IMG/VR virus record: IMGVR_UViG_3300042868_002711
Coordinates: 1 to 35,136 of that record
From: a virus
Reading direction: 5' to 3' (one strand)
Length of the DNA: 35,136 nt
The translations under genes and the position numbers were made by a program. This document shows positions 1-35,136 of the stretch, one piece after another (positions within the stretch are counted from its first letter, which is position 1; the number at the start of each line of letters is the position of its first letter). The notes beneath the pieces are model-generated. The model ran no database searches, was not told the origin of the DNA, and saw only the letters and a program-made list of their open reading frames with translations.

Positions 1-43
1 AATTAGATACTACATTTGCAGCCTCTGTTTTCTTGTTCTGTTT

Positions 44-75
44 GAAGCCCGTGTCATTGGTTTGGTACGGGTTTC
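44..75 (+). terminator. Hairpin, probable terminator upstream of P1
   Basis: GAAGCCCGT (44-52) pairs with ACGGGTTTC (67-75) to give a 9-bp stem, including one G-T pair, around a 14-nt loop, followed by TTATTT. If the genome is circular it lies just after the last gene of the virion operon and just before operator/promoter P1, a sensible place for a terminator. The U-tract is weak. Bases 1-43 hold no gene; a lone TAcaTTTG box at 11-18 has no good upstream partner across the junction. Confidence 0.4.
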
Positions 76-148
76 TTATTTAGAATCATTCTAAATTACG
101 GTTAAATCAAAAATTAATTTGGTACTTCGGAATTGTTGTGTACATTTG
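76..148 (+). promoter_or_regulatory. Operator/promoter cassette P1
   Basis: A perfect 19-bp palindrome, ATTTAGAATCATTCTAAAT, lies at 78-96 with centre at 87. It is followed by TTTG at 118-121, a 19-bp spacer and TAcaTTTG at 141-148, which matches the Bacteroidota housekeeping promoter. The same arrangement recurs at 2540-2612 and 9622-9695 with nearly fixed spacing. The palindrome centre lies about 66 bp upstream of the expected transcription start, a position typical of an activator site, although repression is also possible. It drives the operon beginning at 187. Confidence 0.85.
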
Positions 149-186
149 TAGGGTCGAAACGGTTCGGCAATAAAAACTACCACGAA

Positions 187-372
187 ATGCAAGTAGCAAC
201 AGTAACAGTGAAATTTGAAACAAGACAACAGGCCGAGACATTTGCAACGCTTTGGGCAAGACGAACCAAAAGAGGTCATATAGTTGGTTCGGGTACTGAA
301 AACGTAGAGGTGATTCTGCACGATGTAACGCCTGACGAATTGGAATGGGTAAAGCAGCTGATAAACGAATAA
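187..372 (+). CDS. Small hypothetical protein (61 aa)
   Basis: First gene after promoter P1. The reading frame is open from 133, but the predicted transcript starts near 153, so the ATG at 187 (MQVATVTVKFE) is chosen, giving a leader of about 34 nt. The leader ends in an A-rich stretch with ACTACCACGA just before the start; a nearly identical stretch precedes the first gene after P2. The protein is short, with alternating hydrophobic residues near the N-terminus and a basic patch (WARRTKRG), which suggests a small alpha/beta fold. I do not recognise a family and give no function. As the promoter-proximal gene of an operon that also carries the endolysin, it could be a regulator or host-takeover peptide, but this is only a guess. 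Confidence 0.6.
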   Translation: MQVATVTVKFETRQQAETFATLWARRTKRGHIVGSGTENVEVILHDVTPDELEWVKQLINE

Positions 373-436
373 GTAACCGTGGTAGGTCGGGGGATTGGCA
401 CTTGCCATGAACCCGTTACCGCACTAAACGAGAAAG

Positions 437-664
437 ATGAAAGGATTAGACAGATACCTGACAACCGAACCCGATTGCTCATTTGACTATTGGATTGAGT
501 ACGTTATGGAAGCAATGACTGAAACATTCTTTGATGCTAATGAAGATTGGATTATGACTACCTACGGCCAATGCGACAAGTGGTTATGGAAGCTGAGACA
601 CAAATCACCGAATCAAGCCGCAGCGATTATTGAACGAGCGTTTAACATTTACCTGAGCAACTAA
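437..664 (+). CDS. Small hypothetical protein (75 aa)
   Basis: ATG start at 437 after a 64-nt gap. The protein is acidic and rich in aromatic residues (about five Trp in 75 residues), with no signal peptide or membrane segment. It carries no motif I can assign. It sits second in the P1 operon, seven bases before the next small gene, so it is probably co-expressed with the endolysin downstream. A small soluble phage accessory protein is the safest description. Confidence 0.6.
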   Translation: MKGLDRYLTTEPDCSFDYWIEYVMEAMTETFFDANEDWIMTTYGQCDKWLWKLRHKSPNQAAAIIERAFNIYLSN

Positions 665-670
665 AGAACG

Positions 671-820
671 ATGAAAAAGACCTACGACTTCACAAAGACA
701 CCCGATGCTAACTTCGCGGATTTCTTTAAGCCGAAAAAGAAAGTATCAACCAAGGCCGAAATCAAGGCGCAGATTCAAGCGCAGTACGAGATAATGCACC
801 AACTAATAAACGAGATATGA
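671..820 (+). CDS. Small basic hypothetical protein (49 aa)
   Basis: A short reading frame from ATG at 671 to TGA at 820, whose stop overlaps the endolysin start as ATGA. It fills the gap between two better-supported genes exactly, which is the main evidence that it is real. The protein begins MKKTYDFTKTPDANFADFFK, has a Lys-rich centre and ends in an amphipathic helix-like segment rich in Gln and Ile. No family is recognised. The tight overlap suggests translational coupling with the endolysin. Confidence 0.55.
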   Translation: MKKTYDFTKTPDANFADFFKPKKKVSTKAEIKAQIQAQYEIMHQLINEI

Positions 821-1233
821 AACCCTTCAAACTATCCAAGACAAGCCGCGAACGGCTAACAGGAATCAAGCCTATCCTAATCGAGATAATCGAGGAGGCT
901 ATCAAGACAAGCCCGATTGACTTCGGGATACCACAGGACGGTGGACTGAGAACGGCACACCGACAGAATGCCATGTACGCGCAAGGCCGAACCGACAAGA
1001 GCAAGCCGATCATAACCAACGCTGACGGGTTTAAGAAATTCAGCCGTCACCAATCGGGCGAAGCGTTCGACATTTACGCCTACGTTGACGGCAAAGCATC
1101 GTGGGATATTCAGCATCTGACAACGATAGCCCGACACTTGCAAGCGGTGGCGAAGTCTAAGGGTGTTGAGTTGGAGTGGGGCGGTGATTTCAAGTCTATC
1201 AAAGATTTACCACATTTGGAGATGAAACGATGA
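817..1233 (+). CDS. Endolysin, M15 family L,D-/D,D-peptidase
   Basis: Predicted peptidoglycan-cleaving endolysin that opens the cell wall at the end of infection by cutting peptide stems. The zinc-binding pattern of the VanY/M15 peptidase family is visible: SRHQSGEAFD at residues 76-85 supplies His78 and Asp85, and WGGDF at 121-125 followed by DLPHLE supplies His133. At 138 aa it is the size of single-domain phage M15 endolysins such as the T5 type, with no separate cell-wall-binding domain. It has no signal peptide, so it would need a holin; a holin-like gene lies at 34768-35025, close by if the genome is circular. It overlaps its neighbours by ATGA on both sides. Assignment is confident; the exact bond cleaved is not visible from sequence. 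Confidence 0.9.
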   Translation: MKPFKLSKTSRERLTGIKPILIEIIEEAIKTSPIDFGIPQDGGLRTAHRQNAMYAQGRTDKSKPIITNADGFKKFSRHQSGEAFDIYAYVDGKASWDIQHLTTIARHLQAVAKSKGVELEWGGDFKSIKDLPHLEMKR

Positions 1234-1823
1234 AAACAGAAGAGATTTGGTTGCCAGTAATGGGTTTTGAGGGATATTACGAAGTTAGCAACCTCGGAAA
1301 CATTAAAAGACTAAAAAGGATTGTTAATAATGCTCGGTCAACTCGAACTCTCGAAGAAAAGATGCTATTACCTAAAAAGACAAATAATAAGTATGGATAT
1401 ACTACTGTAAGCCTGTCTAAGGAGGGCAAAAGTTACGGCGCTCACATGATAGGTAGATGTGTGTATGAGGCTTTTAATAACGTAAAGATTAACGCTACGC
1501 TTACTGTTGCTCATAAGGACGGAAACAAAACAAACAATAAGTTAGATAACTTGAAAATACTAACCCGCAGAAATATTAAGCAGGTTCATAAAAGTAATAC
1601 TGGAATTGTAGGAGTTAGGAAAGTAAAGGGATCGTTTCACGCATATATTAAGTTTGGCAGAAAAAGCATACTTCTACACATGTCTAAGGACAAGAACGAG
1701 TGCCGCAAAATATACCAATTAGCAAAGGCAATGATTGACGAGTATGACAAGTTGAAGACTGGAATACTAAGCAATTCAAGGGTAAACAATAAGCTGATAG
1801 TTAAAAGCCTCCCAATAAAATGA
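1230..1823 (+). CDS. HNH homing-type endonuclease (NUMOD4-HNH)
   Basis: A free-standing HNH endonuclease of the homing type. The N-terminus carries a NUMOD4 motif (IW at residues 6-7, then GFEGYYEVSNLGNIKRL). The centre has the HNH core VAHKDGNKTNNKLDNL at about residues 94-109. The C-terminal third resembles AP2-like DNA-binding repeats (GIVGVRKVKGSFHAYIKFG). Such enzymes cut at or near a site lacking their gene and so spread between phages. It lies inside the lysis operon between endolysin and spanin-like genes, with ATGA overlaps at both ends. Its DNA is visibly more A+T-rich than the flanking genes, which fits recent transfer. No intron is apparent, so it is treated as free-standing. Confidence 0.88.
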   Translation: MKTEEIWLPVMGFEGYYEVSNLGNIKRLKRIVNNARSTRTLEEKMLLPKKTNNKYGYTTVSLSKEGKSYGAHMIGRCVYEAFNNVKINATLTVAHKDGNKTNNKLDNLKILTRRNIKQVHKSNTGIVGVRKVKGSFHAYIKFGRKSILLHMSKDKNECRKIYQLAKAMIDEYDKLKTGILSNSRVNNKLIVKSLPIK

Positions 1824-2197
1824 CAGCCCTCGACCCAAAGCCATACCGCTACATTCTCATTGCAGCCGTCACGTTAGCCGCTATTCTTATCGCTCTCATC
1901 ATATTCCTATCCGTTCAACTATGGATGAGCAACCAAAGAGAAAAGGCCGTTAACAAAGCACAGATAAACCAACTACTTCAAACGCGGCAAGATGCTGAAT
2001 ATAAGGTGCAACAGGCCGTTGATTCTGTCAGTATAATTCACATTGCGCTTAAAGACAACGAGGCCAAACTATCCGAATCAATTAACCGTTACAACCGACT
2101 AAAAACAAATGAACCGAATCTTACTTTACTCCGTGGTGACACTTCTGCTATCCTTGGCGAACTCCAACGGATACGCTCAGAAGTTGGTCAGGATTGA
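1820..2197 (+). CDS. Inner-membrane coiled-coil protein, i-spanin-like
   Basis: A 125-aa protein with one strong N-terminal transmembrane helix (about residues 11-35, rich in Ile, Leu and Ala). A charged, Gln-rich helical region follows and would lie in the periplasm. This N-in, C-out topology with a coiled coil is that of the inner-membrane spanin subunit (Rz-like), which helps disrupt the outer membrane of Gram-negative hosts. Its position just after the endolysin and the overlap of its last 89 nt with a secreted protein in another frame both recall Rz/Rz1 gene pairs. There is no sequence motif that proves spanin function, so the call rests on topology and context. Confidence 0.55.
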   Translation: MTALDPKPYRYILIAAVTLAAILIALIIFLSVQLWMSNQREKAVNKAQINQLLQTRQDAEYKVQQAVDSVSIIHIALKDNEAKLSESINRYNRLKTNEPNLTLLRGDTSAILGELQRIRSEVGQD

Positions 2198-2537
2198 CGG
2201 CAACGCTTATTACTGCAACTCCGAACCCGTTACCATCGCTTTAATAGGCGCGTGGAAATCTAAGGACAAGGTTATTGAACTTGAAACTCAGGTCACGCAT
2301 TGGCAGACCCGATCCGAACTGCTTGAATTGAACATCGAGCAACTGGAGTTAATTGTCGCGGCAAAGGACACTATTATCGAGGTCGCGGATGACGTGACCG
2401 AATTGACTGAAAAAGAGGTTAAACGATTGAAGCGGCAGAAGGTGGGCGATTGGTTCAAGTCAACGCTTGGAATGGTTGCTACTGGGGTGGCGGGGTTAGG
2501 TGTCGGCATAGGCGCAGGGCTGATAATAGCTAAGTGA
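2109..2537 (+). CDS. Secreted coiled-coil protein overlapping the i-spanin-like gene
   Basis: A 142-aa protein that starts inside the preceding gene in a different frame (overlap 2109-2197). The N-terminus is a plausible signal peptide (MNRILLYSVVTLLLSLANS, then GYAQ with cleavage likely after Ala23). A helical region rich in Glu, Leu, Val and Lys covers about residues 50-110. The C-terminus is a glycine-rich hydrophobic segment (VATGVAGLGVGIGAGLIIAK). There is no lipobox cysteine, so it is not a classical lipoprotein o-spanin. The signal peptide plus C-terminal hydrophobic tail could allow it to bridge or insert into membranes. Overlap and position suggest the partner of the i-spanin-like protein in lysis; another envelope function is possible. 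Its stop lies two bases before the P2 cassette. Confidence 0.55.
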   Translation: MNRILLYSVVTLLLSLANSNGYAQKLVRIDGNAYYCNSEPVTIALIGAWKSKDKVIELETQVTHWQTRSELLELNIEQLELIVAAKDTIIEVADDVTELTEKEVKRLKRQKVGDWFKSTLGMVATGVAGLGVGIGAGLIIAK

Positions 2538-2539
2538 CC

Positions 2540-2612
2540 TTATTTAGAATCATTCTAAATTAGCGCAAAATCAATTATTAATTTGGTAGTGTGGAAATCC
2601 TCCGTACATTTG
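2540..2612 (+). promoter_or_regulatory. Operator/promoter cassette P2
   Basis: Second copy of the cassette: the 19-bp palindrome at 2542-2560 (centre 2551), TTTG at 2582-2585, a 19-bp spacer and TAcaTTTG at 2605-2612. The 23 bases around the palindrome are identical to P1 and P3, and ATTAATTTG at the -33 position and GGAA in the spacer are also shared. It drives the operon starting at 2642. Confidence 0.87.
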
Positions 2613-2641
2613 TCAGACAAACAAACAAAAACACTACCACG

Positions 2642-2872
2642 ATGAACGCAGGATCAAAATTTTCGGACGAATCACAATACTTTCATCTAATATGCGGAGA
2701 GCTGGCATTCGTTCAGAAAGACGTAAACGGATTTTGGTATTTCACAACAAATAGGGGCTATGATTTTCGGGAATCCGACAGGGGTGGCGTAACATCAAGG
2801 AACGTGATTCTTGTAATCTTAAGGGAGTACGATGCTGAAACAAGGGAGAATCTGAACCACGAAACAAACTAA
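2642..2872 (+). CDS. Small hypothetical protein (76 aa)
   Basis: First gene after P2. An in-frame GTG at 2591 lies inside the promoter spacer, upstream of the expected transcript start near 2617, so the ATG at 2642 is chosen (leader about 25 nt, ending ACACTACCACG like the P1 leader). The protein starts MNAGSKFSDESQYFHLICGE and is rich in aromatic and charged residues, with no signal peptide or membrane helix. It has no family I recognise. As first gene of a cassette-driven operon it is a candidate early host-interaction protein. Confidence 0.55.
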   Translation: MNAGSKFSDESQYFHLICGELAFVQKDVNGFWYFTTNRGYDFRESDRGGVTSRNVILVILREYDAETRENLNHETN

Positions 2873-2877
2873 CCACC

Positions 2878-3153
2878 ATGCAAACCAACCACATCACGGT
2901 CACCACGTTAGACGGGTGTTATCAGTTTCACGCTGCGGTTCAATTCGAGCAGGGCGGCACACGATACTACCGCGATTCAATAGCCGAAGATATACCCGAC
3001 AGAGTAGTGTCAATCTACACTTATATTGAGGACGAGGTTACGGATTGGCTACTTAGTCACTTCGATGAGTGCGACCTATGCAACGATACGACCTTCACGG
3101 TAAATGACTTTCCAAGCGAGTTAAAAACAGAACCTTATACCATAGCAGAATGA
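2878..3153 (+). CDS. Acidic small hypothetical protein (91 aa)
   Basis: ATG at 2878, five bases after the previous stop; its TGA overlaps the next ATG. The protein is strongly acidic, with a Tyr-rich N-terminal half and a CDLC pair (about residues 66-69) that could bind a metal or form a disulphide. There is no membrane segment or signal peptide. I do not recognise a family. An acidic early phage protein could act as a DNA mimic or inhibitor, but nothing in the sequence proves this. Confidence 0.55.
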   Translation: MQTNHITVTTLDGCYQFHAAVQFEQGGTRYYRDSIAEDIPDRVVSIYTYIEDEVTDWLLSHFDECDLCNDTTFTVNDFPSELKTEPYTIAE

Positions 3154-3434
3154 TCACATCGACAGAATTAGAACTGAGGCTATCCAACACGAAGATCCCG
3201 ACCTTTGTACGCAACGAAGGAATCAAGGCGGTTGTTCGGCTAAAGATGGAGTGTTACGACCACATCATCACAGACCGAAAGACGCTGCATCTACTGGCCG
3301 AAGCAATAGGCGTTGAACCGATCAAGTCAGGGCGTTACACATTCATTCGCGTATTCGATGAACTTCAGAACGCGGTGGATATTCAATACGACAATGGCAC
3401 TTTCTTCATATTCGGGCAAGGTGATGAGCAGTAA
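3150..3434 (+). CDS. Small hypothetical protein (94 aa)
   Basis: ATG at 3150 overlaps the previous stop as ATGA. The protein mixes short helices (LELRLSNTK, IKAVVRLKMECYDH) with a C-terminal part that looks beta-rich (YTFIRVFDEL, FFIFGQG). No motif, signal peptide or membrane segment is visible and no family is recognised. Three bases after its stop begins TATTTAGAACGATT, an imperfect version of the P1-P3 palindrome's left half. Confidence 0.55.
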   Translation: MITSTELELRLSNTKIPTFVRNEGIKAVVRLKMECYDHIITDRKTLHLLAEAIGVEPIKSGRYTFIRVFDELQNAVDIQYDNGTFFIFGQGDEQ

Positions 3435-3453
3435 CCTATTTAGAACGATTACA

Positions 3454-3942
3454 ATGCACAAGACAATATTTTACCTAAAAGACTTCCAAATAAAGGAACT
3501 TGTATTGAATCAAGATTACATTGATTTTAATATGAGGGAGAACTTTATAAATTACCATGACTTCATCGAATGTGAACTCAGCAAATTAACAATTACGGGT
3601 TACCCATTTTTTAATAAAGATTATTGTGCGACAACGGTATGTGTAAGGCCGTACATAATTGGGTCTGTTAAGGTTGACGATCTTCTTAAGAGGTACATAG
3701 ATAATTTCGGGGTGCTTATTGATCGTCCAAACCATTCCTGTAAAGGAGGTGGAAAATACATTGCTTCTGAATTATATCGTGTGTCTCACCATTGGATGAT
3801 AGACACATTAATTCATCTACAAAATAGAGGTATGAAAAAAAAGCTAAAACATCTTCGCTATCATCATTCAGATGCAATGGTATTTCAACTTCTAAACGAT
3901 AAAATAGAACATCAAGAACAACAATTAAAACAAATATCATGA
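3454..3942 (+). CDS. Hypothetical protein (162 aa), A+T-rich
   Basis: The frame is open from 3313, but the upstream part overlaps the previous gene; the ATG at 3454 (MHKTIFYLKDFQIKEL) is the natural start. The coding sequence is clearly more A+T-rich than most of the genome, suggesting separate acquisition. The protein has several Cys and His residues (DYCATTVCV, NHSCKGGGKYIA, VSHHWMIDT) and a basic, Gln-rich helical C-terminus (KIEHQEQQLKQIS). These could form a metal site, but no known nuclease or zinc-finger pattern is complete. No function is assigned. Confidence 0.55.
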   Translation: MHKTIFYLKDFQIKELVLNQDYIDFNMRENFINYHDFIECELSKLTITGYPFFNKDYCATTVCVRPYIIGSVKVDDLLKRYIDNFGVLIDRPNHSCKGGGKYIASELYRVSHHWMIDTLIHLQNRGMKKKLKHLRYHHSDAMVFQLLNDKIEHQEQQLKQIS

Positions 3943-4172
3943 CACCAACTAACAATAAATCACTGCTTCATTTTATCTTCGGGCAAATGGAGAAACTAGA
4001 TAATAAAGAAATAGACATTGACCAAGCTAAGGCGATGGCACTTTTAGCGAAGCAAGCTAACAACTCTCTAAAATACGAACTTGACAGGGCTAATGTTCAA
4101 ATGAAATTAGCTGAACACAACTTAGACCGTATAAGAATTGATTTGAGAAACGCTGAGAGTTCTAACTTCTAA
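3939..4172 (+). CDS. Small helical hypothetical protein (77 aa)
   Basis: ATG overlaps the previous TGA. The protein is predicted all-helical: a segment IDIDQAKAMALLAKQANNSL is followed by a charged heptad-like stretch (ELDRANVQMKLAEHNLDRIRIDL), suggesting a small coiled-coil dimer. Small proteins of this general pattern occur in early regions of Bacteroidota phages, but their function is not known to me. Like its upstream neighbour the gene is A+T-rich. Confidence 0.55.
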   Translation: MTPTNNKSLLHFIFGQMEKLDNKEIDIDQAKAMALLAKQANNSLKYELDRANVQMKLAEHNLDRIRIDLRNAESSNF

Positions 4173-4196
4173 CCACCTACTCACAACATTCTAACC

Positions 4197-4283
4197 ATGC
4201 AACACACATCAACCCAACTCGAAAGGCTTAAAGACCACTTCAACAACGGAGGCAAGGTGACGCGGCTGATTGAAATCGGGTGA
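4197..4283 (+). CDS. 28-aa ORF, possible truncated HTH remnant
   Basis: A very short frame, ATG at 4197 to TGA at 4283, encoding MQHTSTQLERLKDHFNNGGK and eight more residues ending TRLIEIG. The pattern 'LERLKxHFxxGGKVTxLxAL..FG' is how small phage winged-helix proteins of the HTH_39 type begin, and this one stops just where the recognition helix should start. It may be a decayed regulator, or a real peptide ending the P2 operon 24 bases before its terminator. Family recall is from memory and the match is short, so confidence is low. Confidence 0.35.
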   Translation: MQHTSTQLERLKDHFNNGGKVTRLIEIG

Positions 4284-4307
4284 ACAGTTGACCCATTTCT
4301 GAAAGTG

Positions 4308-4333
4308 AAAGCCTCCGTAACTGGGGGCTTTTT
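4308..4333 (+). terminator. Rho-independent terminator of the P2 operon
   Basis: AAAGCCTCC (4308-4316) pairs with GGGGGCTTT (4323-4331), a 9-bp stem with one T-G pair and a 6-nt loop, followed by TT and G. The stem is G+C-rich and lies 24 bases after the last small ORF, so it probably ends transcription from P2. Confidence 0.75.
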
Positions 4334-4342
4334 GCGTTTACG

Positions 4343-4624
4343 CCCTATCTCAAGGGTTCAGTTTCCCTATCGTTATCGGTTTTCGCCACATCGCATCTAG
4401 CCTATTTAAGTACGAAACTCCCTAAACTCCTTATCGGACGTTTCCCTATTCCCCTTATTTCTAAAAAACGGCACTTAGTCAAAAAAAAGGTATCGCGAAA
4501 AAACGAGTTTCGATAGGGAGATAGGGAGTTTTGTTCTTAACGTGGTAGCACTTACCGTCTTTAACAAGCTGATAACGCCAAATGCCACAACCTGATAGGG
4601 AGTGTCTAAGTTTTTTTTAGGGAG
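4343..4624. repeat. Inverted clusters of CCCTA / TAGGG motifs, candidate origin or control region
   Basis: Non-coding stretch between the P2 terminator and the primase-helicase gene. The left half carries CCCTA in the top strand four times (GCCCTAT 4343, TCCCTAT 4364, CTCCCTA 4418, TCCCTAT 4443). The right half carries the reverse orientation four times (TAGGGAG at 4514, 4522, 4596 and 4618). A/T runs of eight (about 4481-4488 and 4611-4618) lie among them. Iterated sites with this symmetry beside a replication gene suggest binding sites for an initiator or regulator. No clear DnaA box cluster is seen; TTATCCAGC at 4687 is only a partial match. Confidence 0.55.
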
Positions 4625-4659
4625 TTTGTTGTGTGGGCTTGTTTAAATGGTTATATTTG
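4625..4659 (+). promoter_or_regulatory. Possible promoter of the replication operon
   Basis: TTTG at 4625-4628 and TAtaTTTG at 4652-4659, a full match to the -7 consensus but with a spacer of 23 bp, longer than the usual 19-21. The last TAGGGAG repeat touches the TTTG, so a protein bound there could control it. The leader to the ATG at 4797 would be about 130 nt and contains the hairpin at 4764-4780. Bases 4660-4763 contain nothing else I can identify. Confidence 0.5.
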
Positions 4660-4763
4660 ACCCGTCCGACTGACAACGGACAACCTTTATCCAGCTATGA
4701 CAACAACATTTTTTAAGGGGTAAAAACAACGATAGGACTTAGCTGGAGCTACCTATTCGTTTA

Positions 4764-4780
4764 CTGGCTTTGTCAGCCAG
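4764..4780 (+). promoter_or_regulatory. Hairpin in the leader just before the primase start
   Basis: CTGGCT (4764-4769) pairs with AGCCAG (4775-4780) around TTGTC, followed by CCCCTTATTTTTTC, and ends 16 bases before the ATG at 4797. It resembles a weak attenuator or a structure hiding the start region. It also argues against starting translation at the in-frame TTG at 4770, which lies in its loop. Confidence 0.35.
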
Positions 4781-4796
4781 CCCCTTATTTTTTCGC

Positions 4797-6998
4797 ATGA
4801 CAAAGATCAGCGTATTCTACGGATTACCAAAAAAAGATACACCTCACATGGCGGAGGGTATTATGACAATTTCAGACTTTCTTAACCATGTCAAATATGG
4901 AAAATGGAAAGACCAAATTGAAGCCGTCCGTGCTATTGAGGACAAGAAAGCACGTGACAGGGTAAAGGCCAATTTACCATCAGTTACAATAGCTGGACTA
5001 TTCAAGCAGCGAAAGGCTGAGATGATCATCGAGCATAGTGGTTTCATTGCCATTGACATTGATGGCTTTAATGATAAGGCCGCGTTATTATCAGACCCAT
5101 ACACCTACGCTTTATTCTATTCAGCAAGTGGTCGAGGTATTGCGGTAGTTGTAAAAGTGAATGGTGAAAAGCATAAGGAAAGCTACCGTTGGCTTTCTAA
5201 TTACTACTATTCAACATACGGGATTGCGGTAGATGAAGCACCAAAATCACCCGCTTCACTAAGGTATGTGTCATACGATCCCGACATCTATATAAACGAA
5301 CGGTCGAAAAAGTCAGGTGCTAAATCAGAACCAAAGTCACGCGTACCTTCACTACCCATAGTTCTGCCATCTAATGTTGCAGCCGAAATGTGTCAGGAGG
5401 CTGTTGGACTTGGAATAGACCTTGCACCTGATTATGAAAGCTATTTTAAGTTGGGAGTTTCTTTGGCCGCTGGATTCGGTGAAGATGGACGCGGAATGTT
5501 TCACCTTTTGTGCGGTGTATCGCCTAAGTATAACAGCACACAGGCGGAAAGAAAATATACCGAATGTATTAGAACGGCATCCAACGGCAAAATATCAGTA
5601 GGAACATTCTACTGGATGCTTAAACAAGCTGGGATTCACGCACCTAAAACAAACACACGGGCAGTTCAACTGGCAGCAATGGGCAAGAGGTCTGGGCGTG
5701 ACGTTAGTGGGGTGGTTCAACAACTCGTTGAAATGGAGGGTGTTCCACGCGAACAGGCCGAACTGGTTGCAAAAGAGGTTTATGATCGAGAGGATATTGA
5801 TTTACGCAATGTTTCAAATGACCCTGAAAACCTTATCGAAGGAATCATGGAATGGGTTAGGCAGAACCACCCGATCAGGAAGAATGTAATAACCCAAAAA
5901 CTAGAAGAGAACGGTACGGAAGTTTCTTCAGAGCGGCTCAATAGCATATACCTACGCGCTCGGCTTATGTTCAACTCAAAGGACGTTACATTCGACCTTA
6001 TAAACCGCGTTATTTTCAGCGACTTTACAAATGAGTTCAATCCAATACACGAATACATCGACAAGAACAGATACCGAAACGGAGGCGGCCACATTGATGC
6101 GTTGATACGAACCGTAAAAACAGACAGCCCGCACGCAGATATTTTTATCCGCAAATGGTGTTTAGGGTGGGTTGCAGCTATTAATGGGCATCCAGTTAGG
6201 TCTGTTCTAACTTTAGTAGGTGGTCAGAATACAGGGAAAACTGAATGGTTCAGGCGAATACCTCCACCTTCACTTCGTAAGTATTACGCAGAATCTAAAC
6301 TTGACGCTGGCAAGGACGATGACATTTTAATGTGTCAGAAACTTTGGGTGATGGATGATGAAATGGGCGGCAAATCAAAACAGGATGAGAAGCGATTTAA
6401 GGAACTAACATCAAAGTCAACATTCAGCCTCCGCGCACCTTACGGACGGCACAATGAAGACTACAAACGGTTGGCTATTCTGTGCGGAACATCAAACGAA
6501 GAAGACATTATCAACGACCCGACAGGCAATACCCGAATACTTCCTGTCAAGGTTTTGAGTATAGACCATGAAGCATACAACGCCATAGACAAGGACGAAC
6601 TATTCATGGAGTGTGTTCGGGCATTTGAATCTGATGAGGAGTGGCAGCTTAATAAAGAAGAACTAAGGATGCTCGATGCTATGGGTACTGATTTTGAAAC
6701 CACTCCATTTGAGCGCGAGTTGATACTCAGGTTCTTTAGGCCACGGCAAGGTGGTGATATTGCTTCTCACATGAGTTCTACCGACATCAAAGACCATATC
6801 GAAACAAGGTCACGTCAGAAGATACTACGATCTAAACAGTTCGGAATTGAGTTGAAAAGGATATTCGGTGAGTCTTTTAGCAAGCGAGTCAACGGTTTTC
6901 CGACAAAAGTCTATGAGGTTTACCGATTACACGACAACGAAGCTACTACACACGAAAGCCGCGCTACCATTGGGATTGATGACTTTGACGCATTCTAA
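4797..6998 (+). CDS. Primase-helicase (VirE-N / PriCT / VirE-type ATPase)
   Basis: Large replication protein (733 aa) expected to prime and unwind phage DNA. The N-terminal part (about residues 5-165, with GFIAIDIDGF and LFYSASGRGIAVVVK) matches the VirE N-terminal/BT4734-like primase-related domain. A PriCT-like helical linker follows at about 190-275. The C-terminal half is a VirE-type ATPase with Walker A GGQNTGKT at 475-482, Walker B LWVMDDE with acidic residues 520-522, and a sensor-like segment ending in CGTSNEEDI and GNTRILPV. The ATG at 4797 is preferred over the in-frame TTG at 4770 inside a hairpin. The gene follows the CCCTA/TAGGG repeat region. Its last 60 bases contain a GCTACTAC motif and a 22-bp segment that is repeated in the following spacer. 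Confidence 0.88.
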   Translation: MTKISVFYGLPKKDTPHMAEGIMTISDFLNHVKYGKWKDQIEAVRAIEDKKARDRVKANLPSVTIAGLFKQRKAEMIIEHSGFIAIDIDGFNDKAALLSDPYTYALFYSASGRGIAVVVKVNGEKHKESYRWLSNYYYSTYGIAVDEAPKSPASLRYVSYDPDIYINERSKKSGAKSEPKSRVPSLPIVLPSNVAAEMCQEAVGLGIDLAPDYESYFKLGVSLAAGFGEDGRGMFHLLCGVSPKYNSTQAERKYTECIRTASNGKISVGTFYWMLKQAGIHAPKTNTRAVQLAAMGKRSGRDVSGVVQQLVEMEGVPREQAELVAKEVYDREDIDLRNVSNDPENLIEGIMEWVRQNHPIRKNVITQKLEENGTEVSSERLNSIYLRARLMFNSKDVTFDLINRVIFSDFTNEFNPIHEYIDKNRYRNGGGHIDALIRTVKTDSPHADIFIRKWCLGWVAAINGHPVRSVLTLVGGQNTGKTEWFRRIPPPSLRKYYAESKLDAGKDDDILMCQKLWVMDDEMGGKSKQDEKRFKELTSKSTFSLRAPYGRHNEDYKRLAILCGTSNEEDIINDPTGNTRILPVKVLSIDHEAYNAIDKDELFMECVRAFESDEEWQLNKEELRMLDAMGTDFETTPFERELILRFFRPRQGGDIASHMSSTDIKDHIETRSRQKILRSKQFGIELKRIFGESFSKRVNGFPTKVYEVYRLHDNEATTHESRATIGIDDFDAF

Positions 6999-7194
6999 TG
7001 TAGTAGCGTAGTAGCGTAGTGTATAGACATCAATGACAGCCTCTTTTAAATACGATGTGAATATTAACGATACTACTCTATATACTAAATATTAAATTTT
7101 ATAAGTTACACTACTACAAAGCCCTGAAAGCCGCGCTACCATTGGGAAAAAGCGTAGTAGGGTGAAAAGTTACAACGCTACTACACGCTACTAC
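6942..7194. repeat. GTAGTAGC/GCTACTAC repeats and 22-bp direct repeat
   Basis: The 198-bp spacer before the helicase gene is repeat-rich. GTAGTAGC occurs in tandem at 7000-7007 and 7008-7015, GTAGTAG at 7154-7160, and the inverted form GCTACTAC at 6942-6949, 7177-7184 and 7187-7194, with CTACTAC at 7111-7117. The outer copies could pair into a long stem. In addition, the 22 bases at 6954-6975, inside the end of the primase gene and beginning GAAAGCCGCG, recur exactly at 7126-7147, each preceded by a CTACTAC motif. The middle (7060-7105) is very A+T-rich. This could be an origin, a partition-like site, a regulatory site or the scar of a duplication. Confidence 0.75.
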
Positions 7195-7196
7195 AC

Positions 7197-8642
7197 ATGA
7201 TCAAACTCAGACAATATCAAACAGAAGCAATAGACCAACTGCGGGGAGGTTTTCGGCAAGGACATCAACGTCAGGTGTTGTGTCTTGCAACAGGAAGTGG
7301 GAAGACGGTCATATTTTCTGAAATGGTCTGCCGAGCGGCTGCGAAAGGAACAAGGACGTTGGTGCTAACCGACAGAGTTGAACTCTTTGGACAAACAATG
7401 AAAGCGTTAGGGCGAGTTGGCCTGACACCTCAGTTGATCCACGCTAAAGGAAACGATACAATTGACCCGCTGGCATTGGTTAGTGTTGGAATGGTAGAAA
7501 CCGTAAAGCGAAGAGTAGCCAAGGGCGCAGAATTAGCACCTCAAATGATTGTAATTGACGAGGCGCATAAGGGTAATTTCACAAGGATATTGGAAATGTT
7601 CCCAAACGCTATGATAATCGGGGCAACTGCAACTCCAGTAGGCAAGCACTTTCATAAGTATTATACGAATATTGTACAAAACACGGACATTCCAGAACTC
7701 GTTGAACTTGGTTACTTGTCAAGATGTCGCGCCTTTCAGATGCAGGATGATTTAAGCGACCTTGAAACGAAGGCAGGGGAATACACCGATGATAGTTTAT
7801 TTGGTCACTTCAATTCTCAGAAACTATTTGACGGAGTTATAGACCAATATAGATCGAAGGCCAACGATAAGAAAACAATCGTATTCAACGTGAACATCAA
7901 ACACGCTGAAAACATGACCAAGGCTTTCAATGACGCGGGCATAAGGGCTGAATGTGTGACAAGCAATACACCAAAAGACGAACGATCAAGGATACTTAAC
8001 GCCTTTTCTAATGGGCATTTTCCAGTATTGAACAATTGCGGAATACTTACTACGGGATATGATGAACCAACAATCGAATGCGTAATAATGAACCGAGCGA
8101 CAAAGAGCCTACCATTATGGCTTCAATGTTGCGGACGTGGTTCAAGAACCATTCAGGATGTCAAGGATGAGTTCATCGTTCTTGATTTTGGAATGAATCA
8201 CGACCAGCACGGTATGTGGGCAGAAGCGCGTAAATGGAAAATAGAGCCACCACGCAAGAAAAAAAAGGCTGACACCGCTCCAGTCAAGGAGTGTCCGAAG
8301 TGTCAATCACTTGTATTCGCATCTGCACGAACTTGCCGTTACTGCAATCATTCGTTTCCATTTGAAGCAAAGGAACTTTCAGAAGGGAAGATGGTTGAGA
8401 TGTCATTACGCATACCAACAAACCTTGAAGGTCGAAAAATCAGTAGCCTTAATTTATTGGAGTTGATAGAACTTGAGCGATCAAAGGCTTACAAACCAAC
8501 TTTCATTTGGAGGGTAATTAGGTCAAGGGGCGAACAGTCAATAAAAGACTATGCGTTAGTTAAGAAGTATTCAAGCGGATGGGTTTATAGACAGAAACAA
8601 GAAATGCACAATTCACAATTTAAAGACTACGTACTAAGATGA
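7197..8642 (+). CDS. DEAH-box superfamily 2 helicase
   Basis: ATP-dependent helicase for phage DNA replication or recombination. Visible motifs: Q-motif-like RQYQTEAI at 5-12, Walker A ATGSGKT at 31-37, Walker B DEAH at 121-124, motif III GATATPVG at 142-149 and motif VI QCCGRGSR at 310-317. The C-terminus carries a four-cysteine zinc ribbon (CPKC at 366-369 and CRYC at 380-383), followed by about 100 unassigned residues. The order matches phage SF2 helicases of the ResIII/RAD25-like type. The ATG is placed three bases after the last inverted GCTACTAC repeat, so the repeats may affect its expression. Its stop overlaps the VRR-NUC start (ATGA). Confidence 0.92.
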   Translation: MIKLRQYQTEAIDQLRGGFRQGHQRQVLCLATGSGKTVIFSEMVCRAAAKGTRTLVLTDRVELFGQTMKALGRVGLTPQLIHAKGNDTIDPLALVSVGMVETVKRRVAKGAELAPQMIVIDEAHKGNFTRILEMFPNAMIIGATATPVGKHFHKYYTNIVQNTDIPELVELGYLSRCRAFQMQDDLSDLETKAGEYTDDSLFGHFNSQKLFDGVIDQYRSKANDKKTIVFNVNIKHAENMTKAFNDAGIRAECVTSNTPKDERSRILNAFSNGHFPVLNNCGILTTGYDEPTIECVIMNRATKSLPLWLQCCGRGSRTIQDVKDEFIVLDFGMNHDQHGMWAEARKWKIEPPRKKKKADTAPVKECPKCQSLVFASARTCRYCNHSFPFEAKELSEGKMVEMSLRIPTNLEGRKISSLNLLELIELERSKAYKPTFIWRVIRSRGEQSIKDYALVKKYSSGWVYRQKQEMHNSQFKDYVLR

Positions 8643-8965
8643 GCGACATAACAGAAGCTAGACTTCAATCAGATTGCTTCTTGTGGCATTGGAACACTCG
8701 ACCGAATGAACGGGGGTTGCTTTTCATGGTTCACAACGCCCCAAAGAACGCGATTGACGGGGCGAGGCTTAAAGCAATGGGGATGGTGGCGGGAGTAAGC
8801 GACATGATCTACCTGCGCGATGGGTTGCCGCCTTTGTGCATAGAGTTAAAGCTACCCGATGGGATACAGTCAAAGGCTCAGAAAGAATGGCAGAAGGTGG
8901 CCGAATCGGTTGGATGTGAGTACGTGATCATTCGCAGCTTTGAGGAGTTTAAAGACGTTATTTAG
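8639..8965 (+). CDS. VRR-NUC domain nuclease
   Basis: A 108-aa single-domain protein of the VRR-NUC family, PD-(D/E)xK-type nucleases found in phages and in FAN1-like repair enzymes that cut branched DNA. The key pattern is present: GVSDMIYL with Asp55, then CIELKLPDG with Glu69 and Lys71, then SKAQKEWQ with Gln81. Length is typical for stand-alone phage copies. Translation is coupled to the helicase upstream (ATGA). A likely role is resolving recombination or replication intermediates together with the helicase and YqaJ nuclease. Its stop lies in TTATTTAGAAT (8958-8968), the left half of the P1-P3 palindrome. Confidence 0.88.
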   Translation: MSDITEARLQSDCFLWHWNTRPNERGLLFMVHNAPKNAIDGARLKAMGMVAGVSDMIYLRDGLPPLCIELKLPDGIQSKAQKEWQKVAESVGCEYVIIRSFEEFKDVI

Positions 8966-8966
8966 A

Positions 8967-9629
8967 ATGAAGGTAGTAGAATTATTCGCGGGAAGTAGAT
9001 GCGTAGGACGCGCGGCTGAATCTCTTGGACATGAAGTGTTCAGCGTTGACTGGCAACCGTTCGATAGTATCAATTGGGTCGGTGACATTGCAGACATGAC
9101 AACTGAATCCGTGCCGTTCATTCCTGACTTCGTTTGGGCTTCGCCAGATTGCACCACTTATACAATAGCAGCTATCAGTCACCACAGGAACGGGGCTGAA
9201 CCAAAATCAGACTACGCCAAGAAATGCGATGCGGTCAATCAACACTTCATTGCGCTAATTGACCAATGGTTAACGGTCAATCCCGACATGGTTTTCTTCA
9301 TTGAGAACCCGCGCGGAATGATGCGTAAGATGCCTTGGATGCAACGGTTCAGGCGTGAAACGGTGTGGTACTGCCAATACGGTGACGATCGGGCGAAGCC
9401 TACGGACATTTGGACAAACTCAAAGTCATGGCAACCGCGCCCAATGTGCCACAACGGAAACCCGAACTGTCACCACGAATCTGCACCACGCGGAAGCCGA
9501 ACAGGAACGCAAGGACGGAAAGGTAGTTACGACCGTAGCCGAATACCTGAACAACTATGCGTTGAGGTCTTGGAAAGCGTATCGCGTCCGATAATTCAGC
9601 TACCACAGTTCACGCTTGACCTTATTTAG
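8967..9629 (+). CDS. C5-cytosine DNA methyltransferase-like protein
   Basis: A 220-aa protein related to DNA cytosine-5 methyltransferases. Motif I is LFAGS (residues 6-10), and ENPRG at 113-117 matches the ENV motif VI. The catalytic Pro-Cys motif appears as ASPDCTTYT, with Cys62 in the expected place but Asp instead of the usual second Pro. The protein is shorter than typical 300-400-aa enzymes and I cannot place a clear target-recognition domain, so it may be a divergent modifier. No restriction enzyme is adjacent, so protection of phage DNA against host nucleases is the likely role. The ATG at 8967 is one base after the previous stop. Its own TAG stop (9627-9629) lies inside the P3 palindrome. 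Confidence 0.78.
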   Translation: MKVVELFAGSRCVGRAAESLGHEVFSVDWQPFDSINWVGDIADMTTESVPFIPDFVWASPDCTTYTIAAISHHRNGAEPKSDYAKKCDAVNQHFIALIDQWLTVNPDMVFFIENPRGMMRKMPWMQRFRRETVWYCQYGDDRAKPTDIWTNSKSWQPRPMCHNGNPNCHHESAPRGSRTGTQGRKGSYDRSRIPEQLCVEVLESVSRPIIQLPQFTLDLI

Positions 9630-9695
9630 AATCATTCTAAATTACACCCAAACGAATTATTAATTTGTCCATGTCGGAATGATGCCGTAGATTTG
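9622..9695 (+). promoter_or_regulatory. Operator/promoter cassette P3
   Basis: Third copy: palindrome at 9624-9642 (centre 9633), TTTG at 9664-9667, a 20-bp spacer and TAgaTTTG at 9688-9695. It overlaps the last codons of the methyltransferase gene. Palindrome-to-box distance is 55 bp, against 54 in P1 and P2. It drives the recombination genes from 9718, with a leader of about 18 nt. Confidence 0.87.
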
Positions 9696-9717
9696 ACAAA
9701 ACAAAAACAGAGAACAG

Positions 9718-10230
9718 ATGCCAAATTACAGAAACGTGTATAAGTCCGACCACCTAGGGGTTGTTGACTTGGAGGAATTGGTCGAACAAGGTAAGCCGCT
9801 TGTGTTCACCGTGACGAAAGTCAAACAAGAAGAAGGCGCGATGGTCGCAGGGAACAAGGGCAACTTCAACATCGCCTACTTCAAAGAGGGCATTAAGCCG
9901 TTGGTTCTCAACGCTACCAACGCCAATACCATAAGAAGGCTTGGCGGTTTCGGAACAGACGTTGACACTTGGCTGAATTTGGCCGTTGAACTGTACATTG
10001 ATTCATCCGTCAAAATGAAAGGTCAGGTGGTCGGAGGTGTTCGGATAAGGACAACAAGCCCAACTCCACGGGTTGAGGTGTCAGATACTTTAGCCATCGC
10101 TGCATTATGCGCGGCAACTGACCTCGGACAGCTTAACGCAATATGGAAGGGGCTGGGTGCAGATGAGAAGAAACTAGCTACCGTGATCAAAGTGGCACAG
10201 GATATTAAAGTTAAACTAGCTGAGAAATGA
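9718..10230 (+). CDS. Conserved phage protein, likely recombination partner of YqaJ
   Basis: First gene after P3 (170 aa). It contains KPLVLNATNANTIRRLGG (about residues 61-78) and a beta-rich stretch with ELYIDSSVKMKGQVVGGVRI, followed by a helical C-terminal third. Proteins with this NAxNAxxI plus LYVDxxV...GGxxVxGIRI pattern are, from memory, common directly upstream of YqaJ-type exonucleases in phages. They may bind single-stranded DNA or aid annealing, but I know of no certain function. The stop overlaps the YqaJ start (ATGA), supporting a shared role. Confidence 0.65.
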   Translation: MPNYRNVYKSDHLGVVDLEELVEQGKPLVFTVTKVKQEEGAMVAGNKGNFNIAYFKEGIKPLVLNATNANTIRRLGGFGTDVDTWLNLAVELYIDSSVKMKGQVVGGVRIRTTSPTPRVEVSDTLAIAALCAATDLGQLNAIWKGLGADEKKLATVIKVAQDIKVKLAEK

Positions 10231-10880
10231 AACCACACTTCAACATAGAACAAGGTTCGGACGAATGGCATTTGATCCGACAGGCAAAGGTAGGCGGCTC
10301 AACGTCAGGCCAACTTCACGTAAAGTCAGACACGCTACTGGAGCAGCTGCTTTCAGAAATGGCCGAACCGTTCCAAGTACCTGACGAGGGGTTCATCACA
10401 GCACCAATGCAACGGGGCAAAGACCTAGAGCCGTTGGCTGTTGCCGAGGTTGCTAAATACACGGGGCTGTCTTTCATGTCGGTCGGGTGGCTTCAATCAG
10501 ATGAGTGCGAATTGATAGGCGCAAGTCCAGACGCGATAACCGAAGATCTGACAGAGATCATTGAAACAAAATGCCCGAACGCCAAGACGCATATCAGCTA
10601 CCTTCGTGCAGGGATAGTTCCAATAGACCACGTTGATCAAGTGGTGCATTACTTCGCGGTTCATTCCGAATTACAGAAGGTTCACTTCGCTTCGTATCGC
10701 CCCGAATGCATCAAGCCGTTGTTCGTTAAGACCATAACAAGGGACTCGGTTGTGAATGTCGGGACGAAGGCGAGGCCAGTAATGCTATCAGTTGGCGATT
10801 ACGCTAAAGAGAAGGTAACACTTGCCCAATCATTGACGGTCAGATTAAAAGAAGAAATCAATAAACTAAACGAAATATGA
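10227..10880 (+). CDS. YqaJ-family viral recombinase exonuclease
   Basis: A lambda-exonuclease-like nuclease (217 aa) that would resect double-stranded ends for homologous recombination during replication. The PD-(D/E)xK core is visible: QGSDEWHLIRQAKVGGS at the N-terminus, RGKDLEPLA with Glu68, GASPDAI with Asp102 and IIETKCP with Glu113 and Lys115. Length is normal for the family. It sits between its usual partner-like protein and a DUF3127 protein, with ATGA overlaps on both sides, so the three are probably made together. No Beta/RecT-type annealase is recognised, so the upstream protein is the best candidate for that role. Confidence 0.9.
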   Translation: MKPHFNIEQGSDEWHLIRQAKVGGSTSGQLHVKSDTLLEQLLSEMAEPFQVPDEGFITAPMQRGKDLEPLAVAEVAKYTGLSFMSVGWLQSDECELIGASPDAITEDLTEIIETKCPNAKTHISYLRAGIVPIDHVDQVVHYFAVHSELQKVHFASYRPECIKPLFVKTITRDSVVNVGTKARPVMLSVGDYAKEKVTLAQSLTVRLKEEINKLNEI

Positions 10881-11155
10881 AGCAGTTAAAAGGTACTATT
10901 CACAGCATTACCCCGATTGAAACGGTCGGGGCTAACGGAACTCAAAAGCGGTCAGTAGTCTTAAACACGGGTGACCAATACAATCCGCACGTTGCTATCA
11001 CATTCATGGGCAAGTCAATTGACAAGGCGGCTAACCTCCGAGTAGGGCAGGACGTTACGATTGACGTGAACATCGGCAGCCGAGAATATAACGGTAAGTG
11101 GTTTACCGAAGTAAGCGGATGGAAGGTGGCAATTGATAACGATGAGTTACCATGA
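10877..11155 (+). CDS. DUF3127 OB-fold-like protein
   Basis: A 92-aa protein matching the DUF3127 pattern: KGTIHSITPIETVGANGTQKR, then VAITFMGKSIDKA, and the family's hallmark IGSREYNGKWFTEVSGWKV at about residues 67-85. The family is widespread in Bacteroidota and their phages and resembles an OB-fold. A single-stranded-DNA-binding role is often suspected, and the position directly after the YqaJ exonuclease agrees, but I know of no proof. Overlaps its neighbours by ATGA on both sides. Confidence 0.8.
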   Translation: MKQLKGTIHSITPIETVGANGTQKRSVVLNTGDQYNPHVAITFMGKSIDKAANLRVGQDVTIDVNIGSREYNGKWFTEVSGWKVAIDNDELP

Positions 11156-11580
11156 CAAAGAACAACGACCAATTCCGCGAACTAATGTATAGGCACAATG
11201 AAAACATTGACCTAGCCGTTGCTGAGTTACATCAAGAGTTGATGGTAACGATGTTCGAAGGCAGAATGAAGGAAGATAGATTCAAACCACCCGTCAAGGA
11301 TGTGTTTCTTGAAGTGTGCAGGGAGTTCACCGTTACGCCTGAAATCGCATTGGCAAAGACGCGGATACCATACGCAACCACACCGCGCCACGTTATTCGA
11401 TGGTATCTTACGAGGCGGCTTGAATTGACTGGACACCTAACGGCAAAGGTCACCAACTCAGTCAACCACGCTACGGTAATTCATTCGACCAAACAAGTTG
11501 ACAATTGGATGCGAACAGATCTGGCGTTCAAGGCGAAGGTTGAAAGGATAGTCAACAGGCTAGAAAGAAATGCAGCATAA
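11152..11580 (+). CDS. Stand-alone DnaA domain IV-like DNA-binding protein
   Basis: A 142-aa protein whose central and C-terminal part (about residues 48-135) follows the pattern of the DnaA duplex-DNA-binding domain IV. VFLEVCREFTVTPE is the first helix, RIPYATTPRHVIRWYLTRR corresponds to the KRxxxxARQxAMYL helix, and NHATVIHSTKQV (105-116) corresponds to the DnaA signature DHTTVIHA. The first 45 residues are a charged helical region. No AAA+ ATPase domain is present. It may bind the phage origin and recruit the replication machinery, or act as a regulator that competes with host DnaA. It belongs to the P3 operon, about 4 kb from the primase gene and candidate origin. Confidence 0.72.
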   Translation: MTKNNDQFRELMYRHNENIDLAVAELHQELMVTMFEGRMKEDRFKPPVKDVFLEVCREFTVTPEIALAKTRIPYATTPRHVIRWYLTRRLELTGHLTAKVTNSVNHATVIHSTKQVDNWMRTDLAFKAKVERIVNRLERNAA

Positions 11581-11731
11581 GACCACACCTTCATTCACGT
11601 ATCAAGGCAGAACTTTCCGATGCGTTGGAACTTTCAGAACAGCCAACGGATGGGAGCATGATGTACAGGATATTGAAACAAGAGAAGTAAAACGAAAGCC
11701 CGATTCATGGGTTGTAAAAGCAATGAAATGA
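11570..11731 (+). CDS. Small hypothetical protein (53 aa)
   Basis: A short frame that starts inside the end of the DnaA-like gene (ATG at 11570) and whose TGA overlaps the next start as ATGA, so it fills the gap exactly. The protein (MQHKTTPSFTYQGRTFRCVG...) is beta-rich and basic with no membrane segment. It looks like a compact SH3-like or similar small fold, but no family is recognised. Support is from its gap-filling overlaps and good amino-acid composition. Confidence 0.5.
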   Translation: MQHKTTPSFTYQGRTFRCVGTFRTANGWEHDVQDIETREVKRKPDSWVVKAMK

Positions 11732-12009
11732 AAGCCGAAACATTCACACTATTGGCGTTGACATCGTTGGTTGTTATTGTTGTCCACTTATACTCAGCAC
11801 TCACATACCATGAACCACCAATACCCCCGTGCGGTGACTTCCACAACTGCCGAATCATTCAGATAGACACGGATGGGGACTCGGCCACATACAGCGCGAT
11901 TCTGACAGACACTTGCCGACATTCGCGCCTAGTTCACTTCAAGGCCGAAGCTGATAGGTTCAATGCAGGTGACACGGCTCAGGGCAATTTCTTTGGGCAA
12001 TCAAAATAA
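11728..12009 (+). CDS. Single-pass membrane protein (93 aa)
   Basis: The frame opens at 11707, but the ATG at 11728 overlaps the previous stop (ATGA) and is preferred. After MKAETF comes a hydrophobic helix (about residues 7-25, TLLALTSLVVIVVHLYSAL), then a hydrophilic domain of about 65 residues with three cysteines (PPCGDFHNCR and DTCR) that could form disulphides outside the cytoplasm. It is either membrane-anchored or has an uncleaved signal. No family is recognised; effects on the envelope such as superinfection exclusion are conceivable. The -33 box of the next promoter lies in its final codons. Confidence 0.55.
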   Translation: MKAETFTLLALTSLVVIVVHLYSALTYHEPPIPPCGDFHNCRIIQIDTDGDSATYSAILTDTCRHSRLVHFKAEADRFNAGDTAQGNFFGQSK

Positions 12010-12022
12010 ATAATTACATTTG
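11992..12022 (+). promoter_or_regulatory. Bacteroidota-type promoter P4, near-leaderless
   Basis: TTTG at 11992-11995, a 19-bp spacer and TAcaTTTG at 12015-12022, a full match to the consensus. Transcription should begin around 12026-12028, at or right next to the ATG at 12028, so the first mRNA would have almost no leader. No P1-P3 palindrome lies upstream, so this promoter is probably regulated differently from the cassettes. Confidence 0.75.
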
Positions 12023-12027
12023 CAAAC

Positions 12028-12264
12028 ATGGGAACACGATTAGGCGTTGAGCCGCAAAGATTCAGATACACCGCCATTCTTGAGGACGGCACGAAGATTA
12101 CCAAAGTCTGCTCGCTTCAAAGGTTTGTTGAAGGGTTGCCTCAAGAGTTGGGGATTAAGTACGCGACATTGGCGAAGAACAAATGCTCGTTCACACATAA
12201 GGGCGTTAAGTTTGAGCGTAGGAGGATAGTTGAAACCGTAACCAAAAAAGAGATAGTAGGATGA
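12028..12264 (+). CDS. Small basic hypothetical protein (78 aa), probable leaderless mRNA
   Basis: Starts with ATG at 12028, five bases after the P4 -7 box; no other ATG exists in the frame, so translation from a leaderless or very short-leader mRNA is likely. The protein is basic (Lys/Arg-rich C-terminus, KFERRRIVETVTKKE) and contains FVEGLPQELGIKYATLAKNK, which could be a small helix-turn-helix-like DNA-contacting segment. No known family is recognised. As the first gene before the sigma-like protein, a regulatory role is possible but unproven. Confidence 0.55.
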   Translation: MGTRLGVEPQRFRYTAILEDGTKITKVCSLQRFVEGLPQELGIKYATLAKNKCSFTHKGVKFERRRIVETVTKKEIVG

Positions 12265-12527
12265 CACCGCTTTTGATAGTAATCATAATCGCATTGCTCG
12301 GTTTCATTGGCTTCATGAAACTTCGGATTGATTCGCTCAAGGCCGACTACGATGCGCTACTTGAACAGGCATCGAAAGACCATGCGAGCAACCGAACGGA
12401 GTTAGCTATCTGCAAAACAAACTACGCCATCATAAAGGAAGCAAACGAACGCATGAAGGCCGACCGCGCTAATCTGTATTTTAGGAATGAGAAGGGGCAG
12501 ATCGAGGCGATAACTCCGAAAAAATAA
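12261..12527 (+). CDS. Membrane-anchored coiled-coil protein (88 aa)
   Basis: The ATG overlaps the previous stop (ATGA). An N-terminal transmembrane helix (TPLLIVIIIALLGFIGFM, about residues 2-19) is followed by a charged helical region (KLRIDSLKADYDALLEQASKD and onward) suited to a coiled coil. The topology resembles an i-spanin or other small inner-membrane protein. Because a better spanin candidate exists at 1820-2537, no lysis function is assigned here. Confidence 0.55.
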   Translation: MTPLLIVIIIALLGFIGFMKLRIDSLKADYDALLEQASKDHASNRTELAICKTNYAIIKEANERMKADRANLYFRNEKGQIEAITPKK

Positions 12528-12533
12528 ACAGGT

Positions 12534-13016
12534 GTGGTTGCAGACCTTTACAACAGCCTTAGAAATGACAGAGATCTGATGACAGCGGCACAACGAATAG
12601 CGGGTAACAAATGGGAGGACGTGGTTCAGGAAATTGGAATAGTTCTGTGCAGTAAGACAGAACCCGAACTAGAGAAGATACAACCTTACTTTCGCTTTTG
12701 GTGCATTAGAACGATGACGAACATGATGAGCCGAACGGGTGCAATCGGAAGTAAGGAGGCAATGATCGACAGGAATGTTGACGTTGCATTGTTGTTCGAT
12801 GGGTTGCAAGATCATGAAGCCAACACCGACACCGAAACCGCAACTCAGGCTAACGCGATACTGGAATCCCTGCCGTGGTACGAACGAGAACTATTTAAGG
12901 AATATGCAGAACAAGGAACGCTCAGGCGCGTGTCTGCTGCAACTAAGATACCATTGATGTCTGTTCATCGAACGGTTAAAAGCGTGAAGAAAACAATCAG
13001 AAAGAAGTTAAGATGA
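12534..13016 (+). CDS. Sigma-factor-like HTH protein
   Basis: A 160-aa protein arranged like a short sigma-70 factor. An N-terminal part (WEDVVQEIGIVLCSK, about residues 25-39) resembles a region 2-like helix. A C-terminal part (LESLPWYERELFKEYAEQGTL, then RRVSAATKIPLMSVHRTVKSVKKTIRKKLR) resembles region 4 with its helix-turn-helix. The two are joined by an acidic linker. The GTG at 12534 is the first start after the previous stop; an internal ATG at 12579 is less likely because it would remove region 2-like residues. It is encoded shortly before the terminase and virion genes and is a good candidate late-gene regulator that redirects host RNA polymerase. Divergence from true sigma factors keeps the call tentative. 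Confidence 0.65.
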   Translation: MVADLYNSLRNDRDLMTAAQRIAGNKWEDVVQEIGIVLCSKTEPELEKIQPYFRFWCIRTMTNMMSRTGAIGSKEAMIDRNVDVALLFDGLQDHEANTDTETATQANAILESLPWYERELFKEYAEQGTLRRVSAATKIPLMSVHRTVKSVKKTIRKKLR

Positions 13017-13237
13017 CAATACTTGCAGGGGCATTGATGGCGGTAGTGGCAATGGCGGTGACGCAGTTCACCAAGCGGATACAGTTCAGGCCGTTCAACT
13101 GCGAGTTGTGCATGACCTTTTGGTTGTCCACTATCTTCGCGGTGTTCCACTACCTACCGACCCATTGCGTTATATTCGTTGGGATGGCATTATTCACCCG
13201 TCAAGCACTTTGGAGATTATGGCCTACGATGTTTTAA
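13013..13237 (+). CDS. Small membrane protein with CxxC (74 aa)
   Basis: The ATG overlaps the preceding TGA. Two or three hydrophobic segments are seen: residues 1-18 (TILAGALMAVVAMAVTQF), 32-48 (LCMTFWLSTIFAVFHYL) and 52-65 (CVIFVGMALFTRQA), with FNCELCMTFW between the first two. This motif recalls small membrane proteins of the DUF1360 kind, which carry a similar FNC..C..FW signature. The function is unknown. A holin role is possible, but the better candidate is at 34768-35025. Its end overlaps the next gene by 19 bases. Confidence 0.55.
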   Translation: MTILAGALMAVVAMAVTQFTKRIQFRPFNCELCMTFWLSTIFAVFHYLPTHCVIFVGMALFTRQALWRLWPTMF

Positions 13238-13449
13238 CGGACGAAGAAATGAAGTGGCTCGATGAACATAGGTCAACGATAATGCAATTTGCAAGCGGTG
13301 AGTTCGCAGGTCACGTCAGCATTGAAGATAGGTCAATGTATCACAATTTAGCACAACGGATAGTAAAATTTAATTTTATGGTATGCTGGACGTGTGGTTC
13401 AAGCATTCAGCACATCGGTAATTACATTAAAAACGGATTAGGATGGTAA
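13219..13449 (+). CDS. Small CxxC hypothetical protein (76 aa)
   Basis: The frame is open from 13108 inside the previous gene, but the ATG at 13219 (MAYDVLTDEEMKWLDEH) gives a natural start with a short overlap. The N-terminal part is acidic and helical; the C-terminal part has CWTCGSSIQHIGNYI, a CxxC that could bind zinc. It overlaps the glycosyltransferase gene by seven bases, so they are probably translated together. No family is recognised with confidence. Confidence 0.5.
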   Translation: MAYDVLTDEEMKWLDEHRSTIMQFASGEFAGHVSIEDRSMYHNLAQRIVKFNFMVCWTCGSSIQHIGNYIKNGLGW

Positions 13450-14147
13450 TATTCACACTACTTTACAACGATCACAAGATCATTGACGCAAGTCTAAATC
13501 AACTTAGAAAGACAAATGTTTTAAACTTGCCGATCATAGCGGTAGATAACAACTACCCTAACTTATCGCAGGCGCAAGTAACTCGGCTAAAGAATAAATA
13601 CAGGATTACTATCATAGGCGAAAGAGTGAACAGAGGGTTGTCAGGCGGATACAACGAACTGATCAACTCACACCCTGATATTAAACACGCTATCCTGTTC
13701 GACTGTGATAGCTACCCAATAACAAAGGGATGGGATAAGGCATTGATTGACGTTATTCAATCGCCAAAAGTGGCCTACCTGTCATTGATGTTTGACGTGG
13801 CAAAACGAGAAATGCAAGAGAGGGGGTTCAAACCGTGGTGGCATGAAAGCGGTCATGTTGTATGGAAGCCATCACAGGCTTGCGTTCAATCAATTTCGTG
13901 TGCCGACTTAGACTACCTTCGAGAAATAGGAGGCCTAAAAGAGCCAAAGAAATACTACGGAGGACTAGAGGGGGCAATGTTCAGATATTGGAATGATGAC
14001 CATCAAATAGGTTACATTGACGGGGTTTACGAAGTGCAGCACCCCGACCACTTCAAAATAGATCCTAGCTACAAGGCTTACAAATGGGCATACGCACACG
14101 AAGGATATAACGGTAGCTTTGAGGATTATCTAAAATCAAAGAAATGA
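13443..14147 (+). CDS. GT-A (family 2-like) glycosyltransferase
   Basis: A 234-aa glycosyltransferase of the GT-A fold. Features seen: the nucleotide-binding start VIFTLLYNDHKIIDASLNQL, the N-R-G-x-x-G-G-x-N segment NRGLSGGYNELI at about residues 63-74, and the acidic ILFDCDSYP at about 84-92 that stands in for the DxD motif binding the metal and nucleotide sugar. It would transfer a sugar to an acceptor that cannot be read from sequence. Directly downstream are a methyltransferase and a NeuD-like acyltransferase with ATGA overlaps. The three form a sugar-transfer and decoration set that could modify host surface glycans or virion proteins. Confidence 0.78.
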   Translation: MVIFTLLYNDHKIIDASLNQLRKTNVLNLPIIAVDNNYPNLSQAQVTRLKNKYRITIIGERVNRGLSGGYNELINSHPDIKHAILFDCDSYPITKGWDKALIDVIQSPKVAYLSLMFDVAKREMQERGFKPWWHESGHVVWKPSQACVQSISCADLDYLREIGGLKEPKKYYGGLEGAMFRYWNDDHQIGYIDGVYEVQHPDHFKIDPSYKAYKWAYAHEGYNGSFEDYLKSKK

Positions 14148-14698
14148 AAGCAACTAAAAGAAGTTTAGCAAAGTTTCAAAAGTCAGTTGAGACTATGCTC
14201 GGAGGCACGTTTCACCACCATGTTCACATATTGGCAGACCTGTTTGAAGGAGGTGATTATTTGGAGATTGGAAGTTATCAAGGCGGGTCAGCATTAGCGG
14301 CATCACAAAAGCCGTGCAGAATGACGTTAGTGGATGCAGGCATTTACAACAATGGGTGCATAGAACAGAACCTACAAGGCAAGGATTTCAGGCTACTGAT
14401 CGGTGACTCTAAACAAGTGGACTTCTATGATAGGATGTATGACCTCATCTTTATTGACGGAGATCATTCAATGGCGGGAGTGGCTGCAGATTGGAACAAC
14501 ACAAAGGGGCTGATAAAAGATGGTGGGTGCATTGCCTTTGATGACTACGGTGACACACAGTATTGCCCCGAGGTGAAGATGGCCGTTGACCAAATAGACT
14601 TTACGGGCTTTGAAGTAATTGGACAACTACCCAACATTGGGGCGTACCCGATAACCGACCTGAACAACATCTTCATAGTTAGAAAAAAAAAGGCATGA
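14144..14698 (+). CDS. Class I SAM-dependent methyltransferase
   Basis: A 184-aa methyltransferase of the Methyltransf_24 type. Motif I DYLEIGSYQGGSALAAS (about residues 38-54) binds SAM; MTLVDAG is motif II; DLIFIDGDHSMAGVAADW (about 100-117) and GGCIAFDDYGD (about 127-137) are the acidic motifs typical of sugar or small-molecule O-methyltransferases with this DGDH signature. It lies between a glycosyltransferase and a NeuD-like acyltransferase and overlaps both, so a sugar or glycan substrate is the likely target. It is distinct from the DNA methyltransferase-like gene at 8967. Confidence 0.82.
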   Translation: MKATKRSLAKFQKSVETMLGGTFHHHVHILADLFEGGDYLEIGSYQGGSALAASQKPCRMTLVDAGIYNNGCIEQNLQGKDFRLLIGDSKQVDFYDRMYDLIFIDGDHSMAGVAADWNNTKGLIKDGGCIAFDDYGDTQYCPEVKMAVDQIDFTGFEVIGQLPNIGAYPITDLNNIFIVRKKKA

Positions 14699-15288
14699 TG
14701 GAACTGGCAATAATAGGCGCGGGAGGGTTTGGACGTGAAACCCGTCAATGGGCTTTGACATCACAGCTAACTGGATTATTCCCGTACACGTTCTACGTCT
14801 CCGACCACATGGCGAAGACACCGAACCGACCGCTTTCGCAATTGGACTTTGAGCGTTCACTTGCCGTCATTGCAGTAGGTGACCCGAAAGGCAGAAAGTC
14901 AATACTCGACACGATCAGACCGCAACAGCGTTTTGCCAATGTGATACATAAGACGGCCATAATCGAAAGCAAGCACGGAAACGGTTGTATCTTCTGCCCG
15001 TATTCCGTTGTGACCGTTGACTGCACTATTGGCAACCACTTACACATGAACCTCCACAGCGACATAGGTCATGACTGCATCATTGGTGACTTCGTAACGC
15101 TTGCACCGGGTGCGCGTGTCTCAGGCAACTGCAACATAGGCAATGGCGTTTACATCGGAAGCAATGCGGTTATCCGCGAAGGAGTGACAATAGCCGCGTG
15201 GTCGATCATTGGGGCTAATTCCGTAGTTTTACAGAACATAACAGAATTAGGCACGTATGTTGGCGTACCTGCAAAGAGAATCAAATGA
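14695..15288 (+). CDS. NeuD/PglD-type sugar O- or N-acyltransferase
   Basis: A 197-aa acyltransferase of the sialic-acid O-acetyltransferase NeuD / PglD family. The N-terminal Rossmann-like part starts LAIIGAGGFGRETRQWAL, and the C-terminal half is a left-handed beta-helix built from hexapeptide repeats (IGNHLH, IGHDCI, IGDFVT, IGNGVY, IGSNAV), ending in the typical GVPAKRIK. His residues near NLHSDIGHD are in place for acetyl transfer. This enzyme class acetylates nucleotide sugars or glycan residues using acetyl-CoA. Two adjacent ATGs (14695 and 14698) are possible starts. With the two upstream genes it supports a phage glycan-decorating module, unusual in a 35-kb genome. Confidence 0.88.
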   Translation: MMELAIIGAGGFGRETRQWALTSQLTGLFPYTFYVSDHMAKTPNRPLSQLDFERSLAVIAVGDPKGRKSILDTIRPQQRFANVIHKTAIIESKHGNGCIFCPYSVVTVDCTIGNHLHMNLHSDIGHDCIIGDFVTLAPGARVSGNCNIGNGVYIGSNAVIREGVTIAAWSIIGANSVVLQNITELGTYVGVPAKRIK

Positions 15289-15482
15289 GAGCAACATTCA
15301 CAATTCAGGATGGTGAGTTTGAGGTTGACATCACAACCAAAAAGACAAGCTACAAAGCGAAAGGCACGATAGTACTGGACGAGGACGCTCAGGATGTTCG
15401 GGCAGCTATTGAAAGCCTGACGCGTATAATCATTGCCAAGTCAGACAACTACACGCAATCCAAAAGCACGTTGAACAAATGA
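15285..15482 (+). CDS. Small hypothetical protein (65 aa)
   Basis: ATGA overlap with the acyltransferase upstream and with the lipoprotein gene downstream. The N-terminal part is beta-rich (RATFTIQDGEFEVDITTKK, YKAKGTIVLD) and is followed by one helix (DVRAAIESLTRIIIAKS). It is soluble, with no motif and no recognised family. Its position in an unbroken overlap chain supports that it is expressed. Confidence 0.55.
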   Translation: MRATFTIQDGEFEVDITTKKTSYKAKGTIVLDEDAQDVRAAIESLTRIIIAKSDNYTQSKSTLNK

Positions 15483-15718
15483 GAACGACCCTACTGATAT
15501 TCGCACTTGCATTGATAGGCTGCGACAAGACCGAAACACCTTGCTGCAAGACGGTAATCAATATGACTTACCACGTATCAATGCAAGAACCATATCTTGG
15601 CGGCAAGTTTTGGCGGGCTACTTACATGGACTGTAAGAACAACATCACGAATGAAAGCGTAAGCGAATACCCATCCGATAATCCACCGTTGGCAATCGGT
15701 CAAGAAATATGTGAGTGA
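15479..15718 (+). CDS. Predicted lipoprotein (79 aa)
   Basis: The N-terminus MRTTLLIFALALIGC is a classic lipoprotein signal: a positive start, a hydrophobic core and the lipobox LIGC with Cys15 as the lipidation site. The mature part is about 65 residues with four further cysteines, including an adjacent pair (CC). Phage lipoproteins are known both as outer-membrane spanins and as superinfection-exclusion proteins that block receptors (for example T5 Llp, established for that phage). It is far from the spanin-like pair and next to glycan genes, so exclusion or surface alteration seems at least as likely as lysis. Asp at position +2 would favour inner-membrane retention in E. coli; rules in Bacteroidota differ. 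Confidence 0.65.
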   Translation: MRTTLLIFALALIGCDKTETPCCKTVINMTYHVSMQEPYLGGKFWRATYMDCKNNITNESVSEYPSDNPPLAIGQEICE

Positions 15719-15731
15719 TGATTAACAGGCC

Positions 15732-15950
15732 ATGGAAAAGATAGGGGAATTTGAACGAGAGGTTATTTGTGCTGTAAAAATTCAAACAGAACTTAACAGC
15801 GTTGGTAAGCTACTATGGAACATGAGTGGTTTGAGTCAATGCGACAGACCGCCCGAATTAAGCCCGACTGAAATGCAGTCTTTAGGACTTGATTATGATA
15901 GCCGTGTTGCGTCTATACTCGGTCTATATAAATACGTACTCAACAAATAA
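15732..15950 (+). CDS. Small hypothetical protein (72 aa)
   Basis: ATG at 15732, 14 bases after the lipoprotein gene and three bases before the terminase small subunit. The protein is mostly helical (EFEREVICAVKIQTELNSVGKLL, RVASILGLYKYVLNK) with no membrane segment. No family is recognised. Its position immediately before the terminase genes suggests it might assist packaging, but this is only location-based. Confidence 0.55.
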   Translation: MEKIGEFEREVICAVKIQTELNSVGKLLWNMSGLSQCDRPPELSPTEMQSLGLDYDSRVASILGLYKYVLNK

Positions 15951-15952
15951 TC

Positions 15953-16393
15953 ATGCACCCTACACGGATATTCAAATCACCTGATGAACTTCTCGAAGCG
16001 TGGGAACAGTATAAGACTTCACTTACGGAGGAGGCTAAGAAGTGGCCTGTAACGCAGTATGTCGGAAAGGACGGGGTGAAGATGACGGATTATCCAAAGC
16101 TACCGTTAACGCTTGAGGGTTTTTACGTTTATGGGTATCGACATTATGGAACTGTCAAGTCATACTTCATTAACGAAAGGGAACTCTACGGAGATTTTAC
16201 GACTATCTGTTCACGTATAAAGGAAGAAATACGCCACGACCAAATAACAGGTGGGCTACTTGGCAACTACAATCCAAGCATTACCCAACGTCTAAACGGA
16301 CTGACTGAGAAGACACAGACCGAAGTGACCATCGAACAAAGCCCGTTCAAATCATTGATGCTTGATGTTCCAACAAACGACAGCCCAAAGTAA
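15953..16393 (+). CDS. Terminase small subunit
   Basis: DNA-packaging protein expected to recognise the phage packaging site and load the large subunit. The 146-aa protein follows the pattern of gp3-type small terminases: RIFKSPDELLEAWEQYK at the N-terminus, LTLEGFYVYG in the centre and EEIRHDQITGGLLGNYNPS with ITQRLNGL near the C-terminus, consistent with a helical DNA-binding and oligomerising domain. It lies immediately upstream of, and overlaps by 29 bases, an unmistakable large subunit. Family assignment relies on pattern memory plus context. Confidence 0.78.
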   Translation: MHPTRIFKSPDELLEAWEQYKTSLTEEAKKWPVTQYVGKDGVKMTDYPKLPLTLEGFYVYGYRHYGTVKSYFINERELYGDFTTICSRIKEEIRHDQITGGLLGNYNPSITQRLNGLTEKTQTEVTIEQSPFKSLMLDVPTNDSPK

Positions 16394-17522
16394 GATCGCC
16401 GCACTCCGCAAGCGGGTGAGGGTAGTTCAGGGCGGCACGTCATCGAGCAAGACGTTCACCATCATTCCTATGCTGATAACCTACGCTATTCAAAGCAAGG
16501 GCGCGGAAATAAGCGTAGTTGCCGAATCAATCCCACACCTTCGCAGGGGCGCGATACGTGACTTTTTGAAGATAATGATCGACATAGGCAATTACAAAGA
16601 GGCCAATTGGAACAGAAGCACGTTAACCTACGTATTCAACAACGGCAGCTTCATTGAGTTTTTCTCAGCGGATCAAGGCGATAAGCTACGGGGTGCAAGG
16701 CGTGACGTTCTATTTGTGAATGAGGCCAATAACATCAGTTGGGATGCGTACCACCAACTGAGCATTAGAACAAGGCGGTTCATCTACATTGACTACAACC
16801 CAACGGCTGCATTTTGGGCGCACAATGAACTGATAGGCAAGCCCGACACGGACTTCGTTATCCTGACATACAAGGACAACGAGGCACTTGAACCTGCGAT
16901 AGTCAAAGAGATTGAGGCAGCAAGGGAGAAGGGCGCAACGTCAAGCTATTGGGCTAACTGGTGGAGGGTCTATGGATTGGGCGAGGTCGGTTCATTGCAG
17001 GGCGTTGTTTTCAAAGAATGGCAGCAGGTCGAATCAATGCCCACTACTTACAAATGGAAGGCTTACGGCTTGGATTGGGGGTTCACTAACGACCCGACCG
17101 CGTTCGTTGAGGTCTGCGAGTTTGATGGCAAGCTATGGTTGAATGAGGTACTTTACGAAACCAACCTGACAAACAGCGACATTGCGGCCAAGCTATCGAA
17201 TTACAAGCAATGGGAGGTCATAGCCGACAGCGCAGAACCTAAGAGTGTGGAGGATTTGAGGCGGCACGGCTTTAGAATACGGGGGTGCAAGAAGGGCGCG
17301 GACAGTATCCGTATCGGACTGGATAAGATGCAACAGATGCCACTAATGGTCACGTCAAGCAGTCTCAACTTCATCAAAGAACTACGCGGCTACATTTGGC
17401 AAGTGGACAAGAACGGAGAAACAACCAACGACCCCATAGGATCAGATCACTTGATTGACGCGGCACGGTATTGCATCATGGAAAAACTAAACGCCCGAAG
17501 CGGCACATACACAGTAAGATGA
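16365..17522 (+). CDS. Terminase large subunit
   Basis: The packaging motor (385 aa): an N-terminal ATPase and a C-terminal RNase H-like nuclease. The Walker A-like motif is GGTSSSKT (23-30); the Walker B-like segment is DVLFVNEAN with Glu120. The nuclease active site shows GLDWGFTNDPT (Asp237, Asp243), then IADSAEPKS, and a final acidic site in GSDHLIDAARY. The ATG at 16365 is used; the in-frame TTG at 16362 precedes it by one codon. Translation overlaps the small subunit. The gene ends in an ATGA overlap with a glycosyltransferase rather than the portal gene, which is unusual. Confidence 0.93.
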   Translation: MFQQTTAQSKIAALRKRVRVVQGGTSSSKTFTIIPMLITYAIQSKGAEISVVAESIPHLRRGAIRDFLKIMIDIGNYKEANWNRSTLTYVFNNGSFIEFFSADQGDKLRGARRDVLFVNEANNISWDAYHQLSIRTRRFIYIDYNPTAAFWAHNELIGKPDTDFVILTYKDNEALEPAIVKEIEAAREKGATSSYWANWWRVYGLGEVGSLQGVVFKEWQQVESMPTTYKWKAYGLDWGFTNDPTAFVEVCEFDGKLWLNEVLYETNLTNSDIAAKLSNYKQWEVIADSAEPKSVEDLRRHGFRIRGCKKGADSIRIGLDKMQQMPLMVTSSSLNFIKELRGYIWQVDKNGETTNDPIGSDHLIDAARYCIMEKLNARSGTYTVR

Positions 17523-18463
17523 AGATAGGCTACATTGTACAATCAGATGACGTTGGAGGCGTTGAATATCATAGACTATACAAACCCCTGTCATTGTTAG
17601 GCTTAGACGTTACGCGTTGCGTAGGCGTTGATAAGGGAATACTTGAACACGGCTTTGATGTGGTAATATTTAACCGATGTATGCCTTGCCTAAAGCAATC
17701 CGAACTGATAGCAGACCTGAAAGGCGAGGGTGTCCATGTAATATGCGACCTTGACGATACCTGGGTATTAGATGGCGGCCACTACCTTACGAAGTCATGG
17801 AAGCAATCTAAACTAAAGACGCGGATCATCGGGGCAATTTCGGAGGCTGACGAAGTGTGGGTCACGCACCAACATTTAGCGGAACTCACAGGGCGATTGA
17901 ATCCGAATGTTCACATCATACCGAACGCGATAGACACCGAAGACGCGCAATGGCAATCACATCGCAACGGCAACGGGCGCATCGGATGGGTTGGAGGCAT
18001 TACACACGTCAACGACATTCTATTGACTGTCAACGCATGGGGCGAAGTTGAGCCGATCATTTGCGGATACCAACAGAATGAACCCGAATGGAAACGGTTG
18101 AGCGACAAACTGCCTGCTACCTACGTGAAGGGTTTAGATGTTTGGAACTACGCACAGCTTTACGAGCAGTTCGACATAGCTATCGCCCCGTTGACAGATT
18201 CGACATTCAACACGTATAAGTCCAATTTGAAGATATTGGAAGCAGGCGCAAAGGGCAAGCCGATATTCGTTCAGGATATGCACCCATACACGGATAAGGC
18301 CACAGGCATCCACCACGTCACGGACTGGAATCAAGCAATAGCTGAGGCCAAAGCAATGAGCGAGCAACAGATTCAGGACGAAGGGGCTGCATTAAGGCAG
18401 TATGTCGCTGAAAATTACGACCTTCGCAAAGTGAATGAACTGAGATTAAAGAGACTACAATGA
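17519..18463 (+). CDS. GT-B (family 4-like) glycosyltransferase
   Basis: A 314-aa glycosyltransferase with two Rossmann-like halves. The N-terminal half starts IGYIVQSDDVGGVEYHRLYKP; the C-terminal half contains VHIIPNAIDTED, IGWVGG, TYVKGLDVWNY, and FDIAIAPLTDSTFNTYKSNLK followed by ILEAGAKGKPIFV, the donor-binding region of GT4 enzymes. The frame opens upstream at 17471, but the ATG at 17519 overlaps the terminase stop (ATGA) and matches the family start. It would use a nucleotide sugar; acceptor unknown. Lying within the packaging/tail operon, it may glycosylate virion proteins. It ends in an ATGA overlap with the tail chaperone gene. Confidence 0.85.
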   Translation: MKIGYIVQSDDVGGVEYHRLYKPLSLLGLDVTRCVGVDKGILEHGFDVVIFNRCMPCLKQSELIADLKGEGVHVICDLDDTWVLDGGHYLTKSWKQSKLKTRIIGAISEADEVWVTHQHLAELTGRLNPNVHIIPNAIDTEDAQWQSHRNGNGRIGWVGGITHVNDILLTVNAWGEVEPIICGYQQNEPEWKRLSDKLPATYVKGLDVWNYAQLYEQFDIAIAPLTDSTFNTYKSNLKILEAGAKGKPIFVQDMHPYTDKATGIHHVTDWNQAIAEAKAMSEQQIQDEGAALRQYVAENYDLRKVNELRLKRLQ

Positions 18464-19131
18464 CTATAAACGTGCCGAGATCATGGTCAGATGTGACCGT
18501 TGGCGAATATCAAGCCTTTAGACAACTTCTGAAAGAGGATGGTGACCCGTATCTAACGGAGTGCGCTATCATAAGCACGTTCACAGGTGCAGACATGAAC
18601 GACATCATGGCAATAACCCGTGAAGATCATGGCAAGATAATGACCAAACACCTAGCGTTCCTTTCAAGCGAAGTAACGGGCAAGCTAAAGAACCGAGTGA
18701 AATTGGGTGGCAAGTGGTATCACATCGAGACAGATCTAAAGAACATCACGGGTGGGCAGTATATCGACCTTACTCACTTTATGAAGGATGAGAACGTGGA
18801 CGCAAACCTCCACAACCTTATCGCGTGTCTATGCACACCATTGAAGTTCGGCATTTGGAAGCAACCTTACAACGGCAAGGATCATGCAGCGGTGGCCGAG
18901 CAAATTAAGTCAATGCCGATAACCTACGTCAAACCCATAACCGATTTTTTTTTATCCAGTTACGTGGAATTGTTGACCAATATCGCGGCCTATTTAATGA
19001 AAACAGGAACGGAGATGAAAGAACGGGCAATGGAGCAGCTGATCAGTTCATCAACGTCTATGGATGGCTTTACTCAATACACGGCCTCACGAACGGCAGG
19101 CGGGAACTTTGGGATTTCTACCTCAACATGA
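18460..19131 (+). CDS. Tail assembly chaperone, unshifted form
   Basis: A 223-aa zero-frame product that probably binds the tape measure protein during tail assembly. The N-terminal 160 residues (VPRSWSDVTVGEYQAFRQLL onward) form the shared domain. After a run of nine Ts (18945-18953) the zero frame continues to TAG-free 19131 with a low-complexity Ser/Thr-rich tail (QLISSSTSMDGFTQYTASR), while the -1 frame encodes a far more protein-like extension. This dual coding is the hallmark of siphovirus tail chaperones placed upstream of the tape measure gene. Function is inferred from that architecture, position and the slippery site, not from a family match. Overlaps the GT-B gene by ATGA. Confidence 0.65.
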   Translation: MTINVPRSWSDVTVGEYQAFRQLLKEDGDPYLTECAIISTFTGADMNDIMAITREDHGKIMTKHLAFLSSEVTGKLKNRVKLGGKWYHIETDLKNITGGQYIDLTHFMKDENVDANLHNLIACLCTPLKFGIWKQPYNGKDHAAVAEQIKSMPITYVKPITDFFLSSYVELLTNIAAYLMKTGTEMKERAMEQLISSSTSMDGFTQYTASRTAGGNFGISTST

Positions 19132-19223
19132 ACATAATAGAACTGTTCAACACCATGACGTTCTTTAAACACATGGGAATCTACGAACGCCAAATGGAAC
19201 GAAAGAATGGCAAGGGAGTTTAA
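18460..19223 (+). CDS. Tail assembly chaperone, -1 frameshift fusion (254 aa)
   Basis: The fusion reads 18460-18954 in the zero frame (165 codons), slips back one base on T TTT TTA (18948-18954) and continues in the -1 frame to TAA at 19221-19223, adding 89 residues. The added part is open throughout and clearly protein-like: after IQLRGIVDQYRGLFNEN it contains FINVYGWLYSIHGLTNGRRE, then LWDFYLNMNIIELFNTMTFF and KHMGIYERQMERKNG. No start codon suits an independent gene in that frame. This is the G/GT arrangement known in lambda-like tails, where both forms are needed. A real mutation or assembly error in the T run is the alternative. The end overlaps the next gene by 17 bases. Confidence 0.72.
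18948..18954 (+). promoter_or_regulatory. Slippery sequence T TTT TTA for -1 frameshifting
   Basis: The heptamer fits the X XXY YYZ rule in the zero frame (codons TTT TTA) and lies at the end of a run of nine Ts. Re-pairing on TTT TTT joins the zero frame to the long -1 open frame that ends at 19223. No obvious strong stem-loop was worked out downstream. Confidence 0.7.
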
Positions 19224-19710
19224 GAATATTCAGGCGCAGCTTGAGGTCTATGGTGGCCTGTTCGTTCAGCGATTGGGTGACCAATTGGACGCGAACAACA
19301 CCAATGCAAGCGGGGCATTAAAGGGTAGCATTGAACTCACGCTAAAATCGGAGGGCAAAGGCTTTTTGATTGATGCTTTAGAATATTGGGGTGCGGTTGA
19401 TGAGGGTAGAAAGGCAGGGAAGCGACCACCCGTTAGCGAATTGATGAAGTGGTTGTCATATCCCAACGTCCGTGACAAGATTCGATTCGGGGCAAGTGAC
19501 AAGGCTTTTGGTGAAAAGGAAATGAAGTCATTGGCGTTCTTGATAGCTAGAAAGATAGGCCGACAAGGAACGAAAGGAACGAACTTCTTCACCAATGTTT
19601 ACAACTCAGACATAATTGATGACATGGTTGGCGCGATAGCTGAAGGTGCGGTTACAGATTACGCGGCTGCATTGGATGAGATAATCAGCAACTTCAACAG
19701 AAACAGATAG
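19207..19710 (+). CDS. HK97 gp10-like neck/tail completion protein
   Basis: A 167-aa protein with the general pattern of HK97 gp10-type proteins: an N-terminal helix (FKNIQAQLEVYGGLFVQRLGDQL), then SGALKGSIELTLK, ALEYWGAVDEGRK with the EGxxP-like turn KRPPVSELMKWL, and FLIARKIGRQGTKGTNFF near the C-terminus. Such proteins sit at the head-tail joint or complete the tail. The ATG at 19207 lies inside the frameshifted end of the chaperone. Support is pattern recall plus context. Confidence 0.65.
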   Translation: MAREFKNIQAQLEVYGGLFVQRLGDQLDANNTNASGALKGSIELTLKSEGKGFLIDALEYWGAVDEGRKAGKRPPVSELMKWLSYPNVRDKIRFGASDKAFGEKEMKSLAFLIARKIGRQGTKGTNFFTNVYNSDIIDDMVGAIAEGAVTDYAAALDEIISNFNRNR

Positions 19711-19748
19711 GGCGGTTCTTATATTCATAAGAGTAAACCTATCTCAAT

Positions 19749-21002
19749 ATGGCAGTAGTAATAGTTGACACTCCCGATGATTTCGGGTTAGTAAACAACG
19801 ATAATACCTTCGTGTTCTATTCTACCAACTACACGGCCACACAGCGGTTTCAGATTCTTATTCTCCCTTACACCTACCCGACAGATCCTATCATTGCGAC
19901 CTTTCGGGTATATCCGCGACCATCGACTGACGGCAATGTGAACCGTGCTTTCTTCGACCCTTCGAGAACGCTGCAAAGCCTTATCAGTTCTGACATTGCC
20001 ATACCATCGGCCAATCATCAAGGCTTTATCCAATGCCTTAACAGTCATACGGAATACAACCTACTTGTAAGGGAGGAGGACAAAGACGCGGCAGGCGTGT
20101 ATCAACTTGGCGATCTTACGATCAGTTCGGTTAAGAGTGTGTGGAATGGAGTAAAGAAGCACGTTGATTGGCTTGACTTCGACTACAATCTGTACATCAT
20201 GGGTACATCGGCCAATCGTTTCCTGACCGAATCGCCCCGCACAATCTACCTGAACGATGACCAAAGTCAGTTTTTGCACTTCATAAGCACATCGTCCACC
20301 AATGGATTTGAATACACCATCAACGTTTTCAATTCGGCAGGCACTCAAACCTTCACATCAAGGGTATCGAATCCGAACGCGGCAAGCATAGCAAGCGGCT
20401 ACGGGTATAAGTACCTTCGGATTCCAGTAGGCAGCTACGACATTGCCAATGTTGACCCTGCATTAGCGACCACCGCAGGTATTAACACCTGCTTAGTTGG
20501 CGCAAGCTATTACACCATCAAGCTAACACGTTCGGGAGTTGCCAAAAGTGAAACCTTCACATTCTACCTTAATCAGAAATGCACGAAGTACACACCTATT
20601 CGTCTGCAATGGCTCAACCGTTTGGGCGGTTATGATGCGTTCAACTTCACATTGAAGAGCGAAGAGACAACAGATGTCAAGAGGGCTAACTTCGTTCAAC
20701 AGCCGAGGGTGTTCAGCGGCACGGGGTGGGATTACACAAAGATGTCGAGAGGCCGAACGGAATACGACACTCAGGAAATGGTTACTTTGAAGGTTAATAC
20801 AGACTACCTGACAGATGCAGAAAGCGCATGGATGGCCGACCTGTTCGGGTCTCCAGTCATTTATCAAGAGATCAACAATGAATTGATCGCGGTTAACATT
20901 GACGGCAAGAGCATTAGTAAACAGACATCATTGAATGATAAGCTGATGCAGTACACTTTCGACATCGACTACTCAATGACAAATACTAGACAACGTGGTT
21001 GA
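19749..21002 (+). CDS. Virion structural protein, tail/baseplate type (417 aa)
   Basis: A beta-rich 417-aa protein with few charged helices and many Thr, Ser, Tyr and Phe residues, typical of tail proteins. A conserved-looking block at about residues 278-300 (CTKYTPIRLQWLNRLGGYDA) and the following FNFTLKSEETTD resemble structural proteins that I associate with Bacteroidota siphophages. It is located between the neck protein and a larger tail protein upstream of the tape measure. It could be a distal tail or baseplate component; the exact role is not visible. Upstream at 19717-19727 is TCTTATATTCA, a weak promoter-like element. Its stop overlaps the next GTG start by eight bases. Confidence 0.65.
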   Translation: MAVVIVDTPDDFGLVNNDNTFVFYSTNYTATQRFQILILPYTYPTDPIIATFRVYPRPSTDGNVNRAFFDPSRTLQSLISSDIAIPSANHQGFIQCLNSHTEYNLLVREEDKDAAGVYQLGDLTISSVKSVWNGVKKHVDWLDFDYNLYIMGTSANRFLTESPRTIYLNDDQSQFLHFISTSSTNGFEYTINVFNSAGTQTFTSRVSNPNAASIASGYGYKYLRIPVGSYDIANVDPALATTAGINTCLVGASYYTIKLTRSGVAKSETFTFYLNQKCTKYTPIRLQWLNRLGGYDAFNFTLKSEETTDVKRANFVQQPRVFSGTGWDYTKMSRGRTEYDTQEMVTLKVNTDYLTDAESAWMADLFGSPVIYQEINNELIAVNIDGKSISKQTSLNDKLMQYTFDIDYSMTNTRQRG

Positions 21003-23661
21003 GGTACTGATCGAGGGTAGGAGATTGGATGTGTTCGAGGGGTTTGACTTCTCGTTCAATTACGGTATTGCCGACATCCGCGACCCGAACAAACGAAGCA
21101 CGGAATACACTAAGACCATCCGCTGCCCATCAACCCCGAACAACGACCTTCTGTTCGGTCACGTTTACGATGTGAACATCAGCAACCCGTTCAACTCAGG
21201 TAGCACTAACATAGAGGTAAATTTCAACCCGAACAAGAAAGCCGAATGCAGGGTAATTGCAGACGGCATTGAGGTAATGGGTGGCGTGGTTCAATTGCGA
21301 CAGGTTACTATTGACCTGTCTCGATACACGTATGAGGTCATCTTCATAGGAAAGCTGAAGAATATATTCTCCGTTTTGGGCGATGACCAACTTAACGGAT
21401 TTGATGACAATGGATTGCCTCTAATTGACTTTAGCGACCTTGACCACATCCTATCACATACGGACGTTGAATCAAGTTGGTACAACACAACGGGCTACAC
21501 CTATCCATTAATTGACTACGGACTATCGTGGGAGTTCGATGGAGACAATAGACGCATTTATGATGTGGAGGACTTTCGGCCTGCGGTGTTTCTAAAGACC
21601 ATCGTTGATAGACTGTTTGCGTATGCCAATTATACCTATACATCCGCGTTCCTTTCGTCTCCATTATTTGAGAAGTTCATTATTCCGTGGTACTCGGAAA
21701 CCTTCACGCTGACGGAAGATCAAATAAACGAACGGCAAATGATAGCCGAATCGGATGTTGATCAAGAGGTGTTAGCAGGACTTACACCGATAATGATCCA
21801 GAACACTCAATATGGATTCAAGCGGTTAGAGTTTGAAGACTACGTTGACACTAACGGACAATGGAATCCAACAAACGACACATTTTCACCTGCATTTATC
21901 GGCTACAATGAGTTCAATGTAAACCTAAATTTCACGGTTACTAGAATACAGCCTAACGTGGTCGGTGACGTGTTGCCTGCATTGTTACAAGTGTATCGGT
22001 TAAGTGGAGGCAATACGACCATCGTTGATGCGGTTGTATTCGACATTGATATTCCAGAGAACACGGGCGGCACGGGACAAACGGCAACCACTAACTTTCA
22101 ATGGTCATCAATGCAGTCGTTAGGATTCATTGGCGATGAGTTTTGGGTAGAGATATGGTTCGAGCAATTAGCCATCACATTCATGCTTGGAGACTTCACC
22201 GTTGAAATGAACGAGGGAAGTAGGTTTTTCAATGTCGTATCGGAGCAACAGATATTTGAAGAGGCGGATGTTTACATGAATAATTTCATCCCGAACGTCA
22301 AGATGGCCGACCTTCTTCTTTCGGTGTTCAAAATGTTCAATCTTTATGTTGAGGTTGACCCGTTGGATGAAACCAATCTCATAATTGAGACACGGTTCAC
22401 ATATTATGCGGGTGGTTCGAATGTGGACTGGACGCACAAACTAGCACGGGATAAGACCATCACAATTCAACCGCTAGGGCTGCTTACTGCAAAGGAATAC
22501 ACCTATACCTACGAAGAGGATGAGGATTATTACAACCAACGCTATCAAGATTCAAAGGGCTACACATACGGCAGAAGGAAGCGGTCAATAGATAACGACT
22601 TTGTGACATCGAAGAACGTTCAAAGCATTGTATTTTCTCCGACCCCGTTAGTGAACGATGGAAACTCTTCGCGGATAATTCCAAAGATATACGATGCAGA
22701 CATTGAAGAAGGACGTAAGCCGACATCAATAAACATCAGAGTGCTTTATTATGCAGGTGTGCTACCTTCTGCGCCAACGTGGAAATACAGATACAACGCG
22801 GGAACTACCATACAACAGAAGAGCGTATATCCGTATGCAGGCCACTTAGACAATCCGATCACACCGACATTTGACCTTAACTTCGGCATACCGTCCGAAC
22901 TGTACTACACGGCCAATGGGTTCACGGGAACGCTGCAATACACGAACGCCAATCTGTTCAACCTATACCACAAAGGCTATTTGGATGAAGTGTCAGATAA
23001 GGATTCAAAGGTTATGACGGGGATGTTTCAACTAAGTGCATTGGACATCTTCAACCTGAATTTCAGGAATCAGATAATCATTGACAATTGCTACTGGAGA
23101 CTCAATAAGATAATGAATTACAACCCGTTCAGCGATGGTCTGACAAAGGTTGAACTGATAAAGGTTAGGGATGTAATACCATTCGTTGCCACCACTTTCA
23201 CCAATGGCACGGGCGGCACAGTAGGTAGTGGGTTGAATTGGGAAGATAGACCCGTGACCAATCGAACTAGCAAAACGAGCAGCAACGAACTACCCGAATT
23301 TCAAGGCACGGTCAATGGGCGATTCAATCGAGTGTCATCAGCGGCCTTCGGTTATGGCATTACAGGCAACTACAATTACATAGGTGACGGCAGCTATAAC
23401 GTGACCATCATTGGAAACAGGAACGCGGTTGTGAACGGGGCGTACAACGTGACCATAATCAACACAGAAGGCGTGACCGTTGGGCAGTCCAACGTCACGG
23501 TGTTGGATGGCGAGTTCACCTACCCGATAAGCGTAATAGACGGAGGCTTTGACATTGCACTCGACCCTAACGACCAATCATTGATAAGGGTGGTCGATGG
23601 AGGGTTCAACATAGTTCAAGCGATTAACACAACAACCTTAACAAATTTGATCAATGGCTAA
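20995..23661 (+). CDS. Large tail/baseplate protein with C-terminal beta repeats (888 aa)
   Basis: The largest virion protein. GTG at 20995 is the start that fits the overlap with the previous gene. The N-terminal part contains VFEGFDFSFNYGIADIRDPN and then KRSTEYTKTIRCP, a pattern I recall from Bacteroidota phage tail proteins. Its middle is beta-rich and acidic. The C-terminus (about residues 785-885) consists of short repeats: GNYNYIGDGSYNVTIIGNRN, AVVNGAYNVTIINTEG and VGQSNVTV, then two IDGGFDI/VDGGFNI copies. These resemble beta-helix or beta-prism tips that contact receptors. A baseplate hub or receptor-binding tail-tip role is inferred; no enzyme motif is seen. Confidence 0.7.
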   Translation: MVEVLIEGRRLDVFEGFDFSFNYGIADIRDPNKRSTEYTKTIRCPSTPNNDLLFGHVYDVNISNPFNSGSTNIEVNFNPNKKAECRVIADGIEVMGGVVQLRQVTIDLSRYTYEVIFIGKLKNIFSVLGDDQLNGFDDNGLPLIDFSDLDHILSHTDVESSWYNTTGYTYPLIDYGLSWEFDGDNRRIYDVEDFRPAVFLKTIVDRLFAYANYTYTSAFLSSPLFEKFIIPWYSETFTLTEDQINERQMIAESDVDQEVLAGLTPIMIQNTQYGFKRLEFEDYVDTNGQWNPTNDTFSPAFIGYNEFNVNLNFTVTRIQPNVVGDVLPALLQVYRLSGGNTTIVDAVVFDIDIPENTGGTGQTATTNFQWSSMQSLGFIGDEFWVEIWFEQLAITFMLGDFTVEMNEGSRFFNVVSEQQIFEEADVYMNNFIPNVKMADLLLSVFKMFNLYVEVDPLDETNLIIETRFTYYAGGSNVDWTHKLARDKTITIQPLGLLTAKEYTYTYEEDEDYYNQRYQDSKGYTYGRRKRSIDNDFVTSKNVQSIVFSPTPLVNDGNSSRIIPKIYDADIEEGRKPTSINIRVLYYAGVLPSAPTWKYRYNAGTTIQQKSVYPYAGHLDNPITPTFDLNFGIPSELYYTANGFTGTLQYTNANLFNLYHKGYLDEVSDKDSKVMTGMFQLSALDIFNLNFRNQIIIDNCYWRLNKIMNYNPFSDGLTKVELIKVRDVIPFVATTFTNGTGGTVGSGLNWEDRPVTNRTSKTSSNELPEFQGTVNGRFNRVSSAAFGYGITGNYNYIGDGSYNVTIIGNRNAVVNGAYNVTIINTEGVTVGQSNVTVLDGEFTYPISVIDGGFDIALDPNDQSLIRVVDGGFNIVQAINTTTLTNLING

Positions 23662-24235
23662 TACAATGAACGCGCGTCAGATAATGAAGCGCACGGCAAC
23701 GGCAAGCACTATACCAACAATTCCATCTTCGTCAGACCATACGGACGGCACATGGTTAGCTACGGATATTTACAAGGGCGAGATGTTCTACAACGAGGCG
23801 AATGATTCGCTTTGGACACGCGGCACAAATGGCATTGTTCATTTGGGAGGTCGGGCGAAGTTGGTTATACCAACGGCTCAGGTGTTGACACTTAACAGCG
23901 TTCCAGTTGCCTTCGGGTTGACCGTTCCAAGTGGGTATTATGCGCAGGTACTTGGGGCTTCGGCTTCCATCGTTTACAACAGCGCAGCCTATGCCACAAA
24001 CACGCAATTGCAATTGACAAACGGAGGCGCGGCAGCACTTGGAACGATAGGGAATAACTTTCTTGCATCGACCGTGAGCAAGACCACCACATCATATTCA
24101 CCTGAAAATCCGACCGCAGGACAAACCCAAGTGCTTACGGCCACCGATGTTTTCGTAATCGCTAGAACAGGCAACCCAACGGCAGGCGATTCAGACATCA
24201 CAGTTTACCTCACCTATGTTCTAATTAAAATATAA
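23654..24235 (+). CDS. Tail appendage structural protein (193 aa)
   Basis: A 193-aa protein overlapping the previous gene by eight bases and ending in a TAATG overlap with the tape measure gene. The centre, DIYKGEMFYNEANDSLWTRG at about residues 38-57, is the repeat-like motif (xGExFYNxxDxxLWxR) seen in many phage tail fibre proteins. The remainder is a beta-rich domain with Ala, Thr, Asn and Gly. It is probably a minor tail or fibre-like component that sits with the preceding large protein. No chaperone or enzyme motif is visible. Confidence 0.65.
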   Translation: MANTMNARQIMKRTATASTIPTIPSSSDHTDGTWLATDIYKGEMFYNEANDSLWTRGTNGIVHLGGRAKLVIPTAQVLTLNSVPVAFGLTVPSGYYAQVLGASASIVYNSAAYATNTQLQLTNGGAAALGTIGNNFLASTVSKTTTSYSPENPTAGQTQVLTATDVFVIARTGNPTAGDSDITVYLTYVLIKI

Positions 24236-26073
24236 TGGCCGACACTAAAAAGGTTATCATTGATCTTGAGGTTCAGGACGATGATGTTTCGGCAGCGTTG
24301 AAGAGTGTTGATAAGCAACTCGACAACACAAAAGACCGCGTTAAGAACCTAAAGAAAGAGACGGATAAAACGTCTCAGGCAATGTCATCGGGCTTCAAAG
24401 CAGGTGCAGATGCCGCGTCAATAATCCCCGGACCTATTGGACAAGCGGCTACGGCAATGAGCGGTCTAACATCAGGCGTTGCAAATTTCGTTACGGGTTT
24501 AAGCAAGGTCAGAATCGCAGTTATAGCAACGGGTGTAGGCGCGTTCGTGTTGGTCATCGGAACGCTCATAACCTACTTCACCGAAACGGAGAAAGGGGCG
24601 CAGAAATTACGGGTTGTAATGGCAGGTCTTGGCGCGGTTGTGCGAACGGTTGCCGATGCTATAATGACGTTGAACTTCTCAGACCTCACATCGAAGATCA
24701 AGGACAACACGAACGCGGCTATTGCGAACGCCAACGCATTGAATAAGGTTGAAGAGGCCGAAGGTGACCTGACTGTAAAACGTGCCGAGGCGAATAAAGA
24801 AATAGCAAAAGCGCGACTGATAGCCGATGACCTTACAAAGTCAACAGAAGAACGTATCGCGGCAGTTCAGAAAGCGGGTGCGATTGAAGAGGCGGTGGCG
24901 CGTGAAGAGTTGCAGATTGCGGCAATGAAGCTGAAAGCGTTGGAGGACAACATGAACCGAAAGGCCGATGCAAGCGAAGAGGAACGTGACCAAGTTGACG
25001 AAGCGAAGGTTAGGATGGCAGACCTTGAACGCGAAACCATCATGCGCCAAAAGCGGTTAGGTTCGGAGGTTCAGGGATTGAAGAACGAAGAGGCAGCGGC
25101 TGACAAGGAAAGAGACGCACAACACTTGGCGGATAAGAAAGCAAGGAATGACGCTGAGTTGCAACTGGCTAAAGAACGGGCTGATGAGTTGGTGAAACTA
25201 GAGGCTGAACGCGCTAGAAGATTCGAGGAAGTTCAAAAGGCTGAAAAGGAAACCAAGGACTGGTTTGACGAGCAAAAAGCAAAAACACAAGAAGAAAAGG
25301 ACGCTCTTGAAATAGAAAGGGCATTACAGGCCGCAAAAGATAAGCATCAGATAGTTTCGGAAGCTATCTTTTCACTAAACCTTGAATCGAATGAAAAATT
25401 AGCATTATGGGACGAGGCTAATAAATTGCTTGAATCCGAACTGTTCGAGATCGAAACGGCAATGATGATCGAGGATGAGCAGAAACGACAAGACGCGATA
25501 CAGGCAGTAAAAGATAAAGCGGCAGCACGAGATAAAACCGCACAAGAAAAAATATTAGAGGAAGAGAAACGAATAAGAGAACTTAAAATACGGGCGGCTC
25601 GAAGTTTAGCATCAACGCTTGGGTCTATTGGTGACTTGCTACAACAGCAAGGTCTTGAGAATACGGCAGCGGCTAAAACGCTGGCAGTTGCTCAGATTTT
25701 GATCGACACTGCAATAGCTATTTCAGGCGCAATAGCTACTGCAACAAGGGCAAGCGCATCCCCGTGGGATATGATTGCAGGTATCGCGGCAGGTATTGCG
25801 GCAGTTGTTTCGGGCATCGCATCTGCAACCTCGATATTGAACAAGGCAAATGTAGGGGGTGCAAGCGCGTCATCACCATCAGTAGCATCCGTATCTTCAA
25901 TGGCCTCTGCCGCTCCACAGATAGCACCCGTCACGACCAACACGACCCAATTAGGCAACACCGAACAGGCTGAATTGATGCCTATTCAGGCGTTTGTGGT
26001 TGAAACACAGATAACAGGCTCACAGAATAATATTAACCAAATAGAATCACAGGCCACCTTCGGAGGCGGTTAA
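24235..26073 (+). CDS. Tape measure protein
   Basis: A 612-aa, largely alpha-helical protein with the profile of a tail tape measure protein. A hydrophobic segment at about residues 85-115 (VRIAVIATGVGAFVLVIGTL) is followed by long charged Ala/Glu/Lys-rich coiled coil (about 150-470) and a second hydrophobic Ala/Gly/Ile-rich region (AVAQILIDTAIAISGAIATA) near residues 480-545. The C-terminus is Ser/Ala/Thr-rich and flexible. Tape measures set tail length; at roughly 0.15 nm per residue, 612 aa predicts a tail near 90 nm, so a siphovirus-like particle is likely. The gene lies before the capsid genes, not after them as usual. Confidence 0.85.
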   Translation: MADTKKVIIDLEVQDDDVSAALKSVDKQLDNTKDRVKNLKKETDKTSQAMSSGFKAGADAASIIPGPIGQAATAMSGLTSGVANFVTGLSKVRIAVIATGVGAFVLVIGTLITYFTETEKGAQKLRVVMAGLGAVVRTVADAIMTLNFSDLTSKIKDNTNAAIANANALNKVEEAEGDLTVKRAEANKEIAKARLIADDLTKSTEERIAAVQKAGAIEEAVAREELQIAAMKLKALEDNMNRKADASEEERDQVDEAKVRMADLERETIMRQKRLGSEVQGLKNEEAAADKERDAQHLADKKARNDAELQLAKERADELVKLEAERARRFEEVQKAEKETKDWFDEQKAKTQEEKDALEIERALQAAKDKHQIVSEAIFSLNLESNEKLALWDEANKLLESELFEIETAMMIEDEQKRQDAIQAVKDKAAARDKTAQEKILEEEKRIRELKIRAARSLASTLGSIGDLLQQQGLENTAAAKTLAVAQILIDTAIAISGAIATATRASASPWDMIAGIAAGIAAVVSGIASATSILNKANVGGASASSPSVASVSSMASAAPQIAPVTTNTTQLGNTEQAELMPIQAFVVETQITGSQNNINQIESQATFGGG

Positions 26074-26084
26074 AACTAAACATC

Positions 26085-26672
26085 ATGGAACGCAAACTAA
26101 TACACCTGACAATTGACGAAATGGATGATGAAACCCGCGTTGAAAAGGTTTCATTCGTTGACGATCCCGCAATCAAGCGCGACTGGATGGCATTCAGCAA
26201 GCAACCACACGCATTCAAGATACAAGATGCGGATAGGCGCATAGTGTCGGGTGCATTAATGGTAGCAGGGCAACCAATTTACCGAAGAGCAAAGGACGGT
26301 GAAGAGTATTACGTTCTGTTCAGCGCGGACGCTATCAAGAAGATAGTTTACAAATTCATGCGTGAGGGTCGGTTGTCTGAGGTTAATCAGATGCACGAAA
26401 CAGATGTCAAGGACGTGTTCATGTTTGAATCGTTCATCATTGATGCGACCCGTGGAATCAAAACACCCGAAGGCTTTGAAGAGTTACCTGACGGCTCGTG
26501 GTTCGGTTCATTCAAGGTCGATGATGATGAGACATGGGCAAAGGTCAAGGACGGCACATTCAGAGGTTTCAGCGTGGAGGGAATCTTTGACGAAGCGGTT
26601 GAACGCACGATGGATGAACGCATAATCCGCGAGATCATGGAGCAGATCAGCGGGGCAAATGGTACACTTTGA
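26085..26672 (+). CDS. Prohead protease, Peptidase_S78_2 (XkdF-like)
   Basis: A 195-aa serine protease of the XkdF-like Peptidase_S78_2 family, which processes capsid or scaffold during prohead maturation. Visible pattern: EKVSFVDDPAIKRDWMAF (20-37), RRIVSGALMVAGQPIYR (51-67), then NQMHE with His104, ESFIIDATRG and FRGFSVEGIF with Ser163, the probable nucleophile. Such proteases act inside the prohead. It is followed by a scaffold-like gene and the major capsid gene, a conserved order. No separate protease motif is seen elsewhere in the genome. Confidence 0.85.
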   Translation: MERKLIHLTIDEMDDETRVEKVSFVDDPAIKRDWMAFSKQPHAFKIQDADRRIVSGALMVAGQPIYRRAKDGEEYYVLFSADAIKKIVYKFMREGRLSEVNQMHETDVKDVFMFESFIIDATRGIKTPEGFEELPDGSWFGSFKVDDDETWAKVKDGTFRGFSVEGIFDEAVERTMDERIIREIMEQISGANGTL

Positions 26673-26702
26673 AACAATCGAATATTTACTAAAAAACAAG
26701 CT

Positions 26703-27299
26703 ATGAATATTTCAGAAGAAATAAAGGCAAAGATGCCCGCTATCAAGAAGCTATTGTTCGGCTCAGTTCAGAAATTCGTTGACGCGAAACTGGTTGACGG
26801 AACGATAGTAAGGATTGAACCCGAAGTGGCCGTTGGCGCAACCGTTCAAGTGATCGGTGCAGATGGAGAGTTGCTACCCGCACCCGATGCACAACATCAA
26901 CTTGAGGATGGAAGCGTTGTAAGCACAGAAGGCGGTTTGATCCTTGAGGTCATCGCAGCACCTGTAAAGGAGATTGAAGTTGAAGAGGTAATGGATGCTG
27001 CACCCGCTGCACCTGCACCTCCACAGTTGAACATGGAGGACATTCAAAAGGCCGTCATGGGAAAGGTTGCAGGCGCAATTACCGAACGAATCAACAATTT
27101 GAAGTTTGCAAGCGAGGCCGATGTTGCAGACCTAAAGAAAGCGGTCAACGAATTGGCCGACCTGTTCGAGAAGTTTGTGGCAACACCAACTGAGCAGCCG
27201 ACCAAGAAAGTAGAGAACTACTTTAAAACAGACGAACCAAACGACAACCTCAACAAGTGGTTGCAACTACGATCCACAAAAAAACAATCTAAAAACTAA
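26703..27299 (+). CDS. Scaffold-like capsid assembly protein
   Basis: A 198-aa protein directly before the major capsid gene and after the protease. The N-terminal part is helical and basic (EEIKAKMPAIKKLLFGSVQK). The middle has two related DGTIV/EDGSVV beta motifs (residues about 30-85, APDAQHQLEDGSVVSTEGG). A Pro/Ala-rich linker (DAAPAAPAPPQ) leads to a C-terminal coiled-coil-like helix (DVADLKKAVNELADLFEKF) and a basic tail. These are typical of scaffold proteins that guide capsid formation and are later removed. Function follows from position and this profile; I do not recall a formal family name. Confidence 0.65.
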   Translation: MNISEEIKAKMPAIKKLLFGSVQKFVDAKLVDGTIVRIEPEVAVGATVQVIGADGELLPAPDAQHQLEDGSVVSTEGGLILEVIAAPVKEIEVEEVMDAAPAAPAPPQLNMEDIQKAVMGKVAGAITERINNLKFASEADVADLKKAVNELADLFEKFVATPTEQPTKKVENYFKTDEPNDNLNKWLQLRSTKKQSKN

Positions 27300-27304
27300 C
27301 TACA

Positions 27305-28273
27305 ATGGCAAGCGCATTTAACGTAGCTGGACTGGTAAATTACATCGAGGAGAATGCGTTCCCTTTGATGGCAACAACCGTCAACACAGCAAAAATGATG
27401 AATCTTGTTGAGGTTATTCCAAACGTGAAAACCCCAACGAAACTACCTCTACTTTCTCAATCGGTTTACTTCCAAGCAGATGGTTGTAGCTTTGATGCAA
27501 GCGGTACTACCGTTTTCACACAAAGAACGCTCACTCCTGGTAAGTTCAAGGTGAACGTAGAATGGTGTCCAAAGGATTTGGAGACTAAGTTCTTCGCAAC
27601 CAAAATGAAGGCAGGGGCGCACATGGAGTCTGTAGAGCCTGCAGAGGTATTCGCTAAGATGACCGAGAACTTGCTTGCTCAAGTTGGTTCTGAAATCGAC
27701 AAATACATTTGGCAAGGTAGCGTTTCTGCACCAACGGCCAACAACGGTGCGTTTTGGGATGGTTTCATTACCACAATCGGAAGCGGTTACATCAATGCAA
27801 ACCTTGGAGGCACACCATTGACCACAGCTTTCACCGCTGCAAACGCTCAAGAGATGGCGTTCAGGTTGTACAACTCACTTGCTACGGCAGGTCTGACATC
27901 GAAAAGCGACCTGATCGGATTCGTAGGTTACGACACTTACGCTGTGCTTGTTCAAGCATTGGTTGTTGGAGGTTCAACTTACGGTACTGTTCTCAATGCA
28001 GGCGTGAAAGGAACTGTTGACACGGAATCTGCCGAAGGTCTTATCTTCAACGGTATTAACCTGAAATTCATTCCAGTTCAAGGGTTGACAGGAACTAAGA
28101 AAGTGTACGCAGGATCTGCATCACAGTTCTTCATCGGTGTTGACGCTGAATCAGACTTCTCTTCATTGGAAGTGTGGTACTCGAAAGATGACCGAAAGGT
28201 GAAGGCCGCATTGGAAATGAAGGTCGGCACACAGGTTGCCTTCCCTGCTGAAATCGCTGCAATCGTTCTTTAA
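27305..28273 (+). CDS. Major capsid protein
   Basis: A 322-aa protein with HK97-fold-like character, five bases after the scaffold gene. The N-terminal arm begins ASAFNVAGLVNYIEENAFPL, followed by a beta/alpha core with conserved-looking KFKVNVEWCPKDLETKF, a long helix region (EVFAKMTENLLAQVGSEIDK) and late beta strands (GLIFNGINLKFIPVQGL) ending with FIGVDAESDFSSLEVWYSKD. Its DNA is cleaner in codon use than much of the genome, as expected for a highly expressed gene. A strong terminator follows at 28280-28307. Identification rests on length, position after protease and scaffold, and this layout. Confidence 0.85.
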   Translation: MASAFNVAGLVNYIEENAFPLMATTVNTAKMMNLVEVIPNVKTPTKLPLLSQSVYFQADGCSFDASGTTVFTQRTLTPGKFKVNVEWCPKDLETKFFATKMKAGAHMESVEPAEVFAKMTENLLAQVGSEIDKYIWQGSVSAPTANNGAFWDGFITTIGSGYINANLGGTPLTTAFTAANAQEMAFRLYNSLATAGLTSKSDLIGFVGYDTYAVLVQALVVGGSTYGTVLNAGVKGTVDTESAEGLIFNGINLKFIPVQGLTGTKKVYAGSASQFFIGVDAESDFSSLEVWYSKDDRKVKAALEMKVGTQVAFPAEIAAIVL

Positions 28274-28279
28274 CTAATC

Positions 28280-28307
28280 AAGGGGTGGGCTTCGGTTCAC
28301 CCCTTTT
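28280..28307 (+). terminator. Terminator after the major capsid gene
   Basis: AAGGGGTG (28280-28287) pairs with CACCCCTT (28298-28305), an 8-bp stem around a 10-nt loop containing CTTCGG, followed by TT and AAAA. It lies seven bases after the capsid stop and probably reduces read-through into the tail tube gene. Confidence 0.75.
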
Positions 28308-28322
28308 AAAACACTCAAAAAC

Positions 28323-28844
28323 ATGGCTTGCGCATTAACACAAGGATTTACATTAGGGTGTAAAGAGGACATTGGAGGCATCAAGTCTGTCAGGTTTGCG
28401 GCTCTTGCTGATTACGTTGCGATGAACGCAACGGTGACCACGGGCGCGATCGTTTCATTCTCGGCAGCTACTCAGTCATTCCGAAAGTATGAGTTGACGA
28501 AGGAAGAGAGTATGTTCAGCGATGACCCGACAGCGGGCAACCGAAATGGATCATTGCACTATGTACCTTCGCTTACTTTCGTGCTTCGTAAACTGGAAGT
28601 AACCAAACGTAACGAGATGCAACTGTTGGCTAAGAATCGCGTAGTTGCGATCATTGAAACGAACGAAGCAACACCGCAGTATTGGGTGGCAGGTTACGCC
28701 AACGGGCTAGACTTCGCTTCAGGAACGGGTGCAACTGGCACGGCATTCGCAGATCTTAACGGGTACACAATGACCTTCAATGGACTTGAGCCGAATCCGA
28801 TGATCTCAATACCATCTGCACTACTTGCCTCGATCACGGCATAA
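28323..28844 (+). CDS. Major tail tube protein
   Basis: A 173-aa protein starting MACALTQGFTLGCKEDIGGI, a signature I associate with the tail tube proteins of Bacteroidota siphophages; KLEVTKRNEMQLLAKNR and VVAIIETNE near residues 97-120 and a terminal GYTMTFNGLEPNP fit the same pattern. Tail tube subunits stack as hexamers around the tape measure. It lies between two terminators, so it may be expressed with the capsid gene at high level. No promoter is evident in the 16 bases between the capsid terminator and its ATG, so read-through is expected. Confidence 0.75.
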   Translation: MACALTQGFTLGCKEDIGGIKSVRFAALADYVAMNATVTTGAIVSFSAATQSFRKYELTKEESMFSDDPTAGNRNGSLHYVPSLTFVLRKLEVTKRNEMQLLAKNRVVAIIETNEATPQYWVAGYANGLDFASGTGATGTAFADLNGYTMTFNGLEPNPMISIPSALLASITA

Positions 28845-28863
28845 CGCATATTAACGATTTAAG

Positions 28864-28894
28864 AAAGCCCTGCATGATGTAGGGCTTTTTTTTT
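28864..28894 (+). terminator. Strong rho-independent terminator after the tail tube gene
   Basis: An 11-bp stem (28864-28888) with a triloop: AAAGCCCTGCA pairs with TGTAGGGCTTT, one G-T pair, followed by six more Ts. It is the clearest terminator in the window. Its U-tract runs directly into the -33 box (TTTG at 28892-28895) of a likely promoter for the next gene. Confidence 0.88.
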
Positions 28895-28922
28895 GAAACA
28901 AAACCACCTAATCTTATATTTA
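28892..28922 (+). promoter_or_regulatory. Bacteroidota-type promoter after the terminator
   Basis: TTTG at 28892-28895, a 19-bp spacer and TAtaTTTA at 28915-28922, one mismatch from the TAnnTTTG consensus. Transcription would begin near 28927, ten bases before the ATG at 28937. The first Ts of the box belong to the terminator's U-tract. TCTTATATT here also occurs at 19717 before another virion gene, but that site lacks a clear -33 box. Confidence 0.62.
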
Positions 28923-28936
28923 AGTAAAAGCAACCA

Positions 28937-29377
28937 ATGGCAACTACACTCGTAAACGCTACTTTGACCACGGTAATAACCGAAACGGTCACTATCAACG
29001 GAAAGAATCAGGGCAGCACCAACACGCTCACCGTTGCCAACATCAGCGAAGTGGACAATAGGATAGTGACCATACCTACAAGCGAAGTGACCGTAGTTAA
29101 CTACGGCACAGCGGTTGCGGCAGGTACGTTTGTTCGGTCGGCTATTGCATATCTTCGCATTACGAATAAGGATGACACTAATTTCGTTAAGATCAAGATA
29201 GTACCAACCGCTGACACACCTGTTTACATTCAGTTGCAAGCGGGTAAATCGTTTGAGTTGCACAACGGTAATATTGAAGTAGCTACTCCGTGGGCTGCAT
29301 GGGATACAATCGCCTCAATTACGGCAATAGCAGATACAGCGTCTGTTGATATTGAGTATTTCATTGCCTTGACATAA
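28937..29377 (+). CDS. Virion structural protein (146 aa)
   Basis: First gene after the composite terminator/promoter. The 146-aa protein is beta-rich (TTLVNATLTTVITETVTING, VYIQLQAGKSF) with Thr/Val repeats and few charges. It ends in a TAATG overlap with the next gene. It looks like a small capsid-decoration or tail-associated protein, but no family is recognised. Grouping with the next gene and the portal suggests a head-associated role. Confidence 0.6.
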   Translation: MATTLVNATLTTVITETVTINGKNQGSTNTLTVANISEVDNRIVTIPTSEVTVVNYGTAVAAGTFVRSAIAYLRITNKDDTNFVKIKIVPTADTPVYIQLQAGKSFELHNGNIEVATPWAAWDTIASITAIADTASVDIEYFIALT

Positions 29378-29766
29378 TGATTCGGATAACGAAAGGACAG
29401 GCCAATCTTGTTGTTGTGACCACTACTGAGAAGGGAACGGCAGCGCATTACCTATTTGCCTTTCAGAACCTGACATCAACGGAAACGAAGTACTGCATTG
29501 CAGACGATACAAGCGCGTTCCAAGACCGCTACAATGCGTTCACCATTACCGAAACGACCACACCGACTGCAACCAACGCGCAGGTTAAATTGACATTGGA
29601 GGGCGAATGGCACTACACCATCTACGGACAGGCAAGCGCGAGCAACCTTAACCCGACTGGATTGACCGTACTTGAAACGGGGATGTGTATAGTGACGGGG
29701 ACAACAACCGCAACACCGACATATACTGGCAACGATAACCAATTAATAAGCGTGTACAATGGGTAA
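29377..29766 (+). CDS. Virion structural protein (129 aa)
   Basis: A 129-aa beta-rich protein starting IRITKGQANLVVVTTTEKGT and continuing HYLFAFQNLTSTETKYC. Later GEWHYTIYGQASASNLNP is a pattern I recall from small proteins encoded near head genes in Bacteroidota phages. It overlaps the preceding gene by one base and the portal gene by eight. It may be a head decoration or connector-associated protein; the specific role is not visible. Confidence 0.62.
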   Translation: MIRITKGQANLVVVTTTEKGTAAHYLFAFQNLTSTETKYCIADDTSAFQDRYNAFTITETTTPTATNAQVKLTLEGEWHYTIYGQASASNLNPTGLTVLETGMCIVTGTTTATPTYTGNDNQLISVYNG

Positions 29767-31639
29767 GACGGCAGTATCGGTATTGGAGTTCCAAGCGCAC
29801 AAAGTACCTGAATTTAAGGAGCAGGCGAGCAAAGATTGGATTTTGTACGGAACGGAAGCACCGTGGATCAACCGTTATCCCGATTACCTTCTCCACATCT
29901 ACGACCGTTCAGCCAAGCACTACGCTATTGTCAACGGAAAAGTGGACTACGTTATCGGTCAGGGCGTAAGCGTCAATGACAGGGGATTGAACACCGAACA
30001 GGTGGCAAAGTTGTCGAAGTTCATTAATGAACCGAACCCGATGCAAAGCCTCAATGATTTGATTGCGATGTGTTCGCTTGATCTTGAGATATTCGGAGGG
30101 TTTGCTTTGGAAATCCTTTACGACAAGAAGGGCAAGATGGCCGAAATATACCATGCTGAGTTCGCCAAGTATCGGGTGAACAAGGACGGTAAAACTTTCT
30201 ACCATTGCGATGACTGGAAGAAAGCAAAGGCCGACACCATTACAACCATACCTGCATTCGATTGGAACAAGCCAAGCGGCAAGCAACTACTTTATATCAA
30301 GGCGTATCACCCGAAAGCTGACCATTATCCTTTGCCGCCATATTTAGGCGCAATCCCTTACATTGAACTGGATAGCGAGATTGCAAACTTTCACCTGAAC
30401 AGCGTCAAGAACGGGTTCATGGGGGGAACTGTTTTCAGCTTCAATAACGGCCAACCGACCGAGGAAGAGCAAGAGAAGATTGAAGAGAAGATTGAGGAGA
30501 AGTTCAGCGGAACGGACAACGCCAACAAGATACTTCTGTTGTTCAACGACAGTAAGGAGCAAGGCGTTCAGATTGACCCGATGTCATCGAATGGATTTGA
30601 GGATAGGTTCGACATTCTGAACAAGACCGTACAACAGGAGATTTTCAGCGGCCACCGTGTCGTTGATCCTGCACTATTCGGCATCAAAGAGGAAGGAGTA
30701 TTCAGCGGAAGAACACAGATCCGTGACAGCTACGAACTATTCAAGAACACTTACGTTCGTGCGCGTCAAGCGTTCATCATTGACATCTTCAATGAGTTGG
30801 CCGCATTGAACGGATTTGAAAAGCGTCTATCCATCATTGACAGCGAACCGATAAGCGAAGGTTACAGCGAAATGACAAAGGTTAGCGTGATGACCCGTGA
30901 CGAGATTCGTGAGGCGGTAGGGTTGCCACCATTGCAGCCTGCTCAAATAGCTACGGAGTTAAAACTTGCAGCGGAGGATAGCGAAACTGAAAACCGAATT
31001 GCAGACGCATTTTCAACCGTTGGGCTTAACCTTTCGGAATGGGAAGTTGTAAAGCCCCTTAGACATTGCCATTTCCAAAACGAAAAAGAGTGGATGGCAT
31101 TCGAGGACGGCATTAAGAAATACGGCTTTGAATCCGATCCGTTTTTGATGGGTGTATTGAACGCTATAAAAGAGAATCCAATTGTCACCTATTCGGCAAT
31201 CGCTGAATTGCTTGGAACATCTGTTGACGTAGTAGCGCAAGGTGTCATTGAGTTGGCGCGTCAGGGGTTGTTGACGGTTGGCAGTCAAACGGTCGCAGGA
31301 GGCACGCAAATTGCCTACGAAGTAAGTAAGAACGGATTGAGCGAACTAGCAAAAGCAAAGCCGATGGGCGTGTCGTTCAAAATCGCTTATCGCTACGTGA
31401 AAAGCCAAGAGGCCACAGGTGCGGATGTGTTACCTACAACCCGGCAATTCTGCCGTAAAATGATAGCAAGCAGCGAATCAAGGCTTTGGACTTCGGAGGA
31501 TATTCAGGCTATTTCGATGCGAGAGGATAGAAACGTGTGGATGCGTAGAGGCGGCTTTTGGACGCGCAAAGGAACGGACGTTACTACATCATATTGCCGT
31601 CATTCATGGGAATCAGTCATAGTTAAATCTAAGGTGTAA
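29759..31639 (+). CDS. Portal protein with C-terminal minor-head-like extension (626 aa)
   Basis: Portal ring subunit through which DNA enters the head. The N-terminal 390 residues have the portal-type pattern (WINRYPDYLLHIYDRSAKHY, then EIFGGFALEILYDKKGK, DPMSSNGFEDRFDILNKTVQ and ALFGIKEEGVFSGRTQIRD). Beyond about residue 430 is an extension: FQNEKEWMAFEDG, then a winged-helix-like segment (IVTYSAIAELLGTSVDVVAQ), then TTRQFCRKMI, VWMRRGGFWTRKGTDVTT and SYCRHSW, a pattern usually found in Mu F-like minor head proteins. So two functions may be fused. It lies far from the terminase, unlike in most siphophages. Portal call is confident; the extension's role is inferred. Confidence 0.83.
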   Translation: MGKTAVSVLEFQAHKVPEFKEQASKDWILYGTEAPWINRYPDYLLHIYDRSAKHYAIVNGKVDYVIGQGVSVNDRGLNTEQVAKLSKFINEPNPMQSLNDLIAMCSLDLEIFGGFALEILYDKKGKMAEIYHAEFAKYRVNKDGKTFYHCDDWKKAKADTITTIPAFDWNKPSGKQLLYIKAYHPKADHYPLPPYLGAIPYIELDSEIANFHLNSVKNGFMGGTVFSFNNGQPTEEEQEKIEEKIEEKFSGTDNANKILLLFNDSKEQGVQIDPMSSNGFEDRFDILNKTVQQEIFSGHRVVDPALFGIKEEGVFSGRTQIRDSYELFKNTYVRARQAFIIDIFNELAALNGFEKRLSIIDSEPISEGYSEMTKVSVMTRDEIREAVGLPPLQPAQIATELKLAAEDSETENRIADAFSTVGLNLSEWEVVKPLRHCHFQNEKEWMAFEDGIKKYGFESDPFLMGVLNAIKENPIVTYSAIAELLGTSVDVVAQGVIELARQGLLTVGSQTVAGGTQIAYEVSKNGLSELAKAKPMGVSFKIAYRYVKSQEATGADVLPTTRQFCRKMIASSESRLWTSEDIQAISMREDRNVWMRRGGFWTRKGTDVTTSYCRHSWESVIVKSKV

Positions 31640-32193
31640 TGGCAACGGCTCTATTCATATCGGAGGACTTTCTAAAGGACAACACTCAGGTGTCAAAGAA
31701 CGTTGACATCAAGTATATCAAGGAGGCTATTCTTTGGGCGCAGGATAGCGAGATTCAGACCGTAGTTGGAACGACCTACTACAACACGTTGATAGCTTAC
31801 GTCATTGCAGGCACTTTAGCAGGTGTTGATAAGTCCTTGATGGATAATTACATTCAGCCTTGCCTAAAGCATTACGTGACGGGCGAGTGTATCCGTATGG
31901 CTCACTATAAGATAACGAATAAAGGGCTTCAAATTCAGAACAGCGAGCAGAGCAGCCCCGCGTTCAAGTCAGACGTTGATTACATCTGCGAAAGCGAATT
32001 GAATAAGGCGCAATGGTATAAGCAAAGACTTGTAAATTACCTATGCGAGAACTCCACATTGTTCCCTGACTACGCTAATCCCGATAGCGGGCTTGATGTG
32101 ATACAACCGAGCAACAACGCTTTCAAATCGCCTATCTTTTTAGGCCGAACCAAATTCGTTGAAACATTGCAGCAAAAGTATCGAGATGAATAA
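31639..32193 (+). CDS. Head-tail connector/adaptor (184 aa)
   Basis: A 184-aa mostly helical protein following the portal gene with a TAATG overlap. It starts ATALFISEDFLKDNTQVSKN and continues IKEAILWAQDSEIQTVVGTT, the two-helix pattern of gp6-like head-tail adaptors, and contains DNYIQPCLKHYVTGECIRMA. Position and length support an adaptor between portal and tail. Its final codons overlap a small basic ORF at 32186. I assign the general class only. Confidence 0.68.
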   Translation: MATALFISEDFLKDNTQVSKNVDIKYIKEAILWAQDSEIQTVVGTTYYNTLIAYVIAGTLAGVDKSLMDNYIQPCLKHYVTGECIRMAHYKITNKGLQIQNSEQSSPAFKSDVDYICESELNKAQWYKQRLVNYLCENSTLFPDYANPDSGLDVIQPSNNAFKSPIFLGRTKFVETLQQKYRDE

Positions 32194-32326
32194 GCGTGGC
32201 CGATCATTCAAGAACATACAACTATTAAAAACGTACCTACGTGCTACTGACACTCAATCAAGTAATAAGCCAAATAACGACACTTGCAGCGGCTCACAGT
32301 CAGATCGCGGCAAGCGGAGTAGGTGA
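32186..32326 (+). CDS. Possible small basic protein (46 aa)
   Basis: ATG at 32186 overlaps the connector gene's end and the frame runs to TGA at 32326, with 86 bases shared with the next gene. The first 25 residues (MNKRGRSFKNIQLLKTYLRA) look like a real basic helix, but the second half is Ser/Asn/Arg-rich and may be shadow of the next gene. It would fill the 47-base gap before the GTG at 32241. It may be real or only chance. Confidence 0.3.
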   Translation: MNKRGRSFKNIQLLKTYLRATDTQSSNKPNNDTCSGSQSDRGKRSR

Positions 32327-34244
32327 CTTTGCGGAGTGGCAGGCCGAAGAAAGGAACTATCCTTTGCTTTGGGTGTTCCACGAGACCACAAACGTAGGCA
32401 ACCGCGAACTAGTTTATTCTATTCGTCTCATCTGTGCCGACAGGGTAATAACAGGCGAAGAGGGCGAAGATACGGACGGAATGGAGCAAGAGGTGTTGAG
32501 CGATACGTTGCTTATCCTATTGGACTTCTTGGCCTACTTCCAACAACAACATTCTCAGACTTACACGGTTATTCCATCGGCCACAATTGACCCGTTTACC
32601 GAGCGATTCAATGACAGGGTAGCGGGCAATAGCATGGTCATTCAGATTCGCCAACCTTTCACATGGGATGCGTGTCAGATTCCGCAATCGGGCGCAACCA
32701 TTCCGCCAACGGTTGACGGGCTTACGCTTTACGACTTCTGCGATCCGTCTGTGATTGCGAGGTTAACAGCCGAACAGGTGGCGTGTCTTGAGGCTGAGTA
32801 CGCCCTACCTTGCGCAGACGTAACCCAACAGGTCAACGGCACGACCATAGGCACAACCGTAAGCGGTGGCACGAATAACCAACTTATCCGCAACACGGCA
32901 GGAACGGCAGTAGGCACTTCGGCCAATCCATCCATCGTAGCCAACTCAACCTACACGCTAAAGAAATCAGGAGGCACGACTATTAGCACGGGTTCGATAG
33001 CAGCCGAGGCAAGCGCGAACATCACAGCACCTGATGCGACCGCTGTAGTTAAGGACACGGCAAACAACACCATCTCAACTACACCGATACAATCGGACTC
33101 AAGCGCGAATATAACCGCACCTGATGGCACGTATTCGCTTAGAGACACAGCTTCAAACGTTCTCGGAACGGGTTCAATCCGTTCGGGTCAATTGGCGGTT
33201 GTCATCACCGCACCTGATGCAACGGTCACGATCAACGGGGCTTCACTTGGAGCAACGGGAACGATACGAAGCGGAGGTTCTGAGGATTTGGACGTATTGC
33301 AGGGCGGAGTAGCAGCAGGAAGTTGGAACGGTTCGGCTTGGATCATTCCTACGTGTCCTGCCGCCCCTTCGTTATCAGTAGCACTAAGCGACACAACTCC
33401 GAACTTCGGTGACGTTGTATTGATCACGGCAACACCGACAGGCATAACACCAACGAGTTACACGTTCATTATACCATTGAAAGATGGCACATTGACGCGT
33501 ACAACGCAAGCGGGAAATACCTTGAACTGGACGGCAGTTTACACGGGTGCGCAAAAGATAAGCGTGGAGGCCACGAACGGGTCGGCATGGGTAAGCGATG
33601 ATGTGGATGTTACGGTCAGCTATGTCATTGCAAACGGGCTTATATTGAACGGCACGAACTGGCTATCAACGGCTAACGGCACATTCAACAGACTATTGAA
33701 CGCGAATATATGGCAGATGTCAATGTGGTTCAATGCAACGTCACTTGCGAACCTGCCGATCATATTCGCGGGTACGGCATCAAATATGTTCGTTGAAGTG
33801 GATGCTACTCACGTTTATGTCAATGTCGGGGGTGTTCTCAGGACGTACAATCAGGTTGTTTCAACGGCAACTCGTTACAATTTGGTCATTCAAAAGACGG
33901 CACTCGGAAACAACCTTACCGTATATCTTAACGGGGTTGCGTTGGCACTTACAAGCGGAAGTTCTGGCGACCTATTGCCACTTAACCAAGGCGCGTACAT
34001 TGGCCGATATTGGTCGGGTGGATTTGAGTTGAGTGGAAAAATTAAAGACGTATCATTTTTCAACTCCTTTAATTCAAGTCTCGCACAGGTCACGGCTTAC
34101 TACAATGCAGGTAGCGGTTCACACCCCGTTACATTGGGGCAGTTTCCAGATGTGTGGTATTGGCTTGAATCGAACCCGAACGACTACGGACGTTTAGGCA
34201 TCAACGCCACAGCCGCTAATTCACCTACTTACGGAGCATTCTAA
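32241..34244 (+). CDS. Tail-terminator-like domain fused to repeats, Ig-like and LamG-like domains (667 aa)
   Basis: The GTG at 32241 is the only good start. The N-terminal 155 residues (ISQITTLAAAHSQIAASGVG, LLWVFHETTNV, IRLICADRVITGEEG, VLSDTLLILLDFL, FTERFNDRVAG) match the pattern of tail terminator/neck proteins. Then come three copies of a roughly 30-residue repeat with the core ITAPDAT or ITAPDGT, at residues 261, 291 and 322. An Ig/PKD-like domain follows (about 372-460: PSLSVALSDTTPNFGDVVLI). The C-terminal 200 residues look like a LamG/concanavalin-like domain (IWQMSMWFNATSL, NLTVYLNGVAL, GKIKDVSFFN), which typically binds glycans. A terminator that carries an adhesin would place glycan-binding arms at the head-tail joint; this is inferred. 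Confidence 0.72.
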   Translation: MLLTLNQVISQITTLAAAHSQIAASGVGDFAEWQAEERNYPLLWVFHETTNVGNRELVYSIRLICADRVITGEEGEDTDGMEQEVLSDTLLILLDFLAYFQQQHSQTYTVIPSATIDPFTERFNDRVAGNSMVIQIRQPFTWDACQIPQSGATIPPTVDGLTLYDFCDPSVIARLTAEQVACLEAEYALPCADVTQQVNGTTIGTTVSGGTNNQLIRNTAGTAVGTSANPSIVANSTYTLKKSGGTTISTGSIAAEASANITAPDATAVVKDTANNTISTTPIQSDSSANITAPDGTYSLRDTASNVLGTGSIRSGQLAVVITAPDATVTINGASLGATGTIRSGGSEDLDVLQGGVAAGSWNGSAWIIPTCPAAPSLSVALSDTTPNFGDVVLITATPTGITPTSYTFIIPLKDGTLTRTTQAGNTLNWTAVYTGAQKISVEATNGSAWVSDDVDVTVSYVIANGLILNGTNWLSTANGTFNRLLNANIWQMSMWFNATSLANLPIIFAGTASNMFVEVDATHVYVNVGGVLRTYNQVVSTATRYNLVIQKTALGNNLTVYLNGVALALTSGSSGDLLPLNQGAYIGRYWSGGFELSGKIKDVSFFNSFNSSLAQVTAYYNAGSGSHPVTLGQFPDVWYWLESNPNDYGRLGINATAANSPTYGAF

Positions 34245-34429
34245 TGTATCAGATACACCACGCCAATCCAAATATTGAGGGGGTCATTCCTGTTGAGTTC
34301 ACACTTAAGGACGGCACAACCGCCTACGTTGTGTCTGACCATGACCTGATACCTGACATTCAATTTGACACCGTTGAGGGTTATCACGAATGGCTGAACG
34401 AAAACATTGAACGACCTGAACTGACATGA
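34244..34429 (+). CDS. Small hypothetical protein (61 aa)
   Basis: TAATG overlap with the preceding gene. A short acidic protein (MYQIHHANPNIEGVIPVEFT and then LKDGTTAYVVSDHDLIPDIQ) with a few beta strands and a C-terminal helix. It is soluble and has no motif. It ends four bases before the next ATG. It may act with the preceding virion protein, but no function is recognised. Confidence 0.58.
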   Translation: MYQIHHANPNIEGVIPVEFTLKDGTTAYVVSDHDLIPDIQFDTVEGYHEWLNENIERPELT

Positions 34430-34432
34430 CCA

Positions 34433-34771
34433 ATGATTGACATAATGGACACTATATCACATGGAATGTCTGCCCTGCTAGGTGGTGCGGGCGGATTACT
34501 CGGAGGCGTTGCAGCCGAAAGACGAGCGGCTAAATCAGAGGCCGTTCAGGAACTCAGGATGCTAAAGACCGAGTACAAGGAATTTGCCGATTACACCCGC
34601 GAAGAACTGGACCGAAGCCGCGAAGATCGTAAGGACTGTTTGAGTGAGAATGAGCGGATGAAAAGTGAGATTGACGTATTAAAAGTGTCGGTAAATAAAC
34701 TATCAATGGCAATTCACAATGTAATTGAAACACCAAAGACCAAGCGCAAACCATTGAACCCTAACACATGA
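34433..34771 (+). CDS. Glycine-rich N-terminus coiled-coil protein (112 aa)
   Basis: A 112-aa protein whose N-terminus has a small hydrophobic, Gly-rich helix (ISHGMSALLGGAGGLLGGVA, about residues 8-27), followed by a long charged coiled coil (YKEFADYTREELDRSREDRK) and a basic C-terminus. It may insert weakly in a membrane with the coiled coil outside. Overlaps the holin-like gene by ATGA. Position next to the holin suggests a lysis accessory, though a virion role cannot be excluded. Confidence 0.58.
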   Translation: MIDIMDTISHGMSALLGGAGGLLGGVAAERRAAKSEAVQELRMLKTEYKEFADYTREELDRSREDRKDCLSENERMKSEIDVLKVSVNKLSMAIHNVIETPKTKRKPLNPNT

Positions 34772-35025
34772 ACCAACTCGAAAAGATACACGATGACGGC
34801 AAAGGCAATCTGTCATGGATGCGCGTGGCCTGTTCGGTTGCTTTGCTAACGGGAGTTCTTGCTATCTTCATTCAGTTGCTCACCGCCTGTGCCGTGGTAT
34901 TCTTTACAAACAAGGGAATGGAAGAACTGACGCATATTGAGTGGATGCAACCGATAGCTTTGATAGGTCTATCATTCACGGGCAAGGCGGCACAAAAGCA
35001 AATTGAAAAAGATGGCAAAGGTTAA
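34768..35025 (+). CDS. Holin-like two-helix membrane protein
   Basis: An 85-aa protein with two hydrophobic segments: about residues 19-47 (VACSVALLTGVLAIFIQLLT, continuing ACAVVFF) and 60-72 (MQPIALIGLSFTG), a charged N-terminus and a basic C-terminus (KAAQKQIEKDGKG). Size and topology fit small holins that permeabilise the inner membrane and release the endolysin. If the genome is circular, the endolysin lies about 900 bases downstream. The last 14 bases overlap the next small gene. Similar two-helix proteins occur in Bacteroidota phages at this position, as I recall. Confidence 0.62.
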   Translation: MNQLEKIHDDGKGNLSWMRVACSVALLTGVLAIFIQLLTACAVVFFTNKGMEELTHIEWMQPIALIGLSFTGKAAQKQIEKDGKG

Positions 35026-35136
35026 GCAAGCAAGCGCGGTCACTTTCAGGCCAAAGACGCGTAATAAGTTAGGTCGGCATAAGAAATCCCCGAATAAGCA
35101 TAGCGTGACTAAGAAATATCGGGGACAAGGGAGGTA
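35012..35136 (+). CDS. Small basic protein, cut by the window edge
   Basis: A frame from ATG at 35012 that reaches the window edge after 41 codons plus TA. With base 1 (A) appended, the next codon is TAA, so a 41-residue protein would be complete if the ends join. It is very basic (KVKQASAVTFRPKTRNKLGR) and ends SVTKKYRGQGR, an ending I recall from small conserved proteins of Bacteroidota phages. Function unknown; nucleic-acid or structural contact is plausible. Overlaps the holin-like gene by 14 bases. Confidence 0.65.
   Translation, partial: MAKVKQASAVTFRPKTRNKLGRHKKSPNKHSVTKKYRGQGR

Follow-up and report, generated by a model that had tools for sequence, protein, structure and literature searches.

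What a small phage does with a set of sugar-modifying enzymes encoded beside its terminase genes, and which molecule would carry the resulting sugars, are the questions raised by the locus described here. The stretch of DNA analyzed (hereafter, the window) is a viral record of 35,136 bases in which terminal repeats are absent. The original prediction was of a compact glycan-modification module, in which overlapping genes for a glycosyltransferase, a methyltransferase, and a NeuD-like acyltransferase would transfer, methylate, and acetylate a sugar and a further glycosyltransferase (GT-B) follows the terminase; virion proteins, host O-antigen, and DNA-linked sugars were offered as possible targets. 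Family matches agree with the assignment of all four open reading frames (ORFs; Table 1).

Enzymes Encoded at the Locus

The product of the first cassette gene matches the GT2 family (E = 2.6e-6; 27.9 bits against a gathering cut-off of 23.3) and contains a DxD-like motif (FDCDS), of which DCDS is invariant in four relatives. Relatives at 63–66% identity were identified in L007 and L106, and tblastn searches of 50,697 phage records yielded no match to the GT2 of the window and none to the alternative GT2 either. An AlphaFold model of GT2 based on 4 sequences (pLDDT 49) was too poor for confirmation of the fold or for a structure search, and PDB sequence searches with GT2, the methyltransferase, and GT-B returned nothing useful. 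The methyltransferase passes the cut-off of only one model, Methyltransf_24 (E = 1.8e-10), and its homolog in L106 (34%) passes those of the TylF and RMNT_CmcI sugar O-methyltransferases.

The third product matches the NeuD/PglB/VioB model over residues 4–194 (E = 1.9e-49; bit score 168, cut-off 160.8), and its closest solved relatives are VioB (7txp; 1e-27), 4m9c, and PglD. The catalytic-type histidine lies in a GHD motif, to which SHG in VioB and AHD in 4m9c align, and the N-terminal PglD_N domain (PF17836) scores 21.9 bits, just below its cut-off of 23.4, with the GAGGFGRE motif present. N-acetylated amino sugars are usually made by an aminotransferase paired with NeuD, as in PglE/PglD-like pairs. 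For this reason, and given its family and neighbors, the NeuD of the window probably N-acetylates a nucleotide-linked amino-sugar donor and thus completes an NDP-sugar. The predicted enzyme classes stand, and acetylation of an NDP-amino sugar is more likely than the acetylation of an already-transferred sugar that had been proposed. The full-length match, the aligned histidine, and an aminotransferase neighbor in relatives are shared with NeuD/PglD/VioB systems (TIGR03570; PDB 7txp, 3bss), but here the gene resides in a 35-kb phage without an aminotransferase of its own, and the amino sugar would therefore need to be supplied by the host.

The GT-B gene, which likely starts at the ATG at 17519, encodes a homolog of a glycosyltransferase family (phrog_7162; E = 4e-58) that scores 25.0 bits against Pfam Glyco_trans_1_4, just below the cut-off of 27. 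The enzyme is 29–97% identical across 15 relatives, in which the K..E donor residues are invariant, and the best PDB matches of its AlphaFold (AF2) model (pLDDT 93) are GT4-type, namely GlgM, PglA, PimB', and BshA. All four enzyme genes are kept in close and distant relatives and are under purifying selection, with an overall dN/dS of 0.05–0.13 (GT-B, 0.05–0.09; NeuD, 0.07–0.09; GT2 and methyltransferase, 0.08–0.11; TerL, for comparison, 0.02–0.07). Decayed cargo was rejected as an explanation in view of dN/dS values near 0.1.

Table 1. Coordinates of the cassette, its flanking genes, and the segments exchanged in two relatives.
Feature	Position	Strand	Basis or remark
Bacteroidota-type promoter match, TTTG-N19-TACATTTG	11992..12022	+	Consensus match
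Sigma-factor-like ORF	12534..13016	+	Upstream of cassette; conserved in G007, G009, G013, G025, and others
Small hydrophobic ORF with CxxC	13013..13237	+	Conserved beside cassette; hydropathy
113-aa ORF	13108..13449	+	Fixed left border of cassette
GT2-family (GT-A) glycosyltransferase, 234 aa	13443..14147	+	Variable cassette gene 1; PF00535
Segment replaced in L023 (GT2 and methyltransferase)	13447..14694	+	blastn homology ends at 13446, resumes at 14695
Segment replaced in L024 (GT2, methyltransferase, and acetyltransferase)	13447..15269	+	blastn homology ends at 13446, resumes at 15270
Class-I SAM O-methyltransferase (Methyltransf_24), 184 aa	14144..14698	+	Cassette gene 2; PF13578
NeuD/PglD/VioB-type left-handed beta-helix sugar acetyltransferase, 197 aa	14695..15288	+	Cassette gene 3; TIGR03570
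Terminase small subunit (TerS)	15953..16393	+	Right flank; phrog_606, 1.6e-7
Terminase large subunit (TerL)	16362..17522	+	phrog_2, 5e-36
Constant GT-B (GT4-like) glycosyltransferase, 314 aa	17519..18463	+	Directly after TerL; phrog_7162

Position Within a Probable Terminase Operon

The three cassette genes overlap, as had been predicted, by 4 nt at each junction (14147/14144 and 14698/14695); the border with the 113-aa ORF overlaps by 7 nt (13449/13443) and that following NeuD by 4 nt (15288/15285). Downstream of NeuD, a 65-aa ORF and then a 79-aa lipoprotein-like ORF continue the run such that frames overlap without a break from 12534 to 15718. Short gaps separate this run from TerS, TerL, GT-B, and a 223-aa gene, among which frames overlap again from TerL to 19131. 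No terminator match was detected on the + strand between 12205 and 19300. Because of these overlapping frames, the lack of a terminator match in that interval, and the single promoter match at 11992–12022, the cassette is probably cotranscribed with the terminase and structural genes, and the promoter match is the probable start of the unit that contains the cassette and the terminase. The −7 box of this promoter (TAnnTTTG) is retained in L022 despite base changes. The Bacteroidota promoter consensus is itself well established, and the window contains 4 matches to it when 1.06 are expected. Judging from gene order, the sugar enzymes are probably expressed late.

The host probably belongs to the Bacteroidota; a search of bacterial genomes with TerL returned a single match (43%), in a record titled Kocuria. 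Three 75-nt direct repeats (75–149, 2539–2613, and 9621–9695), each upstream of genes, comprise a 7-1-7 palindrome, TTAGAATCATTCTAA, followed by a Bacteroidota promoter (TTTG-N19/20-TAnnTTTG). The palindrome, which we take to be Fur/PerR-box-like, is also found in related phages at one copy per locus. The combination of palindrome and promoter in these repeats suggests a Bacteroidota host and a common operator.

Several neighboring genes exhibit features of their own. The sigma-factor-like ORF was recognized by reading its sequence, with no family match in domain and PHROG searches. The 74-aa hydrophobic product of the ORF at 13013–13237, just 5' of the cassette, carries an FNCELCMTFW motif and is conserved in the clade. 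The 79-aa ORF (15479–15718) has an LIGC lipobox and is 96–99% conserved across cassette swaps, and over its first 27 residues only it is weakly similar to the signal region of Cor-family exclusion proteins (E = 0.018). TerS is highly variable (74%, 55%, and 35% in L002, L004, and L008, respectively), whereas TerL is 95–99% identical in L002 and L008, and packaging specificity therefore also seems to be exchanged beside the cassette. Further downstream, a 193-aa protein of the structural region (23654–24235) is 72% identical to those of L008 and L024 among neighbors at >92%; its variable segment (about 23930–24170) is possibly a receptor- or host-facing part.

Exchange of the Cassette Among Close Relatives

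Relatives were collected using GT-B, NeuD, GT2, the methyltransferase, and TerL, and their gene orders were then compared. Within the clade of the window, the variable region is bordered on the left by the small ORFs at 13013–13449 and on the right by TerS/TerL. L023 is 91–94% identical to the window on the main aligned flanks, and homology picks up again precisely at the first codon of NeuD; L024 is 92–94% identical on aligned flanks, and homology resumes at the end of NeuD (Table 1). Both have a different GT2 in place of that of the window. Given such gene-precise breakpoints, the reading that the window, L022, L023, and L024 differ by drift alone was rejected.

Five cassette types were distinguished. 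The first, in the window and L022, comprises GT2, methyltransferase, and NeuD, and the second (L009, L023, L025, L029, L031, and L032) combines a different GT2 with a PLOD-type glycosyltransferase and NeuD. The third (L012, L014, L024, L027, L028, and L030) has the GT2 of the second type and a fusion of a PLOD-type glycosyltransferase with a methyltransferase, with an additional methyltransferase in five of its six members. A NeuD-like gene and a GT2 make up the fourth type (L033 and L040), and the fifth (L038) consists of a GT2-like gene, a sulfotransferase, an asparagine-synthase-like gene, and a second GT2-like gene. At least seven changes of cassette type are required on the TerL tree among labeled phages, and a count as low was obtained in 38 of 200 shufflings of the labels; cassette type is thus uncoupled from TerL phylogeny. 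The region from the 113-aa ORF to the terminase genes is thus a slot whose contents are exchanged as a cassette.

GT-B is found 3' of TerL in every clade member whose sequence is readable there; in two of them, a single small ORF intervenes. In relatives with TerL identity of about 60%, the pre-terminase slot harbors ParB-like, Tet_JBP, and TET-associated glycosyltransferase (TAGT) genes (L051:8864–9634 and L080:8128–8841), which likely represent a DNA-hypermodification island.

Distant Relatives Point to One Pathway

The link between GT-B and the cassette that was part of the original prediction is borne out by their co-occurrence in the clade of the window and in lineages G003 and G025. Most structural proteins of L106, from lineage G025, are only about 25–45% identical to those of the window. 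There, homologs of the methyltransferase (34%) and GT2 (66%) are fused in one 429-aa ORF (L106:4410–5699), after which come a compact DegT-type aminotransferase of 210 aa and then NeuD (56%). In L005, from lineage G003, a compact DegT gene lies 5' of NeuD and GT-B lies directly 3' of it. That the methyltransferase and GT2 are fused, and that this fusion precedes a DegT-like aminotransferase and the same NeuD, argues that the cassette genes form one pathway.

The compact DegT/DnrJ aminotransferases, at ~210 aa against a 360-position model, precede NeuD in L106 (5696–6328), in L005 (2439–3068), and in Flavobacterium phage immuto (gp172), and are possibly minimal or half-size sugar aminotransferases. 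Immuto (Immutovirus) resembles the window and its relatives in its NeuD (35%), its compact aminotransferase (62% to that of L005), and its possession of glycosyltransferases and a methyltransferase. It differs in genome size (160 kb) and in having its sugar genes in a large cluster rather than in a fixed pre-terminase slot, and blastp detected no match between its remaining sugar genes and the cassettes.

Acceptor of the Glycan

No transmembrane-like segment was detected in any of the four enzymes (maximum KD19 of 1.35 or less), and the acceptor is therefore probably cytoplasmic. GT-B lies within head modules in two distant phages, between the protease and the major capsid gene (MCP) in G025 and between a head gene and the portal in G026, and no integrase was found in 9 records. 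Mycobacteriophages of the Che8 type provide a precedent, with glycans on capsid and tail-tube proteins (Freeman et al., 2023, as cited in PMC12619734 and PMC11256854). Soluble enzymes, a structural operon, GT-B in head modules, the lack of an integrase, and this precedent favor a virion protein, which makes virion decoration the best supported of the three roles originally proposed. We place at about one in two the probability that soluble, probably late enzymes build a variable methylated or acetylated glycan on a virion protein. In such a pathway, NeuD would N-acetylate an NDP-amino sugar supplied by the host, GT-B and GT2 would add sugars one after another in the cytoplasm, O-methylation of a sugar would fall to the methyltransferase, and the finished glycan would reside on a capsid or tail protein. 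A cassette swap would then alter the outer sugars and, with them, the surface chemistry, or ‘serotype’, of the particle.

Phage-encoded glycosyltransferases are common to Che8-type mycobacteriophages and the window, and the acceptor proposed here is likewise a virion structural protein; however, the glycan and its capsid/tail-tube site were measured in the former, whereas those of the window are predicted. The window further differs in its probable origin from a Bacteroidota phage, in having NeuD in the pathway, and in the swapping of its cassette among near-identical phages. Some observations count against a virion acceptor. GT-B homologs in phages that encode TET and a TET-associated glycosyltransferase (G026 and G027) could serve DNA, and the nearest GT-B relatives in isolates, those of phapecoctaviruses, belong to a run of four glycosyltransferases beside replication rather than structural genes. 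In the run of phage nepoznato (gp052–gp055), gp053 and gp052 are GT-B homologs (35% and 31%, respectively), but the neighbors are primase/helicase and DNA methylase genes, and no methyltransferase or NeuD of the present kind accompanies them.

The role in host O-antigen modification, the chief competing reading, is possible but weaker, and we regard it as unlikely that the cassette alters precursors of Bacteroidota LPS/O-antigen, capsule, or protein O-glycans in the cytoplasm, such that sibling phages fail to adsorb (superinfection exclusion) or progeny are spared loss on debris. Rapid swapping among near-identical phages is reminiscent of serotype conversion, and NeuD/PglD, DegT, and sugar methyltransferases are typically encountered in loci for surface glycans. 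The lipoprotein-like ORF beside the cassette bears its weak Cor-family likeness, and in immuto, a related NeuD and a compact aminotransferase belong to a large glycan cluster. GtrABS/Oac O-antigen conversion is likewise a phage-borne, variable sugar modification and a possible exclusion device. Unlike GtrABS/Oac, however, the window has neither membrane components nor an integrase and its genes lie in a structural operon: no flippase, polymerase, GtrABS-type membrane glycosyltransferase, or membrane O-acyltransferase was seen, and all four enzymes look soluble. Moreover, complete modification of an abundant O-antigen during lytic infection has been judged probably futile (PMC11990801).

Least likely of the three proposed roles is DNA hypermodification, in which the glycosyltransferases, methyltransferase, and acetyltransferase would modify a base-linked sugar in phage DNA and thereby evade restriction; we consider this quite unlikely. 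In outgroup relatives, the corresponding slot is occupied by genes of the ParB-like, Tet_JBP, TET-associated glycosyltransferase, or C5-methylase kind, and the window itself encodes a C5-type DNA methyltransferase-like ORF (8940–9629; phrog_757, 5e-33). PF00145 misses this ORF, and the absence of matches to that model in relatives is thus weak evidence and was not used. Virus-encoded glycosyltransferases are, according to the citation in PMC12619734, reported to hypermodify DNA (Pyle, 2024). However, none of the 25 cassette-group records, many of them fragments, contained a Tet_JBP (PF12851) or thymidylate-synthase-like (PF00303) gene at E ≤ 1, and no enzyme that would introduce a hydroxyl group on a base was found. 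The best matches of the GT-B model are GT4 enzymes, with T4 AGT and BGT absent from the best 50 PDB matches, and the cassette genes track GT-B and not TET. Related phages of clusters 28 and 43 do have TET/TAGT islands in the same pre-terminase slot, but the group of the window is without Tet_JBP, and its slot showed no TAGT.

That these are ordinary moron cargo, unrelated host-derived sugar genes without a common pathway that are kept by chance or for metabolism, is most improbable, since although sugar enzymes are common phage accessory genes and slot content is very variable, the methyltransferase–GT2 fusion, the recurrent sets of glycosyltransferase with methyltransferase or NeuD, translational coupling, the constant GT-B, and dN/dS near 0.1 all argue otherwise.

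Implications for Phage Glycan Diversity

The enzyme families and phage virion glycosylation are already known; the new part is the swappable cassette beside a constant glycosyltransferase. In the open-licence papers searched, no description was found of a small phage in which a constant glycosyltransferase is paired with an outer-glycan cassette that is exchanged at a fixed slot. Building on the virion-protein reading, we tentatively suggest a serotype-like switching in lytic phages, probably of Bacteroidota, in which a constant core glycosyltransferase is combined with an outer-glycan cassette of two to three genes exchanged at one set position within the structural operon, such that near-identical virions would wear chemically different coats. 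If the acceptor is instead the host surface, the system would amount to serotype conversion by soluble enzymes during the lytic cycle. Because the same slot holds TET/TAGT DNA-modification genes in other relatives, a general ‘modification island’ before the terminase genes is suggested. A compact group of phages whose differences lie chiefly in their glycan genes would constitute a natural comparison set, with which the question of what a phage glycan is for becomes testable.
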